From assembly GCF_900113005.1 (NCBI RefSeq), contig NZ_FONW01000015.1, positions 1 through 64,000 on the forward strand: a stretch of 64,000 nt of DNA, written 5' to 3'. The notes below the pieces were generated by a model. It was given only the letters and a program-made list of their open reading frames with translations, was not told the origin of the DNA and searched no databases. The position numbers and the translations under genes are program-made. This document shows positions 1-64,000 of the stretch, piece after piece (position 1 is the stretch's first letter; every line of letters starts with the position of its first letter). Source of the stretch: Sunxiuqinia elliptica. Lineage in GTDB: Bacteria; Bacteroidota; Bacteroidia; Bacteroidales; Prolixibacteraceae.

Positions 1-16
1 TCTCTCAAAGCGGGTG

Positions 17-46
17 CAAATATAGGGACCTTTTTCTTTCCCGCAA
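17..46 (-). promoter_or_regulatory. Bacteroidota-type promoter reading off the left edge
   Basis: On the minus strand there is TTG, a 19-nt spacer, then TATATTTG, a full match to the Bacteroidota TAnnTTTG -7 box with a correctly placed -33 element. It would start transcription a few bases before the window edge, so the transcribed gene lies outside the window. Sequence match only; no start site is known. Confidence 0.5.
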
Positions 47-361
47 GCGTTTTGATAATTTATTTTCTGCCTTTTTTTAACCCTTTTTCACATATACGCT
101 AGAATACAATTACTTAAGCCTCGAAAAAAAATTCACACTATTTTCTATTCTTTCTTCGGGAAATAAAAACCGCCTCTTTCCGTTTTGCCATTGACTTGTA
201 AATTGAGTATCTTACTCTAGTTAATACCTGGGCAGATTACCCCATATTCTGTTCGGGTCAATCAAGCAAAATAAATTTATACACTATATTGCACGATTCA
301 AATTAGCGAATACAATTACCAAGTAATAGCTATTATTAAATAAGATCAGATATATCTTTAT
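47..361. other. AT-rich intergenic region, no gene seen
   Basis: This stretch separates the outward-facing promoter at the left edge from the first gene. It is AT-rich with stops in all frames and I see no tRNA, hairpin terminator or repeat in it. It presumably holds the promoter of the gene at 362, but no clear TAnnTTTG box stands out. Confidence 0.4.
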
Positions 362-991
362 ATGAATAAACAAATGAAAAAAATGAAAAGAGCGTTTTCG
401 AAATACTTATTCTTCTGCTTGTTTTTAACCGTGTCTTCAGGACTTTCAGCACAGACGACATCCTTCAAAAGTGCATTTGACACCCTTAGCATTCAAGAAC
501 AATTTGACTTTTTATACAAAAGATCAAACACTTACGAGCAGTACAAAGTCATGTCGATTAGCGGTTATATGGATTTAAAGGCCAATCTTATTGATAGTGT
601 ATCAATGTACCAACAAGATGCCAACAGCCACATTCAAGAGATTAATACCCTAAAAGAAAACCTGATTGCGACAAATACGCAAATTGAGAAACTCGAAAAA
701 GAGCTAAATGATACAAAGAATTCCAAGGATAGTATGAGTTTGCTTGGGATTGAGGTTAGCAAAGCCAGTTACAATGCAATCATGTGGGGGCTTATTATAG
801 GATTGGCGGTTGTTGCATTGGTTTTATTCTCCTTATATAAACGGGGACACCAAGTGGTCAAAGAGACCAAAACACGACTAGGGGAAGTACAAGAAGACTT
901 GGAGAGTCTTCGGAAGAATGCTTTAGTAAGGGAACAAAAGCTAGCAAGAGAATTGATGGACTACAAACTAAAGCATAAACCAAACCGCTAG
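362..991 (+). CDS. Membrane-anchored coiled-coil protein of unknown function, Bacteroidota family
   Basis: The 209-residue protein starts with a basic stretch and a hydrophobic signal-like segment (about residues 14-30), followed by a QFDFLYKRSNTYEQYKV region, a heptad-rich coiled coil (about 75-122), the motif KDSMSLLG, one transmembrane helix (about 140-158) and a charged helical C-terminus. The motif order resembles a short Bacteroidota-specific family that databases often label 'tRNA (guanine-N1)-methyltransferase'. Nothing here looks like a SAM-binding or trefoil-knot fold, so that label is not supported. I read it as an envelope protein with a periplasmic coiled coil and a cytoplasmic helical tail. 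It is monocistronic and ends in a shared terminator. Confidence 0.85.
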   Translation: MNKQMKKMKRAFSKYLFFCLFLTVSSGLSAQTTSFKSAFDTLSIQEQFDFLYKRSNTYEQYKVMSISGYMDLKANLIDSVSMYQQDANSHIQEINTLKENLIATNTQIEKLEKELNDTKNSKDSMSLLGIEVSKASYNAIMWGLIIGLAVVALVLFSLYKRGHQVVKETKTRLGEVQEDLESLRKNALVREQKLARELMDYKLKHKPNR

Positions 992-1047
992 GTTCGGTTT
1001 TAAACAAGCCGAAACACACTATATAATACATTGAAATTTTAACCATA

Positions 1048-1083
1048 AAAAATGGAGGACTGTTTTCAGACCTCCATTTTTCT
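1048..1083. terminator. Bidirectional rho-independent terminator
   Basis: An 11-bp stem (AAAATGGAGG pairing with CCTCCATTTT, 12-nt loop) is flanked by A-tracts on the left and T-tracts on the right, so it can stop both the plus-strand coiled-coil gene and the minus-strand acyl-CoA dehydrogenase operon, which converge here. Confidence 0.75.
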
Positions 1084-1100
1084 TTTATACACGATATGAT

Positions 1101-2813
1101 TTACTGCATTTCATATTTATAGGAGCCTAAGTCGCTTAAATCAGAAGTACGGATAAACTCAGCATGAGCTTTCACCTGAGCTTTGGCAATCCGAATGTAG
1201 TTTTTAGCTGACTTGGCAAACATGGCATCCCGGTTAGAGTCGAGCACCAGCAAATAACTCATGATAATATTTCCAGCCATTTCGACTAAACGACGAGCAT
1301 GGAAATCGATAAACTCATTATCTTCAGTTGCCAGTACCTTATTAACTGCTTGTTCATACTCATCTGTTAAAATAATCAGCGTACGACGCAAGTGTTCAAG
1401 TTCCGGAGATACTTTTTCAGCTTCGTAAACCCGAATTTGATTGAGGTAAGCACCTGTAGTTACTCCGCGAATGGCTGCCACAACCTGTAACTGGGTAGTC
1501 CCTTCATAGATTGAGGTGATACGAGCATCGCGATAAATCCGTTCAACCGGATAATCCTTCATGAAACCTGATCCACCATGAATCTGCACAGCATCATAAG
1601 CTAACTGGTTGCTGTACTCACTGGACATTCCTTTAACCAAAGGCGTATAAATATCAGCAAGTCTCTGATATTTTTTCATCTCATCACGCTCTTCTTTCTC
1701 CAGTTTTCGCTCTTCGGCAATATGCATGTAGGTTTTATATACATCCACAAAGCGAGCTGTTTCATATAATAATGTACGCGATGCATCCAATTTTGCTTTC
1801 ATATTGGATAACATTTCGTAGACTGCAGGGAAACGCATAATGGCTTTACCAAACTGCATCCGTTCTTTGGCGTAGGCTAAAGCTTCACGATAAGCAGCTT
1901 CAGAAACTCCAACCGATTGAGCGGCGATTCCTAAGCGAGCGCCATTCATCAAAGCCATTACGTATTTGATCAACCCCATTTTACGAGAACCGACCAACTC
2001 AGCAGGAGCATCTTTGAATACCAATTCACAAGTCGGTGAACCAATAATTCCCATTTTGTGCTCAATACGACGCACTGTTACACCTCCGTCATTCTTGTCA
2101 TAAATGAACATCGACAATCCACGACCATCTTTCGTTCCTGGTTCAGAACGGGCAAGCACCAATGAAATATGACCATCACCATTGGTAATGAATCGCTTCA
2201 CTCCATTCAAAATCCATTTACCTGATTGTTCATCATAAACCGCTTTCAACTGAACAGCCTGCAAGTCAGAGCCTGCATCAGGTTCTGTCAGGTCCATGGC
2301 CATGGTATCGCCATTACAAACACGTGTCAAGTATTTTTCTTTTTGCTCTTCAGATGCAAATTCGTTGATGGTTTCAGCACAATCCTGCAAGCCCCAAATA
2401 TTCACAAAACCAGCATCGGCACGCGATACCACATCAGCAGCCATAATATAAGGTACAATTGGGAAGTTCAGACCACCATATTTCCGAGGTAAGGACATTC
2501 CCATCAAGCCTGCCTTATTCAATGCTTCAATATTTTCAGCAGTTCCACGGGCATAAACCACGTGTCCATCAACAACCTGAGGGCCTTCCGCATCAATTGA
2601 CTCGGCATTTGGACCAACAAGGTCGCCACAGATTTCACCAACAACCTCCAGCACCTTATCGAAGTTATCCATCGCGTCTTCATGATCCATTGGAGCATAT
2701 TCAAATGCTTCTTTCTCTGTGAAATTCCTTTCTTTTAAACGAACGATTTTCTCCATCAAAGGATGATCCAAGTGGAATTTCAATTCTTTATTATCGGTAT
2801 AATAATTAGCCAT
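1101..2813 (-). CDS. Acyl-CoA dehydrogenase family protein
   Basis: FAD enzyme that introduces the alpha-beta double bond into acyl-CoA and passes electrons to ETF. The core acyl-CoA dehydrogenase fold covers about residues 60-450: the FAD/substrate motif MDLTEPDAGSDL near 173-184, the C-terminal flavin motif IHGGSGF near 411-417, and IYEGTTQ near 435-441, whose Glu is the expected catalytic base. At 570 residues it is longer than the usual 380; it has a charged insertion near 362-385 and a roughly 120-residue helical C-terminal extension, as in bacterial long-form paralogues. It is the last gene after etfB and etfA with 43 bp spacing, so ETF is its probable electron acceptor. Chain-length preference cannot be read from the sequence. 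Confidence 0.93.
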   Translation of the reverse strand: MANYYTDNKELKFHLDHPLMEKIVRLKERNFTEKEAFEYAPMDHEDAMDNFDKVLEVVGEICGDLVGPNAESIDAEGPQVVDGHVVYARGTAENIEALNKAGLMGMSLPRKYGGLNFPIVPYIMAADVVSRADAGFVNIWGLQDCAETINEFASEEQKEKYLTRVCNGDTMAMDLTEPDAGSDLQAVQLKAVYDEQSGKWILNGVKRFITNGDGHISLVLARSEPGTKDGRGLSMFIYDKNDGGVTVRRIEHKMGIIGSPTCELVFKDAPAELVGSRKMGLIKYVMALMNGARLGIAAQSVGVSEAAYREALAYAKERMQFGKAIMRFPAVYEMLSNMKAKLDASRTLLYETARFVDVYKTYMHIAEERKLEKEERDEMKKYQRLADIYTPLVKGMSSEYSNQLAYDAVQIHGGSGFMKDYPVERIYRDARITSIYEGTTQLQVVAAIRGVTTGAYLNQIRVYEAEKVSPELEHLRRTLIILTDEYEQAVNKVLATEDNEFIDFHARRLVEMAGNIIMSYLLVLDSNRDAMFAKSAKNYIRIAKAQVKAHAEFIRTSDLSDLGSYKYEMQ

Positions 2814-2856
2814 TTCTTTAAAGATTTAAAGTTTTTACAAGCACACAAAGCCTACC

Positions 2857-3876
2857 CTATTTGGTATTCTTTTTATAATACTTGATCATTTTTGGAATAA
2901 TTTCGGCTACATCGCCGGTAATCACATAATCAGCTACTGCATTGATCGGAGCCTCAGGATCCGTATTGATTGCAATAATCTGAGCTGACTCTTCCATACC
3001 CGCACGGTGCTGAATTTGTCCTGAAATTCCACAGGCAATATATAGTTTTGGACGAACGGTAACACCGGTTTGCCCAATCTGACGCTCATGCTCCACATAA
3101 CCAGCATCAACAGCAGCACGAGATGCTCCAACTTCGCCTCCTAAAACTTCGGCTAAATCATACAGTAATTGGAAGTTTTCTTTTGAGCCCATTCCGTAGC
3201 CACCTGCGACAACGATTGGAGCTCCTTTCATGTTAACCTTGCTTTTCTCCATATGACGCTCAATGATTTCAACAGCGAAATCGGCATCACTGACATACTT
3301 AGCAACATCAAGCTTAACAACTTTTCCTTTATATTTTGGATCCAGAACTTGCTTTTTCATTACTCCTTCGCGAACTGTTGCCATCTGCGGACGACAATCC
3401 GGATTAATGATGGTAGCAATAATGTTACCTCCAAATGCCGGGCGAATCTGATAAAGTAAGTTTTCGTAGTTTTTATCTTGCTTTTTATCCAAATGGTCGC
3501 CAATCACCAAGCTGGTGCAATCGGCAGTCAAACCACTGTGCAAAGCTGAAGAAACGCGCGGCCCCAAGTCACGACCGATTGAAGAAGCTCCCATCAAAGC
3601 AATTTGTGGCTTCTGCTCTTCGAACAATTTTACAATAATTGAGGTGTGAGGCAATGTACTGTAGGGAAACAAGCGTTTATCATCGGCAACATGAACCGTA
3701 TCGACTCCATAAGGGAAAATTTGTTCTTCAACACCCTCTAGCTGATGCCCAATAACAATCGCTTCCAATTTACATTTTAACTCGTTGGCCAACGAACGGC
3801 CTTTGGTCATCAACTCCTGGCTGACTTCAGCCACCTGACCATCTTCTATTTCGCAATATACAAATACGCTATTCAT
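2857..3876 (-). CDS. etfA: Electron transfer flavoprotein subunit alpha
   Basis: Carries the FAD-binding half of the ETF heterodimer, which moves electrons from acyl-CoA dehydrogenases to the membrane chain. The 339-residue length is normal. The C-terminal FAD domain (about 210-330) shows VVAGGYGMGS, the GASRAAVDAGY stretch, the QIGQTGVTVRPKLYIACGIS block and the IAINTDPEAPI motif typical of EtfA. It lies 18 bp downstream of etfB and 43 bp upstream of the acyl-CoA dehydrogenase, one operon. Confidence 0.95.
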   Translation of the reverse strand: MNSVFVYCEIEDGQVAEVSQELMTKGRSLANELKCKLEAIVIGHQLEGVEEQIFPYGVDTVHVADDKRLFPYSTLPHTSIIVKLFEEQKPQIALMGASSIGRDLGPRVSSALHSGLTADCTSLVIGDHLDKKQDKNYENLLYQIRPAFGGNIIATIINPDCRPQMATVREGVMKKQVLDPKYKGKVVKLDVAKYVSDADFAVEIIERHMEKSKVNMKGAPIVVAGGYGMGSKENFQLLYDLAEVLGGEVGASRAAVDAGYVEHERQIGQTGVTVRPKLYIACGISGQIQHRAGMEESAQIIAINTDPEAPINAVADYVITGDVAEIIPKMIKYYKKNTK

Positions 3877-3894
3877 AACTGATCTGTTAGGGGA

Positions 3895-4770
3895 TTAACC
3901 AATGGTGTGACTTTCAATCAGCTCGCGCATCAAATCATCGATGTCGCTATCTGCTGAAGTAATAACTTTTGCCTCTTTCGCCTGAAGAACAACGTTCTCC
4001 ACCTTTTTTACTTTTGTTGGCGAACCACTCAAGCCCAACTCAGCATGATCCACTTCAATATCATTTACCGTCCACTCCGGAATATTCAGGTAAGGACGAT
4101 CATTATAAAGGTGTAAATAATCTTCGTTTGAATTCTGAAGTTCAGTTACCGTTTTAGCGTGCTTGTACTTCATGATCAATTTGGCATTGCGCGCCCGACA
4201 ATCAGGAGCCGACCCGTTTACTGTTAATACCAACGGAACCGGACAAGAAACAGTCTCCACTCCACGCTCCAAACGACGCTTCATCTCAACTTTACCATTC
4301 TCAATCTTTTGAATTTCTTCGACGTAAGTAACTTGAGGCAAGCCCAATTTTTCAGCAACCTGAGGACCTACCTGAGCAGTATCTCCATCAATTGCCTGGC
4401 GACCAGCAATTACAATATCAAAATCTTTCACTTTTTTCAATGCTCGAGAAATAGCATAAGAAGTCGCCAACGTATCAGAACCTGCAAAAGCACGATCGGT
4501 CAATAAAATACCGCCATCTGCTCCACGGAACATTCCCTCCCGAATAATCTCGGCAGCACGACCTGGTCCCATCGTCAAAATTGTAACTGTAGATCCAGGA
4601 AACCTATCTTTAATGCGAAGCGCTTGCTCCAATGCATTTAAATCTTCCGGATTAAAAATTGCCGGCAAAGCTGCACGGTTTATCGTACCGTCAGCTTTCA
4701 TCGCATCCTTGCCAACATTACGGGTATCGGGTACCTGTTTGGCAAGAACAATAATCTTATAAGCCTTCAT
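3895..4770 (-). CDS. etfB: Electron transfer flavoprotein subunit beta
   Basis: Partner of EtfA. At 291 residues it begins IIVLAKQVPDTRNV and contains ADGGILLTDRAFAGSDTLATSYAISRAL and the GRQAIDGDTAQVGPQVAEKLGLPQVTY nucleotide-binding block characteristic of EtfB. It is the first gene of the etfB-etfA-acyl-CoA dehydrogenase operon, with a strong promoter match about 100 bp upstream. Together with the dehydrogenase it supports beta-oxidation, reverse butyryl-CoA chemistry, or branched-chain acyl-CoA turnover. Confidence 0.95.
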   Translation of the reverse strand: MKAYKIIVLAKQVPDTRNVGKDAMKADGTINRAALPAIFNPEDLNALEQALRIKDRFPGSTVTILTMGPGRAAEIIREGMFRGADGGILLTDRAFAGSDTLATSYAISRALKKVKDFDIVIAGRQAIDGDTAQVGPQVAEKLGLPQVTYVEEIQKIENGKVEMKRRLERGVETVSCPVPLVLTVNGSAPDCRARNAKLIMKYKHAKTVTELQNSNEDYLHLYNDRPYLNIPEWTVNDIEVDHAELGLSGSPTKVKKVENVVLQAKEAKVITSADSDIDDLMRELIESHTIG

Positions 4771-5086
4771 CTTATTTAAATTTGTCAGTTTTATTTCTGT
4801 TTATTTTGTGTTTTTGCAGAAGGGAGGAAGAGCGGGTGAAATGCCATATCTCCCTTGCAAGGCAAGCAAATATAACCAAACAGCCCTAAGAAATCAAGCA
4901 AATGGGCTCCCCTAGCCGCTCACTTCGGGATTCAAAAAAATCAATTCATAGTTCGAGTAAATTAATTCGAAAAGGAAGTATTCCTAAAAATCTTGGTCTA
5001 CGAGCGTTTAAAACAATCTAACCTATTTTTCTAAAAATCATTTCCTTTCCGATCAACAACTCTATTTATAATGATTTTAATCTAAA
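4771..5086. other. 316-bp intergenic region with the etf operon leader
   Basis: Holds the etfB promoter and about 90 nt of leader on its left side. The right half is AT-rich and follows the end of the minus-strand acyl-CoA synthetase gene. I see no gene, tRNA or strong terminator hairpin. Confidence 0.5.
4867..4897 (-). promoter_or_regulatory. Promoter of the etfB-etfA-acyl-CoA dehydrogenase operon
   Basis: Minus strand: TTG, 20-nt spacer, then TATATTTG, which matches the Bacteroidota sigma consensus (TAnnTTTG) exactly at the -7 box. It lies about 97 bp upstream of the etfB start. Confidence 0.6.
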
Positions 5087-6739
5087 TTAAGCTTCTTCAC
5101 CCCGAATTTCAACCCGTCTGATTTTCCCTGAAATTGTTTTAGGAAGTTCATCGACAAACTCCACAACTCGTGGATATTTGTATGGAGCCGTTGTATGTTT
5201 GACATGATTCTGAATTTCTTTACGTAGCTCAGGAGTTCCCGGACGATAATCTTTTGCCAGAACGATGGTTGCTTTCACCACTTGTCCTCTCACCTCGTCA
5301 GGAACCGCAGTAACAGCACACTCCACCACTGCCGGATGTTCCATCAAGGCACTTTCAACTTCAAAGGGCCCAATTCGATACCCTGAGCTCTTAATCACAT
5401 CATCAGCCCGACCTACAAACCAGAAGTAACCATCTTCATCTCTCCATGCCAAGTCGCCGGTGTAATAATAGCCATTGTGCCAGACAGCTTTGGTTCGTTC
5501 TGGCTCGCAATGGTATTCTTTAAATAAGCCAACAGGAACATGTTCCTTCGTTTGCACTACAATCTCCCCCACTTCGCCATCTTCACAAAACCGCCCTTCG
5601 GGGTGTTGCAACTCAATTTTATAAGCAGGATTTGGCACACCCATTGAGCTCGGTTTAGGTTCCATCCATGGGAAAGTAGCAATTGTTAAGGTTGTCTCTG
5701 TTTGACCGTAGCCTTCCATCAATTTAATGCCGGTTAACTTAAAGAAACGATTGTACACTTCTGCACTTAACGGCTCGCCAGCAACAGTACAATATTTTAA
5801 TGCCGATAAATCATAAGCTGAAAAATCTTCCCGAATCAAAAAGCGGTAGACCGTTGGAGGAGCACAAAAGGTATTTACTTTATACTTACTGATCACCCCC
5901 AACAAATCAACTGGATCAAATTTCTCGTGGTCATAAACAAACACTGCAGCACCAGCTAGCCACTGTCCATATAGCTTTCCCCAAACAGCCTTTCCCCATC
6001 CGGTATCGGCCACGGTTAGGTGTAAATCATTTTCGGATACCTTGTGCCAATACAAAGCTGTGACGATATGTCCTAAAGGATAGGTAAAGTCGTGAGCGAC
6101 CATTTTGGGATTTCCAGTCGTTCCCGAGGTAAAATACAGCAACGAGATGTCAGAGTTTTTGGCAAGTGCTCTCTGAGAAGCAAATGGAGGAGCTGTTGCA
6201 ATGCCCGATTTAAAATCAAGCCATCCCTCCTTCACCGAAGGACCGACAGAAATTCGGAATTGCACCGAGGGCGAGTGCTGCATTGCTTCATCAACTTCTT
6301 TGGTTATTTCGTCTTCGCCTACTGCAACAATCGCTTTCACTCCAGCCGAATTGTTCCGATACACCAAATCTTTCTTCTTTAAGAGGTGTGTCGCCGGAAT
6401 ACAGACCGCTCCAATCTTGTGTAGCGCTATGATTGAAAACCAAAACTCAAACCTTCTTTTTAAAATGAGCATTACTCTATCGCCATGAGAAATTCCAAGG
6501 CTTTGAAAGTACGAAGCTGTTTGATCAGAATATCGTTTGATATCAGCAAAAGAAAATTCGTGAAACTGACCTTGGTCATTCGTCCACACCAACGCCTTTT
6601 TTTCCGGCTCGAGCCGGGCATATTCATCAACGATATCGTAAGCAAAGTTGAAATTATCCGGAACCTCAATCTTTAGTTTACTATTAAATTCACTTAAGCC
6701 TTCAAATTCCGATTGGTGTAAATATTTTGTTGCTAGCAT
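5087..6739 (-). CDS. AMP-forming acyl-CoA synthetase (AMP-binding protein)
   Basis: Activates a carboxylic acid to its acyl-CoA through an acyl-adenylate. The 550-residue protein has the adenylate-forming motifs in order: [11 protein letters not shown] (about 202-212), [32 protein letters not shown], and the catalytic lysine in [10 protein letters not shown] near Lys539. It resembles medium-chain (ACSM-like) or butyryl-CoA synthetases more than acetyl-CoA synthetase, but the substrate cannot be fixed. Its ATG overlaps the stop of the upstream XRE-cupin regulator (TAATG), so the pair is co-transcribed and probably translationally coupled. Confidence 0.92.
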
Positions 6740-7305
6740 TATTCCGGTATTTTAAATATCATGGCTAAAAATTTGGCTTCTCTCTCATTCAAGGCAGTCA
6801 TACAGTGGGGTAAGGAAGAATCGAACCAAATGGAATCACCTTCATCCAGAATGAGTGATTTTCCATTCAATACAATCTGCAACCGCCCTTCCAATACCAA
6901 ATTAAATTCCTGTCCGGCATGGCGATAACCGTTACTCTGATCGATCTTGTTTTCTGGAGATACAGTCACCAAGAAAGGTTGCGCAGCCTTATTGATAAAA
7001 CTTTCGTTTATTGACTGGTATTGATATTCTTTTCGACGAGCGACAATGGGACCAGTTCCTTTTCGGGTAATGGAGTAATGTTGCATTCGAGGATTGTCTC
7101 CTGTTAAAAGAGTTGTCAACTCAATATTATAGACTGAAGAAAAGCGATAAAGAAAACTCACTGGAATATCGACCTCTCCACTTTCATATTCCTGATACTG
7201 CTTCAGGGAGATTTCACAAGCCGTGGCACAGTCTTCTTCTGATAGATCTAATGCATCGCGAAGCCCGCTCAAGCGTTCAGCGATTTGCTTAAGTTTTATA
7301 TCCAT
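6739..7305 (-). CDS. XRE-family transcriptional regulator with cupin sensor domain
   Basis: An N-terminal helix-turn-helix (about residues 5-60: [23 protein letters not shown]) is followed by a C-terminal cupin (about 110-185: [37 protein letters not shown]). I chose the internal ATG at 7305 ([12 protein letters not shown]) because homologues of this family start at the helix before the HTH; an in-frame upstream start at 7341 would add 12 residues. The regulator is directly upstream of and overlaps the acyl-CoA synthetase gene, so it probably senses a metabolite of that enzyme. Ligand unknown. Confidence 0.88.
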
Positions 7306-7440
7306 AGTTAGTTGTTGTTTTTTTGAAGTACTCTTAAACACTCCTGATCTTAAAAATAGAAATTATATCAAAAAAATCCCCCCATTAGCTCAACGAATCA
7401 AGAAAACACTTTTAGCCTTAACCTATGGTTCATGTCAACT

Positions 7441-7474
7441 AAAAAAGCCTCATCCCGCGAACGGAATGAGGCTT
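7441..7474 (-). terminator. Rho-independent terminator of the oad operon
   Basis: Minus strand: AAGCCTCAT pairs with ATGAGGCTT over a 12-nt loop and is followed by a T6 run. It lies about 20 bp after the oadB stop codon. Confidence 0.85.
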
Positions 7475-7494
7475 CTCCTTCAGTTTATTCTTTT

Positions 7495-8706
7495 TTACCC
7501 TAAAAATGAGATCAGAACACCAGCAGCAACGGCCGAACCGATTACTCCTGAGATGTTACTGGCCATGCAATATTGTAGAACATGATTCTTAGGATCATAT
7601 TGAATTGCAATTTCATTTGCTACTCTGGAAGCCATTGGCACAGCACTTAACCCAGTAGCCCCAACCAAAGGGTTGATTTTTTTACGGGCAAACAGGTTAT
7701 ATACTTTAACAGCCAAAATACCGCCAGCAATAGAAATTGCAAATGCGATAAAACCACCAACAATAATCATGATGGTTTGAACATTTAAAAACACTTCTGA
7801 TGTCATGGTCGCTCCAACCGTCAATCCTAAAAAGATAGTTGCAGTGTTCATAATAGAACCGGTTGCCGCATCGGACAAACGAGCAACAGTAACTCCAACT
7901 TCCTTAATCAGGTTACCAAAGAGCAACATTCCTAAAAGTGGAACTGACGAAGGAACGAAAATTGCAATAACAATTCCCAACACAATCGGGAACGCAATTT
8001 TCACTGCTTTTAGGTTCTTGATTTTACGCTTAGGAGGATACAACTTATCCATCTCCTTCATGTTGATCCGAAGCTCCTTTTCAGAACACAGTTTGCGTGC
8101 TACCAAAGGAACAATAACAGGAACCAAGGCCATATATGAATAGGCTGCAATGGCAATCGGTCCCAACAAATGCGGAGCCAACATGATGGTGGTATAGATC
8201 GCTGTTGGGCCATCGGCACCACCAATAATCCCTAATGAACCAGCCTCTGCCGGAGTAAATCCGAAAGCAATGGCTGAAAGTAGTACGGTAAAAATACCGA
8301 TTTGCGCTGCTGCCCCAAAAAATGCCAGCCGCAAGTTACGAAGCATCGGGCCAAAGTCGGTTAAAGCCCCAACTCCCATAAAAATAATAGGAGGCAGAAA
8401 ACCAGTTTTAATTAGCGAATAATACAGGAAGTTCATGATTCCATGATCATGCGCAATTTCAAACAAGTTCTTATAATGATGCTCGTCAATTTGAATATAC
8501 TCTGCAGGAACGACTCCCATACCTCCTCCAGGAAGGTTGGCCAGGATTAGTCCGAAAGCAATTGGAATCAATAGAAGTGGTTCATACTTCTTCTTAATTC
8601 CGAGGTAAAGAAGCAAGGCTCCTATCACCAACATTAAAATTGTTCCCGGTCCATCAATAAAATCCTGGATGGCAGTCATATTGTAGAGTTTCTCTAAAAT
8701 AGCCAT
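7495..8706 (-). CDS. oadB: Sodium-ion-translocating decarboxylase, beta subunit
   Basis: Integral membrane subunit that decarboxylates carboxybiotin and exports Na+. The 403-residue protein has about nine to eleven hydrophobic segments and the conserved GGADGPTAIYTTIMLAPHLLGPIAIAAYSYMALVP region, which carries the key Asp of the OadB/MmdB/GcdB family. The C-terminal MASNISGVIGSAVAAGVLISFLG is also typical. It follows oadA by 15 bp and oadG lies upstream, giving a complete G-A-B pump. Whether the natural substrate is oxaloacetate, methylmalonyl-CoA or another acid depends on the alpha subunit. Confidence 0.93.
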   Translation of the reverse strand: MAILEKLYNMTAIQDFIDGPGTILMLVIGALLLYLGIKKKYEPLLLIPIAFGLILANLPGGGMGVVPAEYIQIDEHHYKNLFEIAHDHGIMNFLYYSLIKTGFLPPIIFMGVGALTDFGPMLRNLRLAFFGAAAQIGIFTVLLSAIAFGFTPAEAGSLGIIGGADGPTAIYTTIMLAPHLLGPIAIAAYSYMALVPVIVPLVARKLCSEKELRINMKEMDKLYPPKRKIKNLKAVKIAFPIVLGIVIAIFVPSSVPLLGMLLFGNLIKEVGVTVARLSDAATGSIMNTATIFLGLTVGATMTSEVFLNVQTIMIIVGGFIAFAISIAGGILAVKVYNLFARKKINPLVGATGLSAVPMASRVANEIAIQYDPKNHVLQYCMASNISGVIGSAVAAGVLISFLG

Positions 8707-8721
8707 AAACAGGATTTTGGA

Positions 8722-10623
8722 TTATTGGATTTTTACTAATACGTCGTCTTCTTCAACTTCTGCTCCAGTGGCAAAGGCAACTTCTACAACCTTACCGGCG
8801 ATATCCGATTTAATTGCGTTAAAAGTTTTCATTGCTTCAACATAGCCAATCAAGTCGCCAACCTTAATGTCGTCGCCAACTTTAATTGGTGTTTCCGAAC
8901 TTTCCTTTGTCAGGTAGAATTTTCCTTCCAGAGGTGCTACTACTTCTTTCACGGCACCATTAACAACTGGAGCTGCAGGAGCTGGAGTGCTAGCTTGCAC
9001 AGGTGCTTCTGCTGTTTGAACAGCACCATTTTCACCATATGCAACAGACACGTTGAATTTCTCTCCGTCCACATCAACAATCATTGAACTTGGAGCGAAG
9101 TTGGCTGGCGCTGCAGCTGGTACTTCAGCTTTCTTAGTTCCTTCAAGCAAACCGGCACCTTCTTCGCGACGCTTAGCCAAATCTTCTTCAAAAGCCTTTT
9201 TCGCTTCGCCTGATTTGTATGCCCGATATTGCTCAGGATGCATGGCCAACTCAAACAATTCTTCCTCGTCTTGCCCGTATTCCCAACCTTTTTCGTCCAT
9301 TTCCTTACGGAAAGTATCCAATGCATTAGGGTACAAACTTTGTGGATTTTCGGTAAACTCTTCTTTTCCTTGCTCTTTCGCCAATGCTTTTAATTCAGGA
9401 CCAAGTTCTCCCGGAAGTTTTCCGCCTTTGCCCATCAGCATATCCCAAATGTTATCAGCAATCATACTCCAGCGTTGTTTCCCTTTCTCAAGCTGCATCA
9501 CATTCATCAAGGCGAGGTTTTTCACATACTGGCTATATGGAGTTACCAATGGTGGATAACCTACAATTGGCCAAATATGCTCAACTTCGTTAAACAGTTT
9601 AACCAGCAAGTCATCTTGCGATAAAGTCGGTTGATTATTTTTTGTTTTCCATTTATTAATACTTGCCAAGTTGCTTTCCAGGTCGGCCATCAACGATCCC
9701 ATCATTCCTCCGGGGAGACCAGGTCCGATCAACAAGGAGTTCATGAAGCGGTTTTTAGGATTGATGTAGTAACCCAAGAAGTCATCGATAAAGCTTTGGG
9801 TCAAACTACGTACCTTCATGTAGGCGTCCATGTTAATTTCCGGCACATCAAATCCGGCATCTTTCAACATCGCATGAACTGCCAACAAATCAACATGACC
9901 TGTTCCCCACGAAAGTGGCTCCATTGCAACATCAACATATTCAACTCCCGCGCGGCAAACTTCTAAAATAGAAGCTAGTGCAAAACCTGGGCCTGAGTGA
10001 GAGTGGTATTGCAAAGGAATTTCTGGATGTAATTTCTTAATGCCTGATACAATTTTTCCAAGCCAAACCGGACGACCGATTCCAGCCATGTCCTTCAAGC
10101 AGATTTCGTCAGCTCCTCCTTTAATCAAGGTATCAGCCAAGTTTACGTAATATTCTACAGTATGAACTTTCGAATAAGTCAAACTCAGGGCTGCCTGAGC
10201 AATCATTCCTGCATCTTTGGCATATTTGATTGAATCCAAAATATTCCGGGGATCATTCAATCCACAAAACGGACGGGTAATATCTGTGCCTTGAGATTTC
10301 TTCACCTTATACATCATTTGACGTACATCAGCAGGCACCGGACTCATCCGCAAACCATTCAACGACCGATCCAACATGTGTGTTTGAATTCCAGCATCAT
10401 TAAACGGTTGGGTCCATTTACGAACGGCATTATTGGGATTTTCACCAAATAGCAGGTTTATTTGTTCAAAGCCACCACCATTGGTTTCAACACGCGCAAA
10501 ACATCCCATCTCAACAATGTGTGGTGCAACTTTTACCAATTGGTCTACGCGCGGCAAATACTTTCCCGACGACTGCCACATGTCGCGATAGACCAATGAA
10601 AATTTGATTTTTCTCGTTTCCAT
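8722..10623 (-). CDS. oadA: Oxaloacetate decarboxylase-type alpha subunit with fused biotinyl domain
   Basis: Transfers the carboxyl group of the substrate to biotin. The carboxyltransferase TIM barrel and PYC/OADA domain occupy about residues 1-460, with the expected metal ligands Lys177 (CLKDMAG) and His207/His209 (YHSHSGPG). An Ala/Pro-rich linker (about 500-560) leads to a C-terminal biotinyl domain with EAMKT, biotin on Lys599. This is EAMKT rather than the commoner EAMKM. Residue 16 of the RDMWQS motif is Trp where many OadA/PycB proteins have His. The absence of a CoA-type carboxyltransferase favours oxaloacetate (or pyruvate carboxylase-like) chemistry over methylmalonyl-CoA. Confidence 0.92.
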   Translation of the reverse strand: METRKIKFSLVYRDMWQSSGKYLPRVDQLVKVAPHIVEMGCFARVETNGGGFEQINLLFGENPNNAVRKWTQPFNDAGIQTHMLDRSLNGLRMSPVPADVRQMMYKVKKSQGTDITRPFCGLNDPRNILDSIKYAKDAGMIAQAALSLTYSKVHTVEYYVNLADTLIKGGADEICLKDMAGIGRPVWLGKIVSGIKKLHPEIPLQYHSHSGPGFALASILEVCRAGVEYVDVAMEPLSWGTGHVDLLAVHAMLKDAGFDVPEINMDAYMKVRSLTQSFIDDFLGYYINPKNRFMNSLLIGPGLPGGMMGSLMADLESNLASINKWKTKNNQPTLSQDDLLVKLFNEVEHIWPIVGYPPLVTPYSQYVKNLALMNVMQLEKGKQRWSMIADNIWDMLMGKGGKLPGELGPELKALAKEQGKEEFTENPQSLYPNALDTFRKEMDEKGWEYGQDEEELFELAMHPEQYRAYKSGEAKKAFEEDLAKRREEGAGLLEGTKKAEVPAAAPANFAPSSMIVDVDGEKFNVSVAYGENGAVQTAEAPVQASTPAPAAPVVNGAVKEVVAPLEGKFYLTKESSETPIKVGDDIKVGDLIGYVEAMKTFNAIKSDIAGKVVEVAFATGAEVEEDDVLVKIQ

Positions 10624-10671
10624 AAGGTTTACTATTTTTTATATGGTTTTTTCTCGCTAGAAATTGAAAGC

Positions 10672-10935
10672 TTAGGACATCTTTTCAATCTTTGTTACAT
10701 GTCCTTTTCCTTCAGTAACTGTTTTAACTGCCGACACAATAGCAGCCACTTTTTTACGATTTAAAGCGGTGGTTTGCTCAGCTATTTTCTCAACCTTTTT
10801 ACTAACTTCTTCAGGTAGGTATTTATTGACAAATCGAATAATCAAATTACCAATCAAAACAACCAAGGAAAGGATGATAAACACGGTTATCATACCAATG
10901 CCCATTAACTGTAATGCAAATCCAAAGTCACTCAT
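10672..10935 (-). CDS. oadG: OadG family decarboxylase gamma subunit
   Basis: The 87-residue protein has one N-terminal transmembrane helix (about 8-34) and a short charged tail, as for the gamma subunit that anchors the alpha subunit to the membrane beta subunit. It is the first gene of the oadG-oadA-oadB operon, 48 bp upstream of oadA. Sequence conservation in this family is low, so the call rests on topology, length and context. Confidence 0.82.
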   Translation of the reverse strand: MSDFGFALQLMGIGMITVFIILSLVVLIGNLIIRFVNKYLPEEVSKKVEKIAEQTTALNRKKVAAIVSAVKTVTEGKGHVTKIEKMS

Positions 10936-11457
10936 CTTTTCTATCTTTTTTTATAAAAAATTCTTCCCATTATAATCGAATGGCGGCAATAATACCAAAT
11001 TTTTCTCCGATCGAAAATGTTGAAAAAAATAAGCAGAATACAATTATTAATTAATTAACATTGATAAATATCAAATCGAAATCGATCGATATGTTTCAAC
11101 TTACGATTTTCATCGATCATCCTCTTGTAACCCTCAGTCATTCTGTGCAACACAGCATTCTCACGCTTGCTTAAGTCATTTTCACACTAAAAACAAAAAG
11201 ATCTTTAGTTCGTTTTTGCAATCGATTACCTCATTCCGTATTTAAACATCCGTTCCAAAAAATAAGAATTCATCTAATCGTCTATTTTTAACCTAAGCCA
11301 GAAAGTCAACCTTGAAAGTTGGCTATCACCTCATTTATGTTTCTAAATTTTTTTAAGAATAGAAACATAATCCGTATTTTTATGTCTTCGATAAACCAGA
11401 GCCAACGAAAGAGACTCTCTTATTATATACAACAACGTTTTATAAATCAACTAAAAA
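10936..11457. other. 522-bp divergent intergenic region
   Basis: Separates the oad operon (leftward) from the Gfo/Idh gene (rightward) and must hold both promoters. A TATTATTG box about 60 bp upstream of oadG on the minus strand is a one-mismatch -7 candidate. An ATCGAAATCGATCGATAT stretch at about 11074-11091 is partly palindromic and could be an operator. No ORF or RNA gene is visible. Confidence 0.4.
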
Positions 11458-12789
11458 ATGAAAAAACAATCAAGAAAGGAACTGTCCAGAAGACGCTTCC
11501 TAGGGACTGCTGCCATTGGTATGGCAGGAATTACCCTTCTTCCATCGCTAAGTTCTTGTAGTTCTCCTAAGAAAACCGACGACAAAATCAGACTAGGTTT
11601 TATTGGCATGGGACGCCAAGCCATGTTCCTGTTAAATGGATTCATCCAAATTCCAGGGGTTCGTGTCATTGCCGGATGTGATGTTTACGGTCGTAAGCGT
11701 CAACGTTTCGAGAATCGGGTTAACGAATTCTACTCGAAAAATAACGTACAAGTTGAAGTAAAAACCTACGAAAAATACCAAGATCTGCTTCAACGAGACG
11801 ATATTGACGCTGTAGTTATTGCCGTTCCAGATCATGCTCATGCCATGATTGCCATTGCTGCTTGTAAAGCCGGCAAAGATGTTTACCTCGAAAAACCGAT
11901 GACTTTCACGATTAAAGAAGGTCAAGAGTTGAGACATGTGGTTCGTGAAAACGATCGTATTTTGGCAATCGGAAGTCAGCAACGTTCGGATCCAAACTTC
12001 CAACACGCCATAAAAATGGTTCACACAGGCCGCTTAGGCGAAATTCAGCAAGTAAACGCCTATGTTGGTGCTCCTCCTGTTCCATACAACCTGCCTAAAG
12101 AAGAAATTCCTGCTGATTTAAACTGGGATTTGTGGTTAGGACCTCTTCCGGGAGACATCCACTTCAATAATGAACTAAACCCTCCAATCTCGCTTGACCC
12201 TGTTGAGCACGAAAAAATTTGGGGTGCTTGGCGTTGGTACAAAGAAATGGGTGGTGGCTTTACCACTGACTGGGGTGCCCATATGTTCGACATTGGTCAA
12301 TGGGGACTTGGCATGGACGACAGTGGTCCTGTAGAGATTTCGCCAGTTGGTGATGGCACAGAATACATGCAGTTCAAGTATGCCAATGGTGTTGTCATGA
12401 CTTCAGAGCCTTTCAACGAGCAAATGACTAAAGGGGTTAAATTTACCGGAACTGATGGTTGGCTTGAAGTATCGCGTGGTCACTTTGTAGCCTCTGACGA
12501 TTCATTACTACCTCCAAAGTCAGCTCAGACAGATGACGACACACCTTACGAGACTAAGATCCCTCACCAAATCAACTTCATCGAAGCTGTTAGAAACCGC
12601 GTAGATCCAGTTGTTCCTGTTGAAGTAGGTCACCGAACTTGTACGGTTTGTACACTTGGAAATATTGCCTGCGATCTGAAACGCACCATTAAGTGGGATC
12701 CGGCAACCGAAACTTTTGTTGATGATCAGGACGGAGCAGCAACAGCTCACCTGCACTATCAATACCGCGATGGTTGGACACTTCTCTAG
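11458..12789 (+). CDS. Tat-exported Gfo/Idh/MocA family oxidoreductase, probable lipoprotein
   Basis: NAD(P)-dependent sugar-type oxidoreductase or hydrolase of the Gfo/Idh/MocA superfamily, 443 residues. The N-terminus has a twin-arginine signal (SRRRFLG, residues 10-16) ending in LSSC (Cys34), which fits a lipobox, so I infer export with bound cofactor and lipid anchoring. The Rossmann motif GFIGMGRQA follows near residue 48, and the family EKP motif (YLEKPMTF) lies near 143. The C-terminal half is the alpha/beta substrate domain typical of Tat-type members. Substrate unknown; exported members of this family often act on glycans or inositols. It is monocistronic, ending in a clear terminator. 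Confidence 0.88.
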   Translation: MKKQSRKELSRRRFLGTAAIGMAGITLLPSLSSCSSPKKTDDKIRLGFIGMGRQAMFLLNGFIQIPGVRVIAGCDVYGRKRQRFENRVNEFYSKNNVQVEVKTYEKYQDLLQRDDIDAVVIAVPDHAHAMIAIAACKAGKDVYLEKPMTFTIKEGQELRHVVRENDRILAIGSQQRSDPNFQHAIKMVHTGRLGEIQQVNAYVGAPPVPYNLPKEEIPADLNWDLWLGPLPGDIHFNNELNPPISLDPVEHEKIWGAWRWYKEMGGGFTTDWGAHMFDIGQWGLGMDDSGPVEISPVGDGTEYMQFKYANGVVMTSEPFNEQMTKGVKFTGTDGWLEVSRGHFVASDDSLLPPKSAQTDDDTPYETKIPHQINFIEAVRNRVDPVVPVEVGHRTCTVCTLGNIACDLKRTIKWDPATETFVDDQDGAATAHLHYQYRDGWTLL

Positions 12790-12811
12790 CCTGCGATAAA
12801 ATACTTCATAT

Positions 12812-12843
12812 AAAGCTACCCGGTGCTCTGGGTAGCTTTTTTT
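12812..12843 (+). terminator. Rho-independent terminator after the Gfo/Idh gene
   Basis: AAAGCTACCC pairs with GGGTAGCTTT over an 8-nt loop, followed by a T7 run, 23 bp downstream of the stop codon. Confidence 0.9.
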
Positions 12844-12933
12844 ATCTCCCTATTGTTTAGCAGTTCGTTTTTCGAAACAAGGGGCTTCATTTCGGAGTAC
12901 AAAAAAGTACTACATTAAAACAAAGGAGGCCCT

Positions 12934-13149
12934 ATGACAAACAGTGTTTACAAAGTAATTGAATTGGTTGGCACCAGCAGCGAATCTTGGGAAAAAGCAG
13001 CTGCCAATGCCATATCAAAGGCATCTGAATCACTTCGTGATTTACGCATTGCCGAAGTATCTGCTATGGATATGCACATCAGTGATGGCAAAATTGAGTA
13101 CTACCGTACCAAGCTAAAAGTATCATTCAAATTCGAAGGACACCACTAA
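12934..13149 (+). CDS. Dodecin family flavin-binding protein
   Basis: Small dodecameric flavin (or CoA) storage protein. The 71-residue sequence has the full dodecin pattern: VYKVIELVGTSSESWEKAA, the AIxxAS helix, then the beta hairpin with the conserved Trp region and IEYYRTKLKVSFKFE. An AAAGGAGG ribosome-binding site sits 5 nt before the ATG, unusual here because most genes in this window lack one. It stands alone between the Gfo/Idh gene and citrate synthase, consistent with a highly translated, independently regulated protein. Confidence 0.92.
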   Translation: MTNSVYKVIELVGTSSESWEKAAANAISKASESLRDLRIAEVSAMDMHISDGKIEYYRTKLKVSFKFEGHH

Positions 13150-13179
13150 TGAATAAACAAACGCACTTGAAACAACTTG

Positions 13180-13214
13180 CAGGATGTTCATCATTTCTAC
13201 ATCCTGTGAGTTTT
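13180..13214 (+). terminator. Probable terminator after dodecin
   Basis: CAGGATGT pairs with ACATCCTG over an 11-nt loop and is followed by a short TTTT tract. The T-tract is short and interrupted, so termination efficiency is uncertain. Confidence 0.5.
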
Positions 13215-13357
13215 ATTCCGCATTGTTTTAATTTCAAAACAATCGAATTGAATCTAACTCAGCAAGCTCCTTAATCTGTATTCCTGCTTTAAAATGCTAT
13301 TGACTGTACCTTTCTCTCAGGAAAATTAAGGAAGCTGACCAATAAAATTTTAAAGCC

Positions 13358-14641
13358 ATGAAACTACTTAAAGCGAAAATTGAACAACGAATCTCAAGTT
13401 TATGTCAGGAGATTACAGAGATTTATGCCAAACATACCCAACAACCAATCGATACAATCACTATAAAACATGTTTTAGGTGGCATGCGGGGCATGAAAGC
13501 GATGGTTTGTAACACTTCGTATGTTGATCCCTATGACGGACTTTTTATTAGCGGCTACAGTGTTCCCCAGTTTGAAGACAAGACACCCGAGGAAATATTC
13601 TTTCTGCTCTGCACCGGCACCTTTCCGTCCTTGGAAGAACAAGAAGAGTTACATCAAGAATTGCAACAACGTTCCGAAGTTCCCTCCTACATCTGGAACC
13701 TACTTCGGTCCATGCCTTCCACCACTCACCCCATGACTTTGTTTAGTATGGGAATCCTTGCCATGGAAGAGCTTTCAGTATTCAAACAAAAGTATCTTGA
13801 AGGTGCTCCCAAGTCAGACTACTGGAAGTACAGCCTGGAGGATGCTCTCAACCTTATTGCAAAACTCCCAGCATTAGCAGCCGGAGTATACAAGATTCTC
13901 TTTATGAATGGAGAGTTAGCTAACAACAAGCTGAATCTTGACCTTGCAGGAAAATTCACCCATCTACTTGGAGTAAATAACAAAGATGCATCGTTTACCA
14001 ACCTCATGCGTTTGTACCTGGTTTTGCATTGTGATCATGAAGGAGGTAATGTTAGTGCATTCACAGCACGAGTTGTCAACTCTGCCCTTTCAAACCTTTA
14101 CTATGCAGCCTCTGCCGGCTTAAATGGTCTTGCTGGTCCCTTACATGGCCTAGCCAATCAAACTTGCCTCCACTTTATCAATAGCATTCATGAACAAATC
14201 GGATTAGATGCATCATTAAATGATATCAGCTCCTTTGTACAAACAAAACTCGACTCGGGACAGGTCATACCAGGATATGGACACGCCGTGCTCAGGGAAA
14301 CGGATCCTCGCTTTACCTCTTTTATGAAATTTGGTGACACCTATTGCTCCGACTCTCCCTATTTTAAAACCGTGAAAAAACTCTACGCCGTGACACCCCA
14401 CATTCTGGAGAAATTCAAAGGTGGCAAAATCTCAAATCCGTGGCCCAATGTTGATGCCATTTCTGGCTCTTTATTGTATCACTATGGAATCACTCACTTC
14501 GACTTCTATACTGTCCTATTTGGCTTCTCCAGAATCCTCGGTTTTTGCGCTCAGAACATCATGGCCCGGGGCTTAAATCAACCGATTATTCGACCTAAAA
14601 GCATAACGAATGAACAACTCAAGGAGCTCGTTAATAAATAA
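13358..14641 (+). CDS. gltA: Citrate synthase, mitochondrial (type I) form
   Basis: Condenses acetyl-CoA and oxaloacetate in the TCA cycle. The 427-residue protein has catalytic residues in LAGPLHGLANQ (His263), IPGYGHAVLRETDPRF (His309) and THFDFYTVLFG (Asp382). The PGYGHAVLR-TDPR block and the FFLLCTGTFPSLEE region match the eukaryotic mitochondrial type I enzyme rather than the NADH-inhibited E. coli hexameric type, which suggests a dimer without NADH allostery. It stands alone, with its stop codon abutting a shared terminator. Confidence 0.93.
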   Translation: MKLLKAKIEQRISSLCQEITEIYAKHTQQPIDTITIKHVLGGMRGMKAMVCNTSYVDPYDGLFISGYSVPQFEDKTPEEIFFLLCTGTFPSLEEQEELHQELQQRSEVPSYIWNLLRSMPSTTHPMTLFSMGILAMEELSVFKQKYLEGAPKSDYWKYSLEDALNLIAKLPALAAGVYKILFMNGELANNKLNLDLAGKFTHLLGVNNKDASFTNLMRLYLVLHCDHEGGNVSAFTARVVNSALSNLYYAASAGLNGLAGPLHGLANQTCLHFINSIHEQIGLDASLNDISSFVQTKLDSGQVIPGYGHAVLRETDPRFTSFMKFGDTYCSDSPYFKTVKKLYAVTPHILEKFKGGKISNPWPNVDAISGSLLYHYGITHFDFYTVLFGFSRILGFCAQNIMARGLNQPIIRPKSITNEQLKELVNK

Positions 14642-14675
14642 AAAAAGAGCCGCTTCATAAAAATGAAACGGCTCT
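14641..14675. terminator. Shared terminator between gltA and the rpoC/DUF3467 end
   Basis: A 13-position stem with one mismatch (AGAGCCG-TTCAT with ATGAA-CGGCTCT, loop AAAA) is followed on the minus strand by six Ts, which makes it strong for the rpoBC-DUF3467 transcript. On the plus strand, just after the gltA stop, the T-tract is weak. Confidence 0.8.
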
Positions 14676-14694
14676 GTATTATCTTTTCTAAGAA

Positions 14695-15015
14695 TTAAGC
14701 CTCAGCTGCAGGCCCTCCAAAACTCATGGGCGGAACCATTGGGTTTCCGGGACCACTAACCTTGATCGGACCATGTTGTTTCTCATATTTGTTAACATTG
14801 TCTTCGAGTGCCATCAAAAGCCTTTTGGCATGTTCCGGGGTTAAAATCACCCGCGACTTAACATTAGCTTTTGGAACTCCCGGCATAATGCGAACAAAAT
14901 CGAGAACAAACTCAGAACTGGAGTGCGTAATAATAGCCAGGTTTGAATAAGTTCCCTGAGCTACTTCTTCACTCAATTCAATATTAATCTGATTTTTATT
15001 CTTATTTTCTGTCAT
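14695..15015 (-). CDS. DUF3467 domain-containing protein
   Basis: A 106-residue, probably cytoplasmic protein. The conserved DUF3467 core covers residues 8-85 (INIELSEEVAQGTYSNLAIITHSSSEFVLDFVRIMPG, then a KSRVILTPEHAKRLLMALEDNVNKYE helix), followed by a Pro/Gly-rich tail. It starts 2 bp after the rpoC stop, so it is the last gene of the rpoBC operon, a placement common in Bacteroidota. This suggests a role in transcription or chromatin, but none is established. The sequence shows no catalytic motif. Confidence 0.9.
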   Translation of the reverse strand: MTENKNKNQINIELSEEVAQGTYSNLAIITHSSSEFVLDFVRIMPGVPKANVKSRVILTPEHAKRLLMALEDNVNKYEKQHGPIKVSGPGNPMVPPMSFGGPAAEA

Positions 15016-15017
15016 AA

Positions 15018-18000
15018 TTAACCCTCGTAATTTTGACGTTCAGTTTCCTTCACATCAACGATGCGATCATATTCTTCGCGCGACCCTACAACCAAGTTTT
15101 TGTATTCTTTCAAACCAGTACCTGCTGGAATTAAGTGACCACAAATAACGTTTTCTTTCAATCCGTCTAAATAGTCCACTTTTCCTTGGATAGCTGCTTC
15201 GTTCAATACTTTTGTTGTTTCCTGGAACGATGCTGCAGACAACCAACTACGAGTTTGCAGTGCTGCACGTGTAATCCCCTGCAAAATCTGGCTTGATGTT
15301 GCTGGAATTGCATCGCGAGATTCAACCAGTTTTTTGTCTTTACGACGCAAAACAGAGTTCTCATCACGCAAACGACGAGCAGTTACAATCTGACCAGCGC
15401 GCAACTCTGAATCACCCGGATCAACAACAACTTTCTTATTGTAAATCCAGTCGTTTTCATGGGCAAACTCGTTCTTGTCAACAATTTGTTTTTCAAGGAA
15501 ACGCGTATCACCTGAATCCAGAATTTCAACTTTACGCATCATCTGACGAATGATAACCTCATAGTGTTTATCGTTGATACGCACACCCTGCATCCGGTAT
15601 ACATCTTGCACTTCGTTCAAAATGTAGTCCTGAACAGCTGTAGGTCCTTTAATCGCCAAAATATCAGAAGGCGTAATTGCTCCATCAGAAAGTGAGATTC
15701 CCGCACGGATATAGTCATTTTCCTGAACCAAAATCTGCTTAGAAAGTGGTACCAAGTACTTTTTAACTTCGCCAGTTCTTGAGGTTACGATAATCTCGCG
15801 GTTACCACGCTTAATCTTACCAAAAGAAATCTCTCCGTCAATCTCAGAAACAACCGCTGGGTTCGATGGGTTACGAGCCTCGAACAACTCGGTAACACGT
15901 GGAAGACCACCGGTGATATCGCCTGCTTTACCCGAAGCACGAGGAATTTTCACCAATACTTGACCAGCAGTAACAGTATCGCCATCACTAACAGAGATGT
16001 GACCTCCTACTGGCAAGTTATAGCTTCGAATAACTTCTCCTTTTTCGTCTAAAATACGCAAGGATGGGTTCTTCGTTTTATCACGGGTTTCAATAATTAC
16101 TTTCTCTTTATAACCGGTTTGCTCATCCGATTCTTCACGGAAAGTGATACCGTCAAGTAAGTTTTCGAATGCAACTTTACCTTTATATTCAGAAATAATT
16201 ACCCCGTTATATGGGTCCCATTCACAAATCTTTTGTCCCTTAGTTACTTCTTGTCCATTTTCAATGTACAATTTGGAACCATAAGGAATTGTATGAGTTG
16301 ACAATGGAATCCGAGTATTCTTATCAATAATCTTCAATTCAGCCAAACGTCCAACCACAATGCCAATTTTGTTGCCTGTTTCGTCTTCAGTCTCAACTGT
16401 TCTAAGCTCTTCAATTTCGGCAATACCGTCGTAACGAGACTCAACCATTGATTGAGAAGAAATGTTACCCGCAATACCCCCTACGTGGAAAGTACGCAGT
16501 GTAAGCTGCGTTCCAGGCTCACCAATTGACTGAGCTGCAATAACTCCAACAGACTCGCCTCGCTGTGCCATGTTTCCAGTGGCCAGGTTACGTCCGTAAC
16601 ATTTGCTACATACCCCATTCTTGGCTTCGCAAGTAAGTACCGAACGAATTTCAACGCTTTCAATCGGAGAATCTTCAATCTTCCTACCAATCTCTTCGGT
16701 GATCATTTCACCTGTACCGATAATTAGTTCTCCAGTCAACGGATGGTATACATCGTGAACTGTTGTACGTCCAATGATTCTTTCGTAAAGCGACGCAACA
16801 ACTTCTTCGTTGTTTTTGATTGCTGTTGCAACCAAACCACGTAAAGTTCCACAATCTTGATCTGAAACAATAACATCTTGTGCTACATCCACTAAACGAC
16901 GAGTCAAATATCCGGCATCGGCTGTTTTCAATGCGGTATCCGCCAAACCTTTACGAGCACCGTGAGTAGAGATAAAGTACTCCAATACCGACAGTCCTTC
17001 TTTAAAGTTTGCCAAAATCGGGTTTTCAATAATCTGAGCTCCGGTAGAACCAGACTTCTGGGGTTTCGCCATCAATCCACGCATACCGCACAACTGACGA
17101 ATCTGCTCTTTCGAACCACGAGCTCCCGAGTCAAGCATCATATAAACAGAGTTAAACCCTTGCTTATCGGTACTCAGTGTTTTCATTACAGAGCTAGTCA
17201 ACTTGGCGTTGGCATGTGTCCAAATATCGATTACCTGATTGTATCGTTCGTTGTTGGTAATGAAACCCATATTATAGTTAGCCATCACTTCTTCTACTTC
17301 TTGATAGCCCGAGTCTACAATACTAACTTTATCTTCCGGAATAATAACATCACCTAGGTTAAACGACAAACCTCCATGGTAAGCCGCTTTATACCCCATA
17401 CCTTTAATATCATCCAGAAACTTAACAGTCGTTGCATTTCCTGATTTCTTGAAGATATCTGAAATAATGGTACGCAATGACTTTTTAGTCAGCAATTCGT
17501 TAATGTAACCAGCCTGACGAGGAACAACCTGGTTGAATAGAACACGCCCTACTGTTGTTTCAACAATATGGTTGAAGTATTCTCCATTGTCGTCTACGTC
17601 TTCAACTTTCACCTTAATAATTGAGTGCTTTTCAAGACGACCTTCATTAAAGGCAATAATTACTTCTTCTGGAGAATAGAAAGTCATTCCTTCTCCTTTT
17701 GCTCCTTCACGATGTTTGGTCATATAATACAATCCCAAAACCATATCCTGAGAAGGTACCGTAATTGGCGCTCCGTTCGCAGGGTTCAACAGGTTGTGTG
17801 AAGCAAGCATCAGTAATTGAGTCTCTAAGATTGCTGCGTTACCTAATGGCAAGTGAACCGCCATCTGGTCACCGTCAAAGTCAGCGTTGAAACCGGTACA
17901 TACCAATGGGTGCAACTGAATTGCTTTACCTTCGATCAAGACAGGCTGGAAAGCTTGAATTGACAAACGGTGCAGAGTCGGCGCCCGGTTTAGCATCACT

Positions 18001-19295
18001 GGATGTCCCTTCAATACATTTTCCAGGATATCCCAAACTACCGGGTCTTTCCGATCGACAATTTTCTTAGCAGACTTCACTGTTTTTACAATACCACGCT
18101 CAATCAATTTACGAATGATGAATGGTTTGTAAAGCTCAGCAGCCATATCTTTTGGAAGACCGCACTCATGTAATTTAAGCGTAGGTCCAACAACGATAAC
18201 AGAACGTGCTGAGTAGTCCACACGTTTACCCAACAAGTTTTGACGGAAACGACCTTGCTTACCTTTCAATGAATCAGAAAGTGATTTCAAGGCACGGTTA
18301 TTTTCCGTTTTAACTGCGTTAGATTTACGCGAGTTATCAAATAATGAATCAACAGCTTCCTGAAGCATCCGTTTCTCGTTACGAAGAATTACTTCAGGTG
18401 CTTTGATCTCTATTAATCGTTTCAAACGGTTGTTACGAATAATAACACGACGGTACAAGTCATTCAAGTCAGAAGTCGCAAAACGACCACCATCCAATGG
18501 CACCAACGGACGTAAATCCGGTGGAATAACAGGAACAACTTTAACAATCATCCACTCGGGACGATTTATGTTTTTGCTAGCACGGAAAGCTTCAACAACC
18601 TGTAAGCGTTTCAACGCTTCATTTTTCCGTTGTTGAGAAGTTTCAGTACTTGCTTTATGTCTCAATTCGTATGAAAGATCATCCAATTCAATACGCTCCA
18701 ATAATCCGTAAAGAGCTTCAGCCCCCATCTTCGCGATGAATTTGTTTGGATCGTCATCATCAAGATATTGGTTTTCTTTTGGAAGGGTATCCAAGATATC
18801 TAGATACTCTTCTTCTGTAAGGAAATCCAATTTTTTAATACCATCTTGTGCTTTCACACCAGGCTGAATGACTACATACCGCTCGTAATAAATGATGGTA
18901 TCTAGCTTTTTAGTCGGTAATCCAAGCAAGTAACCAATTTTGTTTGGCAATGATTTAAAGTACCAAATATGAGCAACCGGAACAACCAATGAAATGTGTC
19001 CCATACGCTCACGACGTACTTTTTTCTCAGTCACCTCTACTCCACATCGGTCACATACGATTCCTTTGTAACGAATACGCTTGTATTTACCACAATGACA
19101 CTCATAGTCTTTCACAGGACCAAAAATCCGCTCGCAGAACAAGCCGTCACGCTCAGGCTTATACGTTCTGTAGTTAATGGTTTCAGGTTTCAGCACTTCT
19201 CCGTGAGAACGTTCCAAAATCTCTTCCGGAGAAGCAAGACTAATCGCTATTTTGGCAAAATTACTTTTAACTTTATTGTCTTTTCTGAATGCCAT
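15018..19295 (-). CDS. rpoC: DNA-directed RNA polymerase subunit beta'
   Basis: Largest RNA polymerase subunit. The 1425-residue protein has the N-terminal zinc ribbon ([20 protein letters not shown], near 65-85), the catalytic magnesium loop [12 protein letters not shown] near 471-482, a second zinc site ([13 protein letters not shown], near 884-896) and the [16 protein letters not shown] trigger-loop region. It is 54 bp downstream of rpoB. Length matches other Bacteroidota beta' subunits. Confidence 0.98.
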
Positions 19296-19349
19296 ATATC
19301 GATGTATATTTATATCAAGTTAATAAAAGGAAAGGAAAAGCCACTGGTC

Positions 19350-22300
19350 TTAATCCAATGTCACACTTAATCCCAATCCGCGTAATTCGTGGAGCAGTAC
19401 ATTCAATGATTCAGGAATACCTGCCTGTGGCATCGGCTCACCTTTAACAATTGATTCGTATGCTTTAGCACGACCCAGCACGTCGTCAGACTTCACTGTC
19501 AGAATTTCCTGAAGAATATGCGATGCACCAAATGCTTCAAGTGCCCAAACTTCCATCTCACCAAAACGCTGACCACCAAACTGTGCTTTACCTCCAAGAG
19601 GCTGCTGGGTAATCAAAGAGTATGGTCCGATCGAACGGGCGTGCATTTTATCTTCAACCATGTGTCCCAGTTTCAACATGTAGATAATACCCACTGTTGC
19701 TGGTTGATCAAATGGTTCACCTGTTTCTCCATCGTGAAGAGTTGCTTTACCGTATGCTGGCACACCTGCTTTTTCAGTATATTCTGTTACTTCTTCAAGA
19801 GTTGCTCCATCGAAAATTGGCGTTGCAAATTTCAATCCCAATTCTTTTCCGGCCCATCCTAAAACAGTTTCATAAATCTGTCCAAGGTTCATCCTCGAAG
19901 GTACCCCCAGTGGGTTCAACACAATATCAACCGGTGTTCCATCTGGCAAGAAAGGCATATCTTCATCACGTACAATACGCGAAACAATACCTTTGTTACC
20001 GTGACGACCTGCCATCTTATCTCCAATTTGAAGTTTACGTTTCTTCGCAACGTATACTTTAGCCAATTGAATAATTCCTGCAGGTAGCTCATCTCCAATC
20101 GTTACATTGTAACGTTTACGACGAGCAACGGCTTCATGTTCTTTATATTTCTGGATATAGTTGACTACCAACTTAAAGATCAGCTCATTTTTAGCTTGAT
20201 CAGTTGTCCACTTACTTGGATTAACGGTTAAGTAATCAATCTCTTGCAATTGCTTCAATGTAAACTTAACACCTTTAGGAATAATATCGCCACCGTAGTA
20301 GTCTTTTACTCCCTGACTGGTTTTCCCGTTCACCAATGAGAACAACTTATCTTCCAATTTAGCACGTAAGCCAGTTACAGCGCGATCCAATTCTTCATCG
20401 ATCTGGTCGAGCAATGGCTTCGTAGCTAATTTCCCTTTCTTATCTTTTACTACACGAGAGAAAAGCTTCTTATCGATAACAACCCCCTTCAAGGATGGAG
20501 AAGCTTTCAACGATGCATCTTTTACATCACCAGCTTTATCCCCAAAGATTGCACGCAACAACTTTTCTTCCGGAGAAGGATCCGATTCTCCCTTAGGAGT
20601 AATCTTACCGATCATGATGTCGCCCGGCTTCACATTCGCACCAACGCGAATCAAACCAGCTTCATCCAAGTTACGTGTAGCTTCCTCGCTTACGTTAGGA
20701 ATATCTGAAGTGAACTCTTCAACTCCTCGCTTGGTATCACGCACTTCCAATGAATACTCATCAACGTGAATTGAAGTGAAGATATCTTCACGCACAACGC
20801 GCTCAGAAATCACAATCGCATCCTCGTAGTTATATCCCTGCCAAGGCATGAAGGCAACTTTCAGGTTACGTCCCAGAGCAAGTTCTCCTCCCTCTGTTGC
20901 ATACCCTTCAGTCAACACCTGCCCTTTTTCAACCCGCTGTCCTTTCACAACAATTGGTTTCAAATCAAGGACAGTACCTTGGTTGGTTTTCTGATATTTT
21001 GGTAATTTGTAAGAAACAACTTCAGGATTGAAGTTTACAAACTTCTCATCATCCGTCATGTCGTACCGAACAATTACTTCTTTAGCATCAACATAGTCAA
21101 TTACACCTTCTCCAGTAGCTGAGAACAAAACGCGTGAATCACGAGCTGCGCTTCCTTCCAATCCAGTTCCTACAATCGGAGCTTCTGGACGTAACAATGG
21201 AACCGCCTGACGCATCATATTAGATCCCATCAATGCGCGGTTAGCATCATCATGCTCCAGGAAGGTAATCAAAGAAGCCGCAACAGAAGCAATCTGGTTA
21301 GGGCCAACGTCCATCAACTCAACTTCTTCCCGTTCAACAACAGGATAGTCACCTTCCAAACGAGCTTTTACCTTTTGATTTACGAAGTAACCTTCGTCAT
21401 CAATTGGCGCATTCGCCTGAGCGATAATCTTTCCTTCTTCTTCCTCTGCGGTCAGGTATACAACGCCGTCTTCCGACAGGTCAACCTGTCCGTTAACAAC
21501 TTTTCGGTATGGTGTAGCGATAAATCCAAGATCAGTAACCTTGGCGAAAACACACAATGAAGAAATCAAACCAATGTTTGGTCCTTCCGGTGTTTCAATC
21601 GGACATAAACGTCCGTAGTGAGTAAAGTGAACGTCACGAACCTCGAAACCGGCACGCTCACGAGACAAACCTCCTGGTCCTAATGCTGACATACGACGTT
21701 TGTGCGTCATCTCAGCCAAGGGGTTGGTTTGGTCCATAAATTGCGAAAGCGCGTTGGTTCCAAAGAATGAATTAATAACCGATGACAATGTTTTTGAGTT
21801 AATCAAATCAATCGGCGTAAACACCTCATTGTCCCGAACATTCATTCGTTCACGAATCGTCCGTGCCATACGTGCTAAACCAACACCAAATTGGTTAAAC
21901 ATCTGTTCACCAACTGTACGAACACGACGGTTACTCAAGTGGTCAATATCATCAACATCCGTTTTGGCATTCACCAACTGAATCAAATACTTGATGATTT
22001 CAATAATATCTTCTTTCGTTAGTACCTGCGTATCCATGTCAATATTCAGGCCTAACTTCTTGTTGATACGGTAACGTCCTACTTCTCCTAAGTCGTAACG
22101 CTTTTCGGAGAAGAACAATTTATCAATTACGTCACGGGCTGTAGCCTCATCTGGCGGTTCAGCATTCCGCAACTGACGATAAATGTGCAATACGGCTTCT
22201 TTTTCCGAGTTACACGGGTCTTTTTGAAGCGTATTATATATGATGGCAAAATCTTGCAAATTCTGGTCTTCCTTATGTAGCAAGATTGTTTTTGCTCCTG

Positions 22301-23162
22301 AATCCAGAATTTCTTCAATATGATCATTTTCAATCACCGTTTCACGGTCGATGATCACTTCGTTTCGTTCAATTGAAACAACTTCTCCGGTGTCCTCATC
22401 AACAAAATCTTCTACCCAGGTTTTCAAAACACGGGCAGCAAGCCTTCTTCCTACAACTTTCTTCAATCCGGATTTGGATACTTTAATTTCATCAGCCAGT
22501 CCAAAGATTTCTAAAATATCTTTGTCGCTTTCGTATCCGATGGCCCGCAACAAGGTTGTTACAGGTAATTTCTTTTTACGGTCGATATAAGCAAACATGA
22601 CAGAATTGATGTCTGTCGCGAATTCGATCCATGACCCTTTGAACGGGATAATACGTGCCGAATAAAGTTTAGTACCATTAGCGTGCAAACTTTGTCCGAA
22701 GAAAACCCCTGGCGAACGGTGTAGCTGAGAAACGACAACGCGCTCTGCTCCGTTAATCACGAAAGTTCCCCTTTCAGTCATATAAGGAACGGTTCCCAGA
22801 TAAACATCCTGAATAACCGTGTCGAAATCTTCGTGCTCGGGATCTGTACAGTACAATTTTAATTTTGCCTTAAGCGGTACGCTAAAGGTTAAACCTCGTT
22901 CGATACATTCTTCTATCGAGTACCTCGGCGGGTCAACCTGGTAATCAAGAAATTCTAAAACGAAGTTATTTCGAGTATCCGTGATTGGGAAGTTCTCTTC
23001 AAAAACCTTGTACAAGCCTTCGCTCTTTCTATTTTCCGGCATGGTAGCCATCTGAAAGAAATCGATAAACGATTTAACTTGAACCTCCAGGAAATCAGGA
23101 TAATCAAATTTAGTTTTTGTGGACGAGAAACTAATTCTCTGATTTTCAGTATTTAACGACAT
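19350..23162 (-). CDS. rpoB: DNA-directed RNA polymerase subunit beta
   Basis: Second-largest RNA polymerase subunit, 1270 residues. The rifampicin-binding cluster ([47 protein letters not shown]) is intact with the wild-type-like pattern, and the C-terminal block [16 protein letters not shown] and [27 protein letters not shown] is complete. It is preceded by a hairpin in the rplL-rpoB gap that may tune rpoBC output relative to ribosomal proteins. Confidence 0.98.
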
Positions 23163-23202
23163 GTATCAACAAGATTAAGTGAACTTAATACGTAAATATA
23201 CA

Positions 23203-23238
23203 AAAAGGCTTAGAACCCCACGTAAGTGAGGTTCTAAA
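23203..23238 (-). terminator. Hairpin with T-tract between rplL and rpoB (possible attenuator)
   Basis: Minus strand: TTAGAACC-T-CAC, loop TTAC, GTG-G-GGTTCTAA, then GCCTTTTT. This is a 12-position stem with one mismatch and a short T-run in the gap between the ribosomal protein genes and rpoBC. The position parallels the partial terminator and RNase III site between rplL and rpoB in E. coli, so it may be an attenuator or processing site rather than a full stop. Confidence 0.6.
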
Positions 23239-23272
23239 CCACTACAGACCATTCATAAAGGTCTTAAGTCTC

Positions 23273-23653
23273 TTATTTAAGTTCAACTTCAGCTCCAGCT
23301 TCTTCTAACTGAGTTTTCAACGCTTCTGCTTCGTCTTTAGAAACTTTTTCTTTGATGGCTTTAGGTGCTCCGTCAACAACTTCTTTTGCTTCTTTAAGAC
23401 CTAATCCAGTCAATTCTTTAACCAACTTAACAACTGCTAATTTTGAACCACCAGCTGATTTCAAGATTACATCGAATTCAGTTTGCTCAGCAGCACCACC
23501 TTCTTCACCACCAGCGGCAGCAGGTCCAGCAACAGCTACAGCAGCAGCTGCAGGCTCGATTCCATATTCTTCTTTTAAAATGTCAGCTAATTCATTGACG
23601 TCTTTTACAGTCAAGTTTACTAACTCTTCTGCAAGTGCTTTTAAATCTGCCAT
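23273..23653 (-). CDS. rplL: 50S ribosomal protein L7/L12
   Basis: Stalk protein that recruits translation GTPases. The 126 residues comprise the N-terminal dimerization helix region, an Ala-rich hinge (about 34-55), and the C-terminal domain with [34 protein letters not shown]. It follows rplJ by 37 bp. Confidence 0.97.
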
Positions 23654-23690
23654 TTTCTCTAATTTTTATGCTATAAAATTGTAACTAAAT

Positions 23691-24209
23691 TTATTCTTTT
23701 TCTGAAAGTGTCTGAAGGATACCATGGATTTTGTTTCCACCTGATTGCAATTGACCAACAACTGTTTTCATTGGTGATTGTAACAGGGCAACCAAATCGC
23801 CAAGTAATTCGTCCTTAGACTTGATTGTGGCTAACACATCCAATTGGTTTTCACCCACATAAACTGATTCTTCAACATACGCTGCTTTTAAAACAGGCTT
23901 GTCGTGTTCTTTAGTGAACTGCTTAATCACTTTAGCAGGGGTATTTCCAACTTCACAAAACATGATGGAAGTATTACCCTTGAGAGTTTCGTAAAGCTCT
24001 TCAGTATTCTTTTCTGAATTTTCCAAAGCTTTACGCAATAGTGTATTCTTAACTACAACCAGCTTTACATCTTTAGTAAAACATAGGCGCCTTAAACTAC
24101 TTGAGTCTTCTGCATTCAGGTCAGCAATGTCGGCTAGGTAAAAATGATTGTAAGAGTTGATCTGTTCAGTCAGATTATCAATAATCGCTAATTTTTCTGA
24201 TCTTTTCAT
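23691..24209 (-). CDS. rplJ: 50S ribosomal protein L10
   Basis: Anchors L7/L12 dimers to the ribosome. The 172-residue protein starts KRSEKLAIIDNLTEQINSYNHFYLADI and contains the VVKNTLLRKAL and SPMKTVVGQLQSG blocks of L10. It lies between rplA (14 bp upstream) and rplL. Confidence 0.97.
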   Translation of the reverse strand: MKRSEKLAIIDNLTEQINSYNHFYLADIADLNAEDSSSLRRLCFTKDVKLVVVKNTLLRKALENSEKNTEELYETLKGNTSIMFCEVGNTPAKVIKQFTKEHDKPVLKAAYVEESVYVGENQLDVLATIKSKDELLGDLVALLQSPMKTVVGQLQSGGNKIHGILQTLSEKE

Positions 24210-24223
24210 CTTGCAATATTTTA

Positions 24224-24919
24224 CTAGTCAGTAACTGACTTAGGTTCAACTTGAATTCCAGGACTCATTGTGCTTGACAGGTAAATACTTTTAACGTAAG
24301 TACCTTTTGCTGCAGTCGGTTTCAGTTTGTTGATTGTGCTCATAAACTCTTGGGCGTTCTCAACGATCTTATCAGCAGTAAATGATACTTTACCGATTGA
24401 TGTGTGAACGATTCCGAATTTATCAACTTTAAAATCAATTTTACCTTGTTTAACTTCAGCAACAGCTTTGCCTACTTCCATAGTCACGGTTCCGCTTTTT
24501 GGGTTTGGCATCAAGCCTCTGGGACCTAAAACCCGACCTAACGGGCCAACTTTTCCCATAACTGGTGGCATTGTAATCACAACGTCAAAATCAGTCCAAC
24601 CACCTTTGATTTTGTCGATCATATCGTCCAAACCAACGTAGTCAGCACCTGCTTCTTTCGCTTCCGCTTCTTTGTCGGGAGTTACCAAAGCAAGTACGCG
24701 AACTTCTTTCCCAGTTCCATGGGGTAAAGATACAACGCCTCTAACCATCTGATTAGCTTTTCTCGGGTCAACTCCAAGACGAACGTCTATATCAATCGAA
24801 GCGTCAAATTTTGTGAAAGTAATTTCTTTCAACAAAGAAGCAGCTTCTTCTAATGAATAGACCTTATCTTTTTCGAGTTTTTCCTGAGCAAGCTTTCTAT
24901 TTTTTGTAATTCTGCCCAT
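24224..24919 (-). CDS. rplA: 50S ribosomal protein L1
   Basis: Binds 23S rRNA at the L1 stalk and, in many bacteria, represses its own operon. The 231 residues include [13 protein letters not shown], the [18 protein letters not shown] signature and the C-terminal [11 protein letters not shown]. It starts 14 bp after rplK. Confidence 0.97.
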
Positions 24920-24933
24920 TTTAAAAATTTTAA

Positions 24934-25377
24934 TTAGTTATTAGATGGAAATTCACCTGTTACGTTAATTCCCATACTTCTGGCAGTACCAGCAACCATT
25001 TTCATAGCAGATTCCACGGTGAAACAGTTCAAGTCAGACATTTTTGATTCAGCAATCTGTTTAACCTGATCCCAGCTTACTTTAGCCACTTTTTTTACGT
25101 GTGGCTCAGCTGATCCTGATTTCACTTTAGCGGCTTCAAGCAATTGAACGGCTACTGGGGGTTGTTTAATTACAAAATCAAACGATTTATCTGCATATAC
25201 AGTAATGATTACTGGAAGCACCTTACCAGCCAACTCTTGTGTCCGGCCGTTAAACTGCTTGCAGAACTGCATAATATTAACCCCTTTGGCACCTAATGCT
25301 GGTCCTACCGGAGGTGAAGGGTTAGCTGCACCCCCCTTAATTTGTAACTTAATTAATCCAGCAACTTCTTTAGCCAT
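24934..25377 (-). CDS. rplK: 50S ribosomal protein L11
   Basis: Forms the GTPase-associated centre with 23S rRNA. The 147-residue protein has the [33 protein letters not shown]-terminus and the C-terminal RNA-binding domain with [11 protein letters not shown]. It starts 22 bp after nusG. Confidence 0.97.
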
Positions 25378-25399
25378 AATAAAATCAATAAAAATTTAA

Positions 25400-25948
25400 C
25401 TACTCCTTTTCAACTTGCATAAAGCTAAGTTCCAAGGGTGTTTTACGTCCAAAAATTTTGACCATCACTTTCAACTTCTTCTTCTCCTCATTGATTTCCT
25501 CAATGATTCCGTTGAATCCATTAAAAGGACCGTCAGTAACTTTCACTGTTTCTCCAACCACGTAAGGAATGTTAATTTCCTCATCGTTTTCGGCCATTTC
25601 ATCAACCCTACCTAAGATACGATTAACTTCAGACTGGCGCATAGGAACAGGATCTCCTCCTTTGGTGTCACCTAAGAATCCGATCACGTTGGTAATATTT
25701 TTCAACATGTGTGGAATCTCACCTACCAGAGCAGCTTCGATCAAAAGATAACCGGGGAAGAAGTTACGCTCTTTGCTTACTTTTTTCCCGTTACGAATTT
25801 GATACACCTTTTCCGTTGGAATCAAAACCTGTGAAACGTACTCTTGAAGTCCAGCATTTGCAATTTCGCTTTCGATATATTCTTTTACCTTCTTCTCTTT
25901 TCCTCCAATAGTCCTAAGAACATACCACTTCTTTACAATTTCGCTCAT
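25400..25948 (-). CDS. nusG: Transcription termination/antitermination protein NusG
   Basis: Binds RNA polymerase and couples transcription to translation or Rho. The 182 residues have the NGN domain (KKWYVLRTIGGKEKKVKEYIE, then FFPGYLLIE) and a C-terminal KOW domain (VGETVKVTDGPFNGFNGIIEEINEEKKKLKVMVKIFGRKTPLELSF). I chose the ATG at 25948 because GGAG sits 5 nt upstream; an in-frame TTG at 25960 is embedded in that Shine-Dalgarno region and is unlikely to be the start. It begins 17 bp after secE. Confidence 0.95.
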   Translation of the reverse strand: MSEIVKKWYVLRTIGGKEKKVKEYIESEIANAGLQEYVSQVLIPTEKVYQIRNGKKVSKERNFFPGYLLIEAALVGEIPHMLKNITNVIGFLGDTKGGDPVPMRQSEVNRILGRVDEMAENDEEINIPYVVGETVKVTDGPFNGFNGIIEEINEEKKKLKVMVKIFGRKTPLELSFMQVEKE

Positions 25949-25965
25949 GTCGATCTCCAATCGTA

Positions 25966-26157
25966 TTAGTAAAATAAACTGTACACAAAGTTCATAATGG
26001 TCTCAAAAGAGATATCCATTAAGAATACAATAAGTGCTATAATAAAGGAAGCAACCATCACGATAAATGCACTATTCTGCAACTCTTTCCAAGTTGGCCA
26101 AGAAACTTTATGAACAAGCTCATTATAAGCCTCTTCGAAATAGATTTTAAGTTTCAT
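25966..26157 (-). CDS. secE: Preprotein translocase subunit SecE
   Basis: Clamp subunit of the SecYEG channel. The 63-residue single-transmembrane form has the conserved amphipathic start KIYFEEAYNELVHKVSWPTWKELQNSA and one helix (about 30-55). It is upstream of nusG in the standard order. The gap between secE and tuf contains a degenerate tRNA-like element. Confidence 0.95.
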   Translation of the reverse strand: MKLKIYFEEAYNELVHKVSWPTWKELQNSAFIVMVASFIIALIVFLMDISFETIMNFVYSLFY

Positions 26158-26179
26158 TTTTGTGTGTTTTTTTTAGTTG

Positions 26180-26246
26180 CTCGGACGGCAGGAAATCGAA
26201 CCTGCTTTATTAAACACATAAAAACTCCCTTTTGAGTTTCATCCGA
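26180..26246 (-). other. Degenerate tRNA-like element in the usual tRNA-Trp position
   Basis: On the minus strand, TCGGATG and CGTCCGA pair as a 7-bp acceptor stem (one G-U), and directly inside the 3' strand lies a T-arm, GCAGG-TTCGATTT-CCTGC. Between them a 4-bp ACTC/GAGT hairpin (6-nt loop) and a 5-bp TTTAT/ATAAA hairpin with loop GTGTTTA (T at position 33, 'anticodon' GTT) can form, so a 66-nt cloverleaf is possible. The T-loop has 8 nt instead of 7 and the variable loop is absent. Bacteroidota usually have tRNA-Trp (CCA) here; no CCA anticodon is present. I read it as a decayed tRNA, function unproven. Confidence 0.4.
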
Positions 26247-26278
26247 AAAGAGTCCCGAACCTCGGGGCTCGGGACTTC
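26245..26278 (-). terminator. Rho-independent terminator after tuf
   Basis: Minus strand: AGTCCCGA pairs with TCGGGACT over a 10-nt loop and is followed by CTTTT, about 20 bp after the tuf stop. It would separate the tRNA-tuf transcript from secE-nusG. Confidence 0.7.
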
Positions 26279-26298
26279 TTATTATTTAGTTTCTTGTA

Positions 26299-27486
26299 CT
26301 ATTCAAGAATTTCAGTTACCTGTCCAGCACCTACTGTACGTCCACCTTCGCGGATTGCAAAACGTAGACCAGTATTCAAGGCTACAGGGTAAATCAAGTT
26401 AACAGTGATGGTAACGTTATCACCTGGCATTACCATTTCACGTCCTTCTTCCAAAGTAATCTCACCAGTTACGTCAAGCGTACGCAAGTAGAACTGAGGA
26501 CGGTATTTGTTATGGAATGGAGTGTGACGTCCACCTTCTTCTTTTTTCAATACGTAAACCTCAGCTTTGAATTTCGTGTGAGGAGTGATTGAACCTGGCT
26601 TAGCCAAAATTTGACCACGCTTGATCTCTTTTTTGTCAACACCACGAAGCAACAAACCAACGTTGTCTCCAGCTTGACCATCATCTAAGATCTTACGGAA
26701 CATCTCAACACCAGTACATACAGTCTTACGACCTTCAGCACCTAAACCAATCAACTGAAGCTCATCACCTGTGTGAACAACACCAGTTTCGATACGACCA
26801 GTTGCAACTGTACCACGACCAGTAATAGAGAATACATCTTCAACAGGCATCAAGAATGGCTTGTCAATATCACGTGGAGGAAGTGGAATCCAAGTATCAC
26901 AAGCTTCCATCAATTCCATCACTTTTGCTTCCCACTCTGGTTCTCCGTTCAATGCACCAAGTGCAGAACCTTGAATTACAGGAGCGTTATCACCATCGAA
27001 TTCGTAGAAATCCAACAATTCACGAATTTCCATTTCAACAAGCTCTAACAATTCTGGATCTTCCACCATGTCAACTTTGTTCATGAAAACAACCAGTTTA
27101 GGTACGTTTACCTGACGAGCCAACAAGATGTGTTCGCGTGTTTGAGGCATAGGACCATCAGTAGCAGCTACTACAATAATAGCACCGTCCATCTGAGCAG
27201 CACCAGTTACCATGTTTTTAACGTAATCCGCGTGACCAGGACAGTCAACGTGCGCGTAGTGACGCGTAGCTGTTTGGTACTCAACGTGAGCAGTATTAAT
27301 AGTAATACCACGCTCTTTTTCTTCTGGAGCACTGTCGATAGAATCGAATGATTTCACTTCAGAGTGTCCATGTTTTGCTAATACTGTAGTAATAGCAGCT
27401 GTCAGGGTAGTTTTACCGTGGTCAACGTGGCCGATAGTACCAATGTTCACATGGTCTTTATCCCTGTTAAAATGTTCTTTAGCCAT
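26299..27486 (-). CDS. tuf: Elongation factor Tu
   Basis: GTPase that delivers aminoacyl-tRNA to the ribosome. The 395 residues have P-loop GHVDHGKTT (about 19-27), switch [18 protein letters not shown] and the C-terminal domain ending [14 protein letters not shown]. Codon use is strongly biased toward a few preferred codons, as expected for high expression. It lies directly downstream of four tRNAs, the conserved Bacteroidota arrangement. Confidence 0.98.
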
Positions 27487-27529
27487 AACTCGTAATTATT
27501 AATTTTCTTTTCTATTAATTTATCTTTAG

Positions 27530-27601
<72 letters not shown>

Positions 27602-27662
27602 CTTTTCGATCTTACAGTCCAAAAAAATGACTACTAAATTAGTAATCATTTTTTTAAAGTTG

Positions 27663-27735
27663 AGCGGGAGACGGGATTCAAACCCGCGACCCTTAGCTTG
27701 GAAGGCTAATGCTCTATCAGCTGAGCTACTCCCGC
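27663..27735 (-). tRNA. tRNA-Gly (TCC)
   Basis: 73-nt cloverleaf with acceptor GCGGGAG/CTCCCGC, anticodon arm TTAGC-CTTCCAA-GCTAA (anticodon TCC) and T-arm GCGGG-TTTGAAT-CCCGT (one G-U pair). CCA not encoded. Confidence 0.95.
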
Positions 27736-27751
27736 AAATTTATCTTCACCG

Positions 27752-27834
27752 TGGGGAGAGCAGGATTCGAACCTACGAAGTCATAAGACAGCAGATTTAC
27801 AGTCTGCCCCAGTTGGCCACTTTGGTATCTCCCC
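27752..27834 (-). tRNA. tRNA-Tyr (GTA)
   Basis: 83-nt class II tRNA with a long variable arm, acceptor GGGGAGA/TCTCCCC, anticodon arm GCAGA-CTGTAAA-TCTGC (anticodon GTA) and T-loop TTCGAAT. Discriminator A. Confidence 0.95.
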
Positions 27835-27863
27835 AACAATATTTCTAAAGAACTTTTATTTTG

Positions 27864-27937
27864 AGCCGAATCTCAGATTCGAACTGAGGACCCCGAGATT
27901 ACAAATCACGTGCTCTGGCCAACTGAGCTAATTCGGC
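27864..27937 (-). tRNA. tRNA-Thr (TGT)
   Basis: 74-nt cloverleaf with acceptor GCCGAAT/ATTCGGC and T-arm CTCAG-TTCGAAT-CTGAG. The anticodon arm reads CGTGA-TTTGTAA-TCTCG (anticodon TGT) and has one T-T mismatch at the middle base pair (29/41). First of the tRNA cluster, transcribed from the promoter about 110 bp upstream. Confidence 0.93.
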
Positions 27938-28012
27938 AACATTTTCAAAACCTCTTTTCCCTTCTGCGACCACCCCAATAAAACCTGCTCATTGCGACCA
28001 AACCGCTGCAAG

Positions 28013-28028
28013 CCTTGATTAATCAAGG
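28013..28028 (-). promoter_or_regulatory. Perfect 16-bp palindrome in the tRNA-tuf leader
   Basis: CCTTGATTAATCAAGG is a perfect inverted repeat lying between the tRNA-tuf promoter and the first tRNA. It could be an operator or a small leader hairpin. No homology to a known operator is claimed. Confidence 0.35.
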
Positions 28029-28048
28029 ACTTGTCCGAAAAGGGTTTG

Positions 28049-28081
28049 CAAATGTATAAATATTTTCAATTAATCCACAAA
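28049..28081 (-). promoter_or_regulatory. Promoter of the tRNA-Thr/Tyr/Gly/Thr-tuf transcript
   Basis: Minus strand: TTTG, 21-nt spacer, TACATTTG, a full match to the TAnnTTTG -7 box. It lies between the raiA stop and the tRNA cluster and so would drive the tRNAs and tuf independently of raiA. Confidence 0.6.
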
Positions 28082-28101
28082 AAAAAATCTTTTTTTTGCA
28101 A

Positions 28102-28404
28102 TTATTTTTCCTTCAGTTTCTCCTTGAACTTAGTTAACTGTCGACGAATCGCGTCAGTAGCTAAATCAATAGCTTCTTCAAATGAGTCGGCTTCTTTTTT
28201 AGCGAACAAATATCCGTTTGATGGAATCGAAAGTTTAATCTCAGCTAACTTGTTTTCGGCAGTTTCTGGCTTCAATACTTTTAATGTTACTTCGGCTGAA
28301 ATAATTCCCTCAAAAAAAGTATCCAGTTTATTTATTTTCTTATTGGCAAAGGTTACCAATTTTTGATCTGGTGTAAAATGAACCGCATTCACATTAATGT
28401 TCAT
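28102..28404 (-). CDS. raiA: Ribosome hibernation-promoting factor, HPF/RaiA family
   Basis: Binds the 30S decoding region and stabilises or silences ribosomes in stationary phase. The 100-residue short form has MNINVNAVHFTPDQKLVTFANKKINKLDTFFEGIISAEVTLKVL and an ADSFEEAIDLATDAIRRQLTKFKEK helix. I chose the ATG at 28404 because GAGGAGG lies 8 nt upstream; a longer in-frame ORF extends 33 residues upstream into xerC and has no family similarity. It is 20 bp downstream of xerC. Confidence 0.94.
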   Translation of the reverse strand: MNINVNAVHFTPDQKLVTFANKKINKLDTFFEGIISAEVTLKVLKPETAENKLAEIKLSIPSNGYLFAKKEADSFEEAIDLATDAIRRQLTKFKEKLKEK

Positions 28405-28423
28405 AATTTTTCCTCCTCTTAAT

Positions 28424-29308
28424 TTAGGCTCTTGGATGAGCTTGTTTATAAATGCTTTGAAGTTTATCCGTGCTTGTATGGGTATAAACTTGCGTTGCAG
28501 CAAGATTACTATGTCCCAACAATTCTTTCACGGCATTTAAGTCGGCCCCATGATTTAATAGATGCGTAGCAAAGCTATGTCTCAATACATGCGGGCTTTT
28601 TTTCTCCAATGTTGTTACTAACGCAAGATACTTTTTCACTACGCGATAAACTAATTTTTCATACACCTTTTTTCCTTTTTGAGTCAAAAAAATGTACGGA
28701 GAAGTCACTCCAAACTCGGCATCTCTAATTTGAAAATACGCTTCAAATAAAGAATTCAAGCTTCGAGGATATGGAACAATACGTTCTTTATTGTTTTTAC
28801 CCAACACTTTAATCAAGTGTTCCCTTAAATAAACCTGACTTCGGGTTAGATGAATCAACTCTGAAAGACGAATTCCTGTTCCGTAAAACAGGCTAAGGAT
28901 TAATTTATCCCTCACCCCTTCAAAATCTTTTTGAAAATAACCATCATCCAACAGGTGATGCAAACTATTTTCATCAACAAATACCGGAAGCTTCTTTGGA
29001 ATCTTTGGAGTAATTACTCCATCAACCGGACTCAGCGGAACCACTTCCTGCCGAAGCAGGTATTTATAGCACGACTTTAAGGATGTAATTTTTCGTGTTA
29101 CTGTTTTAGATGTATTACCATCATTCACCAAGGCAACCACCCAAGTTCGAATCAGTTTTGTATCTACCTGCTTAACATCAAAATCCCCGACCGTTTTGAA
29201 AACAAACTCTTCAAACTGATCGAGGTCTTTACTGTATGCTACCAAAGTGTTCTTAGAACACCTTTTCTCGAATTTCAAATATTTTAGAAATGATTCCCGA
29301 TAGGACAT
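28424..29308 (-). CDS. xerC: Tyrosine recombinase XerC
   Basis: Site-specific recombinase for chromosome dimer resolution at dif. The 294 residues comprise an N-terminal SAM-like DNA-binding domain (about 1-90) and a C-terminal catalytic domain with GTGIRLSELI (Arg), LRHSFATHLLNHG (His, Arg), LLGHSNL (His) and the nucleophile Tyr in VYTHTS. Chromosomal context (between rpsU and raiA) is the conserved housekeeping site, so it is not an integrase of a mobile element. Confidence 0.94.
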   Translation of the reverse strand: MSYRESFLKYLKFEKRCSKNTLVAYSKDLDQFEEFVFKTVGDFDVKQVDTKLIRTWVVALVNDGNTSKTVTRKITSLKSCYKYLLRQEVVPLSPVDGVITPKIPKKLPVFVDENSLHHLLDDGYFQKDFEGVRDKLILSLFYGTGIRLSELIHLTRSQVYLREHLIKVLGKNNKERIVPYPRSLNSLFEAYFQIRDAEFGVTSPYIFLTQKGKKVYEKLVYRVVKKYLALVTTLEKKSPHVLRHSFATHLLNHGADLNAVKELLGHSNLAATQVYTHTSTDKLQSIYKQAHPRA

Positions 29309-29356
29309 TTAAAAACATCATTTAAAGATGCAACAGGGAATCAGGCTAAAAATAAT

Positions 29357-29548
29357 TTAGTCTTCTTCGCGTTGCATTTGTTCAATATAGATAGCCTTTT
29401 TTATCTCTGCTCTTCTTTCTACAGAAGGCTTAGTATAGGCTTGTCTTCCACGTAACTCTTTAATCACGCCAGTTTTTTCAAACTTTCTTTTGAATCTCTT
29501 AAGGGCTCTTTCGATATTTTCGCCTTCTTTAACAGGAATAACGATCAT
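29357..29548 (-). CDS. rpsU: 30S ribosomal protein S21
   Basis: 63-residue basic protein of the 30S platform: IVIPVKEGENIERALKRFKRKFEKTGVIKELRGRQAYTKPSVERR. In Bacteroidota S21 lies near the anti-Shine-Dalgarno and has been linked to weak SD use. First gene of the rpsU-xerC-raiA transcript. Confidence 0.96.
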   Translation of the reverse strand: MIVIPVKEGENIERALKRFKRKFEKTGVIKELRGRQAYTKPSVERRAEIKKAIYIEQMQREED

Positions 29549-29583
29549 ATTATTTTATTTTAAGCTGTTTAAATTTCGAGCCG

Positions 29584-29614
29584 CAAATTTATGAATTCTA
29601 CAGTACTAATCAAA
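29584..29614 (-). promoter_or_regulatory. Promoter of rpsU-xerC-raiA
   Basis: Minus strand: TTTG, 19-nt spacer, TAAATTTG. Both elements and the spacing match the Bacteroidota consensus exactly, 36 bp upstream of the rpsU ATG. Confidence 0.75.
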
Positions 29615-29683
29615 TTTATCTCATAAAATTTAACTCTTCTATTCATTATTATCTCAAAATACTCAATAAATTAACGTCTACAG

Positions 29684-30607
29684 CTATTCTTTAGTTTTCA
29701 AATAAGGGGAAATTCTTCGAAAATCCTGATCATTAATCAAGCCATTTAAACGTACAAGCTGAAGATCATGAATAAATCCGTTCGCTGAACGAAAGTCAAC
29801 CAATGCTCTGGCCATATCCCAAGTAATGTAAGGATGACGGGCCAGTTCTTTTGTTTCTGCAAAATTGATATTAATTTGCGCAACCAAGCTAGTGTCTAGT
29901 TCCAGATACGGAAGAATCTTTTTAATAGTTTCCGGTTTTAAGCCATAAACTTCATTCAACTGTTCCAAGCTGGCAAATCCTCCCAACAAATTCCGATACT
30001 TGACAATTCGCTTAGACAACACCTCGCCTATCCCATAAAGTATAACAAGCTCTTCTGGTGTTGCAAGGTTGAGCTCGATCAAATCAGGCATCTCCTTTTC
30101 ATGATGAACAGGAGCTTGGTATCGCTTCTTTGACTTATCAGACAACACATCTTTCTCCCGAGTTATTTCCTTCGGAACTTTCTTATGCGAAAATGTCTTT
30201 TCAACAACGATATAAGGCTCAAATTGAGCATAAATGGAATCCGTCACTCCATAGAGCTTGCCAAAGTCTGCAGCCTTATAAAAGCGTCCTCCTTTATCCC
30301 GATACTTTAACAGGTTTCGCTTTATTCTGAGAGGAAGTTTCAAACTATCCAGCGCTAGACTATCGATCGTATTTGGATCAAAAGTAAAAAGCACGCCCTT
30401 TGCTCTTTGTTCGTCCTTCCGCCTTTTGTCCAACACCAGCATTAGCTCATCCAACTCATCTGGATCAATCTTTGCGGGTTTCTCGAAATAAAAAACAAGC
30501 TGATTGGCAGCAATGCCCAAACCAATAAGAACAAGCAAGACAATAATTCCCAAGCGCTCATTACGAGTGAAGGTAAAATACTCACGTATAACATTACGAA
30601 ACCGCAT
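29684..30607 (-). CDS. Helix-hairpin-helix (ComEA-like) membrane protein
   Basis: 307 residues. One transmembrane helix near the N-terminus (about 18-36) is followed by a charged linker and repeated helix-hairpin-helix motifs: LGLPLRIKRNLLKYRDKGGRFYKAADFGKLYG (about 70-105), LATPEELVILYGIGEVLSKRIVKYRNLLGGFASLEQLNEV (about 180-220) and ARHPYITWDMARALVDFR (about 253-275). HhH proteins of this type bind DNA without sequence specificity; a ComEA-like role in DNA uptake is possible but no other competence gene is nearby. It could also be a structural homologue with another role. Confidence 0.8.
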   Translation of the reverse strand: MRFRNVIREYFTFTRNERLGIIVLLVLIGLGIAANQLVFYFEKPAKIDPDELDELMLVLDKRRKDEQRAKGVLFTFDPNTIDSLALDSLKLPLRIKRNLLKYRDKGGRFYKAADFGKLYGVTDSIYAQFEPYIVVEKTFSHKKVPKEITREKDVLSDKSKKRYQAPVHHEKEMPDLIELNLATPEELVILYGIGEVLSKRIVKYRNLLGGFASLEQLNEVYGLKPETIKKILPYLELDTSLVAQININFAETKELARHPYITWDMARALVDFRSANGFIHDLQLVRLNGLINDQDFRRISPYLKTKE

Positions 30608-30684
30608 CTTAATGAATTTGGGTTCATAAAGTTAACACTTTATTTATTAAAATTATTCTTATCTGCCAATTAGGAAAGAGACAA

Positions 30685-32046
30685 CTAGAAACTTAGCAAG
30701 CCTATTTGCTGCAAAAACACCATCGCGATAGCAAAAGGAGCAATAAATTTTACGATCAACATGAATGGAGTGATGTACCATAATTTCAAGTCTCCATCAT
30801 TCGATAATTCCATTTCCGTTTTTTTACGCCCCAGGTACCACCCAACAAACAAAACAATAAGCAAGCCTCCCAGTGGCAATAAGATATTGGCAGAAGTAAA
30901 ATCAAGAAGCTCGAACACATTCTTTCCCCAAATGCTCACATCTTTCATTGGCCCCCAAGATAACGCACACATAAAACCCAATACAGAAACCGATGCTGCT
31001 GCGAGCCAAGTTGCCTTCTTTCGACTCACCCGGAATTCTTCAACAAAGTAGGCTACAATAACCTCCAGCACCGAAATCGTAGAGGTAAGTGCAGCAACCC
31101 CAAGCAGTAAAAAAAACAATATTGAGAAGAAATATCCCCCGGTCATCTGTTGAAAGATATTGGGCAGTGTAATGTACACCAAGCCCTCGCCCGAACCTGG
31201 CTCAATTCCAAACGCAAACACCGCAGGAAAAATAGCGACACCAGCCAATACTGCAATTAAGGTATCAGTAAAAGCAACCGACAAAGCGGCACTTCCAAGG
31301 TTCTCCTTTTTCTGAATGTAAGAAGAATAGGTTATCAGCGTTCCCATTCCGATACTTAATGAAAAAAAAGCTTGCCCTAAGGCCTCCAAAATCGTGGAAG
31401 CTGTTAGTTTCGAGAAATCCGGTTTAAACAAAAACTCCATTCCTCCAGCAGCACCATCCAAGGTTAGCGACCGAATGCACAAAACAATCAAAATCACAAA
31501 CAAAATGGGCATCAAAATCTTCGTATATTTTTCAATCCCATTTTTTACGCCCGACACGATGATTAATGCAGTTAATCCCATAAAGACAAAAAACCACAAT
31601 AACGGCCTTGAACTCCCACTTCGGAAGTCATTAAACATGGTTGTCAGCTCAGTGGCATTTTTCCCGGCAAAGCCATTTGTAAACGACTGGTAAATATATT
31701 CAAGAGTCCAACCGGCAACAGCTGTATAGAAAGCTAAAATCATAAAAGCAGCAGCAACCCCCATAATTCCAACAACGGACCATGGTTTTCCGGGAGCCAA
31801 AAACTTGAATGCCCCAAAAGCATTTCGCTGCGAACTACGGCCAATAACAAACTCAGACATCATCACCGGCAAACCAATGGCAACAACAAAAGCCAGGTAT
31901 ACAATGAGGAATGCTCCTCCCCCGTTTTCTCCGACCACATACGGAAACCGCCAAATATTACCTAAACCAATGGCGGAACCAGCCGTAGCTGCAATCACAC
32001 CAAACCTACTTCCAAACGAATCACGACTAGCGGGTACTCCTGACAT
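30685..32046 (-). CDS. Sodium-dependent transporter, NSS (SNF) family
   Basis: 453-residue inner-membrane symporter with about 11-12 transmembrane helices. The N-terminal signature ATAGSAIGLGNIWRFPYVVGENGGGAFLIVY is the Na+-site TM1 of LeuT-like transporters, and SLSIGMGTLITYSSYIQ is the TM6 unwound region. Bacterial members carry amino acids or tryptamine-like substrates. The specific substrate cannot be assigned. Fits the Na+ energetics implied by the OadGAB pump. Confidence 0.93.
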   Translation of the reverse strand: MSGVPASRDSFGSRFGVIAATAGSAIGLGNIWRFPYVVGENGGGAFLIVYLAFVVAIGLPVMMSEFVIGRSSQRNAFGAFKFLAPGKPWSVVGIMGVAAAFMILAFYTAVAGWTLEYIYQSFTNGFAGKNATELTTMFNDFRSGSSRPLLWFFVFMGLTALIIVSGVKNGIEKYTKILMPILFVILIVLCIRSLTLDGAAGGMEFLFKPDFSKLTASTILEALGQAFFSLSIGMGTLITYSSYIQKKENLGSAALSVAFTDTLIAVLAGVAIFPAVFAFGIEPGSGEGLVYITLPNIFQQMTGGYFFSILFFLLLGVAALTSTISVLEVIVAYFVEEFRVSRKKATWLAAASVSVLGFMCALSWGPMKDVSIWGKNVFELLDFTSANILLPLGGLLIVLFVGWYLGRKKTEMELSNDGDLKLWYITPFMLIVKFIAPFAIAMVFLQQIGLLSF

Positions 32047-32161
32047 ACTTTTTGTTTTAAATCAGTAATTAAAGGTTATGTTTTCTTATATTTTTTTACT
32101 TTTTCGGCGTAAAAATGCAAATATTTTCTTTTTCATCAAATTATCCCTTTAAAAGCAAGCA

Positions 32162-32193
32162 CAAAAAAAGGCCCTCCTTTTCAGGAGAGCCTT
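32162..32193 (-). terminator. Rho-independent terminator after fbaA
   Basis: Minus strand: AAGGCTCTCCT pairs with AGGAGGGCCTT (11 bp, one G-U; loop GAAA), followed by a T7 run, 23 bp after the stop codon. Confidence 0.92.
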
Positions 32194-32215
32194 CGATTTA
32201 TTGTATGGTCAAAAA

Positions 32216-33298
32216 TTAGTTTTTGCCAATGCAGTTCAAGTCTTCGAATGCTACTTTCAAACGAGCAATCATTGCTTCTTCTGCTTTACGAATCCAAACA
32301 CGTGGATCGTAGAATTTTTTATTTGGTTTTTCGTCACCTTCTGGGTTACCAATTTGTCCTTGCAGGTAGTCATGGTTAGCAGCTTCGAATGCACGAACGC
32401 CTTCCCAATATGCCCACTGCGTATCGGTATCGATATTCATTTTAATAACACCATAAGAAATTGCTTCACGAATTTCTTCCAAAGAAGAACCTGATCCACC
32501 GTGGAAAACAAAGTCTACAGGCTTAGCATCTGCAGTGTTGTATTTTTCTGCGATGAATTTTTGAGAATCATCCAAAATTTTCGGAGTCAATTTAACGTTA
32601 CCTGGCTTGTAAACACCATGTACGTTTCCGAATGAAGCAGCAATTGTGAAGTTAGGGCTGATTTTGCTCAATTCTTCGTATGCGTAAGCTACTTCTTCTG
32701 GTTGAGTATAAAGCAATGAATTGTCAACATCAGTGTTATCAACACCATCTTCTTCACCACCAGTTACACCCAATTCAATTTCCAAAGTCATACCAATTTT
32801 GCTCATGCGAGCCAAGTATTCTTTGCAAATAGCGATGTTTTCTTCCAATGGTTCTTCTGACAAGTCAAGCATGTGAGAAGAAAACAAAGGTTTTCCTGTT
32901 TCAGCAAAGTGTTTTTCACCAGCGTCAAGCAATCCATCAATCCAAGGCAACAATTTTTTTGCGGCGTGGTCAGTGTGCAAAATTACTTTCACTCCGTAAG
33001 CTTCAGCCAACATGTGAATTGATTTTGCTCCAGCAACAGCACCAGCAACCTGAGCTTGTTGTCCTTCTAATTTCAAGCCTTTACCGGCATAGAATTGAGC
33101 TCCTCCGTTAGAGAATTGAACAATTACAGGAGAGTCAACAACTTTTGCAGCTTCGATAACCGCGTTAACTGAACTTGAAGTTGTTACGTTAACAGCTGGT
33201 AATGCAAATTGATTTTCTTTAGCAACTTTAAAAATGTATTGCACATCCTCACCAGTTACAACACCTGGCTTGATGTTATCAAAAAGTTTTTCGCTCAT
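32216..33298 (-). CDS. fbaA: Class II fructose-bisphosphate aldolase
   Basis: Zn2+-dependent cleavage or synthesis of fructose 1,6-bisphosphate. The 360-residue long (type A) form has VILHTDHAAKKLLPW (Zn/substrate), the LEIELGVTGGEEDG loop, FGNVHGVYKPGNVKL, FHGGSGSSLEEI and the MNIDTDTQWAYW motif. With gapA in the same window it is part of glycolysis/gluconeogenesis. Confidence 0.97.
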   Translation of the reverse strand: MSEKLFDNIKPGVVTGEDVQYIFKVAKENQFALPAVNVTTSSSVNAVIEAAKVVDSPVIVQFSNGGAQFYAGKGLKLEGQQAQVAGAVAGAKSIHMLAEAYGVKVILHTDHAAKKLLPWIDGLLDAGEKHFAETGKPLFSSHMLDLSEEPLEENIAICKEYLARMSKIGMTLEIELGVTGGEEDGVDNTDVDNSLLYTQPEEVAYAYEELSKISPNFTIAASFGNVHGVYKPGNVKLTPKILDDSQKFIAEKYNTADAKPVDFVFHGGSGSSLEEIREAISYGVIKMNIDTDTQWAYWEGVRAFEAANHDYLQGQIGNPEGDEKPNKKFYDPRVWIRKAEEAMIARLKVAFEDLNCIGKN

Positions 33299-33363
33299 AG
33301 CTTCTATGTATTAAAAATTTATACGAGATTAAATTGTTCGGATTCTAAATCTTTGATCGGCTG

Positions 33364-33371
33364 CAAATTTA
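33364..33371 (-). promoter_or_regulatory. Probable -7 box of the fbaA promoter
   Basis: TAAATTTG on the minus strand, a full TAnnTTTG match 66 bp upstream of the fbaA start. I find no convincing -33 TTG at 19-21 nt spacing, so this is a weaker call. Confidence 0.4.
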
Positions 33372-33415
33372 CGAATAAAAAAGCAAAAAAAGTGAGCCGT
33401 TGTATTAAATGGAAG

Positions 33416-35752
33416 TTAAAACGGATACCCAATTGCAAAGCTTAAAGCAAAATGGTCTTTGTTAATCGGATAATTCCCAATAATAAATCGCTTACCAGGA
33501 TCCAGTGATGGGTCGCGCAATTTCATTCCCAAGTCGAGCCGAAAAACAAAGTAGGTAAAATCAAATCGCAAGCCTGTTCCGGTACCAATTGCAATTTGCT
33601 TATAAAATTCGTCAATCCGGAATTGAGCCCCGGGACGGTTATCCTTATTATTGATGGCCCAAATATTTCCTGCATCCAGAAAGAAAGCCCCTTCAATCCG
33701 CCAAAAGAAACGGTAACGATACTCCAGGTTGGCTTCCAGTTTAATGTCTGACGACTGGTTAGGATATGCTCCTGTTTGTGCCTTATAAGTCCCCGGGCCC
33801 AATGAACGAACCTGCCAGGCTCTAATCCCGTTGGCTCCCCCTGTAAAATACTTTTTCTCAAAAGGCAAGACATCAAAATTACCATAAGGCAAACCGACTC
33901 CGACAAACGCACGTCCGACCAATGAATTGTATTTATCAATCATATAACCATAGCGGTATTCGAAGTCTGCCTTTAAGTATTGCGCAAAGCGCGTTCCCAA
34001 AATCTTATGATAGCTCGATGTCTGTCCAGTCACCGTATCGGTTACCACAGCCTTTTCATGATTCACCAAGCCGGTATAAGCTGACAACAAATTACCAGCC
34101 GATTCAAACGACCATTTCCAATAGCGGTAATTGGCTCTTTTCTTCAGGTTTTGATTGTTGTTTACCTGGGTGTAATTCAAGGCAAAAATAAGGTGGTCTG
34201 TAAAACTACTTTTAATGTATAGGTCCTTGATTGAATTAATGAACTCATCATTAAACTCATATAAATTGACGTAGTTAAAGTCAACCAAATTCAGAAAATG
34301 AGTTCGTTCTGTCGAGGATTTCCAGTTGTACCCAAAGCGAAAGTTGGTGATTGTCCGCGTATAATCAGGTCTACGCTGGTAGTTAAAACCCAACGTCAGG
34401 CTCGTCTGCGGAACCTGGTAATTAAACAAGCGTGGACTCTTTAGCGGACTCAAAAACTTCGGAATAGTTAAGGAGCCTTCCAAGCCAAACTCGCGGGTAT
34501 TAAAATCCAGCTTATCATCACTGAATAATCGTTGCTGACGCTCAATGGCCCCTTTTAAATTTAGGTTAAATATTTCAGCTCCCCGAAAAACATTTCGATG
34601 TTGATAATTCAAGTTACCAGCGACTCCAAGATTCCCTGAAGAGTTTGTCCCTTCTACGTCTACTGAAAATCCTTGACGGGGAAGTGCCGTTAGTTGAAAG
34701 TTACAATCAAGAATACCTGTACGCTCATCAATTACCGAATCAGCCTCTTCAAAGTTAAGGTTGACCACCCGAAACTGCCGCAGCTGAATCAACGAACGGT
34801 ATGTTTTCTCGACATTACTTAAAGAATAGTAAGTACTATCGCCAATCCGGTTAATGTTATAAAATAACTCTGGCTTGTATTTCAACTTATCCCGAAAAGT
34901 AAAGGTATAAGGCGCGTCCTGCAAGGTATCGTTTTTTGCCAGTAGTTCAGGAGTTACCAATGGGGCCGGAACAAAATCGGGAATGATATGATAATTGCGG
35001 ACGACGTACTTCTTATGAGGTAAAACCGAGTCTTGCTCACTCTCCAAATCCCGATCAGACACCTCGACCACCAAATCCACTTGCTTTTCGGCTCCCCTTA
35101 AACTACTATCGGCCTGATAGGTGATGTAATCTTTTGTAAAATTATAATAGCCATGATTTCTCAGATGGTTAGCAATCCGACTTCGTTCAGCATTCAGAAC
35201 ATCCACATCAAAAACAGAACCACTACGGATTAATTGCTTGGTTGAATCGCCCATAATTAAAGGTTCAAGCGTTTTGTCCTGTATATGGTATGAATAGTTC
35301 CGAATGCGATAAGGCTTCCCTGTTTCGATACGATAGATTAAATCAACCTTGCGTTTTCGTACGCGTACCGTCAACTCTTCTTCGATATGCGCATCATAAT
35401 AGCCTTTGTTTTTCAAATAGAGTTTCAACTGCTGCTTCGATCGCTCAGTCATATACTCATCATAAACAACCGGAGCCTCGCCAATTCGCTTAAACCATCC
35501 TTTCTCCTTCTTTTTTGATGATAAATTATACAAGCCCAAGTGAAATTTCGTAACCCCCAGGATCTTCAGGTTCTCCTTTTGACGAATTTGCGCTTGCAAC
35601 TCTTCCTTATTCACCAACTTATTGTCGATCTCAACATCGGTATCATTCAGCAGGTATTTCCCTTCCGGGACAAAGCGGGTAGATGAGCAAGAATACAATA
35701 CGCCTGCCAATAACAGACCTATCAAGTAATTAACCAGTTTTCTCTTGCTCAT
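33416..35752 (-). CDS. BamA/TamA family outer membrane protein, TamL-type lipoprotein
   Basis: Omp85-superfamily barrel that assembles or inserts outer membrane components. The start was placed at the ATG at 35752 (MSKRKLVNYLIGLLLAGVLYSCSSTRFVPEGKYLLN); an in-frame TTG at 35803 adds 17 non-signal-like residues. The signal ends at LYSC, a lipobox, and SSTRFVPEGKYLLN is the TamL hallmark found in Bacteroidota. POTRA domains occupy roughly residues 40-360 and the C-terminal 16-stranded barrel includes GGANGIRAWQVRSLGPG. Its usual partner TamB is not in this window. It is divergent from the SpoU methyltransferase. Confidence 0.9.
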   Translation of the reverse strand: MSKRKLVNYLIGLLLAGVLYSCSSTRFVPEGKYLLNDTDVEIDNKLVNKEELQAQIRQKENLKILGVTKFHLGLYNLSSKKKEKGWFKRIGEAPVVYDEYMTERSKQQLKLYLKNKGYYDAHIEEELTVRVRKRKVDLIYRIETGKPYRIRNYSYHIQDKTLEPLIMGDSTKQLIRSGSVFDVDVLNAERSRIANHLRNHGYYNFTKDYITYQADSSLRGAEKQVDLVVEVSDRDLESEQDSVLPHKKYVVRNYHIIPDFVPAPLVTPELLAKNDTLQDAPYTFTFRDKLKYKPELFYNINRIGDSTYYSLSNVEKTYRSLIQLRQFRVVNLNFEEADSVIDERTGILDCNFQLTALPRQGFSVDVEGTNSSGNLGVAGNLNYQHRNVFRGAEIFNLNLKGAIERQQRLFSDDKLDFNTREFGLEGSLTIPKFLSPLKSPRLFNYQVPQTSLTLGFNYQRRPDYTRTITNFRFGYNWKSSTERTHFLNLVDFNYVNLYEFNDEFINSIKDLYIKSSFTDHLIFALNYTQVNNNQNLKKRANYRYWKWSFESAGNLLSAYTGLVNHEKAVVTDTVTGQTSSYHKILGTRFAQYLKADFEYRYGYMIDKYNSLVGRAFVGVGLPYGNFDVLPFEKKYFTGGANGIRAWQVRSLGPGTYKAQTGAYPNQSSDIKLEANLEYRYRFFWRIEGAFFLDAGNIWAINNKDNRPGAQFRIDEFYKQIAIGTGTGLRFDFTYFVFRLDLGMKLRDPSLDPGKRFIIGNYPINKDHFALSFAIGYPF

Positions 35753-35850
35753 TGCTCTCTTGTTTCTAGTAGTTTTCACAAAAATAAACACTATCGGACG
35801 CAAACAAATCGATTAGGCTTTTTATTTTTACAAATTGTTTGCCAATCATC

Positions 35851-36621
35851 ATGCTAAGTAAAAATAAAATAAAGTTCATCCAATCGCTTAATCGTAAAAA
35901 GATACGCGAGCAAGAACAGGTTTACCTTGTTGAAGGAAGTAAGATTGTACTAGAAGCCATTGAAAATAAGCTCACTATTAAGCTCCTGATTGGAACACCC
36001 GATTTTTTTGAAGCCAACCAAATCCCTCGGAATGTAGCTGAAGAATGTGTGATCTGCGGGTTGGACGAGCTAAAAAAGGCGAGTCTTCAACAAGCACCGC
36101 AGCAAGCCATCGCTGTCATTAGTCAAAATAAGTCGGACTTTATTCCCCAACAACTGCCCCAAGAGCTGGCTTTAGCGTTGGATTTCATTCAGGATCCAGG
36201 GAATTTGGGGACCATTATCAGAATGGCTGACTGGTTTGGAATTCGTCATATTTTTTGCTCGGATAATACGGTTGATTGTTACAACCCTAAAGTGATCCAA
36301 GCCAGCATGGGAGCAATCTTCAGAGTACAGCTACACTACATCAATTTAGAAGATCTCATTACCCAGGCTGCTAACGAGCAGCTACCTGTTTACGGAACTT
36401 TTTTAGAAGGCGAAAACATATACCAGGCAACACTTGCCCCTGCAGGGATTCTGGTTATGGGAAATGAAGGAAAAGGTATTTCAAATTCGGTTGCAAACAA
36501 AATCAACCAGAAAATTCATATTCCCTCATTTGCTTTTGGCAATGGTTCCGAATCGTTGAACGTAGCTACTGCTACAGCTATTTGTTGCTCCGAGTTTAAG
36601 CGAAGGGCTTTGGAAGATTAG
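35851..36621 (+). CDS. SpoU/TrmH family RNA methyltransferase
   Basis: SAM-dependent 2'-O-ribose methyltransferase of rRNA or tRNA. The 256-residue protein has an N-terminal RNA-binding substrate domain (IKFIQSLNRKKIREQEQVYLVEGSKIV) and the SPOUT knot with LALDFIQDPGNLGTIIRMADWFG (about 113-135), MGNEGKGIS and IPSFAFGNGSESLNVATATAI. The start is the ATG at 35851; the TTG at 35839 is less likely. The stop codon lies within a 16-bp tandem repeat. Target site unknown. Confidence 0.92.
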   Translation: MLSKNKIKFIQSLNRKKIREQEQVYLVEGSKIVLEAIENKLTIKLLIGTPDFFEANQIPRNVAEECVICGLDELKKASLQQAPQQAIAVISQNKSDFIPQQLPQELALALDFIQDPGNLGTIIRMADWFGIRHIFCSDNTVDCYNPKVIQASMGAIFRVQLHYINLEDLITQAANEQLPVYGTFLEGENIYQATLAPAGILVMGNEGKGISNSVANKINQKIHIPSFAFGNGSESLNVATATAICCSEFKRRALED

Positions 36622-36643
36622 AAGGTTGGAAGATTAGAAGGTT
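36612..36643 (+). repeat. Two tandem 16-bp repeats spanning the methyltransferase stop codon
   Basis: GGAAGATTAGAAGGTT occurs twice without mismatch, and a diverged third copy follows. The first unit overlaps the last two codons and the TAG stop of the RNA methyltransferase. Confidence 0.85.
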
Positions 36644-36705
36644 GGAAGGTTAGAATATTAGAAGGGTTGAATGACAGAAATTTTGGAGTTCGAGATCAAT
36701 CATCA

Positions 36706-36732
36706 ATCCTTCTAGCCTGAGCATCTGAAAAT
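36706..36732 (+). repeat. 27-bp dispersed direct repeat, copy 1
   Basis: ATCCTTCTAGCCTGAGCATC followed by TGAAAAT; matches copy 2 at 37062-37088 with one mismatch. Intergenic, possibly a lineage-specific repeat family. Confidence 0.8.
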
Positions 36733-37061
36733 CCGACTATCTGAAAATCCGTCTTTTGCCTTCTTCTACCAGTCTCCTCTTTCCCAGAAGAAAAACTCCA
36801 AAAGCAGCGCAATGTAAAAATCAGCCTTTGACTATTTGCCAAAGGTCATTTTTTCAACAAAATAGGCTTTGGACAAAACTCCAAAGGTCATCCAACCAAG
36901 AAAACGCCGCATTTTAATTTATCCAAAGGCTGTCCAAGCAAAAAAACAGTTCATTTCTACTTCTCCAAAGCTCCACCAAGCAAAAAGCTGGTTTGGATAA
37001 ACCAAAATAAAGCCAAATCAACTAGTTCTACTTTAATTCTTAAAATCATCGTTGAAAGATA

Positions 37062-37088
37062 ATCCTTCTAGTCTGAGCATCTGAAAAT
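37062..37088 (+). repeat. 27-bp dispersed direct repeat, copy 2
   Basis: Same 27-bp sequence as at 36706-36732 with one C/T difference. It lies just after the minus-strand FAD oxidoreductase stop. Confidence 0.8.
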
Positions 37089-37111
37089 TTTTGCCTTTGC
37101 CTTTTGGGTCT

Positions 37112-38668
37112 TTAATCTCCAATTGCCAAGGCTACCGCTTCTGCACATCGCTCCCCGTCAATAGCCGAAGAAGCGATTCCACCGGCATAGCCAGCCCCCT
37201 CACCACAAGGATATAAACCTTTGATGCGAATGTGCTGCAAATTGGTTTCATCACGCGGAATTCGCACCGGAGAAGAAGTACGGGATTCCACCCCCACCGC
37301 AATGCCTTCACCTGAAAGAAATCCGTGGGCTTTCCGATCAATTTGCCGAATCCCTTCCCTTAACCGGCTTGCAACACGCTTAGGAAGTTTCTCATGCAAA
37401 GGAGAACTAATTAGGCCCGGGCGATAAGAGCTCTCAGGCAAATCAGCAGAACGCTTCCCGGAAACAAAATCGGTCAGTCGCTGAGCCGGAGCAAACTGTG
37501 TTTGCCCATTCATCATGAAACAAAGTTTCTCGATATGCTTCTGAAACTCCAGGCCGGCAAAAACACCGTACTGCTTAAATTCGCGCAGATCTTCCGGCCG
37601 AACCTCGGCCACCAAGCCGGAATTAGCAAACGGCGAGTTACGCTTTGATGCAGACATCCCATTAACCACCAACTCGCCAGGAGCTGTAGCTGCCGGAACA
37701 ATAAATCCACCGGGGCACATACAAAATGAATAAACGCCCCGATCGTTAACCTGCTCAACAAAAGAATAGGTGGCTGCTGGCAGGTAAGGTCCCCGCTGTG
37801 CTTGATGATATTGAATAGAATCAATCAGTGCTTGTGGGTGCTCCACCCGAACGCCCATTGCAAAGGTCTTTGCTTCCAAATTCACGCCCTGCTTCCAAAG
37901 CATTTCATAAATATCACGGGCCGAATGGCCTGTTGCCAGAATTACAGCATCAAAATCGTAACGTTGGCCATTAGCCAACTTCACTCCTTTACATTGGTCA
38001 TTTTTCAACACCAACTCTTCTATCCGACTATTGAAATGAATTTCTCCTCCTGAAGCTATAATCTGTTCCCGAATTCCGCGGATCACTGCTGGCAATTTAT
38101 CTGTTCCCACATGCGGATGGGCATCAATCAGGATCTGCGGATCTGCCCCAAACTGAACAAGCACCTCCAAAATCTTCTTAACACTTCCCCGCTTTTTTGA
38201 ACGGGTATAAAGTTTCCCATCCGAAAAAGTTCCGGCTCCACCTTCTCCAAAACCATAGTTCGAATCGGGATCGACCGTGTGCTCTCGGTAAATTTTGGCA
38301 ATGTCCCGCTTCCGATCATGGACATTCTTCCCGCGCTCAAAGATAATCGGTTTATACCCCAATTCGATTAATCGCAGGGCTGCAAACAAGCCAGCCGGCC
38401 CAGCACCAACAATCCCTACTGGTGGTCGGTGCGCCACTTCCGGATAGGTGTAAACAGTCGATTCCTGCTCAGGCTGCTCTCCAACAAAAACAGCTACACC
38501 CAGGTTGATACGAATTTGCCGCTGACGAGCATCAATCGACTTACGACGTACGACAATTGCCGTAATATCATCTTCAGTTACCCCCAACTTATGTGCGATT
38601 AAAGGGCGGTAAAACTGTTCATCCGACGCCTGTTTAGGAGTCAAGGAGATGTTAAATTCTTTCTTCAA
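37112..38668 (-). CDS. NAD(P)/FAD-dependent oxidoreductase (COG2509-type)
   Basis: 518 residues. An N-terminal beta-rich region (about 1-80) precedes the Rossmann FAD motif PVGIVGAGPAGLFAALRLIELGYKPIIFERG (about 83-113), then GEGGAGTFSDGKLYTRSKKRGSVKK and VILATGHSARDIYEML, and the C-terminal GAGYAGGIASSAIDG. This matches the uncharacterised FAD-dependent dehydrogenase family. The start is a TTG, 2 bp after the porT stop, with no better ATG in frame, so it is co-transcribed with porT. Electron donor and substrate unknown. Confidence 0.9.
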   Translation of the reverse strand: MKKEFNISLTPKQASDEQFYRPLIAHKLGVTEDDITAIVVRRKSIDARQRQIRINLGVAVFVGEQPEQESTVYTYPEVAHRPPVGIVGAGPAGLFAALRLIELGYKPIIFERGKNVHDRKRDIAKIYREHTVDPDSNYGFGEGGAGTFSDGKLYTRSKKRGSVKKILEVLVQFGADPQILIDAHPHVGTDKLPAVIRGIREQIIASGGEIHFNSRIEELVLKNDQCKGVKLANGQRYDFDAVILATGHSARDIYEMLWKQGVNLEAKTFAMGVRVEHPQALIDSIQYHQAQRGPYLPAATYSFVEQVNDRGVYSFCMCPGGFIVPAATAPGELVVNGMSASKRNSPFANSGLVAEVRPEDLREFKQYGVFAGLEFQKHIEKLCFMMNGQTQFAPAQRLTDFVSGKRSADLPESSYRPGLISSPLHEKLPKRVASRLREGIRQIDRKAHGFLSGEGIAVGVESRTSSPVRIPRDETNLQHIRIKGLYPCGEGAGYAGGIASSAIDGERCAEAVALAIGD

Positions 38669-38670
38669 TG

Positions 38671-39450
38671 TTATTCGAAATGGAAACTTAAAGTGAATAC
38701 GTTTGAACTCAGCTTTTTAATTGCTGAGGTATAATACTGGCGTTGAGTCATTCCGTCCGGGCCATCATTCAGCATGTTGCCAAGCCCCAGACTAACTTTC
38801 AACTCGGTAGACAATCGGAAAAAACGCAGGTAAGTATCCCAACCAACACCCGCTTCAAAATAAAAACCGCCCCGCTTGACACGAACCAAATCTTCCTTAC
38901 CCGTTTTTGAGATATCGACCCTAAAGGCAGGTCCTGCAATCAGATAAGGCCGTTGGTTATTCAATCGGCTTGATTTGTACTTAACCAGCAAAGGCAAGTC
39001 AATGTAAGTACTCTTAATGGAGTAATATTCGAGTGGTTCAGAACCTTCATTCACATCATAAACGGGGACATTATAGGTCAGGCGACGCTCGCCAAAAGAC
39101 AGTCCCGGTAAAAACCGTAAATCAAAGTACTCTCCCAATCTCAAGTTGGTCACAATCCCAACCGTTAAACCAGGAACCTGTTCCGCAATATCGGCATACA
39201 CCGTATCTCGAGCAGTAACTGGCCGCTCTCCCGGATTAAACAGGGGCGACTGCCAAGTATCATCAATTTCAGGATTCAAGCTCAAAGGACGATAGTGTTC
39301 CAAGTGGAAGTCTAGCGTATTAATAGCGATGGTAAAACCAAAGTGCAAAGGTTTATCATCAAAGGTGGTTAAGTTCTTTACCCGCTCCATTTGGGCAAAG
39401 CCACTTAACGACAAATACAAAAATGCGATAATGCTAATGAGCTTTTTCAC
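38671..39450 (-). CDS. porT: PorT family outer membrane beta-barrel protein (T9SS)
   Basis: 259-residue outer membrane protein with a signal peptide (MKKLISIIAFLYLSLSGFAQ, start GTG) and about eight predicted beta-strands. The opening DKPLHFGFTIAINTLDF and the position directly after ubiE match porT of type IX secretion systems (as in Porphyromonas and Flavobacterium). Length is close to known PorT. Sequence similarity in this family is low, so identification rests on synteny and strand pattern. It explains export of the T9SS cargo at 47.6-55.1 kb. Confidence 0.8.
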   Translation of the reverse strand: MKKLISIIAFLYLSLSGFAQMERVKNLTTFDDKPLHFGFTIAINTLDFHLEHYRPLSLNPEIDDTWQSPLFNPGERPVTARDTVYADIAEQVPGLTVGIVTNLRLGEYFDLRFLPGLSFGERRLTYNVPVYDVNEGSEPLEYYSIKSTYIDLPLLVKYKSSRLNNQRPYLIAGPAFRVDISKTGKEDLVRVKRGGFYFEAGVGWDTYLRFFRLSTELKVSLGLGNMLNDGPDGMTQRQYYTSAIKKLSSNVFTLSFHFE

Positions 39451-39534
39451 TGATCCTGGTCTGTATTAATATCCTAAATCAAAAACCACAATATTCGAAA
39501 AATATTGTCTGACAGAACATTTGAATGCCTGTAA

Positions 39535-40257
39535 TTATTTCTGTGCAATATAAATCGTTGCAATCCCCAAAGTTAATCGCTTTTGCGAAACCTTCCGAAA
39601 ACCGGTATCCCGAAGAATCTTCAGCATGACTTGGTCATCGGGGAAAGCCATCACCGACTCCGGCAAATAACTATAGGCCGATGCATCTTTTGACACCATT
39701 CGCCCGACAAGTGGAAGAATGTGGAAAAAGTAAAAACGATAAAGTTGTTTGAACGGGAAATAGCGCGGTTTTGAAAACTCTAAAATAATGGCAACCCCAT
39801 CCGTTCTCAACACGCGTAAAAATTCATCCAACCCTTTCTGCAGGTGTTCAAAATTCCGCACCCCAAAGGCAACCGTAATAGCATCAAACTCATCATTATC
39901 AAAAGGCATCGCTTCCGAATCACCTTTTTTAAACTTGATGAGTTTCTCCAGGCCAAGCTTACGAACCTTTTCCTCTCCAACCTTCAGCATTTGTTCCGAT
40001 AGGTCGAAGCCAACAATCTCGTCAACCTTCAATCGGGCTGTCGCAATGGCAAAGTCGCCTGTTCCCGAAGCAACATCTAAAATTCGTTTGGGCTGAAAGG
40101 TACTTAAAACGCGTACGGCTTTTTTCCGCCAAAGCTTATCGATGCCCAAACTTAAAAAGTGGTTTAAAAAATCGTATTTCGGAGCAATATTGTCAAACAT
40201 CTGTTCAACTTGCTCTTTCTTGTTCTTATCAGAATCTTGGTATGGTGCTACTGTCAT
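39535..40257 (-). CDS. ubiE: Demethylmenaquinone methyltransferase
   Basis: SAM-dependent C-methylation of demethylmenaquinone, the final step of menaquinone synthesis. The 240-residue protein has MFDNIAPKYDFLNHFLSLGIDKLWRKK, the SAM motif ILDVASGTGDFAIATAR and ITVAFGVRNFEHLQKGLDEFLRVLR. Its ATG overlaps the stop of the upstream PurL-like gene (ATGA), and porT follows 84 bp later. Confidence 0.95.
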   Translation of the reverse strand: MTVAPYQDSDKNKKEQVEQMFDNIAPKYDFLNHFLSLGIDKLWRKKAVRVLSTFQPKRILDVASGTGDFAIATARLKVDEIVGFDLSEQMLKVGEEKVRKLGLEKLIKFKKGDSEAMPFDNDEFDAITVAFGVRNFEHLQKGLDEFLRVLRTDGVAIILEFSKPRYFPFKQLYRFYFFHILPLVGRMVSKDASAYSYLPESVMAFPDDQVMLKILRDTGFRKVSQKRLTLGIATIYIAQK

Positions 40258-41294
40258 TCAGCGTTTGGTATCATTTTATCAATATAACCCAGCGACTCGT
40301 CATCAATTCGAATCTCCCCTTTTGTCACATGGCCTGCAGTAAAGAATGGGAGCTTTGTTTCTTGCATGAAATCAACAAAGTCATCCACCTTTTCCTGAGG
40401 TACTCCCACAATCAAACGGCCCATGGATTCGCCAAACAAAAAGGCATCGCGACGAATCTCTGCATCGGTTGTAATATCGAAGCCATAACCAGCCGACATT
40501 CCTGCCCGAAGCAACGAAAAGAAAAGTCCTCCTTTTCCTACAGGGCTTGCTGATGTTATCAGTTGTTGATCAACCAGCGTTTTCATCGCTGTTTGCAAGC
40601 GAACCTCCAAATCGATATTAAACTTTGGAAGTGGAGAATCAAATATCTCATGATAAAACTCCAGGTACTCCGAAGAGTTAATGTCATCGTAAGACTGTCC
40701 GATCACAAAAATGTTATTCCCCTTATTCTTCAGTTTGTGGGTGATCACCTTGTTTTTATCTTCCACACTTCCCATCATACTGATGATGATGGTTGGAGTA
40801 ACTGCCCCGTGCCCACTAAAATAGTCGAAGCGAATTTTCCGGTCAGCCACTTTTATGCCAAATTTATCGCAGGCATTTTCCAATCCCTGTTTGGCTCCCG
40901 AAGCAATAAACTGTCCATTCGGATGAGCAATATTGATATGATAAAGGAAGGCGTTCACCGCTTCCGGTTTTACACCATAGCAAGCCATGCGCCGGGCTGC
41001 ACGACTAATCAAAATCTCAATTGCGGTCTTCGGATCCGTTTCCAGGTGATGATGAAAAGCATGAGTGGTCATAGCCATCATCTGCCCATTGTCGGCAGTA
41101 AAAATCCCCGAATCATCGGTCTCTCCGTTAGCCACGTTTTCCAGATCAAATCCTTCTTCACTAAAATCATTAAAGTAATTAACCGGAGCCAAATTAGGAT
41201 TGACCATTAGGTTAAAAACAATATCATTGATATCTTTGGGCTCTTCAATCTGATCAATAGAGAACACCTCTTTGTTTTCAGCAATTTCAGCCAT
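40254..41294 (-). CDS. AIR synthase (PurM/PurL-like) related protein
   Basis: 346 residues from the ATG at 41294 (MAEIAENKEVFSIDQ); a longer ORF adds an unconserved 42-residue extension. The PurM-like ATPase N-domain includes GIFTADNGQMMAMTTHAFHHHLETDPKTA and GAVTPTIIISMMGSVEDKNKVITHKLKNKGNNIFVIG, and the C-domain has SASPVGKGGLFFSLLRAGMSAGYGFDI. The best parallels are to single-domain PurL/PurM relatives, not to a complete PurL (about 1230 residues) or typical PurM (about 390 with DGAGTK). It lacks glutamine amidotransferase parts. It overlaps ubiE by 4 nt, so an additional or substitute role outside purine synthesis is possible. Confidence 0.75.
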   Translation of the reverse strand: MAEIAENKEVFSIDQIEEPKDINDIVFNLMVNPNLAPVNYFNDFSEEGFDLENVANGETDDSGIFTADNGQMMAMTTHAFHHHLETDPKTAIEILISRAARRMACYGVKPEAVNAFLYHINIAHPNGQFIASGAKQGLENACDKFGIKVADRKIRFDYFSGHGAVTPTIIISMMGSVEDKNKVITHKLKNKGNNIFVIGQSYDDINSSEYLEFYHEIFDSPLPKFNIDLEVRLQTAMKTLVDQQLITSASPVGKGGLFFSLLRAGMSAGYGFDITTDAEIRRDAFLFGESMGRLIVGVPQEKVDDFVDFMQETKLPFFTAGHVTKGEIRIDDESLGYIDKMIPNAE

Positions 41295-41360
41295 AACTTT
41301 TAATTCTTTACATCGATTAACGAAAACAAAAATAGTCAAGTAGTTGATTTTTCCATAAAA

Positions 41361-41382
41361 AAAAGGGAATTTTAATTCCCCT
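41361..41382 (-). terminator. Hairpin with T8 tract in the leader of the PurL-like/ubiE operon
   Basis: Minus strand: GGGAAT, loop TAAA, ATTCCC, then eight Ts, 67 bp before the PurL-like start codon. On this strand it lies in the leader or between the divergent genes and could be an attenuator or block antisense transcription from the SDR gene side. Confidence 0.45.
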
Positions 41383-41401
41383 GAAAAAATACCAATCAGC
41401 C

Positions 41402-42160
41402 ATGAAACAAAAAATTGCATTCATTACCGGAGCAACTGCCGGAATCGGATTAGAGACAGCCAAAATACTTGCTGAGAACCAATTCAAGCTTATTCTTACC
41501 GGAAGGAGAAAAGAGCGCTTGGATCAATTGAAAACGGACCTGGAAAAAGAAGGGACTCAAGTAATCACCTTATGCTTTGATGTTCGCAACAAGGCAGAAG
41601 TGGAACAAGCCTTAGCGGCACTTCCCGAGGAATGGAAAAAAGTTGATGTCTTGATTAATAATGCCGGCTTAGCGGCTGGCCTTGATCCAGTTCACCAGGC
41701 AGCGATCGATGATTGGGAAACCATGATTGACACCAATGTTAAGGGCCTGCTTTATATGTCACGCATCGTGTCTAATTGGATGATTGAGCAACAAAGTGGA
41801 CAGATCATCAATATTTCATCCATCGCCGGAATTGAATCCTACCCCAATGGATCAGTATACTGTGCCACCAAGCACGCCGTGAACGCCATTAGCAAGGCCA
41901 TGCGCATTGAGTTGGCTCCTCATAACATCAAGGTGGGCACCATCAGCCCGGGAGCTCTCGAAACAGAATTCTCACTGGTTCGTTTTAAGGGAGATCAGCA
42001 AAAAGCCGATCAGGTTTATGAAGGTTTTACCCCTTTAAATGCCCGCGACATTGCAGAAAGTATTTACTTTGTGCTTTCAAGACCAGCCCATGTAAACATT
42101 GCAGACATTCTCATTATGCCTACAGCACAGGGCTCGGCCAGAGATATTTTCAGAAAATAA
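41402..42160 (+). CDS. SDR family NAD(P)-dependent oxidoreductase
   Basis: 252-residue classical short-chain dehydrogenase: cofactor motif TGATAGIGLETA (about 9-20), NNAGLA (about 88-93), the catalytic tetrad with Ser in NISSIAGIE and YCATKHAV (Tyr, Lys). It resembles the YdfG/NADP+-dependent serine/3-hydroxy acid dehydrogenase group. The start is 108 bp from the divergent PurL-like gene, and the Ldh-type gene follows 8 bp downstream. Confidence 0.93.
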   Translation: MKQKIAFITGATAGIGLETAKILAENQFKLILTGRRKERLDQLKTDLEKEGTQVITLCFDVRNKAEVEQALAALPEEWKKVDVLINNAGLAAGLDPVHQAAIDDWETMIDTNVKGLLYMSRIVSNWMIEQQSGQIINISSIAGIESYPNGSVYCATKHAVNAISKAMRIELAPHNIKVGTISPGALETEFSLVRFKGDQQKADQVYEGFTPLNARDIAESIYFVLSRPAHVNIADILIMPTAQGSARDIFRK

Positions 42161-42168
42161 AAGAAGAA

Positions 42169-43257
42169 ATGAAGGTAAGTTCAGAGTACCTAAAACAATT
42201 TACTCAAGACGTATTTGAACGCATGGGCTGCCCTGCCAACGAGGCGGAACTGGCAGCCGATTGTTTAAACCAAGCCGATTTGCGTGGTGTTGATTCACAT
42301 GGCGTTGCCCGCCTAAGCGGCTATGTTCGCCTGTGGGAAAAACAACGCTTAAACGCAACTCCCCAATTAAAGCTTGTTCATGAAACACCATCAACCGCAG
42401 TACTTGATGCCGACCTGGCCTTAGGGCTTGTTGCCGGGCCTCATGCCATGCGCTTAGCCATGGATAAGGCCAAGCAAGTTGGTAGCGGATGGGTTGCGGT
42501 TAAGAATTCCAACCATTATGGAATTGCCGGCTATCATGCCATGCTAGCTTTGGAAGAAGATATGATTGGTATTTCAATGACCAATGCCAGCCCGCTGGTA
42601 TCGCCAACGTTTTCCAAAAGTCGCTTTTTGGGAACCAACCCAATAGCGGTTGCCATTCCGGCTAAAGAGGAACCTCCTTTTGTGATGGATATGGCGACAA
42701 CAACAGTTGCCAATGGCAAACTGGAAGTGCTTCAACGCAAAGGAGAAGATGCTCCACAGGGCTGGGCTCAGGATAAAGAAGGTAATCCAACAACCGATGC
42801 CTTTGCCCTAAAAAAGGGAGGTGCCATGTTACCTTTGGGAGGTGATCGTGAGCACGGCAGTCATAAAGGCTATTGTCTGGGATCGATGGTTGATATTTTT
42901 ACGGCTGTATTGTCCGGAGCCAACTATGGCCCTTGGGTCCCTCCGTTTGTCGCTTTTCTAGATCCACCGGCCAATCCTGTTGGTGATGGTATCGGCCATT
43001 TTTTCGGCGCATTCCGGATTGATGCTTTCCGTCCAGCTGATGAATTTAAAGATCATATGGACAATTGGATTCGCACATTCCGCCAAGCGGAATCGGTTCA
43101 AGGGCAACCACAAGTACTCATCCCCGGTGATCCGGAACGACTACTCACCCAAGAACGCCAGCAAGATGGTGTGCCGATGCAGCAAGCCGTTATCGAAGAT
43201 CTTGAAAAACTTGCTTCAAAATTTGAATTAACCTTCAACCCCATGCAATATGCCTAA
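42169..43257 (+). CDS. Ldh family oxidoreductase (type 2 malate/L-lactate dehydrogenase)
   Basis: NAD(P)-dependent 2-hydroxyacid dehydrogenase of the non-Rossmann Ldh_2 family, 362 residues: LRGVDSHGVARLSGYV, VKNSNHYGIAGYHAMLA, GTNPIAVAIPAKEEPPFVMDMATT and GGDREHGSHKGYCLGSMVDI. Members reduce or oxidise malate, lactate, ureidoglycolate or delta1-piperideine-2-carboxylate; specificity cannot be told. It overlaps the next gene by 8 nt. Confidence 0.92.
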   Translation: MKVSSEYLKQFTQDVFERMGCPANEAELAADCLNQADLRGVDSHGVARLSGYVRLWEKQRLNATPQLKLVHETPSTAVLDADLALGLVAGPHAMRLAMDKAKQVGSGWVAVKNSNHYGIAGYHAMLALEEDMIGISMTNASPLVSPTFSKSRFLGTNPIAVAIPAKEEPPFVMDMATTTVANGKLEVLQRKGEDAPQGWAQDKEGNPTTDAFALKKGGAMLPLGGDREHGSHKGYCLGSMVDIFTAVLSGANYGPWVPPFVAFLDPPANPVGDGIGHFFGAFRIDAFRPADEFKDHMDNWIRTFRQAESVQGQPQVLIPGDPERLLTQERQQDGVPMQQAVIEDLEKLASKFELTFNPMQYA

Positions 43258-43960
43258 GACACTTGTTATTACCCCCGTAAAAGACTCGCTCACGACCACT
43301 TTGGAAACCATCTCGGCCATCCACCGCTCAGAGGGCGACCATTTGTACCAGGTATATAATGATTTCAGTACCGCCGAAACAAAAGCGGTATTGGAGCAAA
43401 AGCAAAAAGAGTATGGGTTTGAGTTGATTAATTTAGAAGATGTCACCCAAACGCCTTCGCCTAACTACAACCTGGTTTTGCAAATGGCTCAAAAGAAAGC
43501 GCTGGAGCTTCAGATTCCCTTGGTTGTTGTAGAGTCAGATGTTATTGTAAAGCCCGACACCCTGAATCAAATGGCAGCGCTAAGTCAGAGCCTGTCAACC
43601 TGCGGAATGGTCGGTGCCATTACAACCGATGAAGCTGGAGAAGTGAATTTCCCTTACCTTAATTTCAAGGGAGAGAAGGAACCGGTTTGTGATACTTCGC
43701 ACAGCCTGAGTTTTTGTTGTACACTGATGACGACCAAGCTACTGGAGCAATTTTCTTTTAAAGAGCTCTCCGCCGAGAAACATTGGTACGATGTGTTCAT
43801 TTCAAGACAGTCCCGTGTGTTGGGCTTAAGAAATTACCTAATCACCAACTTACCGGTCGTTCACAAACCGCACAGCTCACGTCCTTGGAAACAACTGAAG
43901 TATTCCAATCCGATCAAATATTATTTCAACAAGCTGATTAAACGTAAAGACCGAATTTAA
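43250..43960 (+). CDS. Glycosyltransferase (GT2-like) protein
   Basis: 236 residues. The N-terminus KTLVITPVKDSLTTTLETISAIHRS and VVVESDVIVKPDTLNQMAAL are GT-A fold features (nucleotide-sugar binding, acid-containing ESD motif), and the C-terminus is basic (FNKLIKRKDRI) without a transmembrane helix. Likely a cytoplasmic sugar transferase for envelope glycans, acceptor unknown. The ATG lies inside the Ldh gene's last codons and its stop overlaps the next start (TAATG). Confidence 0.75.
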   Translation: MPKTLVITPVKDSLTTTLETISAIHRSEGDHLYQVYNDFSTAETKAVLEQKQKEYGFELINLEDVTQTPSPNYNLVLQMAQKKALELQIPLVVVESDVIVKPDTLNQMAALSQSLSTCGMVGAITTDEAGEVNFPYLNFKGEKEPVCDTSHSLSFCCTLMTTKLLEQFSFKELSAEKHWYDVFISRQSRVLGLRNYLITNLPVVHKPHSSRPWKQLKYSNPIKYYFNKLIKRKDRI

Positions 43961-45000
43961 TGGGCTTCATCAAGAATTTTCAACGCTTCAAGCTGCTACT
44001 CCAGGTTCTTTTCTGGGGCAGTAGTCTTGCTTTTGCGTTGGCTTCTTTTTATGTCGCCTCCGATTATCACTTTAACTTAGGCACCGATATTCTTCGGGCA
44101 TTGATTCTTAACGCAGGACTGGCACTTGGCGTTTATATTAACCTGCTGGTGCTCATCCCCAAATTGCTTAGAAAGAAATACTACATTTTCTATGCATTTT
44201 GGTTGCTCATTACCATGGCGGTCTCGTCCTTGCTAATTCTTAGCCTGTTTTTTGTTCTTCAGCATTTTAACCGGCCGCACTTGTTCTCAACCTACTTTTT
44301 CACCACCGGGTTTTATGTTGGAATCACCTCGCTTGCCAAGTTTGTTCACGAATGGATCGAAATGCAAGACATCGCCCTGCGCTACCACAAGGTAGAACGC
44401 CAAAAGCTGGAAGCTGAACTCAACACCTTAAAAGCGCAAATCAACCCGCATTTTCTATTTAATTCGCTTAATAACATTTACTCCTTGGCACTGAGTAATT
44501 CGAGCAAAACCCCGCAAATGATTTTAAAACTGTCGGATTTGATGCGACACGTCCTTTATGAATCACGCGAAAACTACATCAGCCTAAAAAAGGAAATTAG
44601 TTTTATTGAAAACTTTATCGAACTGCAACGCATCAGACTTCCTGAAAACACTGACCTGCGTTTTGAACTCCATGGCGATCCCGGAAATCAGCGCATCATT
44701 CCGCTGATCTTTGAACCTTTTGTTGACAATGCGTTCAAACATGGCTGCAAATCCATTAACCCCGATTCCTTCATTCATATCAGCATTAATATTGACCAGG
44801 AATGGCTTCGCTTTACCTGCGAAAACAGCTTTGAACCAACAGAGCCACCAACCAAGGATAAAGCACACGGAATTGGCCTGGAGAATGCAAAAAAACGCCT
44901 CGCCTTCCTTTACAAAGAGGAAGATTACCATTTAGAAATACGCTCAAAAGAGCCTATCTTTAGCGTAGCATTAAACTTGAAGCTAAAAACAAACCAATGA
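43960..45000 (+). CDS. LytS-type sensor histidine kinase
   Basis: 346 residues. Four transmembrane helices (about 15-115) are followed by a coiled linker and a His_kinase domain with QINPHFLFNSLNNIYSLA (phospho-acceptor His164), then an HATPase region (PLIFEPFVDNAFKHGC and GIGLENAKKRL). Domain class matches LytTR-coupled kinases common in Bacteroidota. It overlaps the response regulator gene by 4 nt (ATGA). Confidence 0.92.
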   Translation: MGFIKNFQRFKLLLQVLFWGSSLAFALASFYVASDYHFNLGTDILRALILNAGLALGVYINLLVLIPKLLRKKYYIFYAFWLLITMAVSSLLILSLFFVLQHFNRPHLFSTYFFTTGFYVGITSLAKFVHEWIEMQDIALRYHKVERQKLEAELNTLKAQINPHFLFNSLNNIYSLALSNSSKTPQMILKLSDLMRHVLYESRENYISLKKEISFIENFIELQRIRLPENTDLRFELHGDPGNQRIIPLIFEPFVDNAFKHGCKSINPDSFIHISINIDQEWLRFTCENSFEPTEPPTKDKAHGIGLENAKKRLAFLYKEEDYHLEIRSKEPIFSVALNLKLKTNQ

Positions 45001-45698
45001 TTAAAGCAATTATTGTTGACGACGAACCACTTGCACAAAATGTTATTAAGCAATTTGCCAAAGACATTCCCGGCCTCGAAATAGTTTGTACCTGTAATAA
45101 TGCGCTGGAAGCAACCTCCAAGTTGAAAGAAACACCAGTTGACTTGATGTTTCTGGATGTCAACATGCCTCGCTTGAGTGGGCTTGACTTTTTGAAAAAC
45201 CTGAACAATCCGCCTTTAGTTATTCTGACAACCGCCTACGCAGATTATGCCATGGAAGGCTATGAGCTCAACATCCTCGACTATTTGAAAAAGCCCTTTT
45301 CATTTGAACGCTTTTTTAAAGCGATTCAGAAAGCCGAAGAACAATTGGCACTCATCCATCAGAAAGAAGAGACCAACGCCGAATACATCTTTATAAAGGC
45401 CAATAAGAAGGCTGTTCGGGTTGAGTTTAAATCAATCTGCTTTATCGAAGGCTTGGGCGACTACATCAAGATCCATCTTCAGGATAAACACCTGGTGACG
45501 AATCTTTCCATGAAAAAAATGGAAGAGCTACTCCCTTCGGATCAGTTTTTCCGAATTCATAAATCATTCATTGTTCGCCTCGATCAAATCCAAAGCATTG
45601 AAGGAAACCAACTTGAAGTTGTCGGGAATAAACTTCCCATCGGGAATAACTTCCGCCAGGAATTCCAGGAACTAATCAATCGGTTTCTTATTAAATAA
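44997..45698 (+). CDS. LytTR-family response regulator
   Basis: 233 residues. Receiver domain (1-120) has VDDEP (acidic pocket), phospho-acceptor Asp54 in FLDVNMP, and Lys in YLKKPF. The LytTR DNA-binding domain (about 130-230) contains FIKANKKAVRVEFKSICFIEGLGDYIKIHL and FFRIHKSFIV. It is the cognate partner of the overlapping kinase. Target genes unknown; the upstream GT2/Ldh genes are candidates by operon position. Confidence 0.93.
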   Translation: MIKAIIVDDEPLAQNVIKQFAKDIPGLEIVCTCNNALEATSKLKETPVDLMFLDVNMPRLSGLDFLKNLNNPPLVILTTAYADYAMEGYELNILDYLKKPFSFERFFKAIQKAEEQLALIHQKEETNAEYIFIKANKKAVRVEFKSICFIEGLGDYIKIHLQDKHLVTNLSMKKMEELLPSDQFFRIHKSFIVRLDQIQSIEGNQLEVVGNKLPIGNNFRQEFQELINRFLIK

Positions 45699-45710
45699 GG
45701 CAGAGAGCCA

Positions 45711-45757
45711 AGAGCAGAGGGCAGAGAGCAGAGGGCAGAGAGCAGAGGGCAGGGAGC
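45711..45757 (+). repeat. GA-rich 14-bp tandem repeat
   Basis: AGAGAGCAGAGGGC is present in two full copies (45723-45750), flanked by partial copies. It lies 13 bp after the response-regulator stop codon. Purine-rich strand bias; such arrays are prone to slippage. Confidence 0.85.
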
Positions 45758-45956
45758 GAAGAGTTAAAAGGAGAACGGAAACCGGGAAAAGGAGACCGGA
45801 CAAGAGAATTGATGATTTTTGAATGATGATTGATACAGCAGGGGGCAAAGAGCATGGGGCAGAGCGTTAAGATTGAAGACGAACTTGCCGACCACTATTC
45901 ACTGATCACTGATCACCGATCACCAGCAGAGAGCAACGAGTAGGCGGAACCTCAAA

Positions 45957-45998
45957 CAAAAAAATGGAAGCCGGACGATCTTGCAGCCAACTTCCATT
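45957..45998 (-). terminator. Rho-independent terminator after the nitroreductase gene
   Basis: Minus strand: ATGGAAG pairs with CTTCCAT (extended by TTGG/CCGG including G-U pairs) and is followed by a T7 run, about 25 bp after the stop codon. Confidence 0.75.
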
Positions 45999-46022
45999 CT
46001 CCTGTATATACCTCTTAAGACG

Positions 46023-46766
46023 TTAATCAAGCTTAAATCCTTGCTTACGCAGGGTCTCCATCAACTTGGCAGAGAAAAGCTCGTTATCGGCCTTCTTATA
46101 GCGTACATCGGTAAACACCTGAGCCAGGTTCTGCTTGTTGTTTTCCTTGACAAACTGTTTGGAGCTTTCCAGGCTTTCTTTCTCTGCATGCAAAGAAGCA
46201 ATCCGCTCCGCAGCATAGTCTGCATACTTTTCTTGATGCACCACGGCTTCCAAAGGCAAACGATCCGTCAATGGTGGCTCCTGATCCGGATAGCCAACAA
46301 CCAAAGCCGTAACCGGAAAAACTCCCTTAGGCAATTCCAAGGCATCAATAAACTCCTGGGCATTATATAGCGCTGTTCCCAGGTAGCAAATTCCCAATCC
46401 ATGCGACTCTGCTTCAACACACATGTTTTGTGCAAACAAGCTGGCATCAATGGTCGCATTCAAAATCCACAACAGGTTGTTGTAGCCTGCATCAGCCTGG
46501 TTCAGCTCACACCATTGGTTAAACCGGTTAATATCGGCGCAGATCGTTAACAAGACAGGAGCCTGCTTTACCATGGGTTGATTAAAGTGTAAAGGTGCCA
46601 ATTGTGCCTTTGCCGCTGCATCCTTCGTAACCACCACACTGTACAATTGCATATTTCCGGTGTTGGAAGCTCGTGTTCCCGCTTCAATCACCTTATTTAA
46701 TACTTGCTCATCAATGGGCTCTTCCTTATACTTTCGAATTGATCGGTGCTTAAATAATAGTTCCAT
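46023..46766 (-). CDS. Nitroreductase family protein (NfsA/FRP-like)
   Basis: 247-residue FMN-dependent NAD(P)H oxidoreductase: LFKHRSIRKYKEEPIDEQVLNKVIEAGTRASNTGNMQLYSVV (FMN phosphate/ribityl region), CVEAESHGLGICYLGTA and VVGYPDQEPPLTDRLPLEAVVH. Length and the C-terminal PL-EAVVH block match the NfsA/FRP group. Physiological substrate unknown. It stands alone. Confidence 0.92.
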   Translation of the reverse strand: MELLFKHRSIRKYKEEPIDEQVLNKVIEAGTRASNTGNMQLYSVVVTKDAAAKAQLAPLHFNQPMVKQAPVLLTICADINRFNQWCELNQADAGYNNLLWILNATIDASLFAQNMCVEAESHGLGICYLGTALYNAQEFIDALELPKGVFPVTALVVGYPDQEPPLTDRLPLEAVVHQEKYADYAAERIASLHAEKESLESSKQFVKENNKQNLAQVFTDVRYKKADNELFSAKLMETLRKQGFKLD

Positions 46767-47010
46767 AATTTAATAGATCCTTTGATTTTTAGATTTTCGG
46801 ACAGTCAAATATTGGCCAGCTATAAATTTCAAGCAGCTATGCGAATCAAGGCGAGCATCGGTGCAGGAAAAGTCCCATAGCCACTCCTACCTTGGCTTCG
46901 TATTTATCCTTCCTGTCACCAAACAAAGGTAAAACTTTCGAAGAATTGGAGAAGCTGCTCTTGGTCAATCTTCAAGTCTATTTAACACCCCAGGGGGGTA
47001 CTTCGGAAGT
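46767..47010. other. Intergenic stretch before the REP-like array
   Basis: Follows the nitroreductase start region (minus strand) and should hold its promoter. It shows no convincing ORF. The 47.0-47.6 kb part that follows is occupied by the repeat array. Confidence 0.4.
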
Positions 47011-47570
47011 GTTGAACCCGTTCCGGGTTCTGGGGACTGTGCCATTCATTACTGCCCGTAGGTCTCACCTACGGCTATCATCGTTAAACCCTCGGGGTTA
47101 TTGGAATCCGGAAAAGGATTCAACAACAATAACGACAGGTGCAACCTGTTGTTATCAATGGCGAAACAAAAAAGAACCCCAGATGGGGTTCAATTAATTC
47201 CAAATAATGATTCCCTTACCAAGCTGTTGAACCCATTCCGGGTTCTGGCGACTGCACTATTCGCTATTGCCCGCAGGTTACACCTACGGCTACCATCGTT
47301 AAACCCTTCGGGTTGGTTGGAGAAATACCTCTTCTAAAAGCTTCTAAAAAAGGTTCATCATCCCTATTCCTGGCTATCGTATCATTCATTATTGCCCGCA
47401 GGTTGCACCTACGGCTACCATCGTTAAACCCTTCGGGTTGGTTGGAGAAATACCTTTATAAAAGCCACTAAAAACATGGTACATTTTCCTTGTTCCCGGC
47501 TATCGCGTCATACATTACTATCTGTAGGGCACCTACGACTAGCATTGTTAAGCTCTCCGGGGTAAATTGA
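47011..47570 (+). repeat. REP-like array, four diverged ~75-100 bp units with internal palindromes
   Basis: Units begin near 47011, 47225, 47371 and 47497. Each has a GCCCGYAGGT-nnc-ACCTACGGC hairpin followed by ATCGTTAAACCC and a TTCGGGTT hairpin. Copies 2 and 3 are nearly identical over the core; copies 1 and 4 are diverged. Extra hairpins (GAACCCC-AGAT-GGGGTTC at 47174-47191; ACAGGTGCAACCTGT at 47135-47149) lie between units. The pattern resembles REP/BIME elements mobilised by RAYT transposases. No transposase is in the window. Confidence 0.75.
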
Positions 47571-47576
47571 AAGCAC

Positions 47577-47610
47577 AAAAAAAGGGGAGACCAAATGGCC
47601 CCCCCTTCTT
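47577..47610 (-). terminator. Rho-independent terminator of the giant Ig-like gene
   Basis: Minus strand: an AAGGGGGG-type stem pairs with TCCCCTT and is followed by a T7 run, 20 bp after the stop codon. Confidence 0.75.
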
Positions 47611-47627
47611 AATCAATCAATTCGGCA

Positions 47628-50600
47628 TTACCTTTTAACAATTCGTTCAGTTTTGGCTACAACATCATCTTTAGTAACTAAAGTGATAATGTAAAGCCCA
47701 CTGCGTAGGTCACCCGTTTGAATTGTTTCAGTTGGGTTTGCAATTTCTTTCACACGTTGACCAGCAACGTTTGTAATGATTACACGTGAAAGTTTATCAG
47801 CATTCTCAACTTTAACATAGCTATCAAATGGGTTAGGATAAACCTTGAACTCGAGAGAACCATCTACTGGGTCTTCTACACCTGTTGCAAAGTCTGCACC
47901 AGTTGTGAAAGTCCATTCAGCAGCATCAGAGATTCCGGCAAATACATTGCCTGTCATATCTTGGATTGCGTCAGCATCAACGGTTACAAAGTAGTCAGCA
48001 TTCTTATCCAAACCACCAGTTTCAGCGTCGTATTCGTACTCAATAGTGATTACGTTATCAACGATCATGTCAGCAGTAAGAGGAATATCAAGAACAGCTG
48101 TCTCTTCTCCAGCAAGAGTAACGAAAATTGAACCACCAGTTTCAGTTAATTGAACATTTTCATCAAATGTCATGATAAATACTGGGTGGTTATCTTCAAG
48201 TGTTTCTTCATCTGGAGATAACTCTACAACAACTGGAGCAGCCATATCATCACCTGTAGTGAAGTTCCACTCTTGAGTAGTGATTACACCGGCGAATGGT
48301 AATTTATTACTTGCTGTATTCGTAAATGCTCCTTCAGTAATAATGATATAGTAGTTCTTATTGAACTCTAGGTTGTTTTCAGGATTAACAGTAACAACAC
48401 GTCCATCAATCATCACTTTAGCAATATCAGTAGGATCAATTGACTCAACCAATACACCTTCAGTACCAACTTCTTCGTAAATATAAACCATACCAGCAGC
48501 ATTAGCCAACACGCTACGGTCAAATGTAATCACGATGTCAGCAGAAGCATCAACACCAGTTGCGTCGTCAAGAGGAGTAATCTCATCCCAAACAATCATT
48601 GGAGCAGCATCATCTTCAGTAGAGAACATCCAAGTCATGCCTAAAAGACCATCAAATTGATTAGCTGGAGTAGCTGTATCCTCAAATGCACCTTCTTCAA
48701 TCCTTACATAGTAAGTTGAATTTGCAGCAAATTCGTTATGAGTTACCGCAGCGATACGGTTTGCTTGATAAACAGGATCAGTCAATGGCTTCAATGAAAC
48801 GTTTCCTCCATTTACTGGAATTTGTTGGAATGGAGTCCAATCTTCATTGTAGATTACAATGTAGTAATCATCTCCTGTATTCACTTTGATCTCTTTATTG
48901 AAAGTGATCATCAAGTTTTCATTCAAGGCAACATTCGTTGCTTCATTAGCTGGGAATAAAGCGTCAGCACCAAACAATTCTGGTTTTACACCATCAGCTG
49001 TGCTGAATGTCCACTCATCAATCTCAGCAGCTGCAATACCAACCCATTTGTTACCAGCAACGTCAGTGAAAGCACCTTCGTCAGCAGTTACATAGAAGTC
49101 CATATCAGCAGGAAGATCAGCATGTGCAATCTCTACGTAATCCAACACATCATCATCATCTCCCTGAGCGATTGTTACATTGGTTTCATTTACCTCAATA
49201 GCTTCAACCAAAGTACCATCTTCGTAGTCGCGAATGTACAAGCTACCTGTTCCCAAAGCAATCGCTTCGTTGAATTGGATAGACATTTTTCCATCAGCTT
49301 CTGTTCCACCCATAGGAGTGTAAACCTCTACTTCTGGCACAACAATATCCTCCAATTGGAAATAAGTACTTACTTCATCATTATAATTATCTGAGTAATC
49401 AACTACAGCCTCATCAATTAAAATAACCTTGTACCAAGTTTCTGAAGTTAAATCAACAGTTGGGGTTACAGTAATTGTCATATAATCTTCACTAATAGCA
49501 CCTTCAAAAGCTATTTCCTCAGAACCAGGTCCTACATTACCATCCTTATCAGAAGTTAAGTAAACAACCAAGTCAACAATATTTTCGTCCAGTACAGGAA
49601 CCCCATATTTATTGCCTTCATCTGTCCAAACAACATCATCATAAACAGGCTCATCAAAAGTAATAGTTACCACACCTGACGCATCAACTTGAATTGACTC
49701 TGCAACAGGATCAAATGTAACAACAGGAGCTGTATTATCCTCTGTTGTGAAGCTAATAGTAGTTTCCTCAGAAACATTTTCCTTATTATCAACAACTGGG
49801 CTGATCGTCAAAATATAATCAGTCTCGCTTGTCAAGTCCTCTTTTGGTTCTACCAAGATTTGATCTACATCAGTACCAGGATCATCACTATCATTAGCAT
49901 ATGTGTTAACTTCGATCACATTTCCAGCTGCATCTTTTAATACAATAACATCTGCTACTGACTCATCAGTGAAAGCTGTAGCATCTGGTGCTTTAAAGAT
50001 ATCTTCAGTAAAACTAATTACAATTGAATTATCAATTGGAACATCATTCTCAGCAACCAAACTCACTGTTTTCACGCCAGAAACAAACTCAAATGTCTCC
50101 ACCTCAGGTGCAGTTTCGTCCAAAATCACGAAATCCCAATCAGTACCAGCAATACCAGCATAAGCATTTCCTGCCATATCCTTAATAACGCCAGCAGGAA
50201 TCTGAACGTAGAACTCAGCCTGCTCTGCTGGAACATTCTCCATATTGATAGTAACCGTAGAGTCCGTTCCAAAAACAAGATCATTTACATTGATCACTTC
50301 AAACTCAGCACCACCTACAGCATAATATACTGTAATTGCAGCACTAGTTCCTTTTTGAACCATTTCATTGAATTTCAATGTCAATGCAGTTCCTGCTTCA
50401 ATTTCTGGTGTTCCTGTTAATTTAGGCATATAACCATCAGCAACAACCATAGGAGCATCTGTATCTTTAATTGTGAATGACCATCCATCAACTAGATTAA
50501 TTGCAGCCATCGCATTTGGAGCAGCAGCTACGTCAACGAATGCTCCTTCAACAACTTCAACGTAGTATTCTGTATTACTCAATAGAGTCTCAGCACGCTC

Positions 50601-53600
50601 AACTGTTGCAGTCCAAACATTGTCAACTTTTGCAACAGTTGTATTAGCGCCAATCACAATAGTTTCACGAACCACATCAGTTTCAACATCACGAATCAAA
50701 ATAACAGCACCATTAGTCGCCGTAACTTCCTCGTTGAATGTCAATACCAAATCAGCATCAGCATCAACAGCTGTAGCGCCTTTAGCAGGAGCTTTCACTG
50801 TCGCAATTGGCTTAATTACATCTAATGTTTCAAAATCAACATCAACACGTATACCTTGATTTGCGTTACTTGATTTATCAACAGCAACCACATAAGCAGT
50901 GTATTCTACTGAAGAAGTAAGATCTTTAATATCTACAGCTTTTGATCCCGCAGCATCAAAACTTACTTCTTTACCATCTGCAATCAAAGTAGGTACAGTT
51001 GGAGCTGTAGCACTAGCTTCAAGAACCATATAATAAGCTGTAGCCTTCTCATCTAAAGTAATATTCAGCTTCGCAGCAGTACCAGTAATATTATCTACAG
51101 TAGCTACTACTTCTGGCTTAGTATTATCTTCAGTTGTGAAGGTAAAGCTATCATCAGCTCCATGAGCATTACCTAATTCATCCTCAATAACAGTTAGCTT
51201 AACAGAAACGGTATAGTCTGTTAAATCCTCTAGGCTATTGTCTGGATCAATTGTCCAAGTGTTTCCAGAAATCGTAACAACATAATTGTTTAAAACACCA
51301 TTATCAATGCTAACAATAGATCCATCTTTAATTTCAGAAGCCGTATATACATTTCCTGTAGAAGGATTAATAGGAGCTTCATTCCAAGCGATAACAATAT
51401 CAGTATCAATATCTACATCTTTTGCTGCCTCCTTAGGGGTAGCTGTATACTTAGGAGCATACTTGTCATAGGTATAGAAATTTACCACTTTATCTCCACC
51501 ACCTAACGGACGATCATAAACGTCTTTCACGATTGCTTCGTGAATAGTCAATCGGTAATCTTTATCAGCAACCAATGGATCAACTGGGTCGATAGTTAAA
51601 GTTGAGCCTGAGTAAGTATAGTTACTTTGGTTAGCAGCATCATTAAATACTTCAGTATAGACACCAGCATCCTTATCACTAACCTCTAGCAAGATTGTTT
51701 CTGACGCAGAAGCAGTTCCAGCTTTAACAGGTTGAGTAAATGTTATAACAAAGTTATCTGTCAAACCAACCATATCATCCTCATTGGCTGGATCAGTAGT
51801 TTTTACTGCAAAGGCAACGTCCTCATCTGTTGTAAAATTCCATGCACTTCCAGTAATTCCGGCGTAAGCATTTCCTTCGTCATCAGTAATCAAAGTATTG
51901 CTAACTTCCACGTAATATTTAGTGCTAAAATCTAAATCAGCCTTCAATGTAAACGTGATTGTCATTTTGTCAGCTTCACGTTTCAGGTCAGCTTCATTCA
52001 ATGTTTGAACTGCTAAATCTGTAGCAAAATTACGAACCACTGCTGTACCTGTACCAATTTCAACAATCTCGTCGAATGTTAACTTCAATTTGGTATCGAT
52101 AGCTACTTCAGTTGCTGCCATAGCTGGAACATAAGTATCAACTGAAGGTTCAACATTATCAAATGTTGTAAATGTAATTGTAATTTCTGCATTACCAATA
52201 GTAGTTCCTTTACTATATACAGCATCAGCAGGGATAGTGACTACCACAGGAAGTTCTGATGCTGAGAAATCAGCATGAGGAATAACTAACGTATTTCCAT
52301 TGATAACTTCGATACCGGCTTCCACAACAGAAGAACCGGCTTCCATTACAGTAATACCTGAACCATCATTCAACGCGATTTCACGATCAAAAACAACGTG
52401 AATTGGATCTTCTGCGCCAACTGCAGTTGCTTCATGTTTTGGTGTTGAAGAAGCAAGAGCTGGAGCATCAGTTGCTAAAGTTGTAAATTCTACACCTTTA
52501 TTAACGAACTCATTCCCTGCAGCATCAACAATCGATTTTCCGATAGAAATCGTATAGGTTTTATTTGGGTCAAACGAAGTGGCAGCAACAGTAATTTCTT
52601 TGCCAGCAACAGTCCATTCAGCCGTGTAGGTTACATTAGCGCCTTCTTCATTGAAGTTCAATAAATCAGCAGCGCTAGTTCCCATGGTAACCGCTCCACC
52701 ATCTTTACGTTCTACAACCTCAGCAAAAACAATAACGACATCTAGATCTGAATCTACAAGAGTTCCCTCTACAATTTCATTACCATCTGAAGTAAAAGTA
52801 ACTGTAGGAGCAACAAAGTCAGCAACCGTAGGATTAGCCTGGAATGCAGTAGCCAATTCGTTACCTTCTGAATCTTCTACAGCACCCGCTCCGACTTTCA
52901 CATAGTAAGTTGCACCAACTTCATCAAAATCATTAGCCGGATCAATAATGAAAGACTTACCATCTTCACTTACAGTGTAAGTTGCAGTTACTAAAGCTCC
53001 TGTTGCGTCAGCTCCCTTGCGGAAAATAACCATATTCTCAACATCAGCGTCAGTTACAGCAGAACCATCAGCATTGAAAACTTCTTCTGACCACTTAATA
53101 ACGATGTTATCAGTAGCATTCAACTCCATTTTTGCCAAACTAGCTGTTGGAGCTGCAAAGTCTTTCAATGTGAATGTGTCTTCTCCGTCAGTACCTGCAT
53201 TAGCAGCACCATCATAAATATTTTCACCATCAACAACTACCTTATACTCACCCTCAGACTCAGTATTGGTATTATCATAATTTACAGTAAAAACATACTG
53301 ATCTTTTGCTCCATCAAAAGCAATATCATCAGGAGTCACTGAATTCCAGCTATCTCCATCTTTTACTTTGATGGTGACATACGTCCCAATATTTGCCTCG
53401 GTAATAGCAGCAGCAGCAGCAGTATAGATATCTTCAGTGAAATCTAAAGTAATAGTAAACTCACCTGAAGTTTCTTTCAAATTAGTTTGATCTAAAGCAA
53501 ATGTATAAGTCGGCTTGATAAAATCTTTAATTGTGAATACCCAATCATCGTTAGACAACAAGCCTTCAGCCTCATTTCCAGAATTATCTTTGATAAACCC

Positions 53601-55109
53601 TTTAGGGAACTTAACGAAATACTTTACACCACTTTCATAAGCGTAATCAACAGGAACCCAAACTTCATCTTTTGGTCCAGTTTGTTGGAAAAGAATTGAC
53701 TCATCAGTCGCAGCAATTGAAAATACCTTTACGTGGTTCAACCCTGCATCATACTTCCATATTTCAAGTTCTCCGGCGCCTGCAACAACCTCTTCATACT
53801 TACCGCCATCGATATCAATCCGAAGAGTATCTGCATCTAAATGATCAAGATCTGCTGGATCTTCTGCTAACACTGTTGAATTGTGCATTGGCCAACTATC
53901 CGAAACATCGATAATTGGAGCAGTAACATCTAACGTTAAAACCTTTGTTAATACCTTTTTTACCTCACCTGAATTAACGGGACTTTGAGTATTCTCAGCA
54001 TAAGCGTAGATATCATAAGCCCAACTTTCTTGTACTGCAACAGCACCAGTGCCGTTAAAAGCCTGATCTACTGCTACTTTAAAAGTCTTAGTTGCATCAT
54101 CAACAACAACATTCTCCATTCCATTGCCAGCAATAAAATCTGCTTTAACAGGAGCTGGATCTCCATTTTCAACAGCTAAGAAAAAAGCTTCACCTTTTTC
54201 ATTCAAGTTGAAGAAAACATCGAACTTGTCTTTTGCAACATTATCAGCTACAACATTCGAAAATACGGGAGCTGTATTGTCACGAGTCGTAAAATACCAT
54301 CCATCGTGGTTCAACCAACCAGCGAAAGCATTATTATTTTCATAAATTTCACCATTAAATGGTGCATCTTCTCCAGCTTGGCTATCAACAATAGCTCCTT
54401 CAGGAATAGTCACATAATACTTTGTTTCCGGCTCAAAAGCACGAGTTGGGTCTATTGTTAACACATTATCCACAACAATTAATGCAGCATCTTTTACGAT
54501 CTCATATAAATCGCCATTAGCAGTACCATTATCCGTGTAAATATATACTTCTCCACCTTCAGCAACTTTAACGTCTTCATCAAAAGTAACAGTTAGATTA
54601 TTGTCCAACTGAACATCTTTTGACTCCCCGGTTTTTGGGTCAAAGAAGTTAGTGTCTACCAACTTAGGAGCAGTATAATCTCCAACAGTCACATTAGCAA
54701 CAGTCAATGAACCGCTAGCTTCTGCATCATCTGCAGCACGAACAAAATCGGCATCAAACTCTAGTTGATACACGTTCTCCTCTTCTAGATAAGAAGAAAA
54801 ATCGACAGTGATTTCAAACAAATCAGCGTCGTTTGCTTCTTGTGCAATAGTAACATTGGCACTTGAAGCCTGGAAAGTTTTTAATGCAACGTTTCCATTT
54901 GTCACATCTACAAGACGAACAACTCCAACTCCTGTCACAACTGCCTCTGGGGCAGTCACTACAAACGTTGCAGAGGTCTCAAGATTGGTATAACCTTTCA
55001 CATCCGGACTAAGGATGAGCCCACTAGGGACATCGATAGCGAACGCTTGTAAGGTCATTACCATGCTTAGTATAAAAATACTAAAAAGCTGAGTAAATGA
55101 TTTTCTCAT
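47628..55109 (-). CDS. Giant Ig-like repeat protein with T9SS C-terminal sorting domain
   Basis: 2493 residues. Signal peptide (about 1-24, ending LQAFA), then roughly 19 SbsA/Big_5-like Ig domains of about 110-130 residues, each opening with xxAPxV and carrying a FDEDV-like strand, a YYVxIPxGAIxDxxGN strand and a W-x-FTT-x-D end. Two units (around residues 280-390 and 1300-1400) deviate and look more fibronectin-like. The C-terminus (about 2420-2493: LEFKVYPNPFDSYVKVENADKLSRVIITNVAGQRV...GLYIITLVTK) is a type A T9SS sorting domain. I infer a cell-surface or secreted adhesin or scaffold; no catalytic motif is seen. The gene has its own terminator. Confidence 0.93.
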   Translation of the reverse strand: MRKSFTQLFSIFILSMVMTLQAFAIDVPSGLILSPDVKGYTNLETSATFVVTAPEAVVTGVGVVRLVDVTNGNVALKTFQASSANVTIAQEANDADLFEITVDFSSYLEEENVYQLEFDADFVRAADDAEASGSLTVANVTVGDYTAPKLVDTNFFDPKTGESKDVQLDNNLTVTFDEDVKVAEGGEVYIYTDNGTANGDLYEIVKDAALIVVDNVLTIDPTRAFEPETKYYVTIPEGAIVDSQAGEDAPFNGEIYENNNAFAGWLNHDGWYFTTRDNTAPVFSNVVADNVAKDKFDVFFNLNEKGEAFFLAVENGDPAPVKADFIAGNGMENVVVDDATKTFKVAVDQAFNGTGAVAVQESWAYDIYAYAENTQSPVNSGEVKKVLTKVLTLDVTAPIIDVSDSWPMHNSTVLAEDPADLDHLDADTLRIDIDGGKYEEVVAGAGELEIWKYDAGLNHVKVFSIAATDESILFQQTGPKDEVWVPVDYAYESGVKYFVKFPKGFIKDNSGNEAEGLLSNDDWVFTIKDFIKPTYTFALDQTNLKETSGEFTITLDFTEDIYTAAAAAITEANIGTYVTIKVKDGDSWNSVTPDDIAFDGAKDQYVFTVNYDNTNTESEGEYKVVVDGENIYDGAANAGTDGEDTFTLKDFAAPTASLAKMELNATDNIVIKWSEEVFNADGSAVTDADVENMVIFRKGADATGALVTATYTVSEDGKSFIIDPANDFDEVGATYYVKVGAGAVEDSEGNELATAFQANPTVADFVAPTVTFTSDGNEIVEGTLVDSDLDVVIVFAEVVERKDGGAVTMGTSAADLLNFNEEGANVTYTAEWTVAGKEITVAATSFDPNKTYTISIGKSIVDAAGNEFVNKGVEFTTLATDAPALASSTPKHEATAVGAEDPIHVVFDREIALNDGSGITVMEAGSSVVEAGIEVINGNTLVIPHADFSASELPVVVTIPADAVYSKGTTIGNAEITITFTTFDNVEPSVDTYVPAMAATEVAIDTKLKLTFDEIVEIGTGTAVVRNFATDLAVQTLNEADLKREADKMTITFTLKADLDFSTKYYVEVSNTLITDDEGNAYAGITGSAWNFTTDEDVAFAVKTTDPANEDDMVGLTDNFVITFTQPVKAGTASASETILLEVSDKDAGVYTEVFNDAANQSNYTYSGSTLTIDPVDPLVADKDYRLTIHEAIVKDVYDRPLGGGDKVVNFYTYDKYAPKYTATPKEAAKDVDIDTDIVIAWNEAPINPSTGNVYTASEIKDGSIVSIDNGVLNNYVVTISGNTWTIDPDNSLEDLTDYTVSVKLTVIEDELGNAHGADDSFTFTTEDNTKPEVVATVDNITGTAAKLNITLDEKATAYYMVLEASATAPTVPTLIADGKEVSFDAAGSKAVDIKDLTSSVEYTAYVVAVDKSSNANQGIRVDVDFETLDVIKPIATVKAPAKGATAVDADADLVLTFNEEVTATNGAVILIRDVETDVVRETIVIGANTTVAKVDNVWTATVERAETLLSNTEYYVEVVEGAFVDVAAAPNAMAAINLVDGWSFTIKDTDAPMVVADGYMPKLTGTPEIEAGTALTLKFNEMVQKGTSAAITVYYAVGGAEFEVINVNDLVFGTDSTVTINMENVPAEQAEFYVQIPAGVIKDMAGNAYAGIAGTDWDFVILDETAPEVETFEFVSGVKTVSLVAENDVPIDNSIVISFTEDIFKAPDATAFTDESVADVIVLKDAAGNVIEVNTYANDSDDPGTDVDQILVEPKEDLTSETDYILTISPVVDNKENVSEETTISFTTEDNTAPVVTFDPVAESIQVDASGVVTITFDEPVYDDVVWTDEGNKYGVPVLDENIVDLVVYLTSDKDGNVGPGSEEIAFEGAISEDYMTITVTPTVDLTSETWYKVILIDEAVVDYSDNYNDEVSTYFQLEDIVVPEVEVYTPMGGTEADGKMSIQFNEAIALGTGSLYIRDYEDGTLVEAIEVNETNVTIAQGDDDDVLDYVEIAHADLPADMDFYVTADEGAFTDVAGNKWVGIAAAEIDEWTFSTADGVKPELFGADALFPANEATNVALNENLMITFNKEIKVNTGDDYYIVIYNEDWTPFQQIPVNGGNVSLKPLTDPVYQANRIAAVTHNEFAANSTYYVRIEEGAFEDTATPANQFDGLLGMTWMFSTEDDAAPMIVWDEITPLDDATGVDASADIVITFDRSVLANAAGMVYIYEEVGTEGVLVESIDPTDIAKVMIDGRVVTVNPENNLEFNKNYYIIITEGAFTNTASNKLPFAGVITTQEWNFTTGDDMAAPVVVELSPDEETLEDNHPVFIMTFDENVQLTETGGSIFVTLAGEETAVLDIPLTADMIVDNVITIEYEYDAETGGLDKNADYFVTVDADAIQDMTGNVFAGISDAAEWTFTTGADFATGVEDPVDGSLEFKVYPNPFDSYVKVENADKLSRVIITNVAGQRVKEIANPTETIQTGDLRSGLYIITLVTKDDVVAKTERIVKR

Positions 55110-55149
55110 AGCATTTGTTTTTAATTGTACTTAATTGATTGATTGTAAT

Positions 55150-55281
55150 TTATATATTTAATTCTTTTTCAGCATCGCAACGAGAGCCCGAACAACGGTC
55201 GTTATAAAACGACAACAAGACACCGCTACCTAGCACCGCCAGATAAAACCACGCCTTGTAAAATTTATGTTGATTTTTCAT
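55150..55281 (-). CDS. Possible 43-residue membrane protein
   Basis: Minus-strand ORF of 43 codons (ATG at 55281, TAA at 55150): basic N-terminus MKNQHKFYKAWFY, a hydrophobic segment LAVLGSGVLLSFY (about 14-26), then a Cys-containing tail (RCSGSRCDAEKE). It is more GC-rich than its flanks, consistent with coding, and lies 40 bp upstream of the giant gene. Too short for standard ORF cutoffs. Could be a small lipoprotein-like or leader peptide, or a chance ORF. Confidence 0.4.
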   Translation of the reverse strand: MKNQHKFYKAWFYLAVLGSGVLLSFYNDRCSGSRCDAEKELNI

Positions 55282-55819
55282 TGTATTTCAGATATATCTA
55301 CCAGCAAAACTTCATTTTCCATTCAGACAAACGACCAATCTCAACTAGAAATTCGCCCTGTACAGTCCAAATAAATCATTAAGTTATACAGAAATGTAAA
55401 TACGCAATACAAGTGTGCAGAGTAAATTTTTTCTTCATATAATTCGGTTTCACATGTAACTAATTGTCAATCTTTGAATCATCACAATTACCTTCATGCA
55501 GATTAATTTTTAACGCTCAATCGGCATAGATTCTACAAACCTATAAAATTTATTACCAATGTACAAGCATTTTTTGCGATAAAAACAAAGAATTATTCAC
55601 AAAAAACAGAAGACGATAATCTCCGCAAATGTGGAATCTATGCCTAGTTCAAACGATCGCCCAAAAAGAGCTTAACGTAATTATTAATCCAATTATGGAG
55701 CCCTGAAAATCAGAAAATAATGGATTCAAAAGGTAGATTTTAGAGACACAATTCTTCAATGAAAATCAGAGAACCAATAATTATTCTATCTTTGTTTTCA
55801 GAGAAAAGGAGATTGATTT
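55282..55819. other. AT-rich intergenic region
   Basis: Divergent gap between the giant gene (minus) and a small lipoprotein (plus). Very AT-rich in the right half; no ORF, tRNA or hairpin of note apart from the -7 box at 55787. Confidence 0.4.
55787..55794 (+). promoter_or_regulatory. Probable -7 box upstream of the small lipoprotein
   Basis: TATCTTTG, a full TAnnTTTG match 26 bp before the ATG, which would give a short 5' leader. No -33 TTG is seen at the expected distance. Confidence 0.4.
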
Positions 55820-56056
55820 ATGAAACAAAAAACGACTGGCATACTGCTTGTTACCTTTCTTGCAGGCGTCTTATTTAGCCAAACAGCCTGCAAAACGTGT
55901 AAGTGTCCGGCCTACAGTTATCACCCCAAGAAACAGCCCGAGCAACTCTCGCCTCTCCCAATCGACCAAAGAAGTCTAAAGGCTAAGAAAAACAAGCTGA
56001 CTCAAATCGAAAATCAAGCAGGGAATCCCATAGAGACTGCAAGCATCAACTCGTAA
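55820..56056 (+). CDS. Small Cys-rich putative lipoprotein (CKCPAY motif)
   Basis: 78 residues. Signal-like start MKQKTTGILLVTFLAGVLFSQTAC followed at once by KTCKCPAYSYHPK and a hydrophilic, basic tail. The Cys24 could be a lipid-anchor site (QTAC is a weak lipobox). Similar short proteins with a CKCPAYS motif occur in Bacteroidota without known function. AAAGGAGA lies 10 nt upstream of the ATG. Confidence 0.65.
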   Translation: MKQKTTGILLVTFLAGVLFSQTACKTCKCPAYSYHPKKQPEQLSPLPIDQRSLKAKKNKLTQIENQAGNPIETASINS

Positions 56057-57954
<1,898 letters not shown>

Positions 57955-57976
57955 TTCTGATACCATTATAATATAG

Positions 57977-58004
57977 AAAGGCGTCCTTGTGGGCGCCTTT
58001 TTTA
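57977..58004 (+). terminator. Rho-independent terminator after gapA
   Basis: AAAGGCGTCC pairs with GGGCGCCTTT (10 bp, one G-U; loop TTGT), then T6. 23 bp after the stop codon. Confidence 0.92.
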
Positions 58005-58163
58005 TTTTTGAAAAAGAGACTTCAAAGTTTTGTATCACCTATCAACTCCTGAACGAGTAGCGTTGTCAAAATATTAGAATGCTCAAGTATTAGACTGATA
58101 AGAACAACAGCTAAGAACCGAAAAGAAGTAAGAAGTTGAACTTCTATCTAAACTGACCAACAC

Positions 58164-59411
58164 TTATTCATAACGCAAACTCTCAATCGGATCGAGACGG
58201 GAGGCCTTTTGAGCCGGGTAATAGCCCGAAACAATTCCAACACCATAACAAACAACAACGCCAGTTATTATCCATACCCAAGGCACAATAAACGAACTTC
58301 CAATCAACACGGACACAATATTCCCTACTAAAATCCCCAACACAATTCCAAGCAAACCGCCAATTTGCCCAATAACCACCGCTTCCATCAAAAACTGCTG
58401 CCTGATCAAACGGGAATTAGCTCCAATGGCCTTCCGAACACCAATCTCTCGGGTTCGTTCAGTGACCGAAACCAACATGATATTCATCAAACCTACAGCT
58501 GCACCAAACAAGGTTATAATACCAATGACCGTCGCCACCAAGGTAATGTTCCGAATATTATTCAACAACATGTTCACCAAATTATCACTCTTCTCTAGGT
58601 TAAAATCGGTTTCATCGGTTGGATTTAAGCCTCTGACAATCCGAAAAGTGCCTTCCGCTTGCCCCAAAGCCGCGTCTACCAATTGGGTATTCTCGACTTT
58701 CACTTGCACATTGAAGTTCATCTGAGGGCGGGAAAAGTACGTTCTCACGTTGGAGTACGGCAGCAGACAAACTTCATCTCCATTATCACCAAAGCCACCT
58801 CCTTTAGACTTCAACGTGCCAACCACCTCATAACGACCATTGCCAATGGTAATCTCTTTATTTAGTGGATTCTCTCCTTTATCAAATAATCTTCGGACCA
58901 AGCCATCGCCCAACAACACCCGGTTCGAAGCAGTTTCCAGATCCACCCCAGCCAAGTTTCGGCCTTTATCAATCTCAAAGCCTGAAGCCAAAATGTAATT
59001 CTCATCGACTCCCCGCACCGTCACGTTTGGGTTTGATTTTTCAGAACCATATTTCACAGTCGCGGTTCCTGTCGCAGTTGTTGAAATAGATACTACTGCC
59101 GGAAAATCAAACTGATCTTTAAATTCCTTGGCTTGGTAATAATTAATGTAGGCATGATTTTTCGTTCGAACACGCTCATTGCCTACCTGTACATTAATTG
59201 CACGCGAAGTAATGGTAAACGTGTTAGCCCCCATGAAGGTAAACTCCTTGGTGATTGACGACTTAATCGAATCAATGGCAGTAAGAATGCCAACCAAAGC
59301 GGTAATCCCAACTGCAATAATTAATACCGTCAAAATGGTTCGCAATAAATTCGAGCGAATAGATTGAATCGAAATTCTCAGGTTTTCGTATAGTAAAGCT
59401 CCGTATTGCAT
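58164..59411 (-). CDS. ABC transporter permease (MacB/FtsX type)
   Basis: 415 residues. One N-terminal transmembrane helix (about 20-42), a periplasmic MacB_PCD domain (about 45-270) and a C-terminal FtsX domain with three helices (about 285-400; [28 protein letters not shown] signature). Such permeases export lipoproteins, peptides or drugs, or act mechanically. No ATPase or membrane-fusion gene is adjacent in the window, so its partners lie elsewhere. Confidence 0.9.
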
Positions 59412-59732
59412 GTTCTTCTATTTCGGAGGTTAAGTTCAAAAATAATTTGCATTAATACAACGATCTATTAATCAAAAAAATCAACCTAATCAATCTATTA
59501 TTCATCGAATTAGTGACACATAAGTTCAATTATTCACTATTGACGTTCAGCTTGTTGACAAAAAAAACGCTACTAATAAACATCAATGCAACGAGTTAAG
59601 ACTGCCATTTTAGCAATTAATCTTTTTTAACATTTATTACCTAACCTTTTCAAAACGATAGCCGTTTAAAAGACCTGTGTGCAAACAAGACAACTTTTTA
59701 AAGTTTTTTAAAAATCATTTTAAAGCGTTTTA
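59412..59732. other. 321-bp AT-rich divergent intergenic region
   Basis: Separates the ABC permease (minus) from the pRiA4b-ORF3-like gene (plus). Very AT-rich in its last 60 bp. No ORF, tRNA or hairpin is evident; promoters for both genes are expected here. Confidence 0.4.
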
Positions 59733-60260
59733 ATGGTTTATCGATTCAAAATAACATCTATAGAAAAGACGGATTTTGCCAGGGTGCTTGAAATAGATGG
59801 ACGAAAAACATTTGCTGATTTACATTGCTGCATCCAGAATTGCTGTCACTACAGCTCTGATCAACTTGCATCATTTTTTGTTGCCAGCGATAAGTGCGGC
59901 AAACAAATTGAAATCTCTCAAATTGATTATGGAAAGAATGGTTCCCAATTTCAAAACATGGGGAAAACCAAACTACATGATATCCTCTCTGACATAGGAC
60001 AACGTATGCTCTATGTGTTTGATTTTTTTAATGACAGATCTTTTTATATTGAATTAACAGACATTTACATGAAAAAGAATCTTCAAGAAAAACAAGTCAC
60101 CCACAGACTAGGTGATGCCCCTGCACAAGTGCTGGAAGAAGAATTACAGGACCAGGGTCTTAATGTTCTCGACCAAGAGAACCAGTACCAAGATTATGGT
60201 GATTTAGATGATTATACCGAAATTTTTGGCGAAATGGAGGATCTAATCGAAGGGGACTGA
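59733..60260 (+). CDS. Plasmid pRiA4b ORF-3-like protein
   Basis: 175 residues: MVYRFKITSIEKTDFARVLEIDGRKTFADLHCCIQNC (beta-rich start), then SSDQLASFFV, KTKLHDILSDIGQRMLYVFDFFNDRSFYIEL, and an acidic tail (DYGDLDDYTEIFGEMEDLIEGD). This is the PRiA4_ORF3 fold, named after a plasmid gene but common as a chromosomal single copy. It lies upstream of miaA, an arrangement that recurs in Bacteroidota. Function unknown. Confidence 0.82.
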   Translation: MVYRFKITSIEKTDFARVLEIDGRKTFADLHCCIQNCCHYSSDQLASFFVASDKCGKQIEISQIDYGKNGSQFQNMGKTKLHDILSDIGQRMLYVFDFFNDRSFYIELTDIYMKKNLQEKQVTHRLGDAPAQVLEEELQDQGLNVLDQENQYQDYGDLDDYTEIFGEMEDLIEGD

Positions 60261-60282
60261 AAGGACCCCTTCCTTTTTTTAG
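60251..60282 (+). terminator. Terminator overlapping the stop codon of the pRiA4b-like gene
   Basis: AAGGGG pairs with CCCCTT over a 10-nt loop that contains the TGA stop, then a T8 tract. This would isolate the gene from miaA, which has its own -7 box (TACCTTTG, 60293-60300). Confidence 0.7.
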
Positions 60283-60292
60283 CAAAACCACT

Positions 60293-60300
60293 ACCTTTGC
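60293..60300 (+). promoter_or_regulatory. -7 box upstream of miaA
   Basis: TACCTTTG, a full TAnnTTTG match 25 bp before the miaA ATG. The spacing to a -33 TTG is not clear. It sits just beyond the terminator of the preceding gene. Confidence 0.45.
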
Positions 60301-60324
60301 TTTTTCAACCCCTCGTATTAAAGT

Positions 60325-61230
60325 ATGAACAAAGCATTAATCGTTGTACAAGGTCCAACAGGTATTGGTAAAAGCCACCTAAGCATTCAGCTTGCGAAAC
60401 ACTTCAACACCGAAATAATTTCTTCCGACTCCCGCCAGCTGTTTAAGGAGTTAAGTATTGGGACTGCAGTCCCCTCCCCTGACGAGCTCAGCCAGGTTCC
60501 TCACCATCTTATTCATTCTCATTCAATTCATGACGATTACAATGCCAGCCGCTTTGAAACCGAAGCTCTTGAACTCATAGAACAACTTTTTTCATCGCGT
60601 AATCAGTTAATCATGGCTGGTGGTTCCATGCTTTATGTCGATGCTGTTTGTAAAGGAATCGATTTTCAGCCTGATGTTGATCCTGTTATCCGGGAATCAC
60701 TGGTCAATGATTGGCAAGAAAAGGGGATCGAACATTTACGCCTCAAATTAAAACAGCTGGACGAAACCTATTACCAACAAGTAGACTTAAAAAACCCGAA
60801 ACGATTAATACGGGCGTTGGAAGTCTGTTTAATGACCGGGAAACCGTACTCTTCATTTCGAAAAGAGACCATCAAAGAACGCCCCTTTAAAATCATAAAA
60901 ATAGGGCTTAACATGGATCGGGAGGCTCTTTACGACCGAATTAACCAGCGTGTAGATCAAATGATAGCAGAAGGCTTAGAAGATGAAGCCAGAAAGATTT
61001 ACCCCTTTCGTCATTTGAACTCGCTAAACACCGTGGGCTATAAAGAACTCTTTGCCCATTTTGATGGAGCAATAAGCTTAGAAAAAGCCATTGAACTCAT
61101 TAAGCGCAACACCAGGCGCTATGCTCGAAAACAACTAACTTGGTTGCGAAAAGATGAACACATCAATTGGTTTCACCCGGATAATTTAGATGAAATAATC
61201 ACCTTTACAGAACAACAGTTGCCAACATGA
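60325..61230 (+). CDS. miaA: tRNA dimethylallyltransferase
   Basis: Adds the isopentenyl group to A37 of tRNAs reading UNN codons. The 301 residues have the P-loop GPTGIGKSHLSIQLA (about 10-24), SSDSRQLFKELSIGTA, MAGGSMLYVDAVCKGID and the C-terminal RNTRRYARKQLTWLR tRNA-binding motif. Start of a four-gene plus-strand run; the NUDIX gene overlaps it by 4 nt. Confidence 0.96.
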   Translation: MNKALIVVQGPTGIGKSHLSIQLAKHFNTEIISSDSRQLFKELSIGTAVPSPDELSQVPHHLIHSHSIHDDYNASRFETEALELIEQLFSSRNQLIMAGGSMLYVDAVCKGIDFQPDVDPVIRESLVNDWQEKGIEHLRLKLKQLDETYYQQVDLKNPKRLIRALEVCLMTGKPYSSFRKETIKERPFKIIKIGLNMDREALYDRINQRVDQMIAEGLEDEARKIYPFRHLNSLNTVGYKELFAHFDGAISLEKAIELIKRNTRRYARKQLTWLRKDEHINWFHPDNLDEIITFTEQQLPT

Positions 61231-61691
61231 AAGCGTCCATTCCAAACCAATTTACCATACGCATTTATGGAATCTTCAGCAATTCACAGAACGAGGTTTT
61301 AGTTACCGATGAATTTCAACTGGATACCCCAATGACCAAGTTCCCCGGAGGAGGCTTGCAATTTGGAGAAGGGCCGATCGATTGCTTACGACGGGAAATG
61401 CGCGAAGAGTGTCAACAAGAAATTGAAGCGATCACACACTATTACACCACGCACTTTTACCAGAAGGCTTTGTTCTGGGACAACCATCAGCTCTTGAGCA
61501 TCTACTACAAAGCAAAGTTGCTTCCTCCCTTACAATTTAAAATCTCCGAAAAAGCATTTGACTTCGGTCAATTTGAAAACGGACAACAATCTTTCCGTTG
61601 GGTAAAACAAGAAGCATTAAATGCTGACGAATTTACTTTCCCAATTGACAAACATGTAGCAACTTTGTTACTGAACGAAAAACAAAAGTAA
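61227..61691 (+). CDS. NUDIX hydrolase with altered Nudix box
   Basis: 154 residues. The Nudix motif reads GGLQFGEGPIDCLRREMREECQQEI: it keeps the REMREE catalytic acids but the conserved Gly after the EE-x is Gln. Flanked by a beta strand start (FTIRIYGIFSNSQNEVLVTDEF). Probably hydrolyses a nucleoside diphosphate derivative. Start overlaps miaA (ATGA). GT4 follows 61 bp later. Confidence 0.87.
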   Translation: MKASIPNQFTIRIYGIFSNSQNEVLVTDEFQLDTPMTKFPGGGLQFGEGPIDCLRREMREECQQEIEAITHYYTTHFYQKALFWDNHQLLSIYYKAKLLPPLQFKISEKAFDFGQFENGQQSFRWVKQEALNADEFTFPIDKHVATLLLNEKQK

Positions 61692-61752
61692 AACGACCAT
61701 TTCCGGCCTAACAACAAGCTCGGAAATAAACATACCTTTTGAAAACTGACAG

Positions 61753-62898
61753 ATGAAGACAATCAAAATAATTGGTCCTGCCTATCCCTACCGGGGAGGA
61801 CTCGCCTCATACAACGAACGCCTTGCCGAAGAGTTTCAACGACAAGGCTACCAGGTCAATATTGAGACCTTTACCGTTCAATACCCTAACTTGCTGTTCC
61901 CCGGAAAATCGCAGTATGTTGACGGACCTGCCCCTTCAAAACTATCCATTCAACGTACCGTAAACTCAGTCAATCCAGTCAACTGGCTTGCTGTGGGCAA
62001 ACGAATCAAACGCGAAAAGCCTGATCTTCTAATGGTTCGCTACTGGCTGCCCTTCATGGGCCCCTGCCTCGGATCAATTTGCCGGTTGGTTCGCCAAAAT
62101 AAACACACCAAAGTTGTCTGCCTGGCTGACAACATTATTCCACATGAACAAAGGCCCGGCGACAAACAGCTAACAAGTTATTTCATGCATAGCATCGATG
62201 GCATGGTAGCAATGTCTCAATCGGTACTCAACGATATCGATAAGTTCAATCCCAAACTACCACGTCAGCTATGTCCGCATCCCTTGTTTGACAACTTTGG
62301 AGAACGGCTTGATCCTTTACAAGCCAAAAAGCTTCTTCAGCTTGACCCCCAAACAAGCTACCTACTCTTCTTCGGATTTATTCGCGACTACAAAGGCTTA
62401 GACCTGTTGCTAAAAGCTTTTGCCGACAACCGATTAAAGAAACTACCAGTAAAGCTAATTGTAGCTGGCGAATTCTACACCAAGCCGGAACCTTACCTGC
62501 AATTAATTGAAGACTTGGGCCTCAAAGACCGCGTGTTATTGCATACCGATTTTATTCCAAACGAAAAGGTGAGCCAATACTTCAGTGCTTCTGATCTGGT
62601 TGTTCAACCCTACAAAAGCGCGACTCAAAGTGGGGTTACCCAAATTGGCTATCATTTTGAGAAATCGATGCTTGTAACTGACGTCGGAGGTTTGTCTGAA
62701 ATCATCCCGGATCAGAAAATTGGTTACGTTGTCCAACCGAGTCCTGATGCTATCGCTGATGCTATCGTTGACTTTTACAGTCAAAATCGCCAAGCCGAAT
62801 TTGAGCAAAACCTAATTGAAGAGAAAAAGAAATTCTCCTGGGAACATATGGTTAATGCCTTCTTATCCGTTTACAAGCAAACCCAACAGAATGACTGA
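61753..62898 (+). CDS. Glycosyltransferase family 4 protein
   Basis: 381 residues, GT-B fold. The N-domain starts KIIGPAYPYRGGLASYNERLAEEFQRQGY and the C-domain (about 190-350) has LFFGFIRDYKGLDLLLKAF, LIVAGEFY and SDLVVQPYKSATQSGVTQIGYHFEKSMLVTDVGGLSEII (sugar-nucleotide site). Likely LPS or capsule glycan synthesis. It overlaps gmhA by 8 nt. Confidence 0.92.
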   Translation: MKTIKIIGPAYPYRGGLASYNERLAEEFQRQGYQVNIETFTVQYPNLLFPGKSQYVDGPAPSKLSIQRTVNSVNPVNWLAVGKRIKREKPDLLMVRYWLPFMGPCLGSICRLVRQNKHTKVVCLADNIIPHEQRPGDKQLTSYFMHSIDGMVAMSQSVLNDIDKFNPKLPRQLCPHPLFDNFGERLDPLQAKKLLQLDPQTSYLLFFGFIRDYKGLDLLLKAFADNRLKKLPVKLIVAGEFYTKPEPYLQLIEDLGLKDRVLLHTDFIPNEKVSQYFSASDLVVQPYKSATQSGVTQIGYHFEKSMLVTDVGGLSEIIPDQKIGYVVQPSPDAIADAIVDFYSQNRQAEFEQNLIEEKKKFSWEHMVNAFLSVYKQTQQND

Positions 62899-63472
62899 AC
62901 AACTAAGCAAACGCTTACAAGAAGCCATCGAAATAAAACAAGCTATCCTGTCGGACACGAAACTTCTGGAGCAAATTGGCCAAGCGATTGATGAGCTGGT
63001 TTTCAGTTATCGCCATAAAGGCAAAGCACTTTTTTGTGGTAACGGAGGAAGTGCTGCCGATGCGCAACACCTGGCAGCAGAGCTTTCCGGAAAGTTTTAC
63101 CTCGATCGACCACCAATCCAGGCAGAAGCTTGTCATGTCAACACGTCCTTTTTAACCGCTTACTCCAACGACTATGATTTTGAAGTCGCCTATGCTCGTT
63201 ATATCGAGTCAGTTGGGCGTCCCGGCGATGTGCTTATTGCAATTTCCACATCAGGCACATCAGCCAATGTGGTAAAAGCAGCCCAAAAAGCGCGAGAATT
63301 GGGCATGCGGATTATTGCACTTACCGGCTCCGGTGGAGGCGAGCTTGCCAGCATCGCTCACATCTGCTTAAAAGTGCCTTCAACCAATACGCCCCGCATC
63401 CAGGAAGCCCATATTTTGATCGGCCATTTAATTTGTGAGCAGGTAGAGCAAGCTCTCTTTGCAAAACAATAG
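62891..63472 (+). CDS. gmhA: D-sedoheptulose-7-phosphate isomerase (SIS domain)
   Basis: First step of ADP-heptose synthesis. 193 residues from the ATG at 62891 (MTEQLSKRLQEAIEIKQAIL), which overlaps the GT4 stop by 8 nt; an in-frame earlier start would lie inside GT4. The SIS signature FCGNGGSAADAQHLAAELSGKFYLDRPPIQAEA and ISTSGTSANVVKAAQKARELGM are complete. No other heptose genes (gmhB, hldE) are adjacent. Confidence 0.93.
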   Translation: MTEQLSKRLQEAIEIKQAILSDTKLLEQIGQAIDELVFSYRHKGKALFCGNGGSAADAQHLAAELSGKFYLDRPPIQAEACHVNTSFLTAYSNDYDFEVAYARYIESVGRPGDVLIAISTSGTSANVVKAAQKARELGMRIIALTGSGGGELASIAHICLKVPSTNTPRIQEAHILIGHLICEQVEQALFAKQ

Positions 63473-63622
63473 CCAAACGCCTGAACAAAGCATAGGTTTC
63501 AAGCCTTTCATTAACGATTGGTGAAATCTGATTTTTCGCAAGAAAATGGAGAATCATTTTCTAACAATTAAACTATATTTACCGTTTACAATACGAAAAG
63601 GCTTCAAGATTTTAGTTGAACG

Positions 63623-64000
63623 ATGGAGATGAATAAATTACAAACAAAGGCAGAGCAACGACTTATCGCTGATTACTACGAAAATCTCACCAATACTTTT
63701 GATCAGCGAATTACAGATGAGGGGCGGGAGCGAATTCAAAAAGCATTTGAGTTTGCCAACAGTGCACATGCCGGAGTAAAACGGAAATCGGGAGAACCCT
63801 ACATCATCCATCCGATTGCAGTAGCCCAGATTGTTTCTGGAGAGATCGGACTTGGAGCCACCTCGATTATTGCAGCCATCCTGCACGATGTGGTTGAAGA
63901 CACCGACTACTCGCTGGATGATATCCAGAATTTGTTTGGCGAAAAGGTGGCAAAAGTTGTTGATGGGCTGACCAAGCTTTCCGACGAAATAACGGCTCAG
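63623..64000 (+). CDS. Bifunctional (p)ppGpp synthetase/hydrolase, N-terminal part (cut by window edge)
   Basis: 126 codons are visible from ATG 63623 (MEMNKLQTKAEQRLIADYYENL; an ATG at 63629 is the alternative). The HD hydrolase region has HAGVKRKSGEPYIIHPIAVAQIV and ILHDVVEDTDYSLDDI, the HD-type (p)ppGpp hydrolase motif of RelA/SpoT/Rel. The gene runs off the right end, so whether the synthetase and TGS/ACT domains follow cannot be seen. Confidence 0.93.
   Translation, partial: MEMNKLQTKAEQRLIADYYENLTNTFDQRITDEGRERIQKAFEFANSAHAGVKRKSGEPYIIHPIAVAQIVSGEIGLGATSIIAAILHDVVEDTDYSLDDIQNLFGEKVAKVVDGLTKLSDEITAQ

Follow-up and report, generated by a model that had tools for sequence, protein, structure and literature searches.

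A non-decoding descendant of tRNA-Trp between tuf and secE keeps its acceptor stem and T arm across Prolixibacteraceae and may be a t-element-like processing signal

Introduction

The gap between tuf and secE in Sunxiuqinia elliptica raises the question of what is kept of a tRNA gene when it no longer decodes, and why. The initial annotation of the DNA analysed here (the window: 64,000 nucleotides, positions 1 to 64,000 of contig NZ_FONW01000015.1) had expected a tRNA-Trp between these two genes, described in its place a tRNA-like cloverleaf on the minus strand without a CCA anticodon, and proposed that it was either a decayed tRNA-Trp or a processed RNA that matures the tuf–secE transcript. 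Here, we compare the gap across the family and its relatives to ask where the element came from, which of its parts are under selection and what those parts may be for.

Results and discussion

A cloverleaf without the tryptophan anticodon

On the minus strand, four tRNAs (Thr, Tyr, Gly, Thr; 27937–27529) are followed by tuf, a hairpin, the tRNA-like element and secE, with the element ending 22 nt before the secE ATG. We take the names of tuf, secE and the genes that follow from recognition of their sequences. The features of the locus are:

26299–27486, minus strand: tuf (EF-Tu), the upstream gene; open reading frame and tblastn anchor, named by sequence recognition
26250–26277, minus strand: terminator-like hairpin GTCCCGA...TCGGGAC, a few bases 5′ of position 1 of the element; hairpin scan and 55-gap alignment
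26180–26246, minus strand: whole tRNA-like element, position 1 at 26246 and discriminator-like G at 26180; RF00005 match over the exact span
26240–26246, minus strand: 5′ strand of the acceptor stem, TCGGATG, pairing with 26181–26187; covariation
26224–26237, minus strand: D arm ACTC-AAAAGG-GAGT, its GG immediately 5′ of the 3′ strand; fold, and stem covariation in a 39-row alignment
26206–26222, minus strand: anticodon-arm remnant TTTAT-GTGTTTA-ATAAA, without a CCA anticodon; minimum free energy (MFE) fold
26188–26205, minus strand: T arm GCAGG-TTCGATTT-CCTGC, with an 8-nt loop; sequence and fold
26181–26187, minus strand: 3′ strand of the acceptor stem, CGTCCGA; sequence and covariation
25966–26157, minus strand: secE, the downstream gene, then nusG, rplK, rplA, rplJ, rplL and rpoB; open reading frames and SecE searches

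The DNA of the element reads TCGGATG AA ACTC-AAAAGG-GAGT T TTTAT-GTGTTTA-ATAAA GCAGG-TTCGATTT-CCTGC CGTCCGA G. As RNA, the acceptor (UCGGAUG/CGUCCGA) forms seven pairs including one G-U and opening with U1-A72, which we count as a weak point for processing, and a 2-nt linker leads to the D arm. One nucleotide separates the D arm from the anticodon-like arm (UUUAU-GUGUUUA-AUAAA), whose stem is A/U only and whose nominal positions 34–36 are GUU, not CCA; there is no variable loop. The T arm (GCAGG-UUCGAUUU-CCUGC) has five pairs and an 8-nt loop containing TTCGA, and G73 stands at the 3′ end, with no CCA tail encoded. Thus, the 7-pair acceptor and 5-pair T arm with a TTCRA loop of a functional tRNA are present, with a T loop of eight, and the 7-base anticodon loop (GUGUUUA) lacks the tryptophan CCA. 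At a relaxed threshold, cmscan matched RF00005 over its full length (model positions 1–71) to 26246–26180 on the minus strand at 26.1 bits, short of the gathering score of 29 that serves as the cut-off for a functional tRNA (E 0.0014, for a search of 231 bases against all 4227 families), and the element was called neither by ARAGORN nor by Rfam at gathering thresholds. Its MFE structure is the cloverleaf (−21.6 kcal/mol, z −3.36), with 1 of 200 shuffles folding as well. The initial annotation had therefore placed the element exactly and had correctly read its 7-bp acceptor stem abutting the T arm, the two hairpins that complete the cloverleaf, the missing CCA anticodon, the 8-nt T loop and the absent variable loop; it gave the right span with a length of 66 nt, which becomes 67 nt when G73 is counted. 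An 8-nt T loop of the form TTCGNTTT, where 7 nt is usual, occurs in only four of 55 distinct family gaps (L034, L038, L039 and L062), an unusual change in an otherwise conserved loop.

Descent from tRNA-Trp

SecE was searched in 61 genomes and found in 57 (36 from the window's family and 21 from other families), and the stretch before it was read in all 57. Among the 21 genomes of the order's other families, 19 have a complete tRNA-Trp between tuf and secE and a twentieth (L071) has a tRNA cut by the contig end in which the Trp loop is still visible; the last (L087) has neither tuf nor a tRNA upstream of secE. All 36 family members have a tRNA-like remnant in the gap, and by eye none of the 36 gaps has a Trp anticodon or loop. 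Such elements are overlooked by ordinary tRNA searches: ARAGORN called no tRNA in the gap at any of 30 family loci, and none of 20 relatives' elements scanned reached the Rfam tRNA gathering score. The remnants have acceptors such as ACGGATG/CATCCGT, D arms such as ACTC-AATGCGG-GAGT and a T-arm consensus of GTAAG-TTCGANT-CTTAC, and the stretch separating the D arm from the T arm ranges in length from a few nucleotides to 27 nt. Because the automatic parse misplaced some strands, the rows that diverge most (L042, L056, L059, L062, L074 and L086) were judged by eye. The intact tRNA-Trp of L064, a genome of another family, has the acceptor ACGGATG/CATCCGT, identical to that of many remnants.

When named genomes were scanned with a NusG alignment, 80 loci were obtained, of which 78 have SecE and two do not. 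The Trp anticodon loop is present in 48 of the 78 gaps (ARAGORN calls tRNA-Trp in 46 of them), including those of Marinifilum, Labilibaculum, Ancylomarina, Carboxylicivirga, Marinilabilia, Anaerophaga, Perlabentimonas, Flavobacteriales and others; one gap (L162) is cut by a contig end. The remaining 29, which include those of Sunxiuqinia, Prolixibacter, Puteibacter, Draconibacterium, Mariniphaga and Prolixibacteraceae metagenome-assembled genomes (MAGs), were selected for lacking the loop and are not counted in the anticodon test; every named Prolixibacteraceae row with SecE is among them. Some carry vague or unlikely MAG titles (one 'Odoribacter'), and those placed in the tree group with the family (branch support 80). 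Sunxiuqinia dokdonensis, whose NusG is 96% identical to that of the window, has a gap identical to that of G006, of the same genus.

Because the element occupies the same position as the tRNA-Trp found in the gap of 20 of the 21 genomes from other families, these comparisons confirm it as a descendant of a tRNA-Trp that once stood between tuf and secE, where the initial annotation had expected one. As outcomes that would speak against its reading, that annotation had named an unrelated gap in relatives and a covariance score below random; neither occurred. The element shares with the tRNA-Trp of other Bacteroidota its position and a similar spacing to secE, and unlike it has an anticodon arm of no fixed size, no CCA anticodon and no variable loop, and has lost the TA after the GG of the D loop.

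Decoding of tryptophan codons is provided for elsewhere, as had also been predicted. Of 46 tRNA matches in the window's assembly (5.09 Mb, 26 contigs), one, on another contig (G000:C17:142099-142171), is typed as tRNA-Trp(CCA); by eye, it is preceded by a TATATTTGCA box and followed by a terminator-like hairpin. Across 140 family genomes, many of them drafts, a tRNA-Trp DNA query gave a full-length match of 93–100% identity in 121, a partial near-identical match in three, only weak matches, which may be other tRNAs, in 14, and none in two. An intact tRNA-Trp gene is thus the norm in this family.

Selection on the acceptor stem and T arm

The 65 family gaps comprise 55 distinct sequences (10 duplicates), of which 39 form alignment A2; the other 16 were omitted because their registers were offset or divergent or because they lay close to another row. 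In A2, 93.0% of cells are paired and 10 of 16 pairs have changed on both sides; none of 500 shuffles reached any of five measures, and registers slid along the alignment pair at most 54.4% of cells. Consensus folding alone shifted the D stem by one column and shortened the acceptor, because linker length varies, and the anchored register was used instead.

A phylogeny-aware test covered all 55 gaps on a tuf/secE/nusG DNA tree, with substitutions simulated independently at the parsimony number per column. For the 12 acceptor and T-stem pairs, none of 1000 simulations reached the observed summed G (250.5, null maximum 128.9), the double-change cells (63, null maximum 46) or the paired cells (605 of 660, null maximum 583), the registers having been located partly by pairing, which biases towards paired cells. 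In several rows the pairing-driven search displaced the 5′ acceptor strand, to the upstream hairpin or to other places, and before the test 14 of the 55 rows were returned to the site next to the D arm that is anchored by sequence; the T arm and 3′ acceptor strand of L059 were also placed by hand, and in L037, L046 and L074 a one-base offset before the 3′ acceptor strand was chosen by pairing. Taken singly, 11 of the 12 pairs have p < 0.05 by G (uncorrected), the exception being 1:72 (p 0.135), which lies beside the expected RNase P site and is formed in 31 of 55 gaps; by paired-cell count, most single pairs do not stand out.

Sequence identity by column follows the same division, at 0.82 in the T loop, 0.74–0.77 in the T stem, 0.66–0.73 in the acceptor and 0.56 in the D region, against 0.39 in the anticodon region and 0.38–0.40 in the spacers. 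The T-loop motif TTCGA is found in 52 of the 55 gaps. U-U mismatches occur at 5:68 and 6:67 in L051, L057, L058 and L100, the discriminator base varies across the family and purine-C-A follows the stem in 29 of 55. Single-sequence MFE folds recover acceptor pairs 2–4 in 51 gaps and the T stem in 35, and are weak as a whole (z averaging −1.13, with 10 of 55 below −2).

As judged from these alignments, purifying and compensatory selection acts on the acceptor stem and T arm throughout the family. From the regional identities and the covariation it follows that the anticodon part evolves like spacer and that the half recognised by RNase P and RNase Z does not. The description of the element as a decayed tRNA-Trp therefore holds for its descent and for its anticodon part, which alone has decayed, and fails for the acceptor stem and T arm, which have been kept across Prolixibacteraceae.

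Distribution within and beyond the family

A covariance model (R1) built from 39 family remnants, the window's sequence being one of the 39 rows, returned 26180–26246 as its sole match in the window's genome (65.3 bits, E 4.5e-11 over 5.09 Mb). At E <= 0.001 it matched 108 of 140 family genomes, in one copy each, SecE being found in 118 of the 140. All 108 matches lie on the SecE contig and strand and end 13–111 nt (median 21) before SecE, and the element ranges from 49 to 75 nt across the family. Ten SecE-bearing family genomes have no R1 match; six of these were read (G013, G016, G017, G019, G033 and G036) and by eye keep a divergent tRNA-like remnant; the remaining four are G086, G088, G125 and G132.

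R1 was also run over the order (295 genomes) and the class (395). Among the matches listed outside the family, all but one are 72–77 nt long and score no higher than 45.7 bits, whereas scores within the family reach 74.1; because of their length and weaker scores these are taken as real tRNAs, and of three that were read, two are tRNA-Trp before secE and one is tRNA-Pro. The exception is a 60-nt match in G411, of the family f82 (three genomes), in which both genomes with SecE found have an anticodon-less element in the same gap: ACGAATG...GTAAG-TTCGACC-CTTAC-CATTCGT in G411, and in G323 a 51-nt element (30.4 bits) with TTCAACT in its T loop. A tree built by a quick method from the Tuf, SecE and NusG proteins (63 rows) requires two changes of state, and a single change is also compatible with it because the branches of f82, Marinifilaceae, Marinilabiliaceae and Prolixibacteraceae do not separate. 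A tRNA-Trp(CCA) was not found in the drafts of G323 and G411 (97% and 92% complete; loci L220–L291), which gave no full-length DNA match, no strict tRNA-Trp pattern in the whole assemblies and no tRNA-Trp by ARAGORN on the RF00005 matches (about 50/55 and 35/53, respectively); missing contigs likely explain the absence. G323 also has a 113-nt tRNA-like gene (L278; G323:C23:183386-183498) with normal acceptor, D and T arms and a long, odd stretch in the anticodon region, which is read as an insert-bearing tRNA-Lys when ARAGORN allows introns; this may be a further case of a tRNA having its decoding part replaced.

A putative processing signal in the tuf–secE RNA

Given the descent, position and family-wide retention of the element and the compensatory selection on its fold, we infer that it is probably a bacterial t-element-like signal at which cutting by RNase P and RNase Z separates tuf from the secE–nusG message. 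With tRNA-Trp supplied from another locus, decoding at the gap would have been free to go, and the anticodon arm would have been lost or shrunk while the half recognised by RNase P and RNase Z was kept: the acceptor stem, the T arm and usually a D arm whose GG could meet the T loop. If tuf and the secE–nusG–ribosomal protein–rpoB genes are transcribed partly as one RNA, the element would fold within it, RNase P would cut at its 5′ edge so that the tuf message ended after its hairpin, and RNase Z would cut at its 3′ edge so that the secE message started about 20 nt before the start codon, the same two ends that the true tRNA once set.

Several features of the gap bear on this reading. The distance from the 3′ edge to secE is similar in the remnants (median 21 nt, n = 54) and in true tRNA-Trp (median 19 nt, n = 61). 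Only 9 of the 46 tRNA genes of the window's genome end in CCA, as reported by ARAGORN, and 3′ maturation by RNase Z is therefore expected. The base at −1 is T in 46 of 55 family gaps, compared with 30 of 50 tRNA-Trp rows, although this T may simply belong to the T-run of the upstream hairpin. In the literature, sections of PMC12630138 describe a preference for U-1 in many bacteria and only a moderate loss of cutting when a substrate lacks D and anticodon arms, and sections of PMC11143913 describe RNase P as processing mRNAs and other RNAs too and acceptor–T minihelices as cut by the E. coli RNase P RNA. In a passage of PMC8046335, tRNA-Trp is placed in the secE operon on the model of how this operon is built in Bacilli, and on that basis the tRNA-Trp/secE arrangement may be old.

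The hairpin between tuf and the element resembles a terminator, and read-through into secE may be only partial, a point against this reading. The scan for terminator-like hairpins found three sites in the window, with 1.6 expected. Across the 55 family gaps, this hairpin keeps its primary sequence (GTCCC...GGGAC) in most of the family, with arm identities of 0.68 and 0.82, a conservation that exceeds what a terminator needs, though the T-run that follows is short. The hairpin may be another conserved element in its own right, an RNase site or an inefficient terminator. The −7 promoter box of Bacteroidota is TAnnTTTG, and in a promoter search of the window none was found in the gap on the minus strand; two lie upstream, at 28056–28049 before the tRNA cluster and at 27742–27735 within it. 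Little weight can be put on the absence of the box from the gap, because the window contains no more copies than chance would give (57, against 68 in shuffles). A small upstream reading frame running from the anticodon remnant to the secE start was dropped, as by eye it is not conserved in relatives' gaps. The Gly-Tyr-Thr tRNA cluster before tuf (27662–27937, minus strand) has a second copy at G000:C13:253939-254316 (L010), with the same tRNA types and the same bit scores.

Alternative explanations

The plainest alternative, a tRNA-Trp pseudogene in neutral decay that is still recognisable, could account for the missing anticodon arm, the often broken 1:72 pair, the loss of the T-loop motif in one of 55 gaps (G016) and the divergence of genus g12. 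Stems free of constraint are not what was found, however: compensatory changes exceed both the shuffles and the tree-based null, identity is 0.66–0.82 in the acceptor and T arm against 0.38–0.40 in the spacers and anticodon region, and the element is retained family-wide, in genomes whose SecE is as little as 57% identical to that of the window, so that we consider neutral decay highly improbable. If the fold acted solely as an mRNA end-protector or as part of a terminator, with no cutting by tRNA enzymes, its place right after a conserved hairpin would be understandable, but a plain hairpin would suffice and the TTCGA of 52 in 55 gaps would have no role; we regard this as unlikely.

Two further readings keep a tRNA-like role for the fold. 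EF-Tu contacts the acceptor stem and T arm of tRNA, which is the half conserved here, and the upstream gene is tuf itself, with the ancestral tRNA in the same place; a cis-regulator of tuf or secE, bound as a tRNA mimic (for example by EF-Tu) and not cut, would fit these facts. Yet EF-Tu requires an aminoacylated CCA end, and CCA is not encoded, the discriminator and acceptor sequences vary and the element lies beyond the tuf hairpin, outside the likely tuf message; we regard such a mimic as unlikely. Alternatively, the excised RNA may itself be the product, a stable tRNA-like RNA acting in trans as a decoy for tRNA enzymes or a non-translational carrier of amino acids. The same cuts would free it, and its single copy and conserved T loop are compatible with such a role, but its length ranges widely, its discriminator is not conserved, the conserved parts are those needed for cutting and, in sections of PMC11658184, plant t-elements are cut and CCA-tailed but not charged; we think this doubtful. 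In one form of this idea, the anticodon-less RNA would be released at the rate of tuf–secE RNA synthesis and compete for the CCA-adding enzyme, for EF-Tu or for RNase P or RNase Z, coupling translation capacity to tRNA maturation. We would give that version only an outside chance, though if true it would mean that a tRNA-Trp had been turned into a non-decoding regulator lasting the age of a family.

Relation to known systems

The closest parallels to the proposed processing signal are the t-elements of plant mitochondria, described in sections of PMC11658184 as tRNA-homologous, non-decoding structures at mRNA ends that are cut by RNase P and RNase Z, the cut and CCA-tailed RNAs having been sequenced; in one study, as given in part of PMC4368725, a cox1 mRNA with a t-element was unaffected by RNase P knock-down. 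The window's element likewise is tRNA-homologous and non-decoding and lies at the end of a protein-coding message, with all 108 R1 matches just upstream of SecE, and on these sequence-level features it is most likely a bacterial t-element-like element. The two differ in that t-elements are organellar and spread across several genes, whereas here a single bacterial locus in one lineage carries the element family-wide with compensatory change, and in that the cut RNAs have been sequenced in the plant, whereas cutting of the bacterial element is predicted. In mitochondrial genomes, tRNAs within longer RNAs mark the sites of cutting, an arrangement known as tRNA punctuation. The principle, shared with mRNA cuts by RNase P, is the same, a tRNA or tRNA-like fold marking sites, except that here decoding has been given up and only the putative punctuation would remain. 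The acceptor–T minihelices used as RNase P substrates are laboratory constructs, whereas the element in the window occurs naturally and has retained its D arm. Among the papers listed in searches of the open-access literature, none reports such an element.

If the processing reading is right, the element would be a bacterial counterpart of those in plant mitochondria, and a tRNA gene in an operon would have two separable functions, decoding and the marking of cut sites, the latter selectable alone once decoding has moved elsewhere. It would also help to explain the presence of tRNAs between core genes such as tuf and secE, and the more than 100 genomes with the element (108 R1 matches) would form a natural set that reveals the tRNA parts required in vivo by the processing enzymes. 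Within that family, the gap of G016 (L059), in which the T-loop TTCGA is replaced by TGCAAGG and the acceptor strands are kept, offers a natural test case for the processing model.
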